Shown here one piece after another: positions 1 through 64,000 of a stretch of 64,000 nt of DNA. Every line of letters begins with the position of its first letter. The stretch's first letter is position 1. The stretch lies in NCBI GenBank assembly GCA_010672965.1, contig JAAHFN010000003.1, forward strand, positions 1-64,000, read 5' to 3'. Under the pieces are notes generated by a model. It was given only the letters and a program-made list of their open reading frames with translations. It did no database searches and was not told the origin of the DNA. Both the position numbers and the translations under genes were made by a program. The stretch is from Oscillatoria sp. SIO1A7 (GTDB taxonomy: Bacteria > Cyanobacteriota > Cyanobacteriia > Cyanobacteriales > Laspinemataceae).

Positions 1-92
1 CCCCGGGAGCGCCCCAGACGCTCCCGAGGCGGCCGGGGCGCTCCCGGGGGCACCGCCCCTACAAACTGTGACTGTTTAAGCGGATTTGATAT
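1..92. repeat. Family C inverted-repeat element, right part
   Basis: This is the right part of a GC-rich element cut by the window edge. It has a GGGGCGCTCCC core, then GGGGCACCGCCCCTACAAA, then the terminal repeat TGTTTAAGCGGATTTGATAT. The same core and terminus recur at 12029-12166, 12831-12966, 41876-42040 and up to about 48450. It contains no coding sequence. Confidence 0.75.
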
Positions 93-195
93 TATTACCT
101 TGAGACTTTTAACTTAACTTGCGCGTAGCGCTACTACTTTTGACTTTTGACTTATTACCTTGAGACTTTTAACTTAACTTGCGCGTAGCGCTATA
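92..195. repeat. 60-bp direct repeat, two copies
   Basis: A 60-bp unit starting TTATTACCTTGAGACTTTTA begins at 92 and again at 152. The second copy is incomplete. It lies between a family C element and the glgP terminator. I see no gene here. Confidence 0.7.
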
Positions 196-214
196 TAATA
201 TCCGATCGAAACCA

Positions 215-246
215 GAAACCCGGTAACTTTGACGTAACCGGGTTTC
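215..246. terminator. Hairpin downstream of glgP
   Basis: GAAACCCGGT at 215-224 pairs perfectly with ACCGGGTTTC at 237-246. It lies about 75 bases past the glgP stop on the minus strand. There is no clear T-run, so it may stabilise the 3' end rather than terminate. The same GAAACCCGG motif occurs in the hairpin at 4440-4473, so it may be a dispersed repeat. Confidence 0.4.
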
Positions 247-320
247 CGATCGATAGCGAACGAACGAGAAATTGCTTAAGAGAATACTTTCAACAAATAC
301 TCTCTAGTCTTCTCTTATTC

Positions 321-2930
321 TTATCCTTCAGCCCACAAAATAAGGCCCGTTTCGTAGGGATTGCTCATATAGGGGTGTTGCGGTAGAACGCGCAGAGACA
401 GACCCTGGAAACCAGAGGAATTGTAGGAAATATCGGCAGTATAGATACTGCGATTGGCTGAATCTTTTCCTTGGTAGTCCATAGTCACGGTTGCGCCATT
501 GACAATCTCGCCCTCGGAATCGACTGCTCCTTTATAGAGTTGGACTTGAACGTCATTTTCAGTCAATCCGGCCAATTTAATCAGGGCTTTAACGCCAATG
601 GTTTGGTTGACTCGAACATCCGACGGCACGGAGATATTGAGATCTTCAATTTTCAGATGGTGCCAGCCATTGACGAGCTTTTCTTTCCAGCCTGCCAGTT
701 CCTTAGCAGGGGCGTATTTGTTCTGTGTCATCGCGTTATAGCGATCGCTAGCGGCGAAATAAGCCCGCTGGGCATAATCCCCAACCATTCGAGAGGTATT
801 AAAGCGGGGGCAATTCAGGCTGATGGCATCCTTCATCTTGGCCACCCACTGGCGGGGAACTCCATTCTCGTCGCGCTGGTAGAACAGAGGCACCACTTCC
901 TGTTCGAGCAAATCGTACAGGGCATTGGCCTCGATTTCATCCTGAGTTTCTGCATCTTCATAAGTCTCCCCCGCTCCCAGAGGCCAGCCAGTACGACCGT
1001 AATCCGCTTCATCCCACCAGCCATCTAGGATACTGAGATTGAGCAGACCGTTCATCGAGGCTTTCATGCCGCTGGTGCCGGAAGCTTCGCGGGGACGGCG
1101 GGGATTGTTCAGCCAGACATCGCAGCCCGAGACCATTTTTCGGGAGACATAGATATCGTAGTTCGGGATAAACACCACATGCTCTGACAAACCTTCTTCG
1201 CGTATGGTGTGAATAATATCGCGAATCATTTCCTTACCGGGAATGTCTTTCGGGTGGGCTTTACCGGCAATGACAAATTGAACCTTGCCTTTTTTGCCAA
1301 GACCCCCAGAGCTATCGGAATTCAGGGCAAACAAAATCCGCTTGAGCCGTTCTAGGTCGCGCAGAAACAGGTTGCCTCGCTTGTAGGTGGCAAAGCGGCG
1401 GGCAAAGCCAATCGTGAGTACCGTTGGGTCCAGAAGTTCTTGAGCCTTATCGATTTCTGCAATAGAAGCGCCGCGATCGCGAAGAGACTTTTGCAGCCGC
1501 TCTCGGACAAACACCACCAGTTCCGAGCGGCATCGGTCTTGATTGCGCCACAATTCCTCATCGGGAATGGCATAAACCTTGTCCCACAAAGGATCGTCTC
1601 CAAGAGCGGAAGACCACTTAGGCCCGAGATAGCGATCGTAAAGCTCTTGGGTGGTCTTGGCCACGCAACTGCGGGCATGAACCCCATTAGTAATAGAAGT
1701 AATCGGCACTTCCTCCACGGGCAGGTTTGGCCATTCTCCCTTAAACAGATCCTGCGATATTAACCCGTGTAGGGCGCTAACGCCATTGTAAAAACTGGCG
1801 CTTTTGATAGCCAGAGTTGCCATGCTAAAGGTAGAACCCAGATCCTGGCTATTCTCCCGCCCCAGAGCCAGAAATTGCTCTCCGGACAGACCAAAAGTAT
1901 TGGCATAATGGCCAACGTAGTGCATCACCATCTCGGGGGGGAATCGGTCGAATCCTGCCGGTACGGGAGTATGGGTGGTGAAGACATTGCTCGCCCTGAC
2001 CACTTCCGTTGCTTCCTGATAGCTGAGATCGTCCTCTTGCATATAGTTGCGGATTCGCTCCAGAGACAGAAAAGCAGAGTGCCCTTCATTCATGTGGTAT
2101 GCCTTTGGCACCAGTCCCAGAGCTTTCAGCATCCGTACCCCACCAATTCCGAGCATTATTTCTTGATGAATCCGCAACTCCTGGTCGCCGCCATAGAGTT
2201 GGTCGGTAATATCGTGGTCGTAGCGCTCGTTGGGCTCGATATTGGTGTCGAGCATATATAGGGCCACAGTACCCACTTGCACCCGCCAGATGCGAGCATA
2301 AACCTGGCGACCCGGATAATCTACGGCGATGCGCAGCTCTTGCCCGTTTTCATCTCGCTCCAGATGCAGGGGCATATTATAGAAGTCGTTAATCGGGTAG
2401 CGCTCCTGCTGCCAGCCTTCCGCGTTGAAATACTGGCTGAAATAACCTTCTTGGTAGAGCAAGCCCACCGCAACCAGGGGCAAGCCCAAGTCGCTGGCAG
2501 ATTTGAGATGGTCTCCGGCGAGAACGCCCAAGCCCCCAGAGTATATGGGCAGGCAGTCGGTAAGGCCAAATTCTGCAGAGAAATAGGCATAGCATTCTTG
2601 TTGCTTGTCCTGTTCTCGATTTTTGCGATACCACTTTTGTTCTCGCATATAATCGTCCAGCTCGCGGGCGGCTCGCTCCATCTGGGCGATAAAGCCGTCA
2701 TCTTCGGCTACTTCATGCAGCCGCTCTTGGGAGATAGTTCCCAGCATTAGCACTGGGTTATGGCGGCTGGATTCCCAGAGGTCCGCATCCAGTCGCCCAA
2801 ACAAGTCTTTGGTCTCTACGCTCCAATCCCAATGGAGGTTATAGGCGAGTTTGCGTAAGGGTTCCAATTGGGGAGGTAAAGATGGAGAAACGTTAAAAGT
2901 GCGTATTGGCTGCATTAGGGCCGGCTCCAA
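321..2930 (-). CDS. glgP: Alpha-glucan (glycogen) phosphorylase
   Basis: The protein has 869 residues. It releases glucose-1-phosphate from the ends of glycogen in the cytoplasm using pyridoxal phosphate. The N-terminus (LRKLAYNLHWDWS) is typical of the bacterial/archaeal alpha-glucan phosphorylase family. The conserved EFGLTDCLPIYSGGLGVLAGD, HMNEGHSAF and TTHTPVPAGFDRF blocks are present. Near residue 615 the PRRPREASGTSGMKASMNG segment carries the lysine expected to bind PLP. The length is close to the family norm and the reading frame is intact. The chosen ATG gives the usual N-terminus; a second Met at residue 6 is also possible. It stands alone, with a hairpin downstream and no other glycogen gene nearby. 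Confidence 0.95.
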   Translation of the reverse strand: MEPALMQPIRTFNVSPSLPPQLEPLRKLAYNLHWDWSVETKDLFGRLDADLWESSRHNPVLMLGTISQERLHEVAEDDGFIAQMERAARELDDYMREQKWYRKNREQDKQQECYAYFSAEFGLTDCLPIYSGGLGVLAGDHLKSASDLGLPLVAVGLLYQEGYFSQYFNAEGWQQERYPINDFYNMPLHLERDENGQELRIAVDYPGRQVYARIWRVQVGTVALYMLDTNIEPNERYDHDITDQLYGGDQELRIHQEIMLGIGGVRMLKALGLVPKAYHMNEGHSAFLSLERIRNYMQEDDLSYQEATEVVRASNVFTTHTPVPAGFDRFPPEMVMHYVGHYANTFGLSGEQFLALGRENSQDLGSTFSMATLAIKSASFYNGVSALHGLISQDLFKGEWPNLPVEEVPITSITNGVHARSCVAKTTQELYDRYLGPKWSSALGDDPLWDKVYAIPDEELWRNQDRCRSELVVFVRERLQKSLRDRGASIAEIDKAQELLDPTVLTIGFARRFATYKRGNLFLRDLERLKRILFALNSDSSGGLGKKGKVQFVIAGKAHPKDIPGKEMIRDIIHTIREEGLSEHVVFIPNYDIYVSRKMVSGCDVWLNNPRRPREASGTSGMKASMNGLLNLSILDGWWDEADYGRTGWPLGAGETYEDAETQDEIEANALYDLLEQEVVPLFYQRDENGVPRQWVAKMKDAISLNCPRFNTSRMVGDYAQRAYFAASDRYNAMTQNKYAPAKELAGWKEKLVNGWHHLKIEDLNISVPSDVRVNQTIGVKALIKLAGLTENDVQVQLYKGAVDSEGEIVNGATVTMDYQGKDSANRSIYTADISYNSSGFQGLSLRVLPQHPYMSNPYETGLILWAEG

Positions 2931-3160
2931 AGATTAAGAAATAATGAATTCAATGGACTGAATTCTAGTCGCTTGACTGCTTGGTTTTTAGTTCTATTGT
3001 AGATTACTCTCTTTTGTTGCTTTTGCCACGCAAATGTCAGGCTTTCTTAATACTTTCGCTCGCTTCCGGTACTGCAGGCAGGCTTAACTCGGAGGCAATA
3101 ACGCGGGCTTGTAGGCGGTGGACTGTGGGCTAAGTGCAAAGCAAGCATTACATTTATAAA
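2931..3160. other. Intergenic, nothing recognised
   Basis: This is the upstream region of glgP and the downstream region of the xisI remnant. I see no gene or element that I recognise. Confidence 0.5.
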
Positions 3161-3393
3161 TCAACCTGCCGCATATTCGGTATATTGTCGCAGTTCTGGA
3201 GGATGGAAAGCCAAAACGATTTGCTCTTTAGGAATTCCGGCTGCCGCCAGTTCGGTCGCCATACCGTCTTCTGTCCCATCTCGCTGAATCCATATTTTAT
3301 CGCCAACCATTTCTAGGTTAACGACACAACCATGTACGCAAAAGCGATCTTCTCACCCCATCGTGACGATCGAGTAATGATTGGCACCTTCAC
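3161..3393 (-). pseudogene. xisI: xisI remnant (fdxN-element excision controlling factor)
   Basis: In one minus-strand frame ending at a TGA at 3161-3163 the sequence reads CVVNLEMVGDKIWIQRDGTE, followed by a segment with KEQIVLAFHPPELRQYTEY. This matches the C-terminal two thirds of XisI (family motif: DIK-GDKIWIQ-DGTE, then KEDIVLGFH...R-YT-FA). The same frame continues upstream past an in-frame TGA at 3353-3355, where the family has the Trp of VGW. That suggests a TGG to TGA nonsense change. The N-terminus is lost at a repeat junction near 3395. Its partner xisH lies upstream on the same strand, as in intact xisH-xisI pairs. Confidence 0.75.
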
Positions 3394-3757
3394 TTATTAT
3401 AGCAGTCAGCAGTCAGCAGTCAGCTAAAGTCCTGCCATCAAAAGCTATGTATGCGCGATTTGAAACAGTCCGTTACCTTAGGTGATTTATGGTAATAAAA
3501 GTACCTTATGGATTGGAGCTTCTGCCCCCTCTCGGGAGGGGGTTGGGGGTGGGTACTGCGACCGGGTAATAACCCACCCCTTTTTCCCTTCCTGCGGGCG
3601 GTGTGGGTGGGTGGAGGGGAAGCGGTACTTTCTTTCCCAGAAGTCTCCTTAACGGTAGTAGTGCTATATTTGGTAGCATTTTATCTGTCCATAAGCATAA
3701 GGAGTTGCAGCATAGTCTTTTAAAACCTTTTGCACTATCTTGCTTGTTTCTAATTGA
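3394..3757. repeat. Dispersed short repeats between xisH and xisI
   Basis: This interval contains a CAGCAGTCAGCAGTCAGCTAAAG tract, which recurs near 28060, 52030 and 56400. It also has an AAGTACC...GGTACTTTC pair around a CCCTCTCGGGAGGG segment, similar to 12595-12710. It separates two genes that are normally adjacent and looks like inserted repeat material. I see no ORF that I believe. Confidence 0.5.
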
Positions 3758-3885
3758 TAGCGTTTCTCAAATAAGCGTTATCAAGGAAATGTAGGGGCGA
3801 CAGCATCCCCGCAACTATCTCTTAGATCCAAACGGTACTCTCGTTGCTTCGCCCAGGCAACCTCACATTCATTTCAGAATCGCTA
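3758..3885. mobile_element. Family A inverted-repeat element (copy 1)
   Basis: It begins TAGCGTTTCTCAAATAAGCG and ends ...GAATCGCTA, with the family core GTAGGGGCGACAGCATCCCC inside. It sits against the 3' end of xisH: the minus strand reads VIV-stop-WI and then the element, matching the VIVQWI end of XisH. It encodes no protein, so it would be a non-autonomous (MITE-like) element. Confidence 0.7.
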
Positions 3886-3891
3886 TATCCA

Positions 3892-4190
3892 TTAGACAAT
3901 AACCTTTTCTTGGCGATCGAATATGATTAGGCGATCGCAATTTTTTATGAGGATTAGCGTACCGATCGCTTCGGAGAATATTTCGCCTTAGCCTTGCGTA
4001 TAGCTAGATATAACAAGTAATCGGGCTCTGTTTCCTCTAAAATATTGGAGTACATAATATATTGTCCCAGTGCCTGCTGTAGGTCGGCGATTGGCGAAGC
4101 TGCCAGAAAACTCTTTATTTCCACAGCTATTTTGCGATCGCCTTGCCGAGCCCCTATTATTTTCTTTGCTCCCAAATAAACAAATAATAT
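3892..4190 (-). pseudogene. xisH: xisH remnant, frameshifted and truncated
   Basis: The minus strand encodes GAKKIIGARQGDRKIAVEIK, then LQQALGQYIMYSNILEETEP and YLLYLAIRKAKAK. These match the XisH core (RKIAVEIKSF, ALGQY). Past AKAK the match moves to the next frame as IFSEAIGTLILI...RLIIFDRQEKVIV-stop, the usual XisH C-terminus. There is therefore one frameshift near 3985 and probably a Gln to stop change at 3892-3894. The N-terminus ends at a family D element at 4192. XisH is an endonuclease-like protein known from fdxN-element excision in Anabaena. This copy cannot be functional. Confidence 0.8.
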
Positions 4191-4191
4191 T

Positions 4192-4302
4192 AGGACTTAA
4201 GCATAGACTCTACGGCTAGGGGCGATAGCAACGCTCTCCCTGCCGGTGCGCTCTTTGGATTGCCCCTACAAAGATCGGATCTGGATATTTTGCGTAAGTC
4301 CT
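4192..4302. mobile_element. Family D inverted-repeat element (copy 1)
   Basis: It begins AGGACTTAAGCATAG and ends TTGCGTAAGTCCT, with an inner GATTGCCCCTACAAAG segment. The AGGACTTACGC/GCGTAAGTCCT termini define family D (others at 8826, 12736, 19073 and 63071). It coincides with the point where xisH similarity stops. Confidence 0.75.
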
Positions 4303-4439
4303 GTTTATTATAAAATAGGCGCTCCTAAATTAGTTTGCGATCGCGCCCCGCTTCTCCATAAGCAGAATCGCGAAACGGAGCTATAAATCCGGCTTCTCAG
4401 GACAATATGCCAAAAAGGCCAGAAAAACCAGAAAAACCA

Positions 4440-4473
4440 GAAACCCGGTTTTTCCAAAAAACCGGGTTTCTTT
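4440..4473. terminator. Strong hairpin downstream of the FHA-reductase gene
   Basis: GAAACCCGGTTTT pairs with AAAACCGGGTTTC (13 bp, short loop) and is followed by a short T-run on the plus strand. It lies about 90 bases beyond the stop of the minus-strand gene at 4563. It may be a bidirectional terminator or a copy of a dispersed AACCCGGTT repeat. Confidence 0.45.
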
Positions 4474-4562
4474 GGTAAGAGCGATGTGCTAGAAACCGGA
4501 TTTCTTAAATCAGGAAAAACCGGAATACTCTTATATAAATGCCGTTGTAAGTCCTATAACTA

Positions 4563-6137
4563 CTATTGTGGCGGAGCTGCTCCAATAACAACTCGTCCGG
4601 CGGGTTTGGTAATGCAAGTAAGCTGGTAACCTTGCTCTTGGCTAAAATCTTTAAAAGCTTTTGGCCCGGGTTCTTTATCGTACTTAATCTCTCCTTCGAT
4701 TATCCGCTTGCAAGTGCCGCAAGCTCCGCTGAGGCACACGGAGTCAATCTCGAAATCTGCATCTTCAGCGGCTTGCAAGATAGTTTGTTCCCCATCCCAA
4801 GGAATCGCCACTTCTTGCCCGGACTCATCTTTATAAAACAAAGCGGGGGCAGAATCCCCAGCGGATGGAGGCGAAGGAGCTGGGGAAGGGGAGGGTGCTG
4901 GTGGGGGTGCTGGAGCCGCTTGGATGGGAGCGGGAACGTTAGCAGTAGAAGAACTGGCATTGGCAGTTGCCGGTGGAGTCGATGGGGCAGGGGCTCCCTC
5001 TCCAAAACTCTCTTCGTTGTAGTTCTCCATAGGGAAACCCAAGCGTTCAAGCATCAGCTTAACCCCTTCCATGAAAGGATTCGGCCCGCAGATATATACC
5101 GTCCGTTCTTTATAATCGCTGGCGATCGCTGACAGCATAGTTTCATTCAAGCGACCTACATAGGCCAGCCAAGCTTCTTCTGGCTCTGGACGAGTAAGGG
5201 TCACCGCCAGCCTAAAATTGCTATAGCGCCCTGCCATCATCTCTAATTCTCGTCGCAAAATAATATCGCGGCTGCTGCGGGCGCTATGCAAAAAGACAAT
5301 ATCCACATCTGCATTAATATCGCACAGATACCGAGACATTGACAGCACTGGCGTAATCCCGCTCCCCGCAGAAATAAGTAGCAATTTTTTAGCAGGATTG
5401 GGAAGGCAAGTAAACTTACCCTTGGGACCGCTAAGTAAAATTTCGCTGCCAACCCGAATATTATCGTGAAGCCAGTTAGAAACCAGGCCGGGTGGTGCGT
5501 CCGGTGCGTGACTTGGAGGCGGAACTCGCTTCACAGTAATTTCCAGAGTATGGGGGCGCGAAGGAGTCGAGGAAATAGAATAGGAACGCGGTATCCGTTT
5601 GCCATTTATTTCCAAATTAAGAGTGACAAACTGCCCCGGCAAGTATTCAAAACGTACCGGCGGGTCTGTAGCAAATACAAAAGTCTTGACATCCCGGGTT
5701 TCATCGATAACCCGCATACAGCGGACGGTTATTTTGCCTTTGCGCCAGACGTTCGAGTCTGCCTCTACCACAACTTGACTCTGCTGGGGCTCTTGGGGGG
5801 CCTTTGCATCTTCTGTCGTCACTTCTTCGACAGTCAAGACGAATCCACCGATCCTGATAACGTCCCCTTGGTGAATCTGGCTGATTTCGTTTCCCTCAAT
5901 GGGTTGATTATTCACTCGCGAGCCATCTGCACTTTTTAGATCGCTATAGCAATACTGCCCGTTCCAGAAGAAAATGCGGCCGTGAATGCGAGAAACATGA
6001 GGGCTATTGAGCTGGATGCCACAGCTTTCGTGACGGCCTATCAGGCACTCATGCTCGCGTATAACGCTCATTTGTGGGGGTGGGGCTTGCTGTTGCGGAT
6101 CCTCTGGTGGGGGAGCGATCGTTCTTATTTTGAGCAT
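4563..6137 (-). CDS. FHA - FAD/NAD(P) reductase - 2Fe-2S ferredoxin fusion
   Basis: The protein has 524 residues and three domains. Residues 1-115 are an FHA domain, with G34-R35 in LIGRHES and S49/H52 in HVSRIHG; these are the residues that grip phosphothreonine. Residues about 130-385 form a ferredoxin-NADP-reductase-type module: RSYSIS binds FAD, ISAGSGITPVLSM binds NAD(P), and ICGPNPFMEGVK is the reductase C-terminal motif. It resembles hybrid-cluster-protein reductases. After a Pro/Ala linker, residues 430-524 are a plant-type 2Fe-2S ferredoxin with C468, C473, C476 and C508. No membrane segment is visible. It follows the polyferredoxin gene on the same strand after 330 bp. By inference it moves electrons from NAD(P)H to a partner recruited through phosphothreonine. 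Confidence 0.85.
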   Translation of the reverse strand: MLKIRTIAPPPEDPQQQAPPPQMSVIREHECLIGRHESCGIQLNSPHVSRIHGRIFFWNGQYCYSDLKSADGSRVNNQPIEGNEISQIHQGDVIRIGGFVLTVEEVTTEDAKAPQEPQQSQVVVEADSNVWRKGKITVRCMRVIDETRDVKTFVFATDPPVRFEYLPGQFVTLNLEINGKRIPRSYSISSTPSRPHTLEITVKRVPPPSHAPDAPPGLVSNWLHDNIRVGSEILLSGPKGKFTCLPNPAKKLLLISAGSGITPVLSMSRYLCDINADVDIVFLHSARSSRDIILRRELEMMAGRYSNFRLAVTLTRPEPEEAWLAYVGRLNETMLSAIASDYKERTVYICGPNPFMEGVKLMLERLGFPMENYNEESFGEGAPAPSTPPATANASSSTANVPAPIQAAPAPPPAPSPSPAPSPPSAGDSAPALFYKDESGQEVAIPWDGEQTILQAAEDADFEIDSVCLSGACGTCKRIIEGEIKYDKEPGPKAFKDFSQEQGYQLTCITKPAGRVVIGAAPPQ

Positions 6138-6467
6138 ATTGAAGAATTTCTTGAGAGTTTTTCAGTTACGGCATGAGAGGGGGCATTGGGCTCACAAGCA
6201 TTGGGCTTTGGGTTGACAACCTGTCCGTTCCCTGAGTCCGTAGTGCTATAAAGCATTTGGATCCTCGATTGTAGTAGAGGCGTTTCGCGCTATGTGCCTG
6301 AAAGGCAGAGCCTGCCCGGAGGGCATACGGCCGGAAAGCCCCTACCCAGAGGTATTGAGTTAAAACCAGTGGAGTCTGTCAAGGTAGTCTTGAATAGTTT
6401 TGCAATTTTTTCCAATGCCCTTCGGCTCTTGGGACCAATGCCAAATTATTTCTTGGCAAACTACTAG

Positions 6468-8765
6468 CTAATTTGTTCGATCTGGATTGTTGGGCTCGGT
6501 TGAATTTGGCGGACGCTTCACTTCGGTGCGATCGGATCCAGTTTCGCCTTGGGTCTGAGCCGGAGAATCGCTATCTGCCCCCGCCAAACCGGGTCGTTTT
6601 ACTTGGGTGCGATCGCTATCTGGCTCTGTCGAAGGTCGTTTTACTTGGGTGCGATCGCTATCTGGCTCTGTCGAAGGTCGTTTTACTTGGGTGCGATCGG
6701 ATCCAGTTTCGCCAGGGGTCTGTGCGGGAGAATCGCTATCTAGCCGGGGGGAACCGGGTCGCCCTACAACGGTGCGATCTGATGCGCTTTTGCCAAAGGT
6801 CCCTGCCCGATCGCTATCTGGCCCTATAGAGCCCGGTCGCCTTACTTGGGTGCGATCTGATGCAGTTTCGCCCGTCGAACCCGGACCTGGTTTAGTGCGA
6901 TCTATCTGCGGAATCCCCTGGAGAGGAACTGCTGTAGCATCTCCCAAGGACATATCGGAAGCAACTCCAGTTTTCTGACTCGGACGGCGTTGGATGCGGG
7001 TTACCCCATCCGGTGGTCCCCAAGCTTCTATAGGGGGCTCGGAGGCAGGGGCGCTGAAAAGCTCTGGAGCCTCATGGCCGAGTTCTTCCAGAATTTTAAA
7101 ATGCGCTTCATCGCTCAGTTGCATTTTCTGGCGCATTTCTCGCAGAGCCTGCAAACTGCTAGCTGGAGTGACGTTGCGATCGTCCAAGGCATTCTGGAGA
7201 AAACCTTTATATACCTGCAAGCGGTCTTGTTTGGTTACATTGGGCAAAACATTGTAAAGCAGTTCCAATTCGTTAGGTTTGAGATCGTCTAGAGAGCGAT
7301 CGCCGAAATAGCCAGAAAGGCTAATGCCCATATTTTTTTCTAGCTTCTTCAGCTCGCGACGCAACTTTTCTCCCTGGCTTTCCAACTTATATTGTTGGCT
7401 GGTACGGTTCCAGGTTCGATAGAGCCAGAGACTGCTCACCATCAGCACTATACCTTGAAACCCGAGCTGCACGGGCAAAGGAAAGCGCAACAGTTCTGGA
7501 CGACCGCCATAAATAAAGAAAAAGTTAAAAGCAAAAAAGGTAGCCGCAGAAAAAACTCTATGTACTGCGGTTTCTTTGAACGCTTTTTTTTGGGCATCAG
7601 TCGCCGATGGATGTTTCCCCAACACAGCAGAGACCGCCGCTTTTTCGATGCCCGTCCAAATTATATAAGCTATCCCTGTGAAGGCAGCAAAGGTCATGGG
7701 TACGGCAACTATTTTAGGGATTGGTATTACCTGACCAAATATATAAAATCCCGGTTTCAAGAGATTGCCCAACTGATTTGGTTCGTGCGCCCAAGCCCCG
7801 GAAAAATAGTAATTAAAATCGCCAGCGTACAAGCCATAATATAGAAAATAGCCCACTACCATACCCACATAACCGTATTGGACTAATTTCCGCCCGGGCT
7901 TAGAAACAATCTCCCCCCAGTAAGATCCTTCGGCATCAATATCCATGCAGGGCTTTCTGCAAGTGATGCAGACACTTTCTTCCTGCCCCTGGCTGTTGAC
8001 GGTGCGACATTTAGACTGGGTAAGGCTCCCTTTTGGTTGAGTATGGGCTTCGCTCCCCAAGAGACCTCTCGGGCCGGTAAAAACCAGTTGCACCATGCCA
8101 AAGGGGCAGACGTAATGGCACCAAGTTCTACCGCCATATACGAAAATCATAGTGATGGCAGATAGAATAGTAGCGAGTAAGAAGCAGGCCAAAAATATGC
8201 GATCCGAGTTAATAAATAGCAGTCGCGAACACAAGCCGAGAAAAAATAAGCCAAATTGCAGGTATAGATGATTTTTGAGAAGCCAAGTGTTTTCCTCAAT
8301 ATCTAGTTTGGGCTGCATACCCAAGGAGCGGGGAATCTGGGACATAAAATAGAGCGGACAGATGCGCCGCCAAGCTTCGTGGCCGAAGGTGAGAACGAAT
8401 ATGACGGCACTGGGAACGACCATGCCCCAAAAAATGCGCGCCCCGATTTGATAAGGTTTTTCCTCAAGGCATTTGCCCTGAACTGCGATACATCGATCGG
8501 GATCTGCTACCACAGCGGGGTCTATGAAAGGATTGCTAAAAGGGCTCGATAGATTGTCATGGGCAGTCAGGGGTGCTGAAAATGGGTCGTAAAATAACGA
8601 TGCAATCAAGACTAGCCATGCGATCGCCAGTATCCACCTAACAATGCGGATATTTTTCTCTGGAATTAAACTGAACACGTTGTTAAAATCTCCTAATCTA
8701 AGATTATGGAAAAGGCTAACTAATAGCACGAGAGCGGTCAAGGAGCGAGGGGAGCAAGGGAGCAA
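6468..8765 (-). CDS. NapH/NosR-like membrane polyferredoxin with Thr-repeat tail
   Basis: The protein has 765 residues. Hydrophobic segments occur near residues 5-20, 42-60, 112-130, 160-205, 295-315, 345-370 and 400-450. Cysteine clusters (RRICPLYFM, CHYVCPFG, then CITCRKPCMD) match the NapH/NosR/CcoG-type 4Fe-4S membrane ferredoxins. The last 150 or so residues are hydrophilic and repetitive. DRTQV(K/R)RP-like motifs occur about eight times, and near 6600-6690 a 14-residue unit (DSDRTQVKRPSTEP) is encoded by near-identical 42-bp DNA repeats. The expected role is passing electrons at the membrane. The reductase with an FHA domain is immediately downstream, and a Ser/Thr kinase gene diverges 516 bp upstream. 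The electron acceptor is unknown. Confidence 0.8.
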   Translation of the reverse strand: MLPCSPRSLTALVLLVSLFHNLRLGDFNNVFSLIPEKNIRIVRWILAIAWLVLIASLFYDPFSAPLTAHDNLSSPFSNPFIDPAVVADPDRCIAVQGKCLEEKPYQIGARIFWGMVVPSAVIFVLTFGHEAWRRICPLYFMSQIPRSLGMQPKLDIEENTWLLKNHLYLQFGLFFLGLCSRLLFINSDRIFLACFLLATILSAITMIFVYGGRTWCHYVCPFGMVQLVFTGPRGLLGSEAHTQPKGSLTQSKCRTVNSQGQEESVCITCRKPCMDIDAEGSYWGEIVSKPGRKLVQYGYVGMVVGYFLYYGLYAGDFNYYFSGAWAHEPNQLGNLLKPGFYIFGQVIPIPKIVAVPMTFAAFTGIAYIIWTGIEKAAVSAVLGKHPSATDAQKKAFKETAVHRVFSAATFFAFNFFFIYGGRPELLRFPLPVQLGFQGIVLMVSSLWLYRTWNRTSQQYKLESQGEKLRRELKKLEKNMGISLSGYFGDRSLDDLKPNELELLYNVLPNVTKQDRLQVYKGFLQNALDDRNVTPASSLQALREMRQKMQLSDEAHFKILEELGHEAPELFSAPASEPPIEAWGPPDGVTRIQRRPSQKTGVASDMSLGDATAVPLQGIPQIDRTKPGPGSTGETASDRTQVRRPGSIGPDSDRAGTFGKSASDRTVVGRPGSPRLDSDSPAQTPGETGSDRTQVKRPSTEPDSDRTQVKRPSTEPDSDRTQVKRPGLAGADSDSPAQTQGETGSDRTEVKRPPNSTEPNNPDRTN

Positions 8766-9281
8766 AGGAGTGGGGGAGCGGTTTTTGCTAGCTCTCGGGT
8801 TTCAGCCCGGTGGTTCGGCTTTAACAGGACTTACGCGCAGACTTTTTTTGTACGGTGTGCTGCAGCGCACCAGAGGCTAGATGTAGCTGTCTCAGGACTT
8901 ACGCAAATTGCACGAATTATAGATATAGCACTACACAGTAAGGTTAGGACGGTTACAAAATGCCACAGCTTACGAAAGGCAAGGCTTTGGCCGATAGCTG
9001 AGAGCTGATAGCTGACCGCTTACTGCTATATAGGGTTTGGTGCGCGGTGCGGCACCCTACAAATAGTATCTCTGCGTAAGTCCTCTGTCTATCCGACAAT
9101 TTGCATAAGTCCTGCTTTTGAACGCTCTAGGGCCAAACGCTTAAAGGCAATTAAGGGCTCTCGTGCCGATCGCTCTCGTGCCGATCGCTCTCGTGCCGAT
9201 CGCTATTACCCCGATCGTTTCTCATGCTGAAGTATCCATAATAAATAATATAAAAGTCCGGATCGGCACCGAGAAGGCCCA
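8766..9281. repeat. Divergent intergenic region with family D termini and a 15-bp tandem repeat
   Basis: Left-type D termini (AGGACTTACGC) lie at 8826 and 8894. Right-type termini (GCGTAAGTCCT and GCATAAGTCCT) end at 9084 and 9113. This fits one element inserted in, or fused with, another. At 9157-9201 GCTCTCGTGCCGATC is repeated three times just before the kinase gene. No gene is visible. The promoters of both divergent genes must lie here, but I cannot assign them. Confidence 0.6.
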
Positions 9282-11747
9282 ATGAAATACTGCATTAATC
9301 CCAATTGCTCGGAACCCGAAAACCCTGATGGAGAGTTATTTTGCCTCTCTTGCAGCTCTCAATTGCTCCTGGCCGGACGCTATTGGGGGGTTAAATTGCT
9401 GCGGACGAGAACCATTGACGATGAAGGTCACGTTTGTTGGACCTTTGAGGCGTCCGAGCAGGGAGCCAGAAGAATTCTCAAAACTTTCCAAGGCAACGAC
9501 CCTTGGTTACTCTCCCGATTTCGGCGGGAAGCAGAAATCTTATGTCAATTGCGACATCCAGGACTCCCCCGCGTCGAGCCCGAGGGATTTTTCCGCTTTA
9601 CTCCCAAGGACAGTTCGGAAACACTCCACTGTCTGGTCATGGAACTGATAGATGGAATAAATTTACTCGAATGGCTGGAAAAGCGGGGAAATCGCCCCAT
9701 CGGCCAAGACGAAGAAAGAATAGCCCTCGACTGGTTGCAGCAACTGGCGGATATCTTGGCTCACGTTCACGATCGCGGCTTTTTCCATCGGGATGTCAAA
9801 CCGTCTAATATCATGCTTAGCTGTCGCGGACCTTTAGTATTGATTGACTTTGGCGAAGCCCGAGATCTAACCCCAGAAGACGTGACAACTGTTTATACTA
9901 AGGGTTACGCCGCACCGGAGCAATACAAAGGCGGAGCCGATCTGCGCTCGGATTGGTTTGGTTTGGGACGTACTTTCGTCCATCTGCTTACCGGCACAGA
10001 CCCCAACGAGCTTGTAGATCCCCAGACTGGGGCGCTAATCTGGCGAGACAAAACAACAGTATCGGAAGCATTACAAGACTTGGTTGACGAGTTGATGGCA
10101 CCGTCGCCAGACCATAGACCTGAAAATGGCCAACAGATTTTATCCCGTTTAGAAATAATCGGCAAAAGACTACCAAAACTTCCTGCCCCCGCACGGGTTC
10201 TAGAAGAGCCAGATAGTTCTGGAGCTGGGTCTTCTGGCAGCCCGTCGTCTGGCAGCCCGTCGTCTAGAGCTAGAAACGGGTCGTCTGGAGCGGGATCGAA
10301 AGCCCCAAATCGTCCGGGTGTTGCCCGGTCTGGGATAGCTGCAGCCGCCGCATTAGCACTCTTTGCCGGTGGAATCTATTATGCTGTCAATCGTCCCGAG
10401 CAAAAAAAAGAACCTGACAGCCCAGTAGAGCAGGTCGAGAACGTTATGGATAAGGCGATGGATAAGGATAGTTGTCCGACGCAGACGGAAGACAATTTGA
10501 GTTGTGGAGAAGAAATTTTACTGACCTCCCGCCTTAATCCATCGGCAAAAAAAGAAGGAGTAAAGGCATTTGCAAAGGGAAAGTACGACCGAGCTGCTGA
10601 ATTGCTGTATAAAGCTAGACAGAAAGACCCCTCAGACCCAGAGATCGCAATTTATCTCAATAATGCTCGCATAGCTAAGGAAGCAGCATATACGATCGCT
10701 GTGGTAGTTCCGATCGCCGACAGCACTTCATCGGCTGAAGAAGTTCTCCGGGGAGTCGCCCAAGCCCAAGATGAGATTAATAAAAATAACCAGGGCATAC
10801 GCCTGAGAGTGTTAATCGCCGATGACGGGAATGATAAGACCCAGGCCAAAAATATTGCCGATCGCATTGCAGTTGCTGCCAACGTTATTGCTACAATAGG
10901 TCATTTTTCTAGCAGCGTAACTGAGGCCGTAGCCGATAGATATAAAGAACGGGGATTAGTCTTGATTTCGCCCACCAGTACGTCGGTGTATCTCTCAGAA
11001 CTCGGCGAGAACAATCAATTTTTTTTCCGCACGGTACAGAGCGATCGCGTTACCGCTCAGGCATTAGTCGAATACCTCAAAAAAAATCAGCACGGCAAAG
11101 CTGCTGTATTTTATAATGCCGGGGCAGATTACAGTCTCTCACTGCGCAATGAATTCGGCAGTCGCTTTCGGGGCGAGCTTGAGGTAGCAGAAGAGTTTGA
11201 TTGGTATAGCCCTGCGTTCGATCTAAACACTTACTTGGGCTATATGAGGCAGTACGGGGATATAGCGATGGTTTTGCTTCCCGATAGCAGCACCCGGACC
11301 GCAGCTATAGAAGCGATTTCTCAAGCAAAATCGGAAGGCTATGCGATTGTAGGCGGAGATAGCCTTTATATTCCCGAGCTGAAAAGGGATATCGCAGAAA
11401 AAGTTGTAGTGGCTGTCCCCTGGGAGAGCGGCTGCCATAAAACTTCTGACTTTTATAAGGGAGCTGCGAAGCTATGGCAAACATTAGATATGAGTTGGCG
11501 CGCTGCCTTAGCTTATGATGCCGTTGCAGTTGTTACAGCCGCCCTGGAACAACAACCTCAAAGCCGATTTGAACTTCAGCAGACGCTCTTAGAGAAAGAT
11601 TTTCAAGCTAGCGGCGCTACCGGATTGATTGAGTTTGAAGATAATGGCGATCGCAGTAATGGGGCGATCGAATTGGTGCAAGTAACCAAGCAAAGCGATG
11701 AAAGTTATGATTTTCAGCCCATTCAATGTTCCCCAGCTAATAATTAG
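9282..11747 (+). CDS. Receptor Ser/Thr kinase with periplasmic amino-acid-binding-type sensor
   Basis: The protein has 821 residues. It starts with a zinc-ribbon-like segment (CINPNCSEPENPDGELFC..C), common in cyanobacterial kinases. The kinase domain spans residues about 30-290: RILKTF holds the ATP lysine, HRDVKPSNIML the catalytic D171, LIDFGEA the DFG motif and GYAAPEQY the activation-loop end. A Ser/Gly/Pro linker leads to a membrane helix near residues 350-368. The outer part has a short TPR-like stretch and then a Leu/Ile/Val-binding (type 1 periplasmic binding protein) domain from AYTIAVVVPIADS to the end. By inference it senses a small ligand outside and phosphorylates Ser/Thr inside. 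It diverges from the polyferredoxin gene. Candidate targets are that protein's repeated Thr motifs; this is untested. Confidence 0.85.
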   Translation: MKYCINPNCSEPENPDGELFCLSCSSQLLLAGRYWGVKLLRTRTIDDEGHVCWTFEASEQGARRILKTFQGNDPWLLSRFRREAEILCQLRHPGLPRVEPEGFFRFTPKDSSETLHCLVMELIDGINLLEWLEKRGNRPIGQDEERIALDWLQQLADILAHVHDRGFFHRDVKPSNIMLSCRGPLVLIDFGEARDLTPEDVTTVYTKGYAAPEQYKGGADLRSDWFGLGRTFVHLLTGTDPNELVDPQTGALIWRDKTTVSEALQDLVDELMAPSPDHRPENGQQILSRLEIIGKRLPKLPAPARVLEEPDSSGAGSSGSPSSGSPSSRARNGSSGAGSKAPNRPGVARSGIAAAAALALFAGGIYYAVNRPEQKKEPDSPVEQVENVMDKAMDKDSCPTQTEDNLSCGEEILLTSRLNPSAKKEGVKAFAKGKYDRAAELLYKARQKDPSDPEIAIYLNNARIAKEAAYTIAVVVPIADSTSSAEEVLRGVAQAQDEINKNNQGIRLRVLIADDGNDKTQAKNIADRIAVAANVIATIGHFSSSVTEAVADRYKERGLVLISPTSTSVYLSELGENNQFFFRTVQSDRVTAQALVEYLKKNQHGKAAVFYNAGADYSLSLRNEFGSRFRGELEVAEEFDWYSPAFDLNTYLGYMRQYGDIAMVLLPDSSTRTAAIEAISQAKSEGYAIVGGDSLYIPELKRDIAEKVVVAVPWESGCHKTSDFYKGAAKLWQTLDMSWRAALAYDAVAVVTAALEQQPQSRFELQQTLLEKDFQASGATGLIEFEDNGDRSNGAIELVQVTKQSDESYDFQPIQCSPANN

Positions 11748-11776
11748 GGTTTGCGCTCATAAATCTAAAAGGCCGG

Positions 11777-11872
11777 GGTGTGGGGAGAGGGTCACGTAGT
11801 CCGTGTGGGAAGTGTGGGTCACCTAGTCCGTGTGGGGAGTGTGGGTCACCTAGTCCGTGTGGGGAGAGGGAA
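11777..11872. repeat. About 27-bp tandem repeat
   Basis: GTCACCTAGTCCGTGTGGGG-type units follow one another three times with small changes, and a CCCACACTCCCC-rich stretch comes next. ORFs read through it on both strands but only mirror the repeat. Confidence 0.6.
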
Positions 11873-12028
11873 TAATTTTCAGCAGTCTTTCCCACACCTG
11901 CGACCCCTCCGACCCCTCCCACCCTTCCCCCTCTCCCCACACTCCCCGAGTTCCCCTCCTCGGAGGGGTTGGGGTGGGTCTCTCGTGTCCCCTGTTCTAC
12001 GGGAAAGATTTATTAGGGCGATTAAACT

Positions 12029-12166
12029 GATATTAAATCCGCTTAATTACCCATAAATTCCTTAGGGGCGGTGCCCCCGGGAGCGCCCCGGCCGCTTCAG
12101 ACCAACCGGGGCGCTCCCAGGGGCACCGCCCCTACAAACTGTGACTGTTTAACCGGATTTGATATG
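12029..12166. mobile_element. Family C inverted-repeat element (copy 2)
   Basis: The left end is GATATTAAATCCGCTTAA and the right end TTTAACCGGATTTGATAT. The core is a long GC palindrome (GGGGCGGTGCCCCCGGGAGC and its complement). It is non-coding and lies just upstream of the small monooxygenase gene. Confidence 0.75.
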
Positions 12167-12200
12167 ATTTGAAACTAAACCAACATCAGGAAGCAAAGCA

Positions 12201-12500
12201 ATGTCAGAAGAAAAAATTAGAGTTGTAGCCCGGGTCGCAGCACTACCGGATAAGGTAGAAGAAGTAAAATCGGTGCTGATGGGACTCATCGAACCAACGC
12301 GCCAAGAAGAAGGTTGCATTCAATACGAATTGCAGCAAAATCTGGCTAATCCCGCCGATTTTGTCTTCGTCGAGGAATGGGAGAGCGAGGCATCCCTCAA
12401 TACTCATCTCAATACGCTGCATTTGAAAGAGGCGGTCGATCGCATTAGCAGGCTAACGGCGGAGCCGCCAGAAATATCTCGCTATCGATTGCTAGCCTAA
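12201..12500 (+). CDS. Antibiotic biosynthesis monooxygenase (ABM/YgiN-like) domain protein
   Basis: The protein has 99 residues and consists of a single ferredoxin-like ABM fold. It contains VVARVAALPDKVEEVKSVL, EEGCIQYELQQNL and FVFVEEWESEASLNTHLNT, which are typical of the YgiN/quinol-monooxygenase group. Such proteins oxidise small aromatics or quinols without a cofactor, but the substrate here cannot be told. The start is supported by an AGGAAG 12 bases upstream. It is a single gene flanked by repeat elements. Confidence 0.85.
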   Translation: MSEEKIRVVARVAALPDKVEEVKSVLMGLIEPTRQEEGCIQYELQQNLANPADFVFVEEWESEASLNTHLNTLHLKEAVDRISRLTAEPPEISRYRLLA

Positions 12501-12735
12501 TTTTAGGTAATTTTAGGGTATCGAGGCTGTCGGGTCTGTCGAGAAGATGGTTCGGGAATTTTATATCAAATCCGATTAGGTTATTTCTGGGAAAGAAAGT
12601 ACCGCTCGTTGGGAGGCGACGAGGTTATTCTACTTCCCCTCCTGGGAGAGGCTGGGGTGGGTATGACTTGCGGAACTCACCCACACCGCCCGCTCTTTGG
12701 GGAATCGGAAGCGATGTTCTATCGGTATCTTTATT

Positions 12736-12826
12736 AGGACTTACGCATTAACGCTATTGACGGGGCAACCACGGGGGGATTGCCCCTACAAAACACCACA
12801 CCTGGATATTTTTTTGCGTAAGTCCT
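12736..12826. mobile_element. Family D inverted-repeat element (copy 3)
   Basis: It begins AGGACTTACGCATTAACG and ends TTTTTTTGCGTAAGTCCT, with GATTGCCCCTACAAAA inside as in copy 1. A family C element starts five bases further on. Confidence 0.8.
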
Positions 12827-12830
12827 ATTT

Positions 12831-12966
12831 ATATCAAATCCGGTTAACTACACATAAATCCCGTAGGGGCGGTGCCCCGGGGAGCGCCCCGGCCGCCTCG
12901 GTTGGTCTGGGGCGCTCCCCGGGGCACCGCCCCTACAAACTGTGACTGTTTAAGCGGATTTGATAT
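12831..12966. mobile_element. Family C inverted-repeat element (copy 3)
   Basis: This is the best complete copy. The ends are ATATCAAATCCGGTTAA and TTTAAGCGGATTTGATAT, around a GGGGCGGTGCCCCGGGGAGC palindromic core. The whole 136 bp could fold into one hairpin. Confidence 0.8.
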
Positions 12967-13091
12967 TATTATCAGAAATAACCTTAATCGCCCTAAAAAG
13001 TTAAGTCTCCCGTAGGACTCCGTAGGACTTTCCTTCCGAAAAGTTTCTACCTGGCATGGCGGACAGGCGAGACGCCTGTCCTACGGGGGAT

Positions 13092-13170
13092 TGCCCACAG
13101 TTCCCACAGTTCTCACAGTTCCCACAGTTCCCACAGTTCCCACAGTTCCCACAGTTCCCACAGTTCCCAC
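13092..13170. repeat. CCCACAGTT 9-bp tandem array
   Basis: About nine copies of CCCACAGTT end five bases before the stop codon of the histidine kinase gene (minus strand). The array therefore lies in that gene's 3' untranslated region. Confidence 0.8.
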
Positions 13171-13174
13171 ACTC

Positions 13175-16100
13175 TTATTCCTTCAAGGGTAGAGTTACTG
13201 TAAAAGTTGTGCCGAGGCCAACTTTGCTTTCTACTGCAATCTTGCCCCCGTGGATATCTAAGGCATTTTTGACAATCGCCAATCCCAAACCAGTACCGGG
13301 TATATTGCCGACATTTTTGCCTCGATAGAATCTATTAAATAATCGAGGCAAGTCTTCTGGCTCTATGCCAATACCCTGGTCTTGAATTCGGAAGCAGACT
13401 CCTTGGGGATTGGGAATCAACTCAAACTTTACCGTCTCTCCGCCGGGGGAATACTCGATCGCATTTAACAGCAAGTTGATCAGAATTTGCCGCAACAGCT
13501 TTTCATCTACCAGGGCTTCTGTGAGGATAGCTTCTGGGTTTTTATTATCGGCAGTAGAGCGATCGGCCACCGAGAAACCTTGACAAATAAAATCTATCTG
13601 CGGTGCCGAGGAGTATATTCCTTTCACCTGTTTGACAAGAGAGCGGCAAAAATCTAGCAAATTTATTGGTTTTGGCTGGAACTCCATTCCTACTGATTCG
13701 GCCTGTCCCATTACCAGAATCTCTTCTAGCATAGTGGTCAAATGGATTGCCGCAGTTTGAATTCGCTCTATATGGGAAAAACTTTTCTGGGCATTCTCCT
13801 CCTCCACATAAAACTCCAATAGATCGGCTGAGGATAGGATAGTCGCCAGAGGCGTGCGGAACTCGTGGGAAGCAGTGGTGATAAAACGGGTTTTTAGCTC
13901 GCTGAGTTCTCGTTCTTGTTCCAGAGCCTTATGGATTTCTTGCGTAGCTTGCTTGCGATCGGTGATATCAGCGACAATCCCGGTGCGGCGATAGATATTT
14001 CCTAGTTCGTCACGAATGGGAAAAATCCGCTCCCCAACCCAACGCACGACTCCATCGGGTCGCACGATTCGATATTCCCGAGAAATCTCGTCGGGCAATT
14101 GTTCGGGCAGTTGGTCGTTTTTGCCAAGGGGAGCGACTATGCGATCGCGATCGGCAGGATGAATGCTATCGGGCAACCAGATAGAGTTTTCATAAGCGCT
14201 ATAGCAAGATCGTCCCCAGATTTTCTCATAAGCAGGACTGACATACAGCAACTCGCTAAGATCTGCCGAGGCCACCCAAAAAATCTCTTGGATATTTTCG
14301 GTAATTTGGCGAAACCGCTGTTCCGATTCTCGCAAAGCCTCCTGGGCTAGATGGCGCTCCGTGATGTCGCGCTGAACGCCAAAGTGACCGATAAGATTGC
14401 CTTCATCGTTATAAAGGCAAATATATTCCCCTTCAATCCAAATCGGCGTTCCATCCAGCCGACGACCGCTTGTTTCTAAGGTTAATCTGCCTTTATCAAA
14501 AAAGCGCCGCCACACTTGTTTGCCATAGGTTAGGTCATGTGCAAAAAAATGTTTTGGGGTCAGACCGATAAACTCCTCGCGGGTGGCGCCATACTGAGTA
14601 AGCATGGCATCATTAACCTTGGTAATGCGCTGGTGGGAAAATACATATTCGAGAATTTTGTCTTTATCCACTGTCTCGTCCCAGCGCACCGGGGAATCGA
14701 GCATCATAAAAAAGAAGCCTTCGAGGGACTGGGAGAAAAATAGCTCTAGCTGGTTTTGGCTTTCTCGCAGGGCTACTGACGCTGCTTTGCGATCGCTAAT
14801 ATCTCTTCCTACTACCTGAAGTTCTTGGGGAATGCCCCGCTCGTCTCGGATAGTATAGCTTTCCCAGGCAATCCAGCGCCAACCTGAAGGAGTTAACATC
14901 CTCAGCTCTACGCTAGAGCGTGCCTGGGGTTCCCCCTGTCCTTGCATAAATTCTAGAGTTGCGGGTAAATCGTTTGGATGTACCAAGGAGGTGAAACTTC
15001 GGCCTATCGGCTCTTGGCGATCGCAGCCTAATTTCTGGCAGCAGGCATCGTTGACAAAAGTCAACTTTCCTTCTAAATCTACCCGCACGATTAACTCTTG
15101 CTGCGACTCAATAATACCTCGATATCTTTCTTTGCTAGTTCTCAGGGCTATTTGCGTTTTTTTTCGCTCTGTAATATCCAGTTTTGTCACCCATATTCGC
15201 TGCAATACCCCGTCTTCAACAATACCGACTAAGTGATTTAAAAAGTATTGATAATTCCCCGACTTATCCAATTCCTTAGATTCCAGATTGCTCAGGCGAT
15301 ATCCAGAACGAATCAAAGTTCGAGTTCCATCGATATTGTGAATCTGGTTCGGCGGCTCTAGCTCGCTAATTTTTTTCCCAACCATTCCCGCGCCGGAAGC
15401 CAAGCCATACACCCGAGCCATAACATCGTTGCACTCAGCAATATGGCTAGTTTTGACTATTTCCTGCACTATCTCCTCTTCCGGTCGCTCTATAGATATA
15501 GGTCTATCGAATTCTAGGCAGTAAATAGCTTCTGAAATGCTATTCACAAAAGCTCTGTAGCGTTCTTCACTTTTTTTCAGAGCTTCTTCAGCAGCAACCC
15601 GAGCCGTTATATCTCTAATCGTACCTACTACAAATTTTTTGCCGCTGGCATCTACAAATAGCGATTTTTTCGTAGATATTACATGACCCCTTCCATTAGC
15701 ATCGGTAATATTTGCCTCGCTTTCCGTGCAATTCCCACTTGCCAGGACTATTTCATCGGTTTTTCTAAAATTATCCGCTATTTCTGGGGAAAATATTTCA
15801 TAGTCGCTTTTGCCAATTAAATTATCCCGACTCTGACCGAGTAACTGGCAGCTCGCCTCATTTAATATAATATACTTATGGAGTTCGTCCTTGACAAAAA
15901 TAGGATCGGGATTGGTATTTATGATATGCTGCCAAAACTGTTCTGAATCTTTAAGGTTGCTCTCTTTATCTTTGCGTTCGGTCGTGTCGCGGGCAACGAC
16001 CATAGCCTCGTTTTCTGACATCGGGGAAATCTTCGCCTCTAACCAAACCTCATTACCTCCGACGGGCAGACTGTATTCTATTTTAACCGGTTCCTTGCTA

Positions 16101-16537
16101 TCTAAAGCCCCTCGAATCTTACCGATAAAAAATTGATCTCGATCTTTTGTAAAAACCTCTGATATACTTTTCCCCAGGAATTGAGCGGGGGGTTTGTACC
16201 TTTCTGTTGCGATCGGGGCGATTTTAATATATCGTCCCTCGCGATTGAGAACCAAAACCACATCGGTCATAGTTGCAAACAGCGATCGCAATTCTGCTTC
16301 TGCTTTTTTGCAGTTCGCTATTTCTGTTGGCACGCAAACGCAAATTGCTCCTCCAGCTTTTCCCCAGTTATCTGTCAGGGGTGAATACTCCCATTCATGC
16401 AATCTATCGTTTATTTCTGTAGGATCCCCAACCAAAGGAAAATCATACATGGCTTTTATATTTTGATTTGTTAAATTTTCTCTTTTGCTATCGCATCTCG
16501 AATCTCTGGGGTAGGGAAAATTTTTAAAGGTTGCCAT
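13175..16537 (-). CDS. Multi-PAS sensor histidine kinase
   Basis: The protein has 1120 residues and no visible membrane helix, so it is probably a cytoplasmic sensor. About six PAS/PAC units run from residue 75 to 860; the recurring junctions ITERK, ISDRK, ITERH and ITDRK mark the PAC ends. The kinase core follows. The H-box is TTASHEFRTPLATIL, the N-box NLLLNAIEYSP, and the G-boxes are DQGIGIEPEDLPRLF and GTGLGLAIVK. There is no receiver domain and no response regulator next door, so the partner is elsewhere. I cannot say which PAS domains bind a ligand. The ATG at 16537 has no obvious ribosome site, so the first 30 residues are uncertain. Confidence 0.9.
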   Translation of the reverse strand: MATFKNFPYPRDSRCDSKRENLTNQNIKAMYDFPLVGDPTEINDRLHEWEYSPLTDNWGKAGGAICVCVPTEIANCKKAEAELRSLFATMTDVVLVLNREGRYIKIAPIATERYKPPAQFLGKSISEVFTKDRDQFFIGKIRGALDSKEPVKIEYSLPVGGNEVWLEAKISPMSENEAMVVARDTTERKDKESNLKDSEQFWQHIINTNPDPIFVKDELHKYIILNEASCQLLGQSRDNLIGKSDYEIFSPEIADNFRKTDEIVLASGNCTESEANITDANGRGHVISTKKSLFVDASGKKFVVGTIRDITARVAAEEALKKSEERYRAFVNSISEAIYCLEFDRPISIERPEEEIVQEIVKTSHIAECNDVMARVYGLASGAGMVGKKISELEPPNQIHNIDGTRTLIRSGYRLSNLESKELDKSGNYQYFLNHLVGIVEDGVLQRIWVTKLDITERKKTQIALRTSKERYRGIIESQQELIVRVDLEGKLTFVNDACCQKLGCDRQEPIGRSFTSLVHPNDLPATLEFMQGQGEPQARSSVELRMLTPSGWRWIAWESYTIRDERGIPQELQVVGRDISDRKAASVALRESQNQLELFFSQSLEGFFFMMLDSPVRWDETVDKDKILEYVFSHQRITKVNDAMLTQYGATREEFIGLTPKHFFAHDLTYGKQVWRRFFDKGRLTLETSGRRLDGTPIWIEGEYICLYNDEGNLIGHFGVQRDITERHLAQEALRESEQRFRQITENIQEIFWVASADLSELLYVSPAYEKIWGRSCYSAYENSIWLPDSIHPADRDRIVAPLGKNDQLPEQLPDEISREYRIVRPDGVVRWVGERIFPIRDELGNIYRRTGIVADITDRKQATQEIHKALEQERELSELKTRFITTASHEFRTPLATILSSADLLEFYVEEENAQKSFSHIERIQTAAIHLTTMLEEILVMGQAESVGMEFQPKPINLLDFCRSLVKQVKGIYSSAPQIDFICQGFSVADRSTADNKNPEAILTEALVDEKLLRQILINLLLNAIEYSPGGETVKFELIPNPQGVCFRIQDQGIGIEPEDLPRLFNRFYRGKNVGNIPGTGLGLAIVKNALDIHGGKIAVESKVGLGTTFTVTLPLKE

Positions 16538-17617
16538 TTCCCAGGATTATTTTCCCTTCTGCGCTCTTTATTGTGCCTTGCGTAGTTATAAAACTGTTAA
16601 ATAAATCTTCCTTTGCGTGACTTGCCTCCTCCTATAGAATTTACAATTAGTTTCTTTATCTAGTGCTAACTTTTTGAACTATTTCAATTTTATCATTCGC
16701 CCGGGCATAAAACATCAGTATAATCTATTAATCTTTTATCCGTGTTTATACTTAATTAAGGCAGTGCAAATACGGTATCAAGCCTGGAAATCTATAAGTT
16801 TCATCGATGCGATCGCTTTCAAGCCCGGAAACCTAGAAGTGATTTTTAGCAACCGGATTGCACTATAAAAAATAATCAAATAAATCTTAAGATAAATTTA
16901 TCTAGATCGATACATTAATTGTTGATATTAACATAATATATTAATTATAAGTATATTCTATTTTTTGAATAAATCTTAAAATTATGCTTTTAAATCAGCT
17001 TAATGGTTTATTTTGAATCAATATTTTATTACATAAAACAGTAAATATATTAAATTAGCTTTATATAATTTAAAATTATCTATCCTATGAATGCCAAAAT
17101 AGCGAGGTATCAATTGCATCGTTAATTGTTAATTTTGCATATAGAAAAATACAAGAGTTTATTGATATGTTTAGACTAGATATGACTGTTAATTTATAAA
17201 ATTTTTCTTAATAAAAAAGACTGCTTTTTTTGAGTTATATTTGTAGCTTTAATATGCGCTTTTGGCTTCGGTGAGGTTTTATAGAACTAAAGAGCTTATA
17301 TAAAAAAAAAGCACCAATCTAACGCGCTCCTTTGTAAATTTTTAAGGGAGCATTTCAATGGATGTAATACGATAGAAAAGCAATCTAGGGAGCGGATCCT
17401 AATTTGGGGCCGCTAGCTACTTTGCGATCGCACTCGTTGAAACGCTTCCATTTTTAATGAGCTAGATCTTTCTCGTTATGGAGTAGGGATTGACGTAGGA
17501 CCAATTAAAATCGGCAAAGAACTTACCCGATCGCTCCAGATAGATCGCCCCAGAAAGCCCCCCATAAATTACAATCTAATCAGAAAATTGAAAACTGCTT
17601 GTTTGCTGGAAACGCTT
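16538..17617. other. AT-rich non-coding gap upstream of petN
   Basis: This is 1.1 kb with no gene I can support. From about 16860 to 17340 the sequence is strikingly AT-rich (long A/T runs such as AATATATTAATTATAAGTAT) compared with its surroundings. The last 170 bases return to normal composition and hold the petN leader. One open frame there (about 17460-17617) runs in phase into petN but has no start codon. Confidence 0.5.
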
Positions 17618-17707
17618 ATGGATATTCTCACCCTCGGTTGGTCGTCCCTCCTAGTCGTGTTCACCTTTTCGATCTCCTTAGTTGTCTGGGGTCGCAACGG
17701 CTTCTAG
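17618..17707 (+). CDS. petN: Cytochrome b6f complex subunit VIII (PetN)
   Basis: The protein has 29 residues: [18 protein letters not shown] followed by [11 protein letters not shown]. This matches PetN over its full length (family: [27 protein letters not shown]). It is one membrane helix of the cytochrome b6f complex in the thylakoid, needed for complex assembly in photosynthetic electron flow. The gene stands alone, as is common for petN. Confidence 0.95.
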
Positions 17708-17803
17708 ATTTTAGTGGCATGGCCCCATCAAGGAGTTAATAGTTAGGAATTAATAATCGTTAATTCCTAACATCCCCCTGTCTCTATTACAAAAATTTGG
17801 TAA

Positions 17804-18370
17804 ATGTCTGCAAAAAAAATCTTAATGCTAGTTGGCGATTTCGTAGAAGACTACGAAGTGATGGTGCCATTTCAAGCTCTGCAAATGGTGGGCCACGCGG
17901 TTAGTGCTGTATGCCCGCAGAAAAAGGCAGGCCAGACAGTTCGTACCGCAATCCATGACTTTGAAGGAGACCAGACTTACAGCGAAAAGCCAGGTCACAA
18001 TTTCCCTCTCAATGCCACTTTTGATGAAGTATCTCCTGAAGACTTCGATGCTCTTGTCGTCCCAGGCGGTCGAGCGCCGGAATATCTTCGCCTCGATCCG
18101 AAAGTTCTGGAAATTGTCCGCCACTTCGATAGCACCAAAAAGCCCATCGCTGCTATATGCCACGGCTTGCAACTGTTGGCAGCGGCAGGAGTCCTCAAGG
18201 GAAAGCGCTGCACCGCTTATCCGGCTTGCGGTCCCGAGGTGACCCTAGCTGGCGGCGACTATATTTCGGTTGATGTAGATAAGGCGATCGTTGATGGCAA
18301 TCTGGTTACCGCACCAGCATGGCCAGCTCATCCGGTTTGGCTGGCTCAGTTCCTGAAAGTTTTGGGGTAA
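17804..18370 (+). CDS. DJ-1/PfpI family protein
   Basis: The protein has 188 residues. It contains [20 protein letters not shown] at the start and the nucleophile elbow [14 protein letters not shown], with a conserved Cys followed by His. [11 protein letters not shown] supplies the partner loop and [10 protein letters not shown] lies near the end. Family members act as deglycase/chaperone- or protease-like stress proteins; the exact activity cannot be read from sequence. The length is typical. The gene begins 97 bases after petN and the DUF167 gene follows 101 bases later. Confidence 0.9.
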
Positions 18371-18471
18371 ACTCGCCTCGCCAGACCAGTGCAAACTCAG
18401 AAGGCAGCATTCGAGAGGAAACGAGAAAGCTCTCAAGCGGCCAAGGAGCGCCTCTAGCAATTACCGAAACC

Positions 18472-18693
18472 ATGCCCGTTCTACAAATAAAAGTTAAACC
18501 AAATTCCCAGCAGCAAAGCATTACCGAAGAATCGGACGGTACTCTGACAGTCCGTCTCAAGTCGCCTCCGGTGGATGGCAAGGCGAATCAGGAGTTGATT
18601 AAGCTCTTGGCCAAAAAACTAGACCTGCCCAAATCTCAAATTAGAATTAAATCTGGACTTGGCTCGCGCTCTAAGCTTATTGAGTGGTTTTGA
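18472..18693 (+). CDS. DUF167 (YggU-family) protein
   Basis: The protein has 73 residues starting at [14 protein letters not shown]. The family signature [21 protein letters not shown] is followed by a region containing [16 protein letters not shown]. The frame is open further upstream, but this ATG gives the normal family N-terminus. The function of this small conserved family is not established. Confidence 0.88.
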
Positions 18694-18818
18694 GTAAGGA
18701 CCCAATCTCTGGCTCCGAGCTTTTCTCTACAAAAGTTTTTTCCTGGTTCTGTAATACCCCTGTAGCACAATGTAGTTATAGAAGACTGACATTGATAAAG
18801 ACACTCAGGAGGCGGATA

Positions 18819-18998
18819 ATGAACGGGCAATCCCCAAAATCTCCTCAAGTTAAAGATCGGCTAGACGGATTTAACGAGGTTTCCAACCAACTCGGCCGTG
18901 CCTTTGCGGTTTACTTCACTTGGCTCTCTGTTGGTTTGCTAGATAGAAAAGAAGAAAAGCCAGCAAGGGACCCGCTTTGCGATCGCTCTTGCTCTTAA
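18819..18998 (+). CDS. Small hypothetical protein
   Basis: The protein has 59 residues (MNGQSPKSPQVKDRLDGFNE...). A strong ribosome site (CAGGAGG) lies 8 bases before the ATG. The middle (LGRAFAVYFTWLSVGLLD) is moderately hydrophobic. The last residues read into a HIP1 site and may be repeat-derived. I do not recognise the family. The start signal makes translation likely. Confidence 0.5.
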   Translation: MNGQSPKSPQVKDRLDGFNEVSNQLGRAFAVYFTWLSVGLLDRKEEKPARDPLCDRSCS

Positions 18999-19072
18999 GG
19001 AGGTTTCTGGGAATCTGTACTATTTTCAGGTGAACTCACCACAAGAGTTTCAGCCGTCTCGCATATATTTAT

Positions 19073-19162
19073 AGGACTTACGCTTTCTTGTCTTGTGCGC
19101 CCTAAGTTTTGGGGTCAACGGCCGTTGACCCCTACCAGATATAGAGGTAATGCGTAAGTCCT
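19073..19162. mobile_element. Family D inverted-repeat element (copy 4)
   Basis: It begins AGGACTTACGCTTTCTTG and ends GGTAATGCGTAAGTCCT. It has an inner GGGGTCAACGGCCGTTGACCCC palindrome core. Its inner part closely matches copy 5 at 63071-63161. Confidence 0.8.
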
Positions 19163-19226
19163 GATTTACTTATTTGAGAACTGGTGTACAAACTAGCGCC
19201 TGCGCGGCTACACAAAACTTGGCCTG

Positions 19227-19402
19227 CAAATCTTGCGGGGAAAAGATGGTCTTTCCCTCGCAAGATTTGGCTAATGTCCTGCAACAGATGGACATTAGCC
19301 AAAAGCGACTTGCTGGACGCAATCTAAAATACTGCCGAGGTAGGGCGGGCATTTGCCGGAATCAATGGTTGGGAATCCAGAGATTTCAGCCAGTGCCCGC
19401 CC
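19227..19402. other. Three successive hairpins, candidate structured RNA or leader
   Basis: Hairpin 1 pairs CAAATCTTGCG (19227-19237) with CGCAAGATTTG (19259-19269), plus GGGAAA/TTTCCC inside. Hairpin 2 pairs GGCTAATGTCC (19269-19279) with GGACATTAGCC (19290-19300) perfectly. Hairpin 3 pairs GGGCGGGCA (19343-19351) with TGCCCGCCC (19394-19402). The region lies just upstream of the 98-residue gene at 19448. A 79-codon frame also spans it, so a small protein is the alternative. Confidence 0.45.
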
Positions 19403-19447
19403 AAACCGATTAACTGCCAATAGCACCAAACAAGAAAGGAGGACTAA

Positions 19448-19744
19448 ATGACTCTAATTTCTGCAAGCAAGGATAGCGCCATCGCTCGCATATCGGAAAT
19501 CGTCGCCAATTTGTGGAACGGCACTAGCGGATTTCAGGCGCGATTAAACCCAGACGAAATGAGAGAGCTTTGTTCGAGCATAATGCTAAAGCATTCGACT
19601 CCGGAAGAAGTAATGGAAATTTCCGATCGCGAGCTAACCAGAATTATTAACGATGTCATGGCGTTCGAGGCAATGTCTGGGCTATTAGACGGTCTCGCAC
19701 CGGAGCAAATAGAGAAATTCGACGCCGCAGTAGCAGGGAGATAG
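19448..19744 (+). CDS. Small acidic protein, probable antitoxin of a vapC remnant
   Basis: The protein has 98 residues, mostly helical and acidic (SELT-like segments EEVMEISDRELTRIIND and LAPEQIEKFDAAV). An AAAGGAGG ribosome site lies 8 bases upstream, so it is likely translated. I do not recognise the family. Only 14 bases separate it from a frame that keeps both ends of a PIN (VapC) toxin. The position suggests it is the antitoxin left behind, but this rests on context alone. Confidence 0.55.
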   Translation: MTLISASKDSAIARISEIVANLWNGTSGFQARLNPDEMRELCSSIMLKHSTPEEVMEISDRELTRIINDVMAFEAMSGLLDGLAPEQIEKFDAAVAGR

Positions 19745-19758
19745 TCTAGGTATTCAGA

Positions 19759-19857
19759 GTGGCTTATGTCCTAGATACGAATGTAGTAACGCACGATTCG
19801 GATATGTTGCGGGTTCCGGGTCTCAGGTTGGAAGGCTGGTTGCGAACGGAAGAATGA
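19759..19857 (+). pseudogene. Internally deleted VapC (PIN-domain) toxin
   Basis: The frame from a GTG reads VAYVLDTNVVTHDSDMLRVP and then GLRLEGWLRTEE-stop, 32 residues. YVLDTN is the usual start of a VapC PIN domain, with the first catalytic Asp. T-D-F/MLRVPGL-L-W is its usual C-terminus. About 80 to 100 middle residues, including the other acidic residues, are missing. The reading frame is still open, so the deletion is in phase. The product should be inactive. Confidence 0.65.
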
Positions 19858-19965
19858 GGCGATCGCACGGTTGGGGTATTGCTGGAGCTAATCGCCGCCA
19901 CAGCGCCCCCTGTCAGATCGGGCAATGTAAGTTAATCTTATTGTTAATGAAGTATTAGAATAATT

Positions 19966-20619
19966 ATGTTGAAACCCAACCAATATTTAAACATCGCTCT
20001 AAGCATAATTTTGGCAATATTAGGAAATGGTTGCACAAGGTTGAAAGCAAAGGATGAATGTGACATATTAATCCAATCTCTCAAAGAAATACAATCTACA
20101 GTCAATTCTATTAGTGACAGATCCAAGAATGAATCTATGCCAGTTTTTTTTCTTGGTGATTCAAAAAATAAAATTACAAATCAAGCTCAACTTGTTGAGA
20201 CAATTAGAGTTCGAGCCAACCGAGCAGAGCAAAATTTAGCCAAGCTAGCTGATGACTCCAAGATGGTCAGTCAAAAAATAGCTCAGATTAAATTAGATGC
20301 GATCGCTGCATTAGAGCAAAAACAAAATACCAGCATTATTGATGCACGAAATTACTATGTAAAAGTAATCGATGGAAGGACGGACAAAGTAAATAAAATC
20401 AGAGAAATTATTGTATCTTTAAAAAAAATAGATAATTCTCCAGAAGGTATAAATGACTGGAAAGAATCTTTAAAAGAAGTTACTGATATAGCAGATAAAA
20501 TTTGGACAGATTGGAGAGAATTATTCAAGGCAGAAACAGCCATATCTTGGTATTGTAGGGGATACGAGAATGGAGAATTTTTAATAAATAACGAACATCC
20601 ATCTTTCCCCAATAATTAG
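19966..20619 (+). CDS. Hypothetical coiled-coil protein, possible lipoprotein
   Basis: The protein has 217 residues. A hydrophobic start (LNIALSIILAILGNG) is followed by Cys23, which could be a lipidation site, although GNGC is a poor lipobox. The rest is hydrophilic and helical with heptad-like patterns (NRAEQNLAKLADDSKMVSQK). The base composition is more AT-rich than the neighbouring genes. I do not recognise a family. Confidence 0.6.
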   Translation: MLKPNQYLNIALSIILAILGNGCTRLKAKDECDILIQSLKEIQSTVNSISDRSKNESMPVFFLGDSKNKITNQAQLVETIRVRANRAEQNLAKLADDSKMVSQKIAQIKLDAIAALEQKQNTSIIDARNYYVKVIDGRTDKVNKIREIIVSLKKIDNSPEGINDWKESLKEVTDIADKIWTDWRELFKAETAISWYCRGYENGEFLINNEHPSFPNN

Positions 20620-22090
<1,471 letters not shown>

Positions 22091-22169
22091 ATTTATTTGG
22101 GCATTGGGCATTGGGCATTGGGCATTGGGCATTGGGCACTGGGGAAAGGTTTGAGTTTTAAGTTGTGAA

Positions 22170-22212
22170 TTTTAAATTAAAGAGTTTCAACTCAAAACTC
22201 TTTAATTTAAAA
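22170..22212. terminator. 18-bp perfect AT-rich hairpin between hemB and rpoC2
   Basis: TTTTAAATTAAAGAGTTT (22170-22187) pairs perfectly with AAACTCTTTAATTTAAAA (22195-22212) around a 7-base loop. It lies 80 bases after the hemB stop. A GGGCATT tandem repeat comes just before it. It may terminate hemB, though a T-run is only partly present. Confidence 0.5.
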
Positions 22213-22518
22213 CTGTAAGTTGGTCCCCATACCCTATGCCCTGCCCACACTCCGTAGGCGTAGCCGCCCCTTCGGGGCTTGGCGGCTCCCCACACTCCCC
22301 ACCCTTATCCAATGCCCAATTCCCAATGCCCTATGCCCAATGCGCCAGTAAGTTTGACAAGTCTTTCCGGAAGTGTTATGCTGTTAAGTTGGAATAATTA
22401 TGGCAACAGATTTTTAGATTTATTTCTAGGAGACAAGGAGAAAACAGAGGTACCTAGTTAGAACGCATAGTTAGAACGCATACCGAGTCTCTTTTAGATT
22501 GGATGACCACCCCGCAAG

Positions 22519-25500
22519 ATGGCGCAGCATAAAAATATGGTATTTCGGAATCGAACAATCGATAAAGGTAAGCTCAAGAAGCTGATTTCCTGGGCATTTA
22601 CTCATTATGGGACAGCTCGAACCTCTAGAGTAGCCGATCGCCTCAAAAACTTAGGATTCAAATATGCTACTAAAGCAGGAGTATCCATCAGCGTAGATGA
22701 CCTGGTGATTCCCGCGAGCAAGCGGAAACTCCTGGATGCAGCAGAGCAGGAAATCTATAAAACAGAAGAGCGCTATATGCGCGGGGAGATAACGGAAGTA
22801 GAGCGCTTCCAAAAAGCCATAGATACCTGGAACGACACTTCCGAAGCCCTCAAGGATGAAGTAGTGCGCAACTTCAAATCGTCGAATCCCCTGAATTCAG
22901 TTTATATGATGGCCTTCAGCGGGGCGCGGGGGAACATATCTCAGGTGCGCCAGTTAGTAGGGATGCGGGGTCTGATGGCAGATCCCCAAGGACAAATTAT
23001 CTACTTGCCTATTAAGACCAACTTCCGCGAAGGATTGACGGTTACAGAATACATTATCTCCTCTTACGGTGCCCGTAAAGGATTGGTAGATACGGCTCTG
23101 CGCACGGCAGATAGCGGTTATTTAACCCGGAGGTTGGTGGATGTATCCCAGGATGTGATTGTGCGGGAGTTGGATTGCGGAACCAGCCGAGGGGTTTGGG
23201 TCCGGGATATGACAGATGGCGATCGCGTGCTAATTCCCCTGAAAGACAGACTGATCGGCCGGGTCGTAGCAGAGGACGCAACCCATCCACAAACCGGGAA
23301 AGTTGTTGTCTCTCGCAACCAAGAAATATCCGCAGAGGTAATAAGCGAGATAGTTAGCGCTGGCATAAAAGAAATATTCGTGCGATCGCCCCTGACCTGC
23401 GAAGCGCCCCGCTCTGTATGCCAGCGTTGCTATGGCTGGAGCTTGGCTCACTCCAAATTAGTAGATTTGGGAGAGGCAGTAGGAATTATCGCTGCCCAAT
23501 CTATTGGAGAGCCGGGAACTCAATTAACCATGCGCACCTTCCACACTGGAGGCGTCTTCACTGCAGAGGCAGCTCGGGTAGTGCGCGCCACAAAAGATGG
23601 TAAAGTGCGTTTCTCAAAAGGACTTAAGTACCGCCCATTCCGCACCCGCCACGGTCAAGATGCCTTCCTCGTTGAAAGTGCCGGTGCAGAAATAGTATTA
23701 GTCCAGGGGGATGAAGAGGAAACGTTTACCATTCCCCAAGGGGCGATTTTGCTCGTCAAAAATGGGGAAAAAGTAGAGACAGAGCAAGTCTTGGCCGAAG
23801 TGCCAGCGGCCGGACGCGCCCGAGGCAAATCTACAGAAAAGGCAACCAAGGATGTCGCTACCGACCTGGCAGGAGAAATCAAGTTTGCTGAAATTGTCCC
23901 CGAAGAAAAGAAAGACCGCCAGGGAAATACAACCAGAATTGCTACCCGGGGTGGTTTAATCTGGGTTCTCTCGGGACAAGTATTTAACTTACTTCCCGGG
24001 GCAGAGCCGGTGGCAAAAAGCGGAACTCGGGTCAAAGTTGGAGACGTACTGGCAGAAACTAAGCTGGTTACCGAGAATGGTGGCGTAGTGCGCCTGCCCC
24101 AGAAAGACTCAGAAGATAATGACTCGTCCAGCTCTAGCCTGCTACTGGAAGAGGCTTCCGGGAACGAAGAAACATCGGCAAGTGCCAATAATCTGTCTAA
24201 AGTATCTGCGGGAGCTTCGGCAAAAGAAGACTCCAATGAAGTGCCCCAGGAAGTAGAAATAATTACAGCATCGGTTCTGCTAAACCAAGCCCGAGTAATA
24301 GAAGAATCCTCTGGGGGTCGGGAACATTATTTAATAGAAACTGGGGTAGGCCAGCAATTCTCCCTTAAAACAACCCCGGGGACAAAGGTGCAAAATAACC
24401 AGGTGGTTGCAGAACTATTAGACAATCGCTATCGCACTTCGACTGGAGGTATTGTCAAATACGCTGGGGTGGAAGTGGCCAAGCGGGGTAAAGCCAAGCA
24501 GGGATATGAGGTAACTAAAGGCGGAACCTTGCTGTGGATTCCAGAGGAATGCCACGAAATCAATAAAGATCTCTCTTTGCTGCTGGTGGAAGAGGGTCAA
24601 TATGTAGAACCCAGCACGGAGGTTGTTAAGGATATTGTCTGTCAGACCGGCGGCGTAGTAGAAATAACCCAAAAGAACGAAATCCTCCGGGAGTTGGTCA
24701 TTAAGCCAGGGACTCTAGAGTTAAATGCTGGCAACGATCTCGAAGATATGATGAGCAAGGATGGCCAGTTGGCAAGGCCGGGGGAAGAAATCCTTCCCGG
24801 TCTATCTGCGGATAGCTTGCAATATGTCGAGTATGTAGAAACTCCAGACGGACCGGGACTGCTGTTGCGACCGGTACAAGAGTTCCAAGTTCCCGACTAC
24901 CCCGCAGTTCCCTATCAAGAATCTATCGACGAGAAAGGGGCTCGAATCAAACTGCGGGCAGTGCAGCGGATTCCCTACAAAGATGGGGAAAGGGTTAAGT
25001 CTGTCGAAGGCTTGGAACTGCTGCGCACTCAGTTGATACTTGAAATTGACAAGGACGCTCCCCAACTGGCAGCAGATATAGAACTGGTTCAAGACGAAGA
25101 GGAATCAGGAGTGATGCGACTCCAAATGGTTATCCTCGAATCTTTGGCAATCCGTCGCTCGGATGCGGAAGCTACTTCCGGTAAAACGCGCACCCGCTTG
25201 CTCGTTAGCGATGGAGACCATATCGAACCCGGAGCGGTTGTTGCGCGAACTGAAACTCTACTCAATTGTGCGGGAGAAGTGTTCTGGCGTCAAGAAGGGG
25301 ATTCTGCGGTTCGTCGTATTTTGGTAGTGCGCGATGAAGACAAAATCAAAATAAATTGTCCCAAAGAACCAAGCGTTGCTAGCGGAGATTTGCTGGTGCC
25401 CGGTAGCGAAATAGCACCTGGATTCCCCACTGAAACTTCCGGTCAGGTGGTAGATATTGCATCCACCGATGGCGACTTTGTGGTGACTATGCGAGTGGCT

Positions 25501-26760
25501 CGTCCCTATCGAGTTTCTGCCGGTGCCATTTTGCATGTTGATGAAGGTTCTCTAGTGCAACGGGGCGACGGACTGGTATTGCTGGTGTTCGAGCGGGCAA
25601 AAACTGGGGATATTATCCAGGGTCTGCCTCGGATTGAGGAATTGCTCGAAGCCCGCAACCCCAAGGAGGCATGCGTTTTGGCAAAACGTCCCGGAACTGC
25701 CCAGGTGATTTATAGCGATGATGAGTCGGTGGAAATCAAAATCATCGAGCAAGATGGGACGATGACTGATTATCCTTTCTCTGTGGGGCAAGGGGCGATC
25801 GTTTCTGACGGTCAAGTGGTAGAACCTGCCGAACGCCTTAGCGACGGTCCGGCCAATCCCCACGAAATGCTGGAAATTTACTTTGAAAATAATAAGGATA
25901 CTCTGGGGTCTTATGAAGCTGCCCTGGCTAGTTTCGGAAAGGTTCAGAACTTCCTAGTTAACGAAGTCCAATCGGTGTATCAATCTCAAGGCATTGATAT
26001 TTCTGATAAACATATTGAGGTCATCGTCCGGCAAATGACTTCAAAAGTCCGCATCGACGATGGAGGCGATACCCAACTCCTTCCTGGAGAATTGGTAGAT
26101 TTGCGTCAAGTGGAGCAAGTTAATGAAGCTATGTCAATTGCTGGCCACGCTCCTGCAGAATATACTCCACTGATGCTCGGTATTACGAAAGCATCGCTCA
26201 ATACGGATAGCTTTATTTCCGCAGCTAGTTTCCAGGAAACAACTCGCGTGCTGACTGAGGCTGCGATGGAAGGTAAGTCCGACTGGCTTCGCGGCCTTAA
26301 GGAAAATGTCATTATCGGCCGCCTAATTCCTGCTGGTACTGGCTTTAATGCTTACGATCGAGGAGAGCAACCATTAGATAGCGATAGCGATAGCGATGGC
26401 GATAGCGATTCCTATTCTCCTGAGTCGGAAGGGGATATGCGCTTTAACGAGACTACTGGTATGGATGTGGTGCTTGACGACCGGACTGCAAGAAGCTATG
26501 AGGTTCGCCGAGGCTCGTCTGATTCGGATTCTTCCTCAGAAGCCGATCGCAAGAATAATTCCGAGGGTTCGCTGCGATCGCAAGGAACTGGAACCTCAGA
26601 ATACGAGGAGGAATACGAGAACGAGTACGACCTGGAGGAATTAGGCTCGACCGTTCATGTAGAAACTGAAGATGATGAGATAGATGACGACGAAGACGAG
26701 ATAGATGATATAGATGATGATGAGGATATCGAAGAATTGGACGACGGAGAGTTATCTTAA
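22519..26760 (+). CDS. rpoC2: RNA polymerase subunit beta' (RpoC2)
   Basis: The protein has 1413 residues. This is the C-terminal half of bacterial beta', split in cyanobacteria and plastids. The zinc-binding cysteines lie in LDCGTSRG and [16 protein letters not shown]. The trigger-loop region reads [20 protein letters not shown] long insertion of repeated sandwich-barrel folds (residues about 345-1000) is typical of cyanobacteria. Two parts look unusual: a Ser-rich stretch near residues 530-570 and a very acidic tail from about residue 1280 to the end (repeated Asp-Ser, then Asp/Glu runs). rpoB and rpoC1 are not upstream; hemB is. Translation likely starts at the ATG giving [11 protein letters not shown]. 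Confidence 0.96.
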
Positions 26761-26798
26761 CGCTCCTGACTATTTCTAAGGTCTGCACGCGCGCGATC

Positions 26799-26840
26799 GC
26801 AACGGAAACAGACCCAATCGCCTAAGCCCGTTTCCGTTGC
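26799..26840. terminator. Hairpin downstream of rpoC2
   Basis: GCAACGGAAAC (26799-26809) pairs perfectly with GTTTCCGTTGC (26830-26840), 40 to 80 bases after the rpoC2 stop. The loop is 20 bases and there is no strong T-run. Confidence 0.4.
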
Positions 26841-26979
26841 TGTCGTAAATTAATAATAAACCCCATTCTCTGAAAGCCTCCGCTACAATCTTTGTATGAA
26901 GCGGAAGTCTTCAGAGATTTTTTTGATAAAAAATGCCGAACTGTCAAAATGCTATGTGGCGAGTCGATCGGGAAATGGG

Positions 26980-27035
26980 TATATGGGGACATGGGGGACA
27001 TGGGGGACATGGGGATATGGGGATATGGGGGCATA
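26980..27035. repeat. GACATGGGG 9-bp tandem repeat
   Basis: Short units of GACATGGGG and GATATGGGG are repeated about six times in the spacer after rpoC2. It is non-coding. Confidence 0.65.
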
Positions 27036-27136
27036 GGCTGGGCGGAACTCGGAAAAACAGCAGCGCTTATCAGCATGGGGCGCGATCGCGCCCTTCAAAG
27101 ACCCTCGCGTTCGCGATATCTTTAAATCTTATAAGT

Positions 27137-27673
27137 CTAAAGAGTTGCCCCAAGGTACTTCAGATTAATTAGCTGGACTTCAGAAAGTCCTATCGCGTTT
27201 ATGAAAGTAGCACCTTTGACGATTGCACCATTAAAATTAACTTTTTTCAAGTTGGTGCCAACAAGCTTGCTATTGCTCATATTCGCATCCACCAGAAGGA
27301 CGTGCGATAGATTGGCGCGATTGAGATCTGCATGATTTAAAGAAGTATGACTCAGGTCAGCACCACTGAGATCCGTATCGCTAAAGTCGGCACCTTTTAA
27401 ATCCGCACCGGTAAGATTGGCTCCCGTCAGATTGGCACCGCTGAGGTTGGCACCGCTGAGGTCGGCATTGCCAAGCTTGGCAGCAATCAGAGTGGACCCA
27501 AACAAATTGACCCCAACTAGCTTCGCCCGAAACAGGTTTGCCCCAAACAGGTTGGCGCGAAACAGGTTTGCCCCACTGAGATCGGCTCCATTTAAATCGG
27601 CACGAAACAGGTCAACATCGCCAAAATTTCTTTCTCCTGCGGCATAACGCTTTAAAAGTTCTTTAGCATCCAT
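27137..27673 (-). CDS. Pentapeptide-repeat protein
   Basis: The protein has 178 residues. After a short N-terminus ([21 protein letters not shown]) it is almost entirely A(D/N)L-x-x repeats, about 26 of them, which fold as a right-handed quadrilateral beta-helix. There is no signal peptide and no second domain. Such proteins are numerous in cyanobacteria and mostly of unknown role. Its N-terminus resembles that of the pentapeptide-HNH protein at 56686 (short helix, then Y-x-x-G-x-R-x-F). Confidence 0.9.
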
Positions 27674-28335
27674 GATCTTTTTTACTTAGATTCCGCTTTT
27701 TGGACATATTCTCAACTAATTTTCCCAGCAACTTGCCCGAAAAGAGTCAATTGTTTTTTTCAGGATATGCGAATTTTGAAAATAGCGGCCCAGTGTGCAG
27801 CGCGGCAGAAATAATTCACCAGCACACCTTGTGGTTCAAAGCCAGGGTACAAAGGCATTTTGAATTTTGAATGAGAGAATTTTGAATTCCGCGTAGCGGC
27901 CCTAGAGCCAAGGTATGGCCTATAAGCAATGGGACCCGTGGAGCGTGGGTGCTAGAGCAGAGAGCTACGCCTGCGCGGAGTGACGAGCTATTGCCTTTGT
28001 AGTCTAAGCTACTTTGTATTTTTATAAGATTAATTATAGCAGTAAGCTATTAGCTGTCAGCAGTCAGCGGTCAGCTAAAGTCTGCCATACACACTCTTTG
28101 TGTTTTGTAACTGTCCTAACTTCAATGCGTAGTGCTACATAGCACATTTTGGAGTTTTTTGTATTTTTAACCTTTTGATTAAGTTTTCTTATCAAAATGT
28201 TAATTAAAAAGTATAAAACAAAAAACTATCGTATCAAAAAAATCTTTCAAAAACCCAGATTTAAAGTATTTGCTCGATATCGATTGCTAAGGCAAAATGG
28301 AATAGGATTATTCAAGTAGCCATAGCAGCGTTAAA
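27674..28335. other. Intergenic, dispersed short repeats
   Basis: This spacer holds TTTTGAATTTTGAAT-type repeats near 27855, a TCAGC-rich tract near 28050-28080 and an AT-rich stretch before phoD. I see no gene, and no promoter I can place with confidence. Confidence 0.45.
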
Positions 28336-29916
28336 ATGCCTAACCGTCGTCAGTTTTTGCAGTCTTCGGCCCTAATGGGTGCTGTAGCGATCGCTAGTAA
28401 CGCAATCAATCGACCCGCACTGGCTCTGAGCGCTGCTCCAGGAATTATTACTTCTAAAAAAATGCGCCCCCAGATTCCCTATGGAGTTGCCAGCGGTGAC
28501 GTGACCGGAGCTGGGGATGCAGTAATATGGAGCCGATGCGATCGCCCGGGACGAATGATAGTGGAATATGCCGGGGATGAATCGTTCCGAAATGCGAAGC
28601 GAATTGTCGGTCCTGCGGCACTAGAATCTACAGATTACACCGCTCGCATTTGTCTTTCTGACCTGCCGAGCGATCGCGAAATTTTCTATCGCGTCTCTTT
28701 TCAAGATTTAGTCGATACTAACGTTTTCAGCGAGCCAGTTGCCGGTCGTTTTCGCAGCGCACCGGGCTCGAATAAAGATGTTTATTTTGCCTGGTCTGCA
28801 GATACTGCCGGTCAAGGCTGGGGAATTAACTCAGACTGGGGCGGGATGAAAATGTATGAAACAATTAGAAAGCTAAAGCCAGACTTTTTTATTCATTGCG
28901 GCGATTATATCTATGCCGATAGCCCAATTTCATCGGAAGTTCGCCTTAATGATGGCACCATTTGGCGCAATTTGACTACCCCAGAGACTTCTAAGGTGGC
29001 GGAAACTATCCAGGAATTTCGCGGCAACTATATCTATAATTTGCTCGACGAAAATATGCGCCGCTTTAATGCAGAAGTTCCTCAAGTCGTACAGTGGGAC
29101 GACCACGAAACTCTTGATAACTGGTATCCCACCGAGATGCTGTTAAGCGACGATCGCTATAAGGTTAAAAGCGTCGCTCTTCTCGCCGCTAGGGCAAAAC
29201 AAGCGTTTTTAGAATATACGCCAATTAATCTCCTACGCAGCGATCGCGAACGGATTTACCGCTCTTTCAGTTATGGGCCGTACCTGGATGTCTTTATACT
29301 GGATACCCGCAGCTACCGAGGCCCAAATAGTACCAATCGCCAAGCCGAGCCTAGCGAAGAAACTGCCTTTTTCGGTAATGCTCAATTAAATTGGCTCAAG
29401 CACAAGTTGCGCAATTCAAAAGCAACTTGGAAAGTTATTAGTAACGATCTGCCGATTGGAGTGACGATCCCCGCTGGCCGTTCTATCTTTGAAAATATGG
29501 CTAATGGAGATGGGCCGCCCTTGGGTCGCGAGTTGGAAATGGCAGAACTATTGCGATCGCTCAAACAAGATAATGTCAAAAATGTCGTCTGGCTCACTGC
29601 GGACATTCATTGCGCTTCAGCCCATTATTACAATCCTAATAAGGCTGTGTTTCAGGATTTCAATCCCTTTTGGGAGTTTGTTTCCGGTCCAATACAAGCT
29701 AGCAATTTCACTCCCCAAAAACTCGACAACACCTTTGGCCCAGAAATAAAATTCCGCTGTCCTAACGGCAGCGACATTTATAATTTACCTCCCACAGAAG
29801 GGCAGCAATTTTGCGGAACTGTTAAAATTGACGGCTATAACCAAGTGATGACAGTCAAACAATACAATCTGGCAGGAGAAGAAATTTATAGCCTAGATTT
29901 ACCTCCCGAAATTTAG
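28336..29916 (+). CDS. phoD: PhoD-family alkaline phosphatase, Tat-exported
   Basis: The protein has 526 residues. It begins with a twin-arginine signal (NRRQFLQSSALMGAVAIAS, cleavage likely after PALA). PhoD enzymes hydrolyse phosphate mono- and diesters outside the cytoplasm using Fe3+ and Ca2+. Metal-site motifs are present: DFFIHCGDYIYAD, WDDHETLDNW and WLTADIHCASAHYY. The N-terminal beta domain (PYGVASGDVTGAGDAVIWSR) is typical. The frame is intact. I did not find a Pho box upstream by eye, so phosphate regulation is only expected from the family. Confidence 0.92.
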   Translation: MPNRRQFLQSSALMGAVAIASNAINRPALALSAAPGIITSKKMRPQIPYGVASGDVTGAGDAVIWSRCDRPGRMIVEYAGDESFRNAKRIVGPAALESTDYTARICLSDLPSDREIFYRVSFQDLVDTNVFSEPVAGRFRSAPGSNKDVYFAWSADTAGQGWGINSDWGGMKMYETIRKLKPDFFIHCGDYIYADSPISSEVRLNDGTIWRNLTTPETSKVAETIQEFRGNYIYNLLDENMRRFNAEVPQVVQWDDHETLDNWYPTEMLLSDDRYKVKSVALLAARAKQAFLEYTPINLLRSDRERIYRSFSYGPYLDVFILDTRSYRGPNSTNRQAEPSEETAFFGNAQLNWLKHKLRNSKATWKVISNDLPIGVTIPAGRSIFENMANGDGPPLGRELEMAELLRSLKQDNVKNVVWLTADIHCASAHYYNPNKAVFQDFNPFWEFVSGPIQASNFTPQKLDNTFGPEIKFRCPNGSDIYNLPPTEGQQFCGTVKIDGYNQVMTVKQYNLAGEEIYSLDLPPEI

Positions 29917-30059
29917 AGTTAGAGTTCTTAGCTTGATAGTTCTTAGCTTGAGAGTTTAAATACAAAAAAATCAAACTCCCCGTAGGACGCAGGGACTATT
30001 CGTTTTTGAAAAATTATCTGTAAGAGACCCAACGCTAACCCACCCTACCCCTCTTTCAA

Positions 30060-30232
30060 GGGTATGTTTTTTATAATCCTCTCTTTTGAAGAGATCGGTA
30101 GGCGGCATACGTTGCTGGGGCGAAGCATTCCAATACAATAGTTTTTTATAATAAAGAAACTGTCTCGGGAATGCTGTCGCCCCTACACTCTCTCGATACC
30201 CCTAAAAAACGCCAAATCTAAAAAACATACCC
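30060..30232. mobile_element. Family B inverted-repeat element (copy 1)
   Basis: It begins GGGTATGTTTTTTATAATCC and ends AAATCTAAAAAACATACCC, about 14-bp terminal inverted repeats. The inner part has CTGGGGCGAAGCATTCCAAT and CGGGAATGCTGTCGCCCCTA, an inverted pair. It is non-coding. Next to it (30240-30300) an inverted CCTCCCAGGAGGGG repeat occurs twice. Confidence 0.75.
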
Positions 30233-30456
30233 GCCGATTGCCCCTACCCCTCCCAGGAGGGGAACTCACCCCAAGCTGTCCCCTCCTGGGAGGGGTAGGG
30301 GTGGGTTGAAAATTGAAGGAAGCGCATTAATTTATATAGAACGAATAATCCCTGCCCGTAGGACGGGCGTCCCGCCTGTCCATTTATTTTTCTTCTTCTA
30401 CGGTAATTTTTTAGAGCGAGACGCCCGCCCTATGCTGGGTATTAGGGACTTGCTTG

Positions 30457-31140
30457 TTAATAATCTACCGATTTGGGGCTTCGACTCCGCTCAGCCCGAA
30501 CGGTGGATTGTATTAGCCACTTTAATACTAAGCTCGCCCTAGCAATGCCTATAATAATAATCATAAGTGTTGCTATAACCATCGTTTTAATAGTAAAATT
30601 TATCTCCTTTTTATGAGTTTCGATACTTTCGATTTCGATAGTATTTTTCAATCTTCCACCCAATGCATTTACAACCTCTCGAAGCGTACTTATATCCAGA
30701 CTTTTATGAACTTTGAGGTTAGAGTTTATTGCTTGCATTTCCCTAAGATATTTGTCTAATTTTTCCTCAGAAAAATCTAAGTTTTTTTGCAAATATTTAA
30801 ATGTTAGCTCGTCAAGAGATACCTTACATACTCTAGCTTCTATCTGACTCTCCTTCTGAGGGATTTTGATAGTAATCTTTAATCCCCCCCCCAATTCGTT
30901 TGCTATTTCTTGACGTAGATTTAGAGCCAGACTCTCCTCACTTTTCAGTGAAGAGCTTGTGGGTTGCATTTCGTTAAAATATTGGTCTAATTCTTGGTTA
31001 GAAAATCCTAATCTTTTTTGCAAGTATCTTAAGGTTATATCTTCAATATATATCTTAGATATTCTAGCCTTTATACGTTCTTGTCGTTCTGGAGAAAGTT
31101 TTGCTAACTCTTCCGACAAAGTGGTGTATTCTTTCATCAT
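30457..31140 (-). CDS. Antitoxin-like protein with two HigA-type repeats and a C-terminal membrane helix
   Basis: The protein has 227 residues. The N-terminus (LAKLSPERQERIKARISKIY) is that of XRE/HigA antitoxins paired with Gp49-type toxins. The HTH-like unit then occurs twice, about residues 25-98 and 104-173. Each unit holds YLQK-L-FS-E-LD-Y--EMQ-----L and ends in LR-----LGG-LK--I-I. The HTH residues are not well kept in either copy. A hydrophobic stretch (MVIATLMIIIIGIARASLVL) near residues 186-205 looks like a membrane helix. The last 15 residues (TVRAERSRSPKSVDY) come from a dispersed repeat. Its ATG overlaps the toxin stop by four bases, so the two are co-translated. Confidence 0.7.
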   Translation of the reverse strand: MMKEYTTLSEELAKLSPERQERIKARISKIYIEDITLRYLQKRLGFSNQELDQYFNEMQPTSSSLKSEESLALNLRQEIANELGGGLKITIKIPQKESQIEARVCKVSLDELTFKYLQKNLDFSEEKLDKYLREMQAINSNLKVHKSLDISTLREVVNALGGRLKNTIEIESIETHKKEINFTIKTMVIATLMIIIIGIARASLVLKWLIQSTVRAERSRSPKSVDY

Positions 31141-31490
31141 TCTTCTTCCTTCAGTTTTTTAATATAGTTTTCATAGCGTCGCTCTGCTATCGGAATATTT
31201 TCCTCGTACCATCGTTTTTTAACCGTTTTATTGCCACCAAGCAGTAAAATAGCTTGTCGCTTGGGGTCAAACGCAAATAAAATACGCCAAGGCTCGCCTT
31301 TATATTGAATGCGAAGCTCTTTCATATTCTTAATCGAAGAACCTTTAAGAGTATCAACTCTCGGTCTTCCCAGTGCTAGACCTGATTCCCTAAGCAGACT
31401 TAAAACAGAAAATATTTCATCTTTAAGTTCTTCTTCCCGTTCGTCAAACCAGAGTCGAAAATCGGGATCGAATATAACATTCCATTCCAT
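31137..31490 (-). CDS. RelE/HigB-type toxin (Gp49-like family)
   Basis: The protein has 117 residues from MEWNVIFDPDFRLWF. It has the Gp49/HigB features VDTLKGSSIKNMKELRIQ, WRILFAFDPKRQAILLLGGN and KTVKKRWYEENIPIAERRY. The family cleaves mRNA on the ribosome. The frame is open to 31580, but family alignment puts the start here. The antitoxin-like gene follows with a 4-base overlap; toxin-first order is normal for this subfamily. Confidence 0.85.
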   Translation of the reverse strand: MEWNVIFDPDFRLWFDEREEELKDEIFSVLSLLRESGLALGRPRVDTLKGSSIKNMKELRIQYKGEPWRILFAFDPKRQAILLLGGNKTVKKRWYEENIPIAERRYENYIKKLKEEE

Positions 31491-31620
31491 GAACGGTCGT
31501 ATATCATAAAGATTGGCTATAGCAATTCCTCGATGGTTTGCGATCGCTGACGCAGCCAATGGCAGACGAAACGCAGACAAAGCAAGGTTTTCCCAGCCAG
31601 ACTATATCATATCCTATTTA

Positions 31621-31771
31621 TATCGTTTCTCAAATAAGTGTAATATAATGAGCGATTAACGTAGGGGCGACAGCATCCCCAAGACTTTTCGAGGTGCCCC
31701 GAACGGTAACCCCCGTAATGGGATGCTTCGCCCAAGACTTCCTCCGATCGCAGTCAATTTGAGAAATGATA
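31621..31771. mobile_element. Family A inverted-repeat element (copy 2)
   Basis: It begins TATCGTTTCTCAAATAAGTG and ends CAATTTGAGAAATGATA, flanked by TA. The core reads GTAGGGGCGACAGCATCCCC and GGGATGCTTCGCCC, so the inner part is also an inverted pair. It is non-coding. Confidence 0.75.
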
Positions 31772-31814
31772 TATTTAGGGGAGTGTGGGAGAAGGGGGAG
31801 TATGGGGCTTTCAA

Positions 31815-32135
31815 GGGTATGTTTTTTATATAGCGGTTCTCAAATTGATGGAAAGTGTCTGGGCGAAGCATCCCAAGATCGGAATCCCCGTTTTACAGCA
31901 GAGATGGTCAAGGGGGATGCTGTCGCCCCTACCCGATCGCTTATTACACTTATTTGAGAAATGCTATAATCCTTCTTTTTGGAATTGCCAGGGAGGGGCA
32001 TAAATTTCTGGGGCGAAGCATTCCAGGTTATAAGTTTATTTTATAGCAAAGGATATCTCGGGAATGCTATCGCCCCTACGCCTTATTTCGAGGGTCGATC
32101 GTGGCCAAAAAACATCAAATCTAAAAAACATACCC
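31815..32135. mobile_element. Family B inverted-repeat element (copy 2) carrying a nested family A copy
   Basis: The outer ends are GGGTATGTTTTTTATA and AAATCTAAAAAACATACCC, extended by CTTTCAA/TTGAAAG. The TA of the left arm, intact in the copy at 30060, is interrupted by a family A element at 31831-31966. Removing that insert restores the TATAATCCTTCTTTTT sequence seen in other B copies. Confidence 0.8.
31831..31966. mobile_element. Family A inverted-repeat element (copy 3), inside family B
   Basis: It has 136 bp: TAGCGGTTCTCAAATTGATG to TTATTTGAGAAATGCTA, with a flanking TA on both sides (31829-31830 and 31967-31968). That is the expected TA target-site duplication. Confidence 0.8.
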
Positions 32136-32252
32136 TTGAAAGGGAGTATGGGGAGAGGGGGAAAGGACAATTTTATTTAATTCTTCCCACACAATGCCCT
32201 AAACCCTACACCCTAAACCCTACACCCTACACCCTACACCCTACACCCAGCC

Positions 32253-34334
32253 CTATGGCCTGACAATATAAGGAGAATCGATCGCCGATATTTTGCCAGC
32301 ATTGACCAAAGCCTGATAGACCATTGCCGCAACCTCCGCTCGGGTTGCTGCTCGGTTGGGGTCGAGTCGAGAGCGATTGGGATAATTAACCACGATCGCA
32401 TTTTGGGTAGCATTAACCACGGCAGTCTGGGCATAGGCCGGAATGGCATTTTTGTCCGCGTACTTGTTCAACAAACTGGAACTGCCGCCAGATAATCCCA
32501 GGCCGCTGGCTAAAGACATAATCGCTTGGACTCGCAGCAAATTATCGCTCGGTCGAAATGTCCTATCGGGAAAACCGGAGATAAATCCAGCTCGATAGGC
32601 TTGTTGAACGACGCCGAAACCCCAAAAGCTCTGAGGCACGTCGGCAAAGTTAGCGGCGGGACGCTTCGCCACCGGCTTAAAAGCATTAGCCAATAAGGCC
32701 GCATAAGATACCCGGTTTATGCTAGCGTCGGGTCGAAAAGTGCCATCCTGAAAACCGCTGATAATGCCCCGGTCGTAGAGTCGGGTAATAAAAGACTCCG
32801 CCCAATGTCCTTTAATATCCCTCAAGCTCAAGCTCGGCAATACGTCGGGAGCTTCGACAATATAAGAAGAGTTTATGGCAGCGGCTTGTCCCCGAGCAAC
32901 TAATGCTTGGTAAATTAGCGCCGATGCTTCAGCGCGGGTAATGTCTCGCATTGGTTCGAGGAGATTGCGGTTGGGATAGTTAACAACTATTCGTTTTTCC
33001 GTAGCCGTGACTATTTCATCGGTAGCATAGCTGGGGATTTGAGCCCGATCGCTATAAAATCCCAGATTGCTCCCTCGCCCCCCGGTCAGTTTCAGACCGC
33101 TGACTAAAGAAACTAATGCTTGGACGCGGGTCAGGTTCTGAGAAGGGCGGAAGCTGCCATCGGGAAATCCAGAAATAAATCCCATCCGACTTGCCTTGGT
33201 AATAGCATTAAAACCCCAAAAATCGCTTCTGATGTCAGTAAAGTTTCTGGCGAACTGGCTCTGACTCTCGTTGAAAGCTTTAGCTACGATCGCCGCATAT
33301 TGAACCCGAGTCAGAGGTGCGTCCGGTTTAAAAGTTTTATCTGGAAAACCGCTAATCAAGCCTTTATCAACCATTCCCATAATAAAAGCTGCCGCCCAGT
33401 GACCTCGAATATCGGTCAAATTTCCCGTATCTGTTGGCGGTTGCGTGCCGCCGGAGCCGCTATCTACCTCGGAGGCCACCAGTTGTATATCGCCTTTGAT
33501 TCGGGACGATCGCAAATCGTTTCCTGCCGCAATAATTGTTTCCGTGCTGGTGCTTTGCAAATCGTACTGGCTGTTGTTGCGGAAAATATTGCCTGCAGGG
33601 TCGGCACTGTTGCCCAAATCCGGTAAGGCACTGGCGATCGCCGTAATCCCATCTTGGCTATTTTGTTCTATCGTATTATTGCGCAGCACCGGCCGCGCTT
33701 CCCCAGCTATCAGAATCCCAGAGCGATTGTTAAAAATTCTATTGTTAGCTATTAGGGGAGCCGCCTCATCGTTAATATTAATCCCGTATCCCGTGCGTTG
33801 AAAAACATTGCGCAGCACTTCTCCCTTGCCATTGCCAGTATAAGAAATACCATTGGCGGCGTTATCCACAAACAGGTTATCTTCAATTAGCGGTTTCCCA
33901 GTGCCGCTGACAAATATTCCTTCCCGGGCATTATTAACGAAAGTATTATCAGCAACGGTTGGGGCAGTAGAGTCTATCCAAACTCCCGTGCCCCGACTGG
34001 CAGGATTGGTAACCGTCACCCCCCGCAGTTCGGCTCCATTTTCCAGGACAATAGCGATATTTTGTACTGCCCAGACCGGAATGCTATGCCGACCGCTGCC
34101 CATAATAATAATTCCCGAGCCCTTGTTGCCTTCGTTGCCGACTATCTTGACTCCAGAAGGCAGGATTAGAGGAAATCTCTCGCCGCTACTATTGCTGTAA
34201 GTCCCCAATGCCAGTTGAATTGTCGTTCCCGATCTGGCTTTCTCCAAAGCCCGGGCGATCGTTTTTAACGGCGCGCTCTGGCTGCCGGAAGCAGAATCGT
34301 TTCCTCTAGATGGATTAACGTAGAGTATCGACAT
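32253..34334 (-). CDS. Beta-helix (DUF1565-like) protein with six SLH domains
   Basis: The protein has 693 residues. Residues 1-290 form a right-handed parallel beta-helix. It begins SILYVNPSRGNDSASGSQSA and has many N-NRI-NN-SGI-I turns. The rest is six S-layer-homology segments arranged as two triplets: GHWAAAFIMGMVDKGLISGF, FWGFNAITKASRMGFISGF and IVVNYPNRNLLEP, then a second set near-copying the first. SLH triplets anchor proteins to the cell-wall polymer, which implies a surface role. However, no signal peptide is visible; the protein starts straight in the beta-helix. It diverges from the giant repeat protein at 35229. Confidence 0.88.
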   Translation of the reverse strand: MSILYVNPSRGNDSASGSQSAPLKTIARALEKARSGTTIQLALGTYSNSSGERFPLILPSGVKIVGNEGNKGSGIIIMGSGRHSIPVWAVQNIAIVLENGAELRGVTVTNPASRGTGVWIDSTAPTVADNTFVNNAREGIFVSGTGKPLIEDNLFVDNAANGISYTGNGKGEVLRNVFQRTGYGININDEAAPLIANNRIFNNRSGILIAGEARPVLRNNTIEQNSQDGITAIASALPDLGNSADPAGNIFRNNSQYDLQSTSTETIIAAGNDLRSSRIKGDIQLVASEVDSGSGGTQPPTDTGNLTDIRGHWAAAFIMGMVDKGLISGFPDKTFKPDAPLTRVQYAAIVAKAFNESQSQFARNFTDIRSDFWGFNAITKASRMGFISGFPDGSFRPSQNLTRVQALVSLVSGLKLTGGRGSNLGFYSDRAQIPSYATDEIVTATEKRIVVNYPNRNLLEPMRDITRAEASALIYQALVARGQAAAINSSYIVEAPDVLPSLSLRDIKGHWAESFITRLYDRGIISGFQDGTFRPDASINRVSYAALLANAFKPVAKRPAANFADVPQSFWGFGVVQQAYRAGFISGFPDRTFRPSDNLLRVQAIMSLASGLGLSGGSSSLLNKYADKNAIPAYAQTAVVNATQNAIVVNYPNRSRLDPNRAATRAEVAAMVYQALVNAGKISAIDSPYIVRP

Positions 34335-35228
34335 ATAATTTCACTCCAAAATAGGAAATTGGGAATTGGGCATTGGGCATTGGGCATGTTCGCATTGGGC
34401 ATGTTCGCATTGGGCATTGGGGGAGTGTGGGGAGCCGCCTACGGAGTGTGGGGAGCCGCCTACGGAGTGTGGGGAGCCGCCTACGGAGTGTGGGGAGTGT
34501 GGGGAGAGAGGGGAAAATTTTCAGCAGTCCTTTCCTTCCCACATCTCCCACCCTTCCCACCCTTCCCACACTCCCCACACCTCCCACCCTTCCCACACCT
34601 CCTTGTCCCCTTGTCCCCTTGTCCCCTACACCTAATTAAAGCCTAACCAATGCCCAATTCCCAATTCCCAATTCCCAATTACTGCTGCCTTGGCCCCCAC
34701 TGATTCGCTTCGATTTCGATCTCGGCAATTCGTTCCTTGCGTAAGCGAACCCTGACATTTAAGCGTCAAAATGTTAATTGAATATAAATATCTAACAAAT
34801 AAAAATATAGAAGAAAATATGTCTAAAAAAGTGGGAACAATAGACTTAGGGTAAAAATCAATAGGGGCAGCTTATAGACGGATTAAGTCTATTATAAGAT
34901 TCGGAGTTGAAAGCGGTTTGTCAGGGCTTTGAGAATTATTGGGGATGCATCTAAATCCAGAGTTTGAGCAAATCTTAAGAAAATTACCAGCAGATTTTTT
35001 TCGGCGCGATCGCCCAATTTCTTGCCTTTTGCTTAAATGGTCCAAGAATAAATTGATTTCGAGCCAAAGACAAATCTTGGTATATAATCGAAACCTGCAT
35101 TCTGCCCCAAGAAAAACGCAAATAGCATTTGTAGGGTGCAAAAAAAACTAAAAATCAGGGAAAAAAAACTATTTGCAATGTAAATATCGAGATTGGTTTC
35201 GAGCTAACTGTAAAAAGGAGACTTACCT
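34335..35228. repeat. Divergent spacer with tandem repeats
   Basis: This spacer contains GGGCATT and GGGCATGTTCGCATT repeats (34366-34415). A 21-bp GTGTGGGGAGCCGCCTACGGA unit is repeated three times (34436-34495). A CCCACACCTCCCACCCTT-rich stretch follows. The last 450 bases are the leader of the giant gene, which ends in an AAGGAG ribosome site 10 bases before its ATG. I see no other gene. Confidence 0.55.
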
Positions 35229-38200
35229 ATGGATGAGGATTTTTTGCCTGGAAACGAGCAACTCGAAGAACCTCCTCAAGACCCAGAAGAGGAAACTATA
35301 GCGACTCCAATTCCTGTAGAACCCAATAATGGAACTGGGGCTGGCGATGGTGCCGAGACCCTAGAGGAAGCGATCGCCGATTTACCAGAGCCTGGAATTG
35401 AGGCGACAACTGGGATTGCAACCGATGGGACGGGCGACGACATGGATCCCGAGATAGCGGCGATCGTGGAGGAAATCGAAGCCTCCGGTCTATTCGACGA
35501 AGAATTTTATCTGGAGACGAATGCCGATGTCGCTGCTGCAGTGGCCCGTGGCGAAACCACCGCTCTCAAGCATTTCGCTATGTTTGGACGCTTAGAGAGG
35601 CGCGATTGTAACCCACTTTTTAATGCCAGAGCCTTTCTGGAATTCAATCCAGATGTCAGAGTAGAAGTTGAAGCCGGTCGGACTACCGCCTTCGACCATT
35701 TCTTGCGCATTGGTCGCTTCGAGCTAAGGGAGTTTAGCTACCTATTTAATGTCCGCCAATATCTGGAGCGAAATGCCGATGTTGCGACCGCAGTCTATGC
35801 CGGCCAGACTAATACATTCGCACATTTCTGGAACATTGGCCGCTTCGAGGGTCGCGAATTTAGCTCCTTCTTTAGCGTCCGAGATTATCTGGCGTTAAAT
35901 CCGGATATAGCGGCAGCGGTCGAGGCTGGGCAGACTAATGCTTACGAACATTTCTTCCGGTTTGGTCGCTTCGAGGGTCGCGAATTTAGCCGCATCTTTA
36001 ACGTTCGCGAATATCTGGAATTAAACTCGGATGTAGCGGTATTTGTAGATGCAGGAATTACCACCGCATTCGATCACTTGGTAACCTCTGGAGTTCGGGA
36101 GTTTCGCCAGCTAAGCAGGTTTGTCGATTTGCGCTTCTTTGCTGGGGCAAACGCTAGCTTTTTGCAAAGCGTCTTCAATGTAACCGATATTACGGCGATC
36201 GACGGCAGCGAGCTGGTTTCTTATCTGCTGGAACATTCGGTAACTCAAGGGTTAGCAACTTCAGAATCATCTAACTTCAGCAGCCTGTTAGCCAGCTTCA
36301 GCAGCGAGCAATTGAGCGGCTTCTTTGGAACTGCCAGCTCGGTGCAGGTCTCTTTCTCGGAAATAGCCGAGTTTTTGACTGGCACTACTATCGGTATTGG
36401 TATCGCCACTCTGACAGAATCTTTTAGCACCGTACAGTTAGAGCAATTATTTGGCAGCGCCGTTTTTGCCGAAATTAGCTTCGAGGCGCTAGAAACTTTT
36501 ATCGAAAGCAGCGAGGGTCAGGCTATACTGGCTATCTCCTCTAGCTTTAGCGCCGCACAATTGGAAGAAGTATTTGAAGCCGAAAGCTTTGCGGAAGTTA
36601 GCATCGAGGCTCTGACGGAGTTTGCTGGCAGCAGCCTTTATCAGAGCATCGCAACCATTCAAGGGAGCTTGAGTGAGGTTCAGTTAGAGGCATTCTTGGG
36701 TAGCTCCAGCTTTGAGGCAATTAGCATCGAGGCGTTTGAAGAATTTTTCGCTAGCGCCCTGGGTCAGAGTATCCTGAGTATCTCGACCAGTTTCAGCTCG
36801 GAACAAATAGTCGAATTCTTTGGCGTCCAGACCTTGGCGGAAGCTAGCCTCGAAAGCGTGGCAGAGTTTGTCAACGGCAGCGAAGGACAGCAAATCCTGG
36901 CGATCGCCCAAAGTTTCAGCTCCGCACAAATCGTCGAACTTTTTGAAGTCGAGAGCTTTACGGAAATTAGCATCGAGACTCTGACTGAGTTTCTAGCTAG
37001 CAGCGAAGGTCAAAGCATCCTCAATATCTCCGCAGGATTCAGCTCCGAACAAATCGTTGAATTCTTTGAAGTCGAGAGCTTTACGGAAATTAGTATCGAA
37101 GCTCTGACAACTTTTGTTAGCAGCACCGAGGGTCAGCAAACAGTAACCGAAGTTGTGGTTGCTACCATTCCCTTTGCGGATCTGATCTTCGAGATACCGC
37201 CGCCCCGGCCGCCGGAAACTACCTCAAGTTTTGACTTTGAGTACATTATCCGCACCAACCTGGAACAACTGCAAACAGTAGCGCAGTTTACCCAGATAGA
37301 CTTCGAGAATCTCGAAACCCTAACTACCAACCAAATTGCAGCTATCCTGGCTTACGCGGAAGAAGAAAATCTAAGTCCGTCTCCTTTTGTAGATGCCAGC
37401 TTCCTGCAATCTACCGTGTCGGCTCAACTAGCGAGTTTCGGTATCGGTGTCGCAGGTCTGAGCCAGGAACAGCTAATCAATGTAGCTCTAGAACTAGGAA
37501 TTAGCGTCTGCCCGACGATTGATTTCAGCTTCTTCACTCGGCGCTACGAAAGCATACTGCTAAGCCGCTTCGACGTGGAGTCGGTAACGGAAATCGGTTT
37601 TGCCGAGCTGTTTGGCTTTATAAGTGGCGAAGCCCTGGATTTGGGATTGAGCAGCTCTGCTTTCTTAGACCTAGATTTCTACCGCACCACTTACGAACTT
37701 CAACTGGAAGAACGCTTTGGCGTCTCTATCGAAGAGGTTACCAATCAGCAAATCTTCGAGTATGCCAACAACGAAGGACTAAACGCAGGACTGAGCCCGT
37801 CAGTGTTCGTGCGCCTCAACTACTATAAGGCGGTTTACGAAACAGAAATAATCCAGTTCTTTGATGTCGAGTCTCTAGAGGAAGTCAGCAACGTCGAGAT
37901 TATCGGCTATATCACCAGTACCGGGCTCGACCTAGGGCTGAATCCCTCCTTCTCCGTGGGCTTTAACTATTTTAAAGCGGTCTATGCCGAGGAGATAGAG
38001 GCAGCGGGATTGGTCGAAGCTAGCACCGGAGAACTACTCGACTTCATCACAACGATCGCCGTGGAACAAGGGCTCAATACCTCCGCCTTTGTCAACGTTG
38101 CCTATATCAAGCGGCTCTATCGTGAAGAAATTCGCGAGTTCTACGACATCGAAGGGATAGAAGAACTCAGCGAAATCGAAATCGTACAAAATATCTTTGC

Positions 38201-41200
38201 CCCCGAGGACCTTCCCTTCGTCGATCTCAAATACTACCGCACCCAATACGCCGAACAACTAGAGGAATTCTATGAAGACCTCGACGTAGAAGATATTACC
38301 GACGATCAGGTACTATCTTTCGCCTTGGGCAGGGGAGCAGAACTGGGCTTGAGCCTGTCGGCTTTCAATATCCGGGGCTATAGCATTCAATATGCCTCGG
38401 AACTGCAAGAGTTCTACGAAGTTGACGATATTGCCGAACTGACCGACAAGCAGATTCGCGAGTTTATCACCGGCGCTGGACGGTTAGAGTTTGAAATCGA
38501 CTTTATCGATTTTGTCGATATCGAATACTATCGTGTCTGGGACGAACCGGCTCTCATCGACCTGATTGGCGAGGACTTTACCGATGAAGATGTTATCGAT
38601 TTTGTCTTCGGCGACGCGGCTCCTTTCATAGACGAAGACTATTATAAGTGGCGCTATGGGGAGGAAGAGACTGAGGACGGGACTCTTGTCAAAGACCTCG
38701 AAGGCGAAGACTTTAAGATGTATGTCTTCAACGAAGGCTGGCTAGCAGGATTCACCACTCTATCTGCCTTCGATTTAGAAGCCTTTGTCGATGAACATGC
38801 TACGGCTCTGGAAAGCTTCTATGAAGTTGATGAGGCATCGGAACTCACCGAGGCTCGGGTTTTCCAGTTCATAGTTTACGAAGCCTTGAAAGAAGGAATC
38901 TCTATAGCCGATTTCGTTTCCGACGAGGATATCGAATTCTATCGCGAGAAAAATGAGGAATCCCTGGCGAGGGTTTTCGATATTGACATCGATGATGTCG
39001 CAGACCTGAGCGCCGAAATCGTACTGGACTTCCAGTTTGGCGGCTTGTCTGAAATAATTGACTACGGCTACGTTCGCTTCGAGTATGAAAGTGCGCTGCT
39101 CGCTTTCTATACGGAGGTTACCTCGGTTGCGGAGCTGAGCGAACTGCAAATCCTGGAGTACGTCTATAGCGAGCTGTTTGTTGCCGACAACTTCAGCGCT
39201 ATTGGCGTTGCTTTGTCTGCGATCGATATTTACGGCTATGTCCGCACCTACGCCGAAGAGCTGGCGGAATACTTCGAGGTGGATATCGAGGAAGTGGCAA
39301 AACTCGATATCGAGGAAGTTCGCAAGTTTATCTTAGGTAAGGGCGTCGAGCTGGGTATTAGTCTGGAAGGTTTTGTCAATGTAGAATATCTGCGCGAAAC
39401 CTACGCAGCAGCTATAGTCCGCTTCTTTGAAGTCGATTCGGAAGGAGCGCTAACCGATGCGGAAGTTCTGGAATGGTTCGCCAGCGATTTCCATAGTATA
39501 GATGTGGAGTTCGTGCGCTACCAAATCGGAGAGCTTAGCAACAGCGAGATAGCCGATTTGCTGGCCAGCTTGGATATCGAGATAGAAGATATTGCTCTGC
39601 TTAGCGTGCAGCAGTTGGTCACAATTGCCTACAGCGTCGAGTTTGCGGCGACTTTAGATATCGAAGTAGTCAAGAAATTTGCGATCGACATCGACGCTTA
39701 TCGCGAAGAATATGCCGAAAAGCTGATCGCCTTCTATCGCCGAGGTCGCGGCGGGGATACTGACAGGGATACTGGTAAGGACACCGGCAAAGATACTGGT
39801 AAGGACACCGGCAAAGATACCGGCAAAGATACCGGCAAAGATACTGGTAAGGACACCGGCAAAGACACCGGCAAAGATACTGGTAAGGACACCGGCAAAG
39901 ATACTGGAAAAGATACTGGTAAGGACACCGGCAAAGATACCGGCAAAGATACTGGCAAAGATACTGGCAAAGATACCGGCAAAGATACTGGCAAAGATAC
40001 CGGCAAAGATACTGGCAAAGATACCGGCAAAGATACTGGCAAAGATACCGGCAAAGATACTGGAAAAGATACCGGCAAAGATACTGGCAAAGATACTGGA
40101 AAAGATACTGGCAAAGATACTGGCAAAGATACCGGCAAAGATACTGGAAAAGATACCGGCAAAGATACTGGCAAAGATACCGGCAAAGATACTGGAAAAG
40201 ATACCGGCAAAGATACTGGCAAAGATACCGGCAAAGATACTGGAAAAGATACCGGCAAAGATACTGGAAAAGATACCGGCAAAGATACTGGAAAAGATAC
40301 CGGCAAAGATACTGGAAAAGATACCGGCAAAGATACTGGAAAAGATACCGGCAAAGATACTGGAAAAGATACCGGCAAAGATACTGGAAAAGATACCGGC
40401 AAAGATACTGGAAAAGATACCGGCAAAGATACTGGAAAAGATACCGGCAAAGATACTGGAAAAGATACCGGCAAAGATACTGGAAAAGATACCGGCAAAG
40501 ATACTGGAAAAGATACCGGCAAAGATACTGGAAAAGATACCGGCAAAGATACTGGAAAAGATACCGGCAAAGATACTGGAAAAGATACTGGCAAAGATAC
40601 TGGAAAAGATACCGGCAAAGATACTGGAAAAGATACCGGCAAAGATACTGGAAAAGATACCGGCAAAGATACTGGAAAAGATACTGGCAAAGATACTGGC
40701 TCGGACGACGACATAGATGATATTGATGGCGGTGATTTTGATATCGACGACATCACCGATAAGCAAGTCATCAAGTTTATGTTCGGCGCTGGCTTGAAAA
40801 TGGGGATTAATCCCTTGGATTTTGTCGAAGTCGCTTACCTGCGTCAGGCTTTCGAGTACGAGCTGGTCGCCCACTATGAAGTGGAATCTATAACGGAAAT
40901 TAGCGACGAGCTAGTTATAGAGTTTTTCTACGGCGACATTTCCGAACGGGTCGATTACGAGTTTTATAGCTTTGCCTATGAAGAGGAACTGATCGCGTTC
41001 TTCGAGGTATCTTCTATCGAAGAGATTACTGAGTTGCAGATCCTCGAACATGTTTATGCCGTTGGATTAGCCGAAGGGTTCGACCTAACTCCGATAGATA
41101 TCCAGGGCTATATACAGGAGTACGAGGATGAAATCGCCGCCGGTTTCGATCTGGAGGTAGAGGAAATTGTCGAAATCGACGAGCTGGATATTGTTGCTTT

Positions 41201-41867
41201 CGCCCTGGGTTCCGGTCTCGAACTCGGACAAGATCTGACCCAGTTCGTAAATACGGAATACTACAGCGAAGTTTTGGCCGAACAAATTGTCTCTAACTAT
41301 CGCTTGGCCGAGGTCTATAACTTCAGCTACGAGCAGGCGTTCCAGTTTGGCTTGAGCGCGGGAGTCGAGGCAGGGCTTTCTACTTCGGCGGTTATAGACC
41401 TAGAGTGGTATCGCGTAGAATTCGCTGCAGAGATAGCCAGCGATTTGGAGGCGATCGATGCCAACGGCGATGGCGATGTCGATGATTCGGAACTCTACGA
41501 CTATATTACGGGCATTGGCTTGGAGGCTGGCCAAAATCCGTCGGAGTTGATTGACTTCGAGTCCTATATTGCGGAGTACGGCGAGCAAGTGCTTGCCTAC
41601 GCTCAGGAACTGGGTCAAGAAGTTGAGAGCATTGAAGATGTCAGCTACTCGACGGTTTTGGAATATATGTTAAGCGTCGGCTTGGAAGCGGGCTTTGCTC
41701 CTTCTGATAATGTGACGAATTTAGAGGAATTCCGAGATGTCGAGGAGAATGTCGTGGCTCTGACGGAGTTCTATGGGGTGATTTCGATTGAGGAGGTGAC
41801 GCTAGTTCAGACCTTCAACTATATTTATGGCGCGGGTCTGGAGTTAGAAAACCAGGTGATTGGCTAG
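35229..41867 (+). CDS. Giant acidic repeat protein with a 77-unit DTGK array
   Basis: The protein has 2212 residues and is very acidic. Residues 80-300 hold about five 47-residue units (YLE-NADVA-AV-AGQT-AF-HF---GRFEGREF), a type seen in large bacterial surface proteins. Residues about 330-640 hold about seven 42-residue units (SFSSEQIVEFFEVESFTEIS...). From about 680 come 60-65-residue units built on Y--(E)(L/I)--FY-V--I-E(L/I)-----I--(Y/F)I. Residues 1514-1825 are 77 DTGK units and one DTGS. The last unit class then resumes. DANGDGDVDDSE at 2077-2088 is a textbook EF-hand calcium loop. No signal peptide, membrane helix or cell-wall anchor is visible. It is probably a surface or extracellular matrix protein; the export route is unknown. 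Confidence 0.85.
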   Translation: MDEDFLPGNEQLEEPPQDPEEETIATPIPVEPNNGTGAGDGAETLEEAIADLPEPGIEATTGIATDGTGDDMDPEIAAIVEEIEASGLFDEEFYLETNADVAAAVARGETTALKHFAMFGRLERRDCNPLFNARAFLEFNPDVRVEVEAGRTTAFDHFLRIGRFELREFSYLFNVRQYLERNADVATAVYAGQTNTFAHFWNIGRFEGREFSSFFSVRDYLALNPDIAAAVEAGQTNAYEHFFRFGRFEGREFSRIFNVREYLELNSDVAVFVDAGITTAFDHLVTSGVREFRQLSRFVDLRFFAGANASFLQSVFNVTDITAIDGSELVSYLLEHSVTQGLATSESSNFSSLLASFSSEQLSGFFGTASSVQVSFSEIAEFLTGTTIGIGIATLTESFSTVQLEQLFGSAVFAEISFEALETFIESSEGQAILAISSSFSAAQLEEVFEAESFAEVSIEALTEFAGSSLYQSIATIQGSLSEVQLEAFLGSSSFEAISIEAFEEFFASALGQSILSISTSFSSEQIVEFFGVQTLAEASLESVAEFVNGSEGQQILAIAQSFSSAQIVELFEVESFTEISIETLTEFLASSEGQSILNISAGFSSEQIVEFFEVESFTEISIEALTTFVSSTEGQQTVTEVVVATIPFADLIFEIPPPRPPETTSSFDFEYIIRTNLEQLQTVAQFTQIDFENLETLTTNQIAAILAYAEEENLSPSPFVDASFLQSTVSAQLASFGIGVAGLSQEQLINVALELGISVCPTIDFSFFTRRYESILLSRFDVESVTEIGFAELFGFISGEALDLGLSSSAFLDLDFYRTTYELQLEERFGVSIEEVTNQQIFEYANNEGLNAGLSPSVFVRLNYYKAVYETEIIQFFDVESLEEVSNVEIIGYITSTGLDLGLNPSFSVGFNYFKAVYAEEIEAAGLVEASTGELLDFITTIAVEQGLNTSAFVNVAYIKRLYREEIREFYDIEGIEELSEIEIVQNIFAPEDLPFVDLKYYRTQYAEQLEEFYEDLDVEDITDDQVLSFALGRGAELGLSLSAFNIRGYSIQYASELQEFYEVDDIAELTDKQIREFITGAGRLEFEIDFIDFVDIEYYRVWDEPALIDLIGEDFTDEDVIDFVFGDAAPFIDEDYYKWRYGEEETEDGTLVKDLEGEDFKMYVFNEGWLAGFTTLSAFDLEAFVDEHATALESFYEVDEASELTEARVFQFIVYEALKEGISIADFVSDEDIEFYREKNEESLARVFDIDIDDVADLSAEIVLDFQFGGLSEIIDYGYVRFEYESALLAFYTEVTSVAELSELQILEYVYSELFVADNFSAIGVALSAIDIYGYVRTYAEELAEYFEVDIEEVAKLDIEEVRKFILGKGVELGISLEGFVNVEYLRETYAAAIVRFFEVDSEGALTDAEVLEWFASDFHSIDVEFVRYQIGELSNSEIADLLASLDIEIEDIALLSVQQLVTIAYSVEFAATLDIEVVKKFAIDIDAYREEYAEKLIAFYRRGRGGDTDRDTGKDTGKDTGKDTGKDTGKDTGKDTGKDTGKDTGKDTGKDTGKDTGKDTGKDTGKDTGKDTGKDTGKDTGKDTGKDTGKDTGKDTGKDTGKDTGKDTGKDTGKDTGKDTGKDTGKDTGKDTGKDTGKDTGKDTGKDTGKDTGKDTGKDTGKDTGKDTGKDTGKDTGKDTGKDTGKDTGKDTGKDTGKDTGKDTGKDTGKDTGKDTGKDTGKDTGKDTGKDTGKDTGKDTGKDTGKDTGKDTGKDTGKDTGKDTGKDTGKDTGKDTGKDTGKDTGKDTGKDTGKDTGKDTGKDTGKDTGKDTGKDTGKDTGSDDDIDDIDGGDFDIDDITDKQVIKFMFGAGLKMGINPLDFVEVAYLRQAFEYELVAHYEVESITEISDELVIEFFYGDISERVDYEFYSFAYEEELIAFFEVSSIEEITELQILEHVYAVGLAEGFDLTPIDIQGYIQEYEDEIAAGFDLEVEEIVEIDELDIVAFALGSGLELGQDLTQFVNTEYYSEVLAEQIVSNYRLAEVYNFSYEQAFQFGLSAGVEAGLSTSAVIDLEWYRVEFAAEIASDLEAIDANGDGDVDDSELYDYITGIGLEAGQNPSELIDFESYIAEYGEQVLAYAQELGQEVESIEDVSYSTVLEYMLSVGLEAGFAPSDNVTNLEEFRDVEENVVALTEFYGVISIEEVTLVQTFNYIYGAGLELENQVIG
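39768..40703 (+). repeat. 12-bp in-frame minisatellite encoding DTGK
   Basis: This is exactly 78 units of 12 bp (77 DTGK plus a final DTGS). The first 15 or so units use mixed codons (GACACCGGC, GGTAAG). From about 40060 onward the pattern is mostly a 24-bp repeat alternating GATACCGGCAAA and GATACTGGAAAA. That suggests later expansion of a two-unit block. Reverse-strand ORFs over this region are by-products of the repeat. Confidence 0.95.
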
Positions 41868-41875
41868 CAAATCTC

Positions 41876-42040
41876 ATATCAAATCCGGGTTAAACAATTC
41901 CGGTATTTGTATGTAGGGGCGGTGCCCCCGTGCCCGCCTCGTGCCTGCCCCCCTGCCCCTGCGAACAGGGGCGATCGCTCTTGGGATTGCCACTACGGTA
42001 TTTGTGGGTATTTGTGGGTGTAATTAACCGGATTTGATAT
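41876..42040. mobile_element. Family C inverted-repeat element (copy 4)
   Basis: The left end is ATATCAAATCCGGGTTAA and the right end TAATTAACCGGATTTGATAT. The core starts GTAGGGGCGGTGCCCCCGTG and has diverged. It begins 9 bases after the stop of the giant gene. Confidence 0.7.
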
Positions 42041-42285
42041 CAGCGAAAATTAGGGTGCGCAATAAGCGCCAGATTCTAGATATAGCTGTTAGCGGTTCGC
42101 TTTTTATTAGCGCTACCGCTATTTTTTTGCGTATTTGGTATAGACGGGACGCTCGTCCTACGAGGACCCATAAGGAATGGGCGCACGGGTCTAGGTCCGT
42201 ATTTAGCTTGGCCCGACAGGGGCTACGAGTTTTCGTTGTTTAAGATATTCTCTGTCGGAATTCAAAATTAATTGCCCCTTGCCTC
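42041..42285. other. Spacer, no supported gene
   Basis: An open frame here (42034-42243) is made of dispersed repeat pieces (ACGGGACGCTCGTCCTACGAGG) and shows no protein-like conservation that I recognise. Confidence 0.45.
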
Positions 42286-42314
42286 TTGACATTATGAGTA
42301 AAGCAGTTTATGTT
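42286..42314 (+). promoter_or_regulatory. Sigma-70-type promoter ahead of the S8 protease
   Basis: TTGACA (42286-42291), a 17-base spacer, then TATGTT (42309-42314). It would give a leader of about 290 nt before the protease ATG. It is a near-consensus match found by eye. Confidence 0.5.
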
Positions 42315-42606
42315 TTGACTGTTGTATTGAATTCAACATTATAGGTCCAAGCAATCTTTGTTGGTCTATAATAAGTTTTTTGTTCTTTAACGATGGCATA
42401 GACTAGGCCACGAACCCCTACCGTCAGGACCAAGACTAATGGCTAGTAAATAAGGTTTGCTTAGGCAGCCGATATCCAGCAACGGTCTTGGGGCCGATCG
42501 CGCAGTGAATTTAGCAAGCACGCATGCGGTAGGACAAAGACTGGCAAGGACTTGCCCCAAGTGATTGTTTCGATAGTTAGTTAGGTAGTTAGATCGAGTC
42601 AAGAAA

Positions 42607-43944
42607 ATGAGTAACAACACAAGTGCTTCTCCCATACAAACGGGAAAGCTGTTAGTCCTATTGAATGAAGGATCCCTCAAAGAAGGCATTCAAAGTGTGA
42701 AGGATTCCACTGGAGCCAGGAATATTGCTAGTTCGTCTGACTTTGAATCCCAAGCAATAGACATAGATCGAGCAGCAGATGCAGATGTCTTAGTATACGA
42801 GCACTTGGGGGTTGCAGCGATCGATGCGGACTCAGATGGGCACGCATGGCTGAGTGAAGCGGCCAGCGACCCGGATAACGCCCACGTCCTAGCCGTGGAA
42901 AAGGAGCGGATTGTTACCGCTGCGGTGCTTTCAGAAGACGATGGTCTTGGGGAGCAGTTGTCCTCAGAGCTGAGCAAGATGTCAGTAGAATACCTACAAG
43001 GATACCGAGATGGCGTGAACAATCTGATAGATAACTTGATTCCCACACCAGGCGGGGAAGAAAGTCAAGTTAGTGCCGCCGCCGATGAATCCAAATATAC
43101 CTGGGGACTGCAAGCAACGGGGGTGGTTAATTCTCGCTGCACGGGTCGGGGAATTAAAGTCGCAGTTTTGGATACGGGGATGGATTTGAAGCATCCAGAC
43201 TTTGTCGGACGCAAGATCGTCAGCCAATCCTTCGTACCGGGCGAACCCGTACAGGATGGAAACGGACATGGAACTCATTGTATCGGTACGGCTTGCGGCC
43301 CGCTGAGTCCCCAAACTTTGCCTCGTTACGGTGTTGCTGGCGATGCGATAATCTACGCGGGCAAAGTATTGAATAATAAAGATAGAAGGGGACGCGGCAG
43401 TTGGATACTTAATGGTATCAATTGGGCAGTTGCCAATGGCTGTCAGGTGATCTCCATGTCTTTATCAGGAGAGATAACAACTTGCGAGTTTTACTCCAGG
43501 GTATTTGAAGATGCCGCTAAGCGCGCTCTCAATCAGGGGAGTCTAATTATCGCTGCGGCTGGCAACGATAGCAAGCGCCCGAATAAGATTAATCCGGTGG
43601 GGCACCCCGCTAACTGCCCGTCGATTATGGCGGTAGGAGCAGTGGATGTCAACATGAAGGTTGGCTGGTTTTCCAATGGAGGAATTTGCTCCGGTGGCGG
43701 GGATGTTGACATTGCCGGTCCGGGAGTCAATGTTTACTCTAGCTATCCGATGCCGACGCGATATCAGCGGCTGAGCGGCACCAGCATGGCTACCCCCCAT
43801 GTATCTGGCATCGCAGCTCTTTATTCTCAGAATACCGGCGCTACTGGGTATAAGCTATGGGCTATGTTGTTACAAAATGCCAAGGGACTGCCTCTTTCTT
43901 CCCGGGATGTCGGCAAGGGGCTAGTCCAAGCGCCCTCTTGCTAA
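42607..43944 (+). CDS. Subtilisin-like serine protease (S8)
   Basis: The protein has 445 residues. The catalytic triad is D189 (VAVLDTGMDLKHPDF), H221 (NGHGTHCIGTA) and S393 (LSGTSMATPHVSG). The oxyanion Asn is N320 (IAAAGND). The N-terminal 170 residues look like a propeptide (GKLLVLLNEGSLKEG ... HVLAVEKERIV, similar to the inhibitor I9 pattern). No classical signal peptide is visible, so an intracellular or non-classically exported protease is possible. A 19-bp hairpin and a small I9-like gene follow. It could be self-processed, with the neighbour as chaperone or inhibitor. Confidence 0.92.
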   Translation: MSNNTSASPIQTGKLLVLLNEGSLKEGIQSVKDSTGARNIASSSDFESQAIDIDRAADADVLVYEHLGVAAIDADSDGHAWLSEAASDPDNAHVLAVEKERIVTAAVLSEDDGLGEQLSSELSKMSVEYLQGYRDGVNNLIDNLIPTPGGEESQVSAAADESKYTWGLQATGVVNSRCTGRGIKVAVLDTGMDLKHPDFVGRKIVSQSFVPGEPVQDGNGHGTHCIGTACGPLSPQTLPRYGVAGDAIIYAGKVLNNKDRRGRGSWILNGINWAVANGCQVISMSLSGEITTCEFYSRVFEDAAKRALNQGSLIIAAAGNDSKRPNKINPVGHPANCPSIMAVGAVDVNMKVGWFSNGGICSGGGDVDIAGPGVNVYSSYPMPTRYQRLSGTSMATPHVSGIAALYSQNTGATGYKLWAMLLQNAKGLPLSSRDVGKGLVQAPSC

Positions 43945-43997
43945 CAAGGCTTAATTGTCCGCGTTGATACTTTCCAGAGCAATCTAGCTTTTTGAAA

Positions 43998-44046
43998 CAA
44001 TTAAGGGAATTGGGGAGCAGACGATAATCCCCAATTCCCTTAATTG
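43998..44046 (+). terminator. 19-bp perfect hairpin after the protease gene
   Basis: CAATTAAGGGAATTGGGGA (43998-44016) pairs perfectly with TCCCCAATTCCCTTAATTG (44028-44046), loop 11 bases. It lies between the protease stop and the I9-like gene. There is no T-run after it, so it may be an mRNA processing or attenuation structure rather than a simple terminator. Confidence 0.55.
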
Positions 44047-44134
44047 CTGGAGGCTATAGAAAGACACTGTAAGACCTAGAAAGTTCTGTATGATATAGTT
44101 TAGATGCAGTAAAGATATCGCCAAGTTATTCCCC

Positions 44135-44374
44135 ATGTCCAAGCTAAGTTTGTTGGTATCGGTAGGTGAAGAGCATCGACAGCGAATTCGGGAGGTAGCC
44201 CGGGGCTTAGAAAGTGCTGGCATGAAGGTGGAGCAATTAATGGAGGCAATAGGCACGATCGCCGGGTCGTGCGATTCGGAAAGGCTGGCGGCGGTACATC
44301 GGGTTCGGGGAGTCGCCTATGTCGAACAAGAGCGATCGTTTCAACTATCACCACCAGATTCGGATATTCAGTAA
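44135..44374 (+). CDS. Small inhibitor-I9-like protein
   Basis: The protein has 79 residues. MSKLSLLVSVGEEHRQRIRE forms a strand and helix, followed by helix AGMKVEQLMEAIGTIAGSC. The end, LAAVHRVRGVAYVEQERSF, matches the end of subtilisin propeptides (I9: I-GV--VE-D--). Free-standing I9 proteins fold and inhibit subtilases. The location 190 bases after an S8 protease supports that pairing. The annotation is by pattern, not by a close match. Confidence 0.65.
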   Translation: MSKLSLLVSVGEEHRQRIREVARGLESAGMKVEQLMEAIGTIAGSCDSERLAAVHRVRGVAYVEQERSFQLSPPDSDIQ

Positions 44375-44692
44375 GTTGCCTTGCCCAATTGTTTTCCAGT
44401 CTGGGGTCTGAGTCATAGCTAATCCAAAGAAAAGTCCTAGAGCCAATATAAGGAAGCCTGTCCTAAAGGGAGCCCGATCGCTCTTGTTCTTGTAGCAAGC
44501 CATAATGAGGGAGTCTCGCCTATCCCTCGGAATTTGGGACAGGCGGTACGCCCTTTCTGCGGGGAGCCTTGAATCGCCTTCCGGCGGCTTGAGCGCGATC
44601 GCGATCGCATTCTGAATACCGCCGAATTCGATCTATAGCTTTGAAATTATTGCTGTGAACCACGCCAGACTGCTACCACGAACAAATAAGCA
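44375..44692. other. Intergenic, nothing recognised
   Basis: About 320 bases with HIP1-like GCGATCGC sites and a GAGGGAGTCTCGCCTATCCC segment. I see no gene, no element of families A-D and no clear promoter. Confidence 0.45.
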
Positions 44693-45436
44693 ATGACCAA
44701 TAAAACCCAAGAACATTACCAAAATATCGCTAACATTTATGACGAACTCTGGATTTACTCCGAGGAATTCGTTGAGTTTCTCACTGCCAAGATTGTCGCG
44801 AGTCTGGAGCTAAAATATACAGATGTCCTGGTGGATCTTGGTTCTGGTACGGGGATTTATGCGCAAGAAATTCTCAAGCAGCTCCCATTGGAGAATCCTA
44901 TTATCTGCGTAGATCCGTCCGATCGCATGCTGTCGAAAATTTCGTCGGATAACCGGCTGAAAAAGGTTAATGCCGATGCGGTGACTTTTGCGGCGCGATC
45001 GCAAAGGTACGATAAGGTTCTCATTAAAGAAGCAATCCATCACATCGCCGATAAAGAGCTGCTATTTAAAAGTTTGTTTCCAAGACTGAGCGCAGGGGGC
45101 ATTCTCCTAATCTTGCTGCTACCGCCGACTATTGATTATCCCTTGTTTGAAAAGTATCTAAGGCAATACGAACAGAGCCAGCCCCACTACGAGGATTTGG
45201 CAAAGCTGTTGGCAGGGGCGGGCTTCGAGGTGGCGATTGATTTTGTAGAATATCCTGTAAGCATCGAGAAGACTCAATACTTTAAAATGGTGGAAAATCG
45301 CTATATGTCTGGTTTGAGAAGGTTTAGCGATCGCGAAATCCAGGCAGGTCTAGAGGAGTTGGCTCGCAAGTACGCCGACAGTACCGTCCTCCACTTCGCC
45401 GAACGTTTTGTTTTTTTAAAGGCCCTCAAAGCTTAA
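44693..45436 (+). CDS. Class I SAM-dependent methyltransferase
   Basis: The protein has 247 residues. Motif I is DVLVDLGSGTGIYAQEIL, with PIICVDPSDRMLSK as the acidic motif II. VLIKEAIHHIADKELLFKS and GGILLILLLPP follow, as in the Methyltransf_11/25 group. The substrate cannot be inferred. The ATG at 44693 fits the family start. Confidence 0.85.
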   Translation: MTNKTQEHYQNIANIYDELWIYSEEFVEFLTAKIVASLELKYTDVLVDLGSGTGIYAQEILKQLPLENPIICVDPSDRMLSKISSDNRLKKVNADAVTFAARSQRYDKVLIKEAIHHIADKELLFKSLFPRLSAGGILLILLLPPTIDYPLFEKYLRQYEQSQPHYEDLAKLLAGAGFEVAIDFVEYPVSIEKTQYFKMVENRYMSGLRRFSDREIQAGLEELARKYADSTVLHFAERFVFLKALKA

Positions 45437-45449
45437 TATAGCTAGGGTG

Positions 45450-45562
45450 TGGGGGGTGGGGTGTGGGGTGTGGGAAGTGTGGGAAGTGTGGGAAGTGTGG
45501 GAAGTGTGGGAAGTGTGGGAAGTGTGGGAAGTGTGGGTGTGGGAAGTGTGGGAAGTGTGGGA
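45450..45562. repeat. GTGTGGGAA tandem array
   Basis: Around ten copies of GTGTGGGAA, preceded by GTGTGGGG units, lie just after the methyltransferase stop. All ORFs across it are repeat artefacts. Confidence 0.75.
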
Positions 45563-45621
45563 AGAAGGCGCAGAAGATTCTCCTCCCCATCCTCCCCATC
45601 CTCCCCCTCTCCCCCTTTCAA

Positions 45622-45798
45622 GGGTATGTTTTTTATAATCCTCCTTTTTGATGTTGTCGTTAGGCTTCATAGGTTTCTGGGGCGAAGCATTCCAATTAAA
45701 ATAGTTTATTTTATAGCAATGGTTTGTCTCGGGAATGCTATCGCCCCTACGCCGTCGATTCGCCTAGCTAGAAAACACCAAATATAAAAAACATACCC
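45622..45798. mobile_element. Family B inverted-repeat element (copy 3)
   Basis: The ends are GGGTATGTTTTTTATAATCC and AAATATAAAAAACATACCCC, with TCTGGGGCGAAGCATTCCAA and CGGGAATGCTATCGCCCCTA inside. Its right half is the start of a 145-bp tandem array. Confidence 0.8.
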
Positions 45799-46138
45799 CG
45801 AGGTAAGCCCCCTCTCCCTCATCTCTCTTTCCCTACACCCTACACCCTACACAAGAGCACCCTAATGTTTGTCTCGGGAATGCTATCGCCCCTACGCCGT
45901 CGATTCGCCTAGCTAGAAAACACCAAATATAAAAAACATACCCCGAGGTAAGCCCCCTCTCCCTCATCTCTCTTTCCCTACACCCTACACCCTACACAAG
46001 AGCACCCTAATGTTTGTCTCGGGAATGCTATCGCCCCTACGCCGTCGATTCGCCTAGCTAGAAAACACCAAATATAAAAAACATACCCCGAGGTAAGCCC
46101 CCTCTCCCTCATCTCTCTTTCCCTACACCCTACACCCT
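45725..46138. repeat. 145-bp tandem triplication
   Basis: Units start at 45725, 45870 and 46015 (TGTCTCGGGAATGCTATCGC), are near-identical, and the last is incomplete. Each contains the right end of family B plus a CCCTACACCCTACAC tail. The high identity points to a recent duplication. It lies directly upstream of the kinase-GUN4 gene. Confidence 0.9.
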
Positions 46139-46174
46139 ACACCCTACACCCTAATTAAGAATTAGCGAGTTGTC

Positions 46175-47626
46175 GTGAAGTCTGTTAAGAAAAGATCTTT
46201 GGCCAAAAGTAAGACTATCCTTTGGGAACCCGGGCAGAAGTTGCAAGGGGGAAGATATGTTATTGAAAAAAAATTGAGACCGGGCGGTTTTGGGGCGACC
46301 TATCTGGCTAGGGATGAAAGGGGCAATGCGGTGGCGATTAAAACTGCTAATGAAAAGGTGCAGCAACGGCGCGACTTTGCTAAGTGCCAGCAGGATTTCC
46401 TGAATGAGGTGCTTTGTTTGGCGAAATGCAGCCATCCTCATATCGTGCGGGCGAACGAGCTGATTTATGAGGAGCCGTTGTGGTGCTTGGTGATGGAATA
46501 TATAGAAGGAAGCAATCTCGATCGCCTGGTAGAAAATGAGGGCTTTTTGCCAGAGGCGGAAGCTTTGCGCTACATTCGCCAAATTGGTTCGGCGATCGCT
46601 TTAGTTCACGAGCGGGGGCTTTTGCATCGGGACATCAAACCTCTAAACATTTTGTTGCGATGCGAGTCGGAGGAAGAGGAGGCGCGGCGAAGCTTGCAAG
46701 CGGAAGCGGTGCTAATTGATTTTGGTCTGGCTCGGAGTTTTAGCCAAAATTCGGCTCAGGTGCAGGAGCCATATATATCGAAAGGATACGCGCCAATCGA
46801 GCAGTACGATAAGCGAGCTTTGCGAGGAACTTATACGGATGTCTATGCTTTAGCGGCTACTCTGTATAGTCTTTTAACTGCGACAACGCCGGAACCTGCT
46901 AAGCTCCGCGATCGCAGTTGGGCAAAGGAGCAAAAGGATTCTTTGGTTCCGCCACAGCAGATAAATATAGATATTAGCGATCGCGTTAGTTCGGCAATTC
47001 TCAAAGGAATGGCTATCGAACCAGAACATCGCCCGCAAACCGTAGCAGATTGGTTGCAGTTGTTAGACATAAGTAGGGCGTGCATCGCGCACCATGCAAA
47101 TCCCGAAATAAATCTCGAAACAAATCCCGAAATAAATCCCGAACTAAATCCCAATCTCGCCGAGGAAGCAGCTCCCGAAACAGACAATTCTCGGCTTTGG
47201 AGTTCGGCAGTCGGCATGGACTATAGCAAATTGCGGGATTTGCTGGAGCTAGGCCAATGGCAAGAAGCCGACCGAGAAACGGCGGCGATTATGCTGGCGG
47301 TATGGGGCAAAGAAAAGGACGGCCGACTCCGGGGGGCAGAGGTGAAAGATTTTCCTTGCAGAGATTTGCGGGCGATCGACCGACTTTGGCTGGAATACAG
47401 TAACGATCGCTTTGGCTTTAGCGTCCAAAATCGGATTTGGAGAAATTTGGATAAAGATTACGAACAATTCGGCGATGCGATCGGATGGCGGGTAGGCAAT
47501 TCTTGGTTGCCTTATTCCGAGCTGACTTTTGACACCTCGGCTCCGGAAGGCCATCTCCCCAGTTGGGGCCGTCGCGGTCGCCTCTGGTCGCTCCTGGGTT
47601 CCAGAGTCAAAAACTGCGGACTCTAA
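46175..47626 (+). CDS. Ser/Thr kinase fused to a GUN4 domain
   Basis: The protein has 483 residues from a GTG start. The kinase domain spans residues about 20-310: RPGGFGATYLARD is the glycine loop, AIKTA the ATP lysine, HRDIKPLNILL the catalytic loop, LIDFGLAR the DFG motif and GYAPIEQYD the activation end. The C-terminal 135 residues are a GUN4 domain (YSKLRDLLELGQWQEADRET ... FPCRDLRAIDRLWLEYSNDR, then FGFSVQNRIW). GUN4 binds porphyrins and stimulates magnesium chelatase in chlorophyll synthesis. Kinase-GUN4 fusions are known in cyanobacteria. The role suggested is tetrapyrrole-responsive phosphorylation. A repeated N-P-E-(I/L)-N linker joins the domains. Confidence 0.92.
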   Translation: MKSVKKRSLAKSKTILWEPGQKLQGGRYVIEKKLRPGGFGATYLARDERGNAVAIKTANEKVQQRRDFAKCQQDFLNEVLCLAKCSHPHIVRANELIYEEPLWCLVMEYIEGSNLDRLVENEGFLPEAEALRYIRQIGSAIALVHERGLLHRDIKPLNILLRCESEEEEARRSLQAEAVLIDFGLARSFSQNSAQVQEPYISKGYAPIEQYDKRALRGTYTDVYALAATLYSLLTATTPEPAKLRDRSWAKEQKDSLVPPQQINIDISDRVSSAILKGMAIEPEHRPQTVADWLQLLDISRACIAHHANPEINLETNPEINPELNPNLAEEAAPETDNSRLWSSAVGMDYSKLRDLLELGQWQEADRETAAIMLAVWGKEKDGRLRGAEVKDFPCRDLRAIDRLWLEYSNDRFGFSVQNRIWRNLDKDYEQFGDAIGWRVGNSWLPYSELTFDTSAPEGHLPSWGRRGRLWSLLGSRVKNCGL

Positions 47627-48480
47627 GTGAAGTTTTGAATGCAAATAAAGCAAGTCGTTGTAGAATCCACAAAAAGCAAGGAGGTGCAATCCCCTAGTTT
47701 CCTCTCTGGTGCAAATAGCCGCGTTGGCGCGATCGCGATCGTCTGCAGCAGCACCTGCGATCGCCCGCGAGCGAGCCCAACTTCCAGGCTAATTAAGGCC
47801 AGTGGTGAAAACTAGGGGTGAATTTCTCCCAAATGAACCCACCCAAACGCCCCTCCCAGGAGGGGAAATACCAGGGGCCGCCGATACGGCTCCGGAGGGC
47901 GGTATTTTGGCTGGGTTGTCTTCTCACCAGGCCAGCTATTGGAGTAAGCCAATGCACTGCTTGCAGGCGAGTGCAAGGCTTACCCCTAACAGCCTGGTTT
48001 TTTCAAGGAGAAGTCTTTTGAGTGAGAACACCTCCTTGCGTGGATTCTATCTCTTTTCATTGCAAAGGGTCGCGGCTAGCCGTGGCCCCTATTTATGCCC
48101 CTTCTAGAGAGGCATAAAGCCATCTTAGCACGGCTTTGCTCGAATTTCAACATTGGGGGCAGAAATTTTTGGGAATTTCTGTACTCTTTGCAGTTCCTGC
48201 ACTTTTATATATATAGATAGCCAAAGATAACAGCCAAGGTCGAGCTAGAGAGCATTGCCCGATCGCCGGCCAATAGACTTGGAGCGGGCCAAAAATGTTG
48301 GCTGCCCCGGTTGGTCTGGGGCGGCCGGGGCGGCCACGGGGCGATCGCTTTGCTGACGTTGCGGTGCGCGGGGGCACCGCCTAGGGTGTGGGGTGTGGGG
48401 CGGGCGCGGGGGCACCGCCCCTACAAACTGTGACTGTTTAACCGGATTCAATCTTATTCAAGAAGCCTTTTGCTCCTCCA
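47627..48480. other. Long spacer with repeat fragments, no gene seen
   Basis: This spacer includes a CCTCCCAGGAGGGG stretch (47850), GC-rich palindromic pieces (GGGGCGGCCGGGGCGGCC near 48310) and, ending at about 48450, the right end of a family C element (CCCCTACAAACTGTGACTG then TTTAACCGGATT). An open frame at 47802-48107 does not look like a protein. Nothing resembles a known RNA. Confidence 0.45.
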
Positions 48481-49451
48481 TTAGGAGGAACTTCGCTTAC
48501 GCTCTTCGAGCCAGCCGGACAAATCCTCCAAACTGTCAAAATCAAAAATATCTTCTGCTAAGCCCTCCAAATCCTCAATATCTAAATTTGCAATTTGGCT
48601 GCTTGTTGCTTCGGGTATTTCTCCAAAACGCTTTTTTAGCAACCGCGTCACCATAGAAAGCGTCGCTTCAAATCGTCCTTCTTCCTTTGCATAATTTATC
48701 CGACCCTTCTCATCTTGGAGCGTTATACTGCGGCGGTCTGCTGCCTCTAATTCCTCCTCGGTCATGCTGGCTTGGTTGGCAATACTTAAAGCATGTTCTA
48801 TTTCCTCTACCTCTCCCAGAATTGCCGGTATCTCGTCCAATTTTGCCGCCTCTTTCAGGAAATAAATCCACTTGTCGCTCAAGCTCTCTAGCTCTGCTAA
48901 GGTTTTTTTGAATTTCGGTAACTCTACAAAAAATAGCTGCAATTCTGCATCCGGGTACTTAAGTTTTTTGTCTTCTTCTTCCTGGAAGATAAATTTGCTG
49001 ATGACTTTTTTGTATTCTTTGAATAGAAGGAAATCGACAATAGTTACGGCTATCGCTGGCCTTAGTAGCAGATGGTTTTCTGCTAGGCCGAACTGATTGG
49101 CATAAGCTTTGCTCAGATTGTAGATTATCCGCTTGCTAAAGGCGCTCATCCGGCCTATAGCGTCTCTCAAATTGATGTAAGGTATCTGGGGCGAAGCATC
49201 CAGTACGGAAATTACCGTTATACAGCCGAGATGGTTCCGGGGATGCTGTCGCCCCTACGTTTTCGTTCATTACACTAATTTGAGAAACGCTATATCTGCA
49301 TTTCTATGACTACAATCGACTCATCGGCTAAGGTGGCCTTTTCTCCTCCATAGACTATGGCATTGAGAAAGCTAATTAGAATTCGTTCGCTTTGCTCGGA
49401 GCCGAAAATCTTCTTAAAGGTGAAATCGACTTTGGGACTGACAAATCTCAT
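48481..49451 (-). pseudogene. Rpn-family (PD-(D/E)XK) nuclease gene split by a family A element
   Basis: The start at 49451 encodes MRFVSPKVDFTFKKIFGSEQ... ending IVVIEMQI at a stop inside the element: 53 residues of a typical Rpn N-terminus, including the IIEMQ active-site region. Beyond the element the frame resumes as GRMSAFSKRIIYNLSKAYAN and runs to 48481, with a DUF4351-like end (LLKKRFGEIP ... SGWLEERK). Removing 137 bp (element plus one TA) joins EMQI to GRMSAFSKRI in phase, as in intact homologues. Rpn proteins promote recA-independent recombination. The downstream part (from a TTG at 49170) could still be made, but without the first catalytic residues. Confidence 0.88.
49158..49292. 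mobile_element. Family A inverted-repeat element (copy 4), inside rpn
   Basis: It has 135 bp, from TAGCGTCTCTCAAATTGATG to ACTAATTTGAGAAACGCTA, flanked by a TA duplication (49156-49157 and 49293-49294). The inner part has GGGGCGAAGCATCCAG and GGGGATGCTGTCGCCCCTAC. There is no coding capacity, so it must be moved by a transposase from elsewhere. TA duplication points to the IS630/Tc1-mariner group. Confidence 0.88.
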
Positions 49452-49810
49452 GGGTGTTTTTCTCTATAGCCTGATGTTATAGCAAATATTTTAGCGCGAA
49501 TAACACCAAAATGCCAGGGGCGATCGCACCTACAACATAAGGGACAATTTCAATTTTGTAATACAGTCGCGTAGGTTGGGTTTCGTTCCTCAACCCAACG
49601 GGGAGGATCGTTGTTGGGTTTCGTTCCTCAACCCAACCTACAACTCTAGACAATGAGCTGGCGATCGCAATCCCATTAGCTCCCATTAGCCAAATTAGGG
49701 TGCGATCGAGGGATGGCAATTCTAATGGCAGAGACTTGAGAATACCGATCTATATGCCAAGGCTATCTCAATAATTTTAAAAAAACTTATCATTTTTTTT
49801 TGTAAAAGGG

Positions 49811-49838
49811 TTGACAATCTAAAAAGCTGTGCTATAGT
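49811..49838 (+). promoter_or_regulatory. Sigma-70-type promoter
   Basis: TTGACA (49811-49816), a 16-base spacer and TATAGT (49833-49838). It is the best consensus promoter I found in the window. It drives a leader with a strong hairpin and the decayed ORF at 49907. Confidence 0.65.
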
Positions 49839-49857
49839 AAGGATACGAACAAGAAAA

Positions 49858-49878
49858 AGGGGGCTTTTAGAGCCCCCT
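49858..49878 (+). promoter_or_regulatory. Leader hairpin (8 bp stem)
   Basis: AGGGGGCT pairs with AGCCCCCT around a TTTAG loop, about 20 bases after the likely transcription start. No T-run follows, so it may protect the 5' end or block translation rather than terminate. Confidence 0.5.
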
Positions 49879-49906
49879 GGTGAACCAACAAACCTAATTT
49901 AGAAAA

Positions 49907-50216
49907 ATGACGAAAAACTCTCAATGGTCCTTGCAGGACATAATCGTTAACCCTGATGAGAATAATGAGGGCCGCTTGAGCCTCAATCGCGAGGAAATCT
50001 TGATTCTTGGCTGGCCGATCTTTACCCCCAAGGACCGCAGTCTGGGCTGAGCCTGAGCCTGGCCGTTGCGGTCGAAGCCGGTTTAGGCCCAAACTAGCCG
50101 TTCGGGCGCTCGCGCTTCGTTGCCGCAAAATGGCGCGAGACTGCAATTTAAGTCCCGAACGGTGCGAGGGAGTATTGCAAGAGCTTATCCAGCAAGGCTT
50201 TCTCCGCCTTCGCTAA
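49907..50216 (+). pseudogene. Probably frameshifted small gene with an HTH-like end
   Basis: The ATG at 49907 opens MTKNSQWSLQDIIVNPDENN and stops after 47 codons at a GC-rich stretch near 50048. A different frame then carries a helix-turn-helix-like end (RKMARDCNLSPERCEGVLQE, then LIQQGFLRLR-stop) to 50216. A promoter and leader lie upstream. One gene with a +1 shift is my reading; two small genes are the alternative. I do not recognise the family. Confidence 0.4.
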
Positions 50217-50281
50217 GCTAGTCCCTGCCTCCTAGGGGCGGGCCATTAGCCACCCGGGCTCCCCTCCGAGCCCGATTTTTT

Positions 50282-50566
50282 TTACACATTATATATAGTA
50301 TAGCAGTTCTGGGGCATTGGGAATTGGAGTGAAAAGTCAAAAGTCTCAAGGTAAGCTTTGCGGGCGGCCCGCTGCAACTGCGGGCTGACATTTTCCTCGC
50401 CTTTAGTAAAAAAATCCCAGGTTTTGCCAACTATCCAACAGAAAAGGCCGTCGGTGCGGTTGCCATATACGCTGGAAACTGCAGTTTTAGAGAGATCGCT
50501 GCCTGCGATCGCTCCATAGATAGGAGTAACCAGAGTAAGGAGAGCAGAGAGAGTAGAGGGGTCCAC
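50282..50566 (-). pseudogene. N-terminal fragment of an unknown protein
   Basis: The open frame has 94 residues (MDPSTLSALLTLVTPIYGAI...). About the first 70 look like a genuine protein N-terminus with a helical hairpin. The end (FSLQFPMPQNCYTIYNV) is translated dispersed repeat (AAAGTCAAAAGTCTCAAGG, GGCATTGGGAATTGG). It is probably a truncated gene whose remainder was lost. No family could be assigned. Confidence 0.4.
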
Positions 50567-51029
50567 TTTACACCTCTAATTTGTTTCAAGCTGGAACTTA
50601 TTATAGAAGAGGATAAAAGCTCTTGGCGGAAATTCCCGGAACCGAGGTAATGGGGCATTGGGCATTGGGCATTGGGCATTGGGCATTGGGGACCCTATCC
50701 CTATAAAGGTTTTTCCGGGCAGCCGCCGGAGGACAGGCGGGACGCCCGTCCTACAAAGATTTTTGACAAGTTGCCCGTTGCGTTTCCCCGTAGGGCGGGC
50801 GACACGATCGCCCGCGAAATTTTTCCGTAGGGTGGGCGACACGATCGCCCGCGAAAGCCCAATGGCTCGCCCAACGACCGGCGAGCGGGCGAACGGGCGC
50901 AATTCCCAATGCCCCATGCCACCCACCCCAAGGGCACCCTCCAACCCACCCACACCGCCCGCAGGAGGGGAAAGAGGTTGCCCAATGCCCAATGCCCAAT
51001 GCCCCATGCCCCATGCCCAATGCCCAATT
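50567..51029. repeat. Spacer downstream of gvpK made of short repeats
   Basis: This spacer holds GGGCATT tandem copies (50653-50690), two near-identical GTAGGG(C/T)GGGCGACACGATCGCCC segments (about 50790 and 50826), and inverted copies of the GCATTGGG motif at 50980-51030. The inverted pair could form a long stem in the RNA past gvpK. No gene is visible. Confidence 0.5.
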
Positions 51030-51485
51030 TTAAATTGGCTTGGAAGTCAAGACCAAACGCAACTTGGCATGAATTAAATTAAGCTGAGCCAGACCGATAT
51101 CGACGCTGCCATCGACAACAACTCCAGTATTAAGGAGGCGATCGAGCAATTCGACTACGGAAGGATCGCTAGTCGATTCCCCCGGATAATATTCCCCTTC
51201 TTTCGGGAGCAAAGAGCCAAGATCTCCTAAATCTATATTCAAATCCGCCGGGTCGATTTCAAAAATCTCGCAAAGCTTCACGATTTGTTCTTCTAACTTT
51301 TGCAAGCTCTCGGCGGCTCTGTCTAATTCTTCTTCGCTGAGCATATTGCCATCCATGCGCCGAATTACTTGAGCTTCCAAGAGCTGGCGGATTAGCTCCA
51401 CCAAAGTCAGCACCAAAGGAGCGAGACCGGCATCTTTGCCAGTTTCTTTTGTTTGTATAATCCCGTTTTCAAGCGATGAGGACAT
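51030..51485 (-). CDS. gvpK: Gas vesicle protein GvpK
   Basis: The protein has 151 residues. It carries the GvpK family core: GLAPLVLTLVELIRQLLEAQ, IRRMDGNMLSEEELDRAAES and LNIDLGDLGSLLP. The end (VVELLDRLLNTGVVVDGSVD...LAQLNLIHAKL) resembles a GvpA-type strand-helix. GvpK is an accessory protein needed for gas vesicle formation. It is the last gene of the visible gvpA-C-N-J-K set. The other usual genes (gvpF/L, G, V, W) are not in the next 2 kb or elsewhere in the window. Confidence 0.9.
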   Translation of the reverse strand: MSSSLENGIIQTKETGKDAGLAPLVLTLVELIRQLLEAQVIRRMDGNMLSEEELDRAAESLQKLEEQIVKLCEIFEIDPADLNIDLGDLGSLLPKEGEYYPGESTSDPSVVELLDRLLNTGVVVDGSVDIGLAQLNLIHAKLRLVLTSKPI

Positions 51486-51608
51486 TGGGAATATTTGAGG
51501 TTTCTACTATATATCTCTATACAAAAAAATATTGGATTGGAATGCGCGGGCCCCCTCTCCCCACACTCCCCCCTCTCCGGGAGGGTGGGTTGGATTTATG
51601 CAAGAAGT

Positions 51609-51992
51609 TTATTCTATTTTATCTGGTTCTGTTTTATCCGGTTGCTTTGCCTCGCGATCGCCTGCTAGGGCTTTGAGGCTGCGCACTTCTTCTTGCAAGC
51701 TTTTGACCTGCTCTAGCAATTGTTGATTGGACTGCATCAACTCGGAAGCCTGAGAACTCAGATAAGGATCGCTCTCCCACCAGTTAATGCCAATTTCCTT
51801 AGCCTTATCGACAGAAGAAATCAGCAAGCGGATGCGAATAGTGAGCAGTTCTGTGGAGCCGACGGATACGGCGATATCGCCAGCAATGACAATTCCTTTG
51901 TCCAAAACTCGCTCTAGAATATCCGCCAGAGTCGAGCCTTGGGTAGAGGTAACAATTCTATTGCTGCCAGTCTGTTTGTTTGGCTGTGACAT
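51609..51992 (-). CDS. gvpJ: Gas vesicle protein GvpJ
   Basis: The protein has 127 residues. Its GvpA-like core (STLADILERVLDKGIVIAGD and ELLTIRIRLLISSVDKAKEI) is followed by GINWWESDPYLSSQ, diagnostic for GvpJ. It ends in a heptad-repeat coiled coil (SNQQLLEQVKSLQEEVRSLK). It is a minor shell or nucleation protein. It lies between gvpN and gvpK on the minus strand, separated from gvpN by a family A element. Confidence 0.92.
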   Translation of the reverse strand: MSQPNKQTGSNRIVTSTQGSTLADILERVLDKGIVIAGDIAVSVGSTELLTIRIRLLISSVDKAKEIGINWWESDPYLSSQASELMQSNQQLLEQVKSLQEEVRSLKALAGDREAKQPDKTEPDKIE

Positions 51993-52026
51993 TTAGATTA
52001 GTGGGAATTGGGAATTGGGCATTCAT

Positions 52027-52057
<31 letters not shown>

Positions 52058-52120
52058 TAAAGGCACAGAGCAGCAGAGCAGCAGAGCCTTCTTGGGCATT
52101 GGGCAGGGCATTTTGACTTA

Positions 52121-52256
52121 TAGCGGTTCTCAAATTAATGTGAGATACCTGGGGCGAAGCATCCCAATACGATAACTCTCGTATCTATTGCCCAGACCGT
52201 CAAGGGATGCTGTCGCCCCTACCAGATCGTTTATTACACTTATTTGAGAAATGCTA
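52121..52256. mobile_element. Family A inverted-repeat element (copy 5), between gvpN and gvpJ
   Basis: It has 136 bp: TAGCGGTTCTCAAATTAATG to CTTATTTGAGAAATGCTA with TA on both sides. The core is GGGGCGAAGCATCCCAAT and GGGATGCTGTCGCCCCTACC. It would be transcribed as a long hairpin inside the gvp operon. Next to it are TTTTGACTT repeats (52275-52320). Confidence 0.85.
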
Positions 52257-52320
52257 TATTACCTTGAGACCTATTACCTTGTGACTTTTGACTTTTAACT
52301 TTTGACTTTTGACTTTTGAC

Positions 52321-53670
52321 TTAAACCTTGCCCTTTTGCGCGATATAGAGGCGATCGTCCCTTTGCATGAGCAATCCTTTTTTGATGAGCGATCGCAGGG
52401 CATCAATTGCCTGAACTCGGTTAATTTCTAATGCTGACTGGATTTCAGACACTCGGCTGCCTTGAGACTGCTGCAAGTACCGATACACCTCCCGTTCGTA
52501 GGCCACTCCAGAGCCAGCAGTTTTTTCTGGCTTATCTTCTAGTTTATCTTCTGCTGGTTTATCCTCTGGTTTATCTTCTGCTGGTTTATCCTCGGGCTCT
52601 TGCCCATTGTCTGCTGCTTCTGCTCCAGATGTCTTTGCAAGATTGGACGAATCATTACTATTGGCAAGGAACTGGCTGCCATTAGAAGTATCGCCATTAG
52701 AAGGCTCGCTATCGGAAATACCGCTATTAGAAAGAGGGCTATTAGAAAGAACGCGATCGACAAGACTGCTATCTTTAGCCAGGGAATTGAATAAATCCCA
52801 AAGCACTTTCGTGGCAAGCTCCAGTTCCAGATTGCTGCGAGATATCAGTACGTCAGCACAGAGATCTCGAAACTCGGAGTCATTTGGGTTAGGGGCAATA
52901 GAGTGGTCGTGACAAACCTTGGCGATAGCCCAGCAGGAGCGCAGGGGCGAAGAATGTTTTGCGCCTGGATTCACCTCTTTGCTGCGGGAGCGAAAAGCCT
53001 TAACCAAGCGCACTATCTTCAAAGCTTGGCTGCGATCGATGCCGGTTTTTTGTACCAGAATTTCCTGCTGGGTCAGCTCGTCTGGTTCCGGCATATTAAT
53101 CGTCAGCAATCTATCCATCAGGGCATCTTGGGTATCGTGGACGCCGCAATATTCCTCGGGATTAGAAGTGAAAATCGCTCTAAACTGGGGATGAACCCGG
53201 ATATATTCAGAGCGATCGCCGCTCGGGGGCAAAATCAGCAGTCTTTCTTCTAAAGCCGAGAGCAGGACATTATTAACTTCGGGACGAGAGCGGTTAAATT
53301 CGTCATAAACTAGAGTGAATCCTTCCTTGCAGGCGAGGGTCAGTCTGGAGTCAACCCAATTATGCCGCAATTCGTCCTCGACTTTGACGACGCTGTGAAT
53401 GAAATTATCGACAACTTTTTTCCGGGTATAGCCGGTGTTATTGCCAATCAAATCGGAACTGTTTAATTCTTCATCTCCAAAGATGAGGACAATCGGACGC
53501 CCTAGCATATCTGCTAAATGCAGAGCTAAAGTAGTCTTGCCGGTGCCAGCCGGTCCGCGCAGGTGAACTGATAAGCCGGATTGGAGATAGCGAAGACTTC
53601 GCGCGGCAATTCGCTCGACTGCCGGGGTATTAACAAATCCTCGCGGATTCGCTTGCAGCACAGTGGTCAT
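52321..53670 (-). CDS. gvpN: Gas vesicle AAA+ protein GvpN with extra winged-helix C-terminus
   Basis: The protein has 449 residues from [16 protein letters not shown]. Residues 1-290 are a GvpN/MoxR-type AAA+ ATPase. Walker A is [11 protein letters not shown], Walker [13 protein letters not shown], and the sensor region [13 protein letters not shown]. GvpN is needed for normal vesicle enlargement. After a low-complexity Ser/Asn and Pro/Glu/Asp/Lys linker (residues 300-385), a 55-residue winged-helix-like unit follows ([20 protein letters not shown], then [20 protein letters not shown]). The last part is absent from the GvpN forms I know and is homologous to the end of GvpC next door. The ATG ten codons further upstream is less likely by family alignment. 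Confidence 0.9.
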
Positions 53671-53698
53671 TATTGTATTTCTTAATTGGAGGGGGAGC

Positions 53699-54137
53699 AA
53701 AAAAATTAGGGTGTAGGGTGTGGGGTGTAGGGTGTGGGTGTAGGGTGTGGGGTAAGAGAGGGGAGGAAGACTTGGGAAAAAAATTAGGGTGTAGGGTGTG
53801 GGGTGTAGGGTGTGGGGTAAGAGAGGGGAGGAAGACTTGGGAAAAAAATTAGGGTGTAGGGTGTGGGGTGTAGGGTGTGGGGTAAGAGAGGGGGGGAAGA
53901 CTTGGGAGAAAAAATCAGGGTGTAGGGTGTGGGGTGTAGGGGAAGAGAGAGGGGGAAGACTTGGGAAAAATTATTAATTCCCCACACCCCACACCCCACA
54001 CCCCACACCCCACACCCCACACCCCACACCCCACACCCCACACCCCACACCCCACACCCCACACCCCACACCCCACACCCCCCACACCCCACACCCCACA
54101 CCCCACACCCCACATCCCACATCCCACACCCCACACC
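53699..54137 (-). repeat. GGGGTGT array and 66-bp repeats between gvpC and gvpN
   Basis: On the minus (transcribed) strand this spacer begins with about 20 copies of GGGGTGT (54137 down to about 53981), then runs into three 66-bp units rich in CTACACCCCACACCCT. The first part has repeated G4 runs with three-base loops, a strong G-quadruplex pattern. It could also pair with the C-rich second part to form a large stem. All ORFs across it are artefacts. Confidence 0.9.
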
Positions 54138-55229
54138 CTAACTTGCGGGCAGATAATACAGGCGATCGCGTTCTACAATCAATCCTTGTTGGATTAAAGA
54201 ACGCAATGCATCTACCGACTGAACCCGGTTAACCCCTAAAGCTTCTTCGATTTCTTTCAAGCGCTTCCCTTCGGACTTACTTATATATTCGTATATCTCT
54301 TCTTCATAAGAAACACCCCTTGCCTTAATTTCTGGTTGGGGGGGCGAAGGCGGTTTCGGCTTTACGGGGGCGGGGGGCATGGGAGCGGCGCTGGTCTTTT
54401 GGGGTTTGACAGTCGGAGCGGAAATCGCCGCGCCCCTTCCCAGGACCTTAGCCGACTGAACGGTTGCCTTAATCGGCGTCCCATTTCCGAAAGAAGTAGT
54501 AGCAGACCCGTTTTTTCGAGCGGGAACATTGGCAGAATTGGCTTGCGGCCTTGCACTTCCCCAAACCGCCATCTGGAGGTCGGCGACATATTGGGCGAGC
54601 TGCCCTTGGATTTCCCGAGTGCCACTTTCCCGGCTCAGCTCCAGCTCTTGGAGATATTGGCTCGTATCCGATCGCAGTTCCTCCATGAAGGCAGCCAAAT
54701 CTCGGGACAAAGTGATTTTTCTCTCTAATTGCTGCCGCTGCAAGCCAGTTCGCTCTAGGGCAACGGTATTGCTGAGTTTTTCGTGAAAATCTTGTAAATC
54801 TGCAGCGAGCTGGCTGGACATTAGGGAGCGTTCTGTGGAAGTCGCCCTTAAAAACAGAGCTGTTTGCTCTGTAAGATTTCGAGCGAACTCGGCCAATTCC
54901 TCCGCCTGCTTTTGGGCTTTCCCGGCCTGTTGTACCGCTTCTTGGTAGCGCCTATCGGCAGCAACAGCTAAAAAATTTTGTATTTCCTCTTGTCGCTCGG
55001 CTCCGAGGTATAGCCGGTCGTTTTTTTCTGCTGCACTTCTGTCGGCCAGTTCATTTCTATCCTGTCTCAACTGCATTTTAAATGCATCGAGTCGATTGCG
55101 CTGTTGCCGTGCCATGTCTTGTCGGTCTGTAGCAAACTGGTCGATAGTCGTACCAACTTCCCAAGAGCGCAATCGCATTTCTTCTCGGCGCTTTTTCCTT
55201 TCCGCATCCCACAAGTCTTTTAGAGCCAT
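54138..55229 (-). CDS. gvpC: Gas vesicle outer protein GvpC-like with winged-helix C-terminus
   Basis: The protein has 363 residues. Residues about 60-215 are Gln/Glu/Arg-rich helices with the GvpC-type pattern of about 33 residues (RQEEIQNFLAVAADRRYQEA, LAADLQDFHEKLSNTVALE, LAAFMEELRSDTSQYLQELE). GvpC wraps the gas vesicle and stiffens it. The repeat match is looser than in Anabaena GvpC. After a Pro/Lys/Ala linker comes a 58-residue winged-helix-like end (YEEEIYEYISKSEGKRLKEI, ALGVNRVQSVDALRSLIQQG) shared with GvpN. The position directly after gvpA supports the name. Confidence 0.82.
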   Translation of the reverse strand: MALKDLWDAERKKRREEMRLRSWEVGTTIDQFATDRQDMARQQRNRLDAFKMQLRQDRNELADRSAAEKNDRLYLGAERQEEIQNFLAVAADRRYQEAVQQAGKAQKQAEELAEFARNLTEQTALFLRATSTERSLMSSQLAADLQDFHEKLSNTVALERTGLQRQQLERKITLSRDLAAFMEELRSDTSQYLQELELSRESGTREIQGQLAQYVADLQMAVWGSARPQANSANVPARKNGSATTSFGNGTPIKATVQSAKVLGRGAAISAPTVKPQKTSAAPMPPAPVKPKPPSPPQPEIKARGVSYEEEIYEYISKSEGKRLKEIEEALGVNRVQSVDALRSLIQQGLIVERDRLYYLPAS

Positions 55230-55660
55230 GATTTCAATCTCCGGTTGATAACTCGCAGCGCAAGAGACAAATTTTGCTGTTTTAAAGCAGTAAGCAATCA
55301 GCTATCAGCTATCAGCCAATGCGCTACAGGCAGGCTACGCCAACAGCAAGGGTATTGCTGGCTTGTAGGGGCGTTTGCGCAAACGCCCCTTTCGTTACGC
55401 TTATTTGAGAAACGCTATAAAGGGCTTAGTTTGGGGCATAGCGCGATCGCCATATAGTTTTCCCTTTCTTCTCGATTGGTAGGTTGGGGCAAAGCGCGAT
55501 CGCCATCTAATTTTCCTCTTTCGCCCCAATATTTCCCCAGTATTTGCCCAATATTTCCTCGGTCAAGGCAACAACCGAGGAAATATCGATTTTCTTATTG
55601 CTGAGGGAGCCGGTATAGGGGCTGTGACCAACTATCCCAAATCTTATCGGCTCCTATATA
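55230..55660. other. gvpA-gvpC spacer with hairpins
   Basis: This spacer contains a 13-bp hairpin (55551-55586, listed separately) and a second inverted pair GGAGCCG/CGGCTCC at about 55604-55652, right after the gvpA stop. It also holds a 24-bp palindrome centred near 55380 (GGGGCGTTTGCG and its complement) and the right end of a family A element finishing at 55417. Tandem AGCTATC repeats lie near 55300. No gene is visible. Confidence 0.55.
55551..55586 (-). terminator. 13-bp perfect hairpin after gvpA
   Basis: ATATTTCCTCGGT (55551-55563) pairs perfectly with ACCGAGGAAATAT (55574-55586), loop 10 bases. It is about 75 bases past the gvpA stop on the transcribed strand. No T-run follows. It could cap a gvpA-only transcript while letting some transcription continue into gvpC, as in other gvp operons. 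Confidence 0.6.
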
Positions 55661-55879
55661 CTAGGCGGCGGGAACTGCAGCTTGAGAAGTCAAGCCAACG
55701 GCTTCAGCATACTTGAGGTAGGTATCTACCGAAGCAATGACAATCCGGGCTTCCACGGCCAACAGCTCGATGCCCACTAGAGAAACCCTCACCCAGGCAT
55801 CGATAACAACACCTTTGTCAAGGATGCGATCGACCACTTCTGCCAAGCTGGACGAAGAGTTAACTTTTTCAACAGCCAT
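55661..55879 (-). CDS. gvpA: Gas vesicle structural protein GvpA
   Basis: The protein has 72 residues. [20 protein letters not shown], then [20 protein letters not shown] and [20 protein letters not shown] are the canonical GvpA sequence. It polymerises into the ribbed gas-permeable shell of the vesicle. A ribosome site TAGGAG lies 9 bases before the ATG on the minus strand. It is the first gene of the gvp set. Only one gvpA copy is present here. Confidence 0.98.
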
Positions 55880-56685
55880 AATTAAACTCCTAACCGTTAG
55901 CGGTTTTTTTCTCGAAAATAATGTTTGCTACCGATCGCTACCATAACGCACAACAGCAGTCGATATTTTTCTAACACTGCTCTAGGATACTTACCCAAAG
56001 CCAGTCAAATCCAAATAAGGCTCCTGCGCGATCGCGCGTTCCTTTCCTGCGGGAAACGCATCCGTCCCGCCGAGGCAGGACGCTTTTTCGATACTCCACA
56101 GGCAGATCCGGCGATTTTTACCGCTTTCTGCAAGCCAATTGCCCCTGACGATTCTATTGTAGGTTGCTATTGTTCTACTCTTGTCATCTCCGATGAGATC
56201 GCCATCCAATAAGGACCGCGAGCAAGTCATTAGCTTAAGATACACTAGCTAAAAAAGAGATACCCATACCAGTTTAGCGCTTAGCTAAGAGCTTTCAGCT
56301 AAGAGCTTTCAGCTAAAAGCTTTCAGTAGCCGGCTCTCAGTAGCCGGCTATGATGTCAGCTATCAGCTATCAGATCGCCCTGGGCTCTCAGCAGTCAGCG
56401 GTCAGCTCGACCTGCGCTATTGGGCGCGAGCTAGCTCGCGCCCAATAGCGAGCGCTTTTCGGACAGGGGGCGGGAGCCCAAAAGCTGAGAGCTGAGAGCT
56501 GAGAGCCCAGAGCTAAAAGCTGACTTTGACAAATCAGGAGTAGCGGCTGATGAGGTGCTTAATTCTTGGGGCCAAGGAGTTATGGTTGCTGAGAAAAGAA
56601 TACCTTCATTCTCTAGTGCGTAGGCTAGCTGCAAGCATCTATCCAAAAGGCTTACCTACTTATGAACAGTGCTAGGAGATGAACG
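55880..56685. other. gvp upstream region and repeat-rich spacer
   Basis: The gvpA promoter should lie in 55890-56000, but I cannot assign -35/-10 boxes with confidence. From 56260 to 56530 there are many AGCTTTCAGCTAAGAGC, AGCTATCAGCTATCAG and AGCTGAGAGC units, plus a perfect inverted GGGCGCGAGCTAGCTCGCGCCC-type palindrome near 56435. No supported gene. Confidence 0.5.
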
Positions 56686-58137
56686 ATGCCACATAACATA
56701 ACCGCTCGGGAACTGATTGAATTTTATGCAAATGGCATAAGAAAGTTTCGCAATGCAGATCTTAGAGGAGCGGATCTCAGGCAGGTAAACCTTTCGGAGG
56801 CAGATCTTCAGGGGTCCTATCTGAGATGGGCAGAGCTTCAGGGAGCAATGCTAGATAATGCGAATCTCACCTGGGCAGATTTACAAAGAGCCAATCTCTC
56901 CGACGCCAGCCTAAACAAGGCAATGCTTTCCGAAGCGAATTTGCGATCGTGCAATTTGCAATGGACTGATTTTCAAGAAGCGCAGCTTAAAGGGGCAGCT
57001 TTAATAGGAAGCAACTTGGCCTGTAGCAATTTAAGAGGGGCATCGCTGAGATTGGCTAACCTCAAGGGAGCCAATCTCGACCAAGCACGACTTGTGGAAG
57101 CGGACTTGCGAGTAGCCACTCTGGTGGAGGCGAAGCTCTTAGATGCCGACCTGCAAGGGGCAAAACTGCAAGAAGCCAACTCGATAGGGGCAAACCTGAT
57201 GGGAGCCAATCTACAAGGGGCAAACCTGATGGGGGCTTCTTTCCAAGAGGCCAAACTTAACAGAGCTAATCTGCAATGGGCTAACCTTCAGGGGGCTTCT
57301 CTGCAAAGAGCCGACCTTCAGGAGGCAAAACTATTTGGGGCTAACCTAACTGGTGCCAATCTGATGGAGACGAAATTGCCATCGTTGGTAAATATGCAAG
57401 GGGCACAGCTACAAGGGGCACAGCTAAAAGGGGTTAAATTGCCAAAGGGAGAGAATCTGGAAGCAGCTATGCTACCTAATGGGTCTATTCCCTACGAGGA
57501 AACATCTAATTCCCAAACAAGGGGAAGCTTGGCACCATCTTCGGCCAAAAGCAGCTCGCTCTCGGGCAAGAAAGCTAATAAATCCCCCGAGAACAACTTG
57601 GGGAGTAATTCTCCTACGAAGACGCTATTGAGCGATAGCAACCTAATAACATATAACGGTAAAGTCATAGGAAGCCAAGAGCAACTTCTTTATAGAAGCA
57701 GACTACTGACTGCCGCAGAACAGCGCCTAGACCTGGACGGGGGATTAAAAACCTCAAGCATAACCATAGCTCATCGGCGCGGACCATCGAACCTGCGCCA
57801 AGGCTTATTAGCCGCTTACAACAGACAATGTGCCATTAGCAGTTGCAATGCCGAACCTGTATTAGAAGCGACCCTACTAATACCGAACTCTTTGCAGCAC
57901 AACTTTCAAGTATCCGATGGATTGCTGCTGCGGGCAGACATTCACACGCTCTTTGACTTATATCTAATTGCTATAGAGCCAGACACCATGAGAGTGCTAG
58001 TTGCTCCGAGCTTGCAGGAAACCAGCTACGGCGAATTTCACTCCCAACTGCTACAGACTCCTCTTTTAGAAGAGTTTAAACCTAATAAGAGAGCATTGCA
58101 ATGGCATTACAACTGGTGTCAATGGCTCAAAGAATAA
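56686..58137 (+). CDS. Pentapeptide-repeat protein fused to an HNH-like domain
   Basis: The protein has 483 residues. After a short helical start (ARELIEFYANGIRKFRNADL) residues 20-270 are about 50 pentapeptide repeats (A(D/N)LQ-A), a beta-helix rod. A Ser-rich linker leads to a C-terminal HNH_2-type domain (RQGLLAAYNRQCAISSCNAE; GLLLRADIHTLFDLYLIAIE; SLQETSYGEFH). The usual E-AAH-IIPY is EATLLIPN here, so the first conserved His is replaced by Leu. LLRADIHTLFD, with the other His, is kept. It may be a catalytically dead nuclease domain used for binding. Confidence 0.85.
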   Translation: MPHNITARELIEFYANGIRKFRNADLRGADLRQVNLSEADLQGSYLRWAELQGAMLDNANLTWADLQRANLSDASLNKAMLSEANLRSCNLQWTDFQEAQLKGAALIGSNLACSNLRGASLRLANLKGANLDQARLVEADLRVATLVEAKLLDADLQGAKLQEANSIGANLMGANLQGANLMGASFQEAKLNRANLQWANLQGASLQRADLQEAKLFGANLTGANLMETKLPSLVNMQGAQLQGAQLKGVKLPKGENLEAAMLPNGSIPYEETSNSQTRGSLAPSSAKSSSLSGKKANKSPENNLGSNSPTKTLLSDSNLITYNGKVIGSQEQLLYRSRLLTAAEQRLDLDGGLKTSSITIAHRRGPSNLRQGLLAAYNRQCAISSCNAEPVLEATLLIPNSLQHNFQVSDGLLLRADIHTLFDLYLIAIEPDTMRVLVAPSLQETSYGEFHSQLLQTPLLEEFKPNKRALQWHYNWCQWLKE

Positions 58138-58479
58138 TAATTAATCATTTACCACATTAGGAGCGATCGCTCCTAATGATTTAGCATAAGCTGTCGCGCA
58201 TTTAGATTGGGTATAATTTGAGCCAATAAATGGAGTAAGTGCCCGCGAGGAAAGCAGGTTCGGGTATTCCATGCGATCGCGATCCAGAATCCCGATTTAA
58301 ATGCGTAACAGCTTAGCATTGAGTATAATATAAATAGCGACTTAAGGTTCGGGCAAATAGCGATAACAGCTCTGTAGAGTAATCGATCGTTGACCTCGAC
58401 TGGACGGGAATATTGAAGACCAGGTGCAAGGCAAGCAGATATTACAAGAGAGGCGATCGCAATAACATTAAACCGTCCT
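58138..58479. other. Intergenic, nothing recognised
   Basis: About 340 bases with a few HIP1-like sites. I see no gene, no family A-D element and no clear terminator. Confidence 0.45.
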
Positions 58480-58863
58480 TCACCGATCGATACCAGTCAA
58501 TGACTGGATTATAACAGTACCGCCTTCTATTGCATCAAGCTGCATTCGATAGCCATAGAGCAAACTCATACCAACTAAGGGTATTGTCTCCGCTGCATTA
58601 ATATCAATTCGTTTTAATTCTCCATCCCAAATAATAAATCCAGGGTAAACGTCAAAAATATAAAAGCTTCCATTCCCTAGCATTCCCTCTTCACGGCTAT
58701 ACAACTGTAAGTCGAGGCTGGTAATAACTGTCATAGGCAAGGTCAAAAAACCTGTAAAACCCGTATCAATTACAGCGTCAATTGTTTGTCTTCCTGCATT
58801 TGCATTGCCTACAACCAAACGAAGCATAGCCTCGCGGTTTTGATTGACGATTCCATACATCAT
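58480..58863 (-). CDS. Retropepsin-like (clan AA) aspartic protease-type protein
   Basis: The protein has 127 residues, a single retropepsin-like fold. The catalytic motif is AVIDTGFTGFLTLP with Asp33. The flap and second half contain GSFYIFDVYPGFIIWDGELK and TIPLVGMSLLYGYRMQLDAI. Proteins like this are common and small in cyanobacteria and should work as homodimers. The substrate is unknown. The gene starts only 4 bases after the stop of the 87-residue gene upstream on the same strand, a tight pair. Confidence 0.85.
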   Translation of the reverse strand: MMYGIVNQNREAMLRLVVGNANAGRQTIDAVIDTGFTGFLTLPMTVITSLDLQLYSREEGMLGNGSFYIFDVYPGFIIWDGELKRIDINAAETIPLVGMSLLYGYRMQLDAIEGGTVIIQSLTGIDR

Positions 58864-58867
58864 AAAA

Positions 58868-59131
58868 TTACAGCCGACTTATTCCAAAACGGTGAACGGC
58901 TTGATGCCCAATTCTAACCCGCCAGATTTGTGCGTAGGGGTGTCGTTTTAGCAATCTCTCGGAAGCAGTAATAGTATCGTCAGCGACCTCAAAGGCTTCT
59001 GTCTCAATATCTATAGCTACAATTTTGCCGCGATTTCCCTCTTCAACTTGAGGGCGGATCTGGGTTTCGTAAATTTCATTCCCGCGTCGAGCAAATTCTT
59101 CTTTGCTGTAGAGGAGTTGTCGGACTGTCAT
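58868..59131 (-). CDS. Small conserved partner of the aspartic protease
   Basis: The protein has 87 residues (LLYSKEEFARRGNEIYETQI; GKIVAIDIETEAFEVADDTI; AQIWRVRIGHQAVHRFG). This small family is common in cyanobacteria and often sits directly before the clan AA protease gene. The function is not established. A toxin-antitoxin-like or regulator-protease pair has been a natural guess because of size and spacing. The frame is intact and the start matches the family. Confidence 0.8.
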   Translation of the reverse strand: MTVRQLLYSKEEFARRGNEIYETQIRPQVEEGNRGKIVAIDIETEAFEVADDTITASERLLKRHPYAQIWRVRIGHQAVHRFGISRL

Positions 59132-63011
<3,880 letters not shown>

Positions 63012-63070
63012 ATTGGGAATTGGGAAAAGTTTTGAGTTTTGAGTTTTAAGTTTTAAGTTTTAAGTTTCAT

Positions 63071-63161
63071 AGGACTTACGCGCGGCTTGTAGAGATGTGG
63101 CCTAAGTGTAGGGGTACTCCGGCCGTTGACCCCTACCAGATATAAAGGTAATGCGAGTCCT
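63071..63161. mobile_element. Family D inverted-repeat element (copy 5)
   Basis: It begins AGGACTTACGCGCGGCTTG and ends GGTAATGCGAGTCCT, with a few bases deleted from the right terminal repeat. The inner GGCCGTTGACCCCTACCAGA is shared with copy 4. It lies between apcE and its terminator, so it is in the apcE 3' region. ACTCAAA tandem repeats follow it. Confidence 0.75.
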
Positions 63162-63256
63162 GTTTCAAACTCAAAACTCAAAACTCAAAACTCAAAACTC
63201 AAAGGATCCATCCACCGTTCTAGACAAGAGCAAAATACTCCTTATATATATGCGCT

Positions 63257-63286
63257 AAAAAATCTGCTTTACAAAGCAGATTTTTT
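63257..63286 (+). terminator. Intrinsic terminator after apcE
   Basis: AAAAAATCTGCTTT pairs with AAAGCAGATTTTTT around a very short loop and ends in six Ts. It is a classic rho-independent shape in the plus direction. It separates apcE from apcA transcription at least in part. Confidence 0.8.
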
Positions 63287-63430
63287 AATGCTCGCATTTG
63301 TGACGCCCTGCTCCGAAAGCTCCTTGCTCCCCTGCCTCTTCCAATGCCCAATGCCTAGTAACTTGCAGATATAATGTATCTAGTAAGCAGGTTAAAATGA
63401 ATGGGATTGTAAAAAAATATTAAGTAAGGG

Positions 63431-63459
63431 TTGAGAATGTAAACGATATGCTGCAAAAT
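63431..63459 (+). promoter_or_regulatory. Possible apcA promoter
   Basis: TTGAGA (63431-63436), a 17-base spacer, then CAAAAT (63454-63459). It is a weak match, found by eye. It would give a leader of about 200 nt, consistent with the terminator upstream and with apcA being transcribed separately. Confidence 0.3.
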
Positions 63460-63667
63460 AGCGGTACTTGCAGAATTAGGCTGTCTGAATTTGGGTTGCT
63501 TGTTGTCCTAGAATATTTTCAGGATAGATGGGCAGGTTGGTGATGGTAAAAGCCAAAACCGAGCTTTTGAGTAAAAATGCTCAAGGGTTGCAGACCCAGA
63601 CAGCCCAATTGCCAATCCCAGATTGAGATTTGAGAAATCTGGATATTACTGTTGGAGGAAACGATTA

Positions 63668-64000
63668 ATGAGTATAGTCACGAAGTCAATCGTGAATGCC
63701 GATGCTGAGGCTCGCTACCTGAGCCCTGGCGAACTAGACAGAATCAAAGATTTTGTGAAAAGTGGCCAGAGTCGCGTGCGGATTGCTCAAATCATGAGCG
63801 AGTCCCGGACGAAAATTGTTAAGGAAGCAGGGGACCAATTGTTCCAAAAGCGTCCTGATGTGGTTTCTCCTGGTGGCAATGCTTACGGCGACGAAATGAC
63901 TGCAACGTGCCTGCGGGACCTCGACTACTACCTGCGCCTGGTATCCTACGGTATCGTTTCCGGCGATGTGACCCCCATTGAAGAAATCGGCATTGTGGGC
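63668..64000 (+). CDS. apcA: Allophycocyanin alpha subunit (partial, runs off the window)
   Basis: The first 111 residues (of about 161) are present. [20 protein letters not shown] and [20 protein letters not shown] are canonical ApcA. C81 in [14 protein letters not shown] binds phycocyanobilin. It is a core component of the phycobilisome that passes energy to ApcE. A GGAGG ribosome site lies 10 bases before the ATG. apcB and apcC are expected just beyond the window. Confidence 0.98.

Follow-up and report, generated by a model that had tools for sequence, protein, structure and literature searches.

The locus described here is likely a phosphothreonine-gated electron-transfer module, a reading to which we give a probability of roughly 0.66 and which rests on comparison alone, with no phosphate, binding or electron-flow data behind it. 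It lies in the window, by which we mean the whole stretch of 64,000 nucleotides that was analysed (Oscillatoria sp. SIO1A7, GCA_010672965.1, contig JAAHFN010000003.1, positions 1 to 64,000, forward strand), and consists of an FHA-FAD/NAD-2Fe-2S reductase, a NapH-like membrane iron-sulphur protein and a Ser/Thr kinase. A first-pass annotation had proposed three neighbouring genes, for an FHA-reductase, a Thr-tailed polyferredoxin and a receptor kinase, and this held when Pfam, structural models and the sequence were consulted. The features are as follows.

4563..6137, minus strand: FHA-FAD/NAD(P)-[2Fe-2S] reductase (Pfam, alignments, AlphaFold model, Foldseek)
5847..6044, minus strand: FHA domain of the reductase (Pfam; G34, R35, S49 and H52 intact, as is N76)
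6468..8678, minus strand: NapH-like membrane [4Fe-4S] protein (6468-8765 in the ORF caller's version; Pfam Fer4_5, homologue alignment)
6468..7046, minus strand: predicted disordered tail with DRTQVKRP-type repeats, residues 574-765 of the membrane protein (predicted model, repeats, motif test)
9282..11747, plus strand: receptor Ser/Thr kinase (Pkinase, Peripla_BP_6/ANF_receptor, TM helix)

The kinase gene is divergently transcribed and in a separate operon from the other two.

The reductase has 524 residues, with an FHA domain at 32-97, a FAD-binding domain at 146-242, a NAD-binding domain at 254-360 and a ferredoxin domain at 439-512, and each of the corresponding Pfam matches (FHA at 1.2e-14, FAD_binding_6, NAD_binding_1 and Fer2) is above cut-off. 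It belongs to the FAD/[2Fe-2S] ferredoxin-reductase superfamily by its motifs, namely RxYS at R184/Y186/S187, AGSGITP from residue 257 and C350-G-P, and it carries the four cysteines of a plant-type ferredoxin (C468/C473/C476/C508). A Foldseek search with the reductase model matched NqrF, cytochrome b5 reductase and phthalate dioxygenase reductase. The best NCBIfam match is GbcB, an identity we rejected at 339 bits against an equivalog cut-off of 500. The nearest solved relatives of the FHA domain are Rv0020c (FhaA) and GarA. The first-pass annotation had listed G34, R35, S49 and H52 as intact, and this is correct: together with N76 they meet the G-R, S-R-x-H and N test for a phosphopeptide site, and all four are invariant across 29 named homologues.

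The membrane protein probably starts at the GTG at 8678, as judged from homologue alignment, rather than at the TTG at 8765 given by the ORF caller; its cysteines are nevertheless numbered here from the TTG. Its Fer4_5 domain (PF12801) narrowly meets the gathering score (22.4 bits against 22; 30.2 for L077) and contains a CxxxCP and a CxxCxxxC motif, the protein as a whole being a multi-helix membrane protein. The cytoplasmic cysteines 136, 216, 220, 253, 266, 269 and 273 are invariant or nearly so, and a cysteine pair, 92/99, lies on the outside. A CcoG/RdxA/FixG identity was rejected (18.2 bits against an NCBIfam cut-off of 316.7). Foldseek gave no PDB fold match for this protein, and PDB sequence hits such as spike glycoproteins fall in its C-terminal helical region and were dismissed as spurious.

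The part of this protein on which our reading depends is its C-terminal tail, which is without structure in the predicted model and is inferred to be cytoplasmic. We propose it as both the kinase substrate and the docking site of the FHA domain, an inference made without phosphorylation or binding data. The DRTQV(K/R)RP repeats reported in the first-pass annotation were confirmed as four copies plus variant DRT repeats, DRTVVGRP and DRTEVKRP among them, and the window's tail is clearly repeat-expanded. Across a non-redundant set of 34 tails taken from other genomes, which cannot otherwise be aligned, a common motif is conserved, [D/E]-x-T-x-[V/I/L]-[K/R], with Thr and not Ser. The position profile of the 214 threonines in these tails favours acidic residues at -2 (49/20), aliphatic residues at +2 (69/33) and basic residues at +3 (86/36), and the serines of the same tails have no such preference. 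Specificity for Thr over Ser is a hallmark of FHA recognition. In held-out tails belonging to other species T-x-[VIL]-[KR] was observed 22 times against 2.8 expected, about eight-fold, with a maximum of 9 in 2000 shuffles, whereas control tails from membrane proteins without an FHA-reductase gave 5 against 4.4. The held-out enrichment and the serine control led us to reject a chance-repeat reading of the tail. The original idea came with the caveat that the repeat fits no known FHA consensus. This is answered in part, since its acidic -2 and hydrophobic +2 positions are shared by the peptides of DgcB, GarA and OdhI that FHA domains bind (PMC6733907).

These results bear on one rival, that the two redox proteins are an ordinary pair, the tail a low-complexity expansion and the kinase a chance neighbour. 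The expanded tail of the window and the abundance of kinases (94 in its own genome) speak for it. Against it, the motif is kept in the 34 tails and the held-out set, kinase neighbours exceed the control and the FHA residues are constrained, as described below. We regard this rival as very unlikely, and the held-out motif result already disfavours it.

The two redox genes also travel together. In an order-level sample of 391 genomes the membrane protein is present in 66 of the 67 with an FHA-reductase and in 92 of the 324 without one (Fisher 5e-29, with the window's own genome left out and no correction for relatedness), and in the phylum-level sample, again minus that genome, all 14 FHA-reductase genomes have it (14/14). 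In most loci the pair lie side by side, and an FHA-reductase without a membrane protein in the same genome was almost never seen in this check. Almost every linked reductase retains the phosphothreonine residues of the FHA domain, while a clade of unlinked reductases has lost the R and S; decay is thus confined to cases of lost linkage, apart from one linked reductase (L272) that has lost these residues. We take the FHA residues to be under constraint. It had been set out beforehand that a patternless absence of the FHA domain or of the Thr tail from homologous loci would refute the idea; the check was run and the outcome favoured it.

A second rival is autoinhibition in cis of the GarA/OdhI kind, where the FHA domain would latch on to a phosphothreonine of the linker in its own reductase, or on another copy, and turn the reductase off, the tail being a decoy or having another partner. 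Among known systems GarA and OdhI come closest in logic, and the linkers of one class of reductases, those found with a membrane protein that itself carries FHA and cNMP domains, do bear an acidic-T-x-aliphatic motif (NEPTMIDL and DDTIIDI are examples): 7 of 9 lineages have it, where 2.75 would be expected. The window falls in the other class, with Thr tails, and there the linkers are not enriched in the motif (5/39 against 5.6 expected), whereas the tails are. The requirement for such a mechanism, a phosphothreonine motif flanking the FHA domain in the same chain, is therefore not met for the window's class, and we consider this rival unlikely here. Reductase class and site of the motif, tail or linker, are complementary. 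Since the membrane protein of the FHA+cNMP loci lacks a Thr tail, docking there needs another route, possibly through the Thr motifs of the reductase linker.

The third gene encodes a Hanks-type Ser/Thr receptor kinase by its domains (Pkinase, 1.1e-25; Peripla_BP_6, 6e-22; also ANF_receptor), its intact HRD (169) and DFG (189) motifs and its single TM helix at 351-369; it also has a '4-Cys prefix'. Of 73 loci with an FHA-reductase, 16 have a kinase no more than 1.1 kb away, as does 1 of 56 loci without the reductase, the single case being the paralogue in the window's own genome. After collapse at 75% identity the counts are 9/41 against 0/35, and after the hardest collapse, at 65%, 6/27 against 0/19, a modest p = 0.03. 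The tree forces at least six gains or losses of a kinase beside the locus, and sensor kinases are found there repeatedly and independently. In 7 species the kinase, the membrane protein and the FHA-reductase share an operon, kinase-PBP genes lie 24-46 bp downstream in L141, L232 and L233, and periplasmic-receptor kinases like that of the window adjoin the locus in two other families. The window's genome has only three kinase-PBP genes, two of which flank its two membrane-protein paralogues. Simple block duplication was rejected as the source of the kinase beside the paralogue, the kinases being about 32% identical and the membrane proteins 69%.

Most FHA-reductase loci have no adjacent kinase, and the kinases that are adjacent vary in type (PBP, WD40 and others). 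With so few adjacent kinases and 10-94 kinases per genome in these cyanobacteria, kinase and tail may be only loosely paired. It is also conceivable that what the FHA domain binds is the autophosphorylated kinase, or some other phosphoprotein, the tail motif serving another partner and the co-occurrence reflecting only a shared pathway. Mycobacterial FHA domains bind kinase phospho-sites, and kinases recur beside the locus. Most loci, though, keep both the FHA domain and the Thr motif without an adjacent kinase, the tail motif is Thr-specific and FHA-like, and FHA decay accompanies lost linkage to the membrane protein, which makes this third rival improbable.

In the gated module that we prefer, the receptor kinase would be switched on (or off) when its periplasmic-binding-protein domain senses a small outside molecule. 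It would then phosphorylate the repeated threonines of the tail, a step inferred because of the motif, the membrane side and the gene linkage. The FHA domain would grip these phosphothreonines, which would bring one reductase or more to the tail; this docking is the best-supported step, well backed by comparison and still an inference without binding data. Electrons would pass from NAD(P)H through FAD and [2Fe-2S] to the [4Fe-4S] centres of the membrane protein and on to quinone or an acceptor across the membrane, as inferred because of the domain chemistry, and they may also run the opposite way. Phosphorylation, ligand and the direction of electron flow are likewise inferred. The original proposal, that the kinase phosphorylates the tail, recruits the reductase and joins NAD(P)H to the membrane chain, is supported comparatively, not experimentally.

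Membrane proteins without an FHA-reductase have no Thr motif, and their C-terminus is often a cyclic-nucleotide-binding or EF-hand domain; beside an FHA-reductase the protein has a tail with the Thr motif in some clades, and in others it has FHA and cNMP domains of its own. Given what takes its position elsewhere, the tail seems to be a control input that can be exchanged for others. Synechocystis Slr0593, a 'cAMP binding membrane protein', is possibly a cNMP-type member; our literature search gave only an expression line for it. A bolder reading, which could as easily be wrong as right, is that the protein is a modular cyanobacterial membrane electron conduit whose cytoplasmic inputs (phosphothreonine tail with FHA-reductase, FHA+cNMP, cNMP or EF-hand) would let kinases, cyclic nucleotides or calcium decide when reducing power goes into or comes out of the membrane. 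The window's version would be an electron-transfer complex assembled as the reductase docks on the phosphorylated repeats.

Many cyanobacteria appear to carry such a kinase-controlled docking plug for electron flow. If this is true, bacterial Ser/Thr kinase signalling would be tied directly to the control of membrane electron flow. Cyanobacterial genomes hold dozens of Ser/Thr kinases each, yet few of their targets are known, and the locus offers a concrete, testable substrate motif together with a binding domain and a readout. It also casts an uncharacterised family of membrane iron-sulphur proteins as a hub whose control domains can be swapped.

As the first-pass annotation had supposed, we found no FHA-reductase/polyferredoxin system of this layout described in the open-access literature searched; subscription papers could be missed. 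The reductase shares the FAD-NAD-ferredoxin fold of GbcB, PDR and NqrF and differs in its N-terminal FHA domain, unmatched in the proteobacterial relatives found save for one Crenothrix copy. The membrane protein resembles NapH, NosR and CcoG in its Fer4_5 motifs within a multi-helix protein, but the similarity is weak (18 bits against 317 for CcoG) and the outside cysteine pair and C-terminal control modules set it apart. PknF-Rv1747 and PknH-EmbR likewise have an FHA domain fused to an effector under membrane-kinase control (PMC2877116); the effector is an ABC transporter in one and a transcription regulator in the other, with no electron transfer and no partner carrying a Thr-repeat tail. 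In the actinobacterial PknG-GarA and PknG-OdhI systems a Ser/Thr kinase likewise controls a metabolic enzyme by way of an FHA protein, and in Corynebacterium the kinase is governed by a periplasmic binding protein, the GlnH/GlnX sensor (PMC9769921). GarA and OdhI are stand-alone FHA inhibitors that fold on their own phosphothreonine, whereas in the window the FHA domain is part of the redox enzyme itself, with the Thr motif on a second, membrane-bound redox protein.

The locus comprises three neighbouring genes, whose domain content is shown:

4563-6137, minus strand: soluble reductase with N-terminal FHA, FAD-binding, NAD-binding and plant-type ferredoxin domains (the FHA-reductase)
6468-8765, minus strand: NapH-like membrane protein, Fer4_5 followed by a long tail
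9282-11747, plus strand: Ser/Thr kinase carrying a single transmembrane helix and a PBP (periplasmic-binding-protein) domain

The first-pass annotation had claimed that the FHA residues G34, R35, S49 and H52 are intact, which held, and the reductase motifs are intact as well. Seven cysteines of the membrane protein, all in predicted cytoplasmic loops, are invariant or nearly so, and a further cysteine pair (92/99) falls in a loop predicted to lie outside. Its tail (residues 574-765) is predicted to be disordered and is inferred to lie in the cytoplasm, because homologues have FHA, cNMP, EF-hand or ferredoxin domains at the same C-terminal position. The kinase N-terminus (9282-9365) is a four-cysteine prefix (CINPNC...CLSC), found also in the family f57 kinases at this locus, and could conceivably be a metal- or redox-sensing knuckle. 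A large PAS-rich sensor histidine kinase is encoded nearby (13175-16537), with no sign of a link.

The FHA-reductase depends on the membrane protein in a one-sided way, as shown by counts in two samples. The membrane protein occurs in 50 of the 386 genomes of the phylum sample, and all 15 genomes with a strong FHA-reductase (own genome included) are among these 50. In the order sample of 391 genomes it is present in 66/67 genomes with the FHA-reductase versus 92/324 without, the sole exception being G582, a genome that is 76% complete. Thus genomes with the reductase family nearly always have the membrane protein as well, whereas the membrane protein is often present where the reductase is not. 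Fetched family members carry the FHA domain, truncated or split copies excepted, and no FHA match was found in the more distant reductases examined, including proteobacterial GbcB-like ones. The gammaproteobacterium Crenothrix sp. D3 has an FHA-reductase (L173:7329-9095) with ferredoxin-like ORFs on its flanks and no membrane protein nearby.

Membrane proteins adjoining an FHA-reductase have either a Thr-rich tail or FHA+cNMP at the C-terminus, long forms being a minority; those without one mostly end in a helical region and a cNMP-binding domain, or in EF-hands. The EF-hand pairs (L085:5857-8085, L083:6125-8296, L101:826-3054) suggest that this redox hub can also be under calcium control. One of the proteins without FHA-reductase, at L121:6433-8343, has a plant-type ferredoxin fused directly to its C-terminus, a natural fusion that hints at the [2Fe-2S] domain as direct partner of the membrane iron-sulphur protein. 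Moorena-type loci have a cytochrome c-like gene upstream of the membrane protein gene on the same strand (L147:5129-5635, L077:3769-4353), whose product is a possible acceptor or donor across the membrane.

The tails share a motif that is shown to be specific to threonine. The pattern T-x-[VIL]-x(0-2)-[RK] was suggested by the window together with the earliest tails and retested on loci fetched later, a held-out set of 18 clusters, with expectations from 2000 shuffles of each tail. It was observed 25 times against 6.8 expected; T-x-[VIL]-[RK] gave 22 against 2.8 (shuffle maximum 9) and TQ[VIL][RK] 8 against 0.22. Clustering the held-out set at 75% left 9 against 1.5, and control C-termini in the same motif test showed no comparable excess (5 versus 4.4). 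Around 214 threonines in 34 non-redundant non-window tails, acidic residues at -2, aliphatic at +1/+2 and basic at +3 are each enriched more than two-fold, and no such pattern surrounds the 232 serines. FHA domains recognise phosphothreonine and not phosphoserine. Glu at -2 with hydrophobic residues at +2/+3 is common to the FHA-bound peptides of DgcB, GarA and OdhI (PMC6733907). In the Leptolyngbya-like operon clade the motif takes a different form, approximately D-x-x-T-x-A-x-T-I-A-[KR].

The FHA site is likewise shown to be under constraint. Among 97 distinct reductases, those adjoining the membrane protein retain the phosphothreonine residues; L272 is the only clear exception, and L131 is a truncated copy. 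One clade within family f8 (L134, L135, L256-L261, L269), whose members do not adjoin the membrane protein, has lost R and S, and L279, also unlinked, has lost S and H. In loci of the FHA+cNMP class, whose membrane protein carries an FHA domain and no Thr tail, acidic-T-x-aliphatic occurs in the reductase linker of 7/9 lineages (expected 2.75, p = 0.003), as against 5/39 in the Thr-tail class (expected 5.6, no enrichment). This would fit a possible swap of the partner bearing the phosphothreonine, but the pattern was picked after looking at the data and has no independent test.

Linkage to kinases is shown to recur. A same-strand operon of WD40-type kinase, membrane protein and FHA-reductase occurs in seven species, with gaps of 4-88 bp ahead of the membrane protein. 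A kinase-PBP gene lies 24-46 bp downstream of the reductase in L141, L232 and L233, and 1 kb downstream in L236. L151, L246, L248 and L262 also have downstream kinases, of WD40 type where checked. In L265, L274 and L275 a window-like four-cysteine kinase with a PBP-like domain is divergent and one gene away; the intervening gene appears by eye to encode a STAND/NB-ARC-like ATPase (L265:11079-12335, L274:2441-3784, L275:4058-5314). A kinase lies within 1.1 kb in 16/73 loci with FHA-reductase versus 1/56 without (p = 5e-4), in 9/41 versus 0/35 after clustering at 75% (p = 0.003), and in 6/27 versus 0/19 at 65% (p = 0.03). Mapped onto the reductase tree, the kinase label (extended there to kinases up to 2.3 kb away) needs 12 changes, at least six of them forced.

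The window's own genome has three kinase-PBP genes, two of which flank its two membrane-protein paralogues; the third is about 10 kb from one paralogue. Simple block duplication as the source of the two flanking kinases was ruled out, since their identity is only about 32%. The paralogue outside the window (L049:10266-15200; G000:C105:90.3-95.2 kb) carries NAPTEVRRVDSG repeats; it is preceded at a distance of 133 bp by a kinase-PBP gene of the same orientation and followed downstream by an ORF that by eye is DUF4157-like (eCIS-type). Its tail has NAPTEVRR repeats and no reductase adjoins it; it may possibly share the window's FHA-reductase with the window membrane protein.

Phosphorylation of the tail, docking of the reductase, the electron route and its direction, and the kinase ligand are all inferred. 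Electrons would pass from NAD(P)H to the membrane protein, a direction we favour since the reductase is folded like NqrF, cytochrome b5 reductase and phthalate dioxygenase reductase, although the reverse is not excluded.

In the open-access literature searched we found no description of a pyridine-nucleotide reductase that is fused to an FHA domain and docks on a membrane redox protein with Thr repeats, in line with the first-pass annotation, which knew of no described system with this layout. Control of metabolism by a kinase and an FHA protein is already known from GarA/OdhI, and cyanobacteria are known to have kinases that bear ANF (PBP-like) and WD40 domains (PMC2176072).
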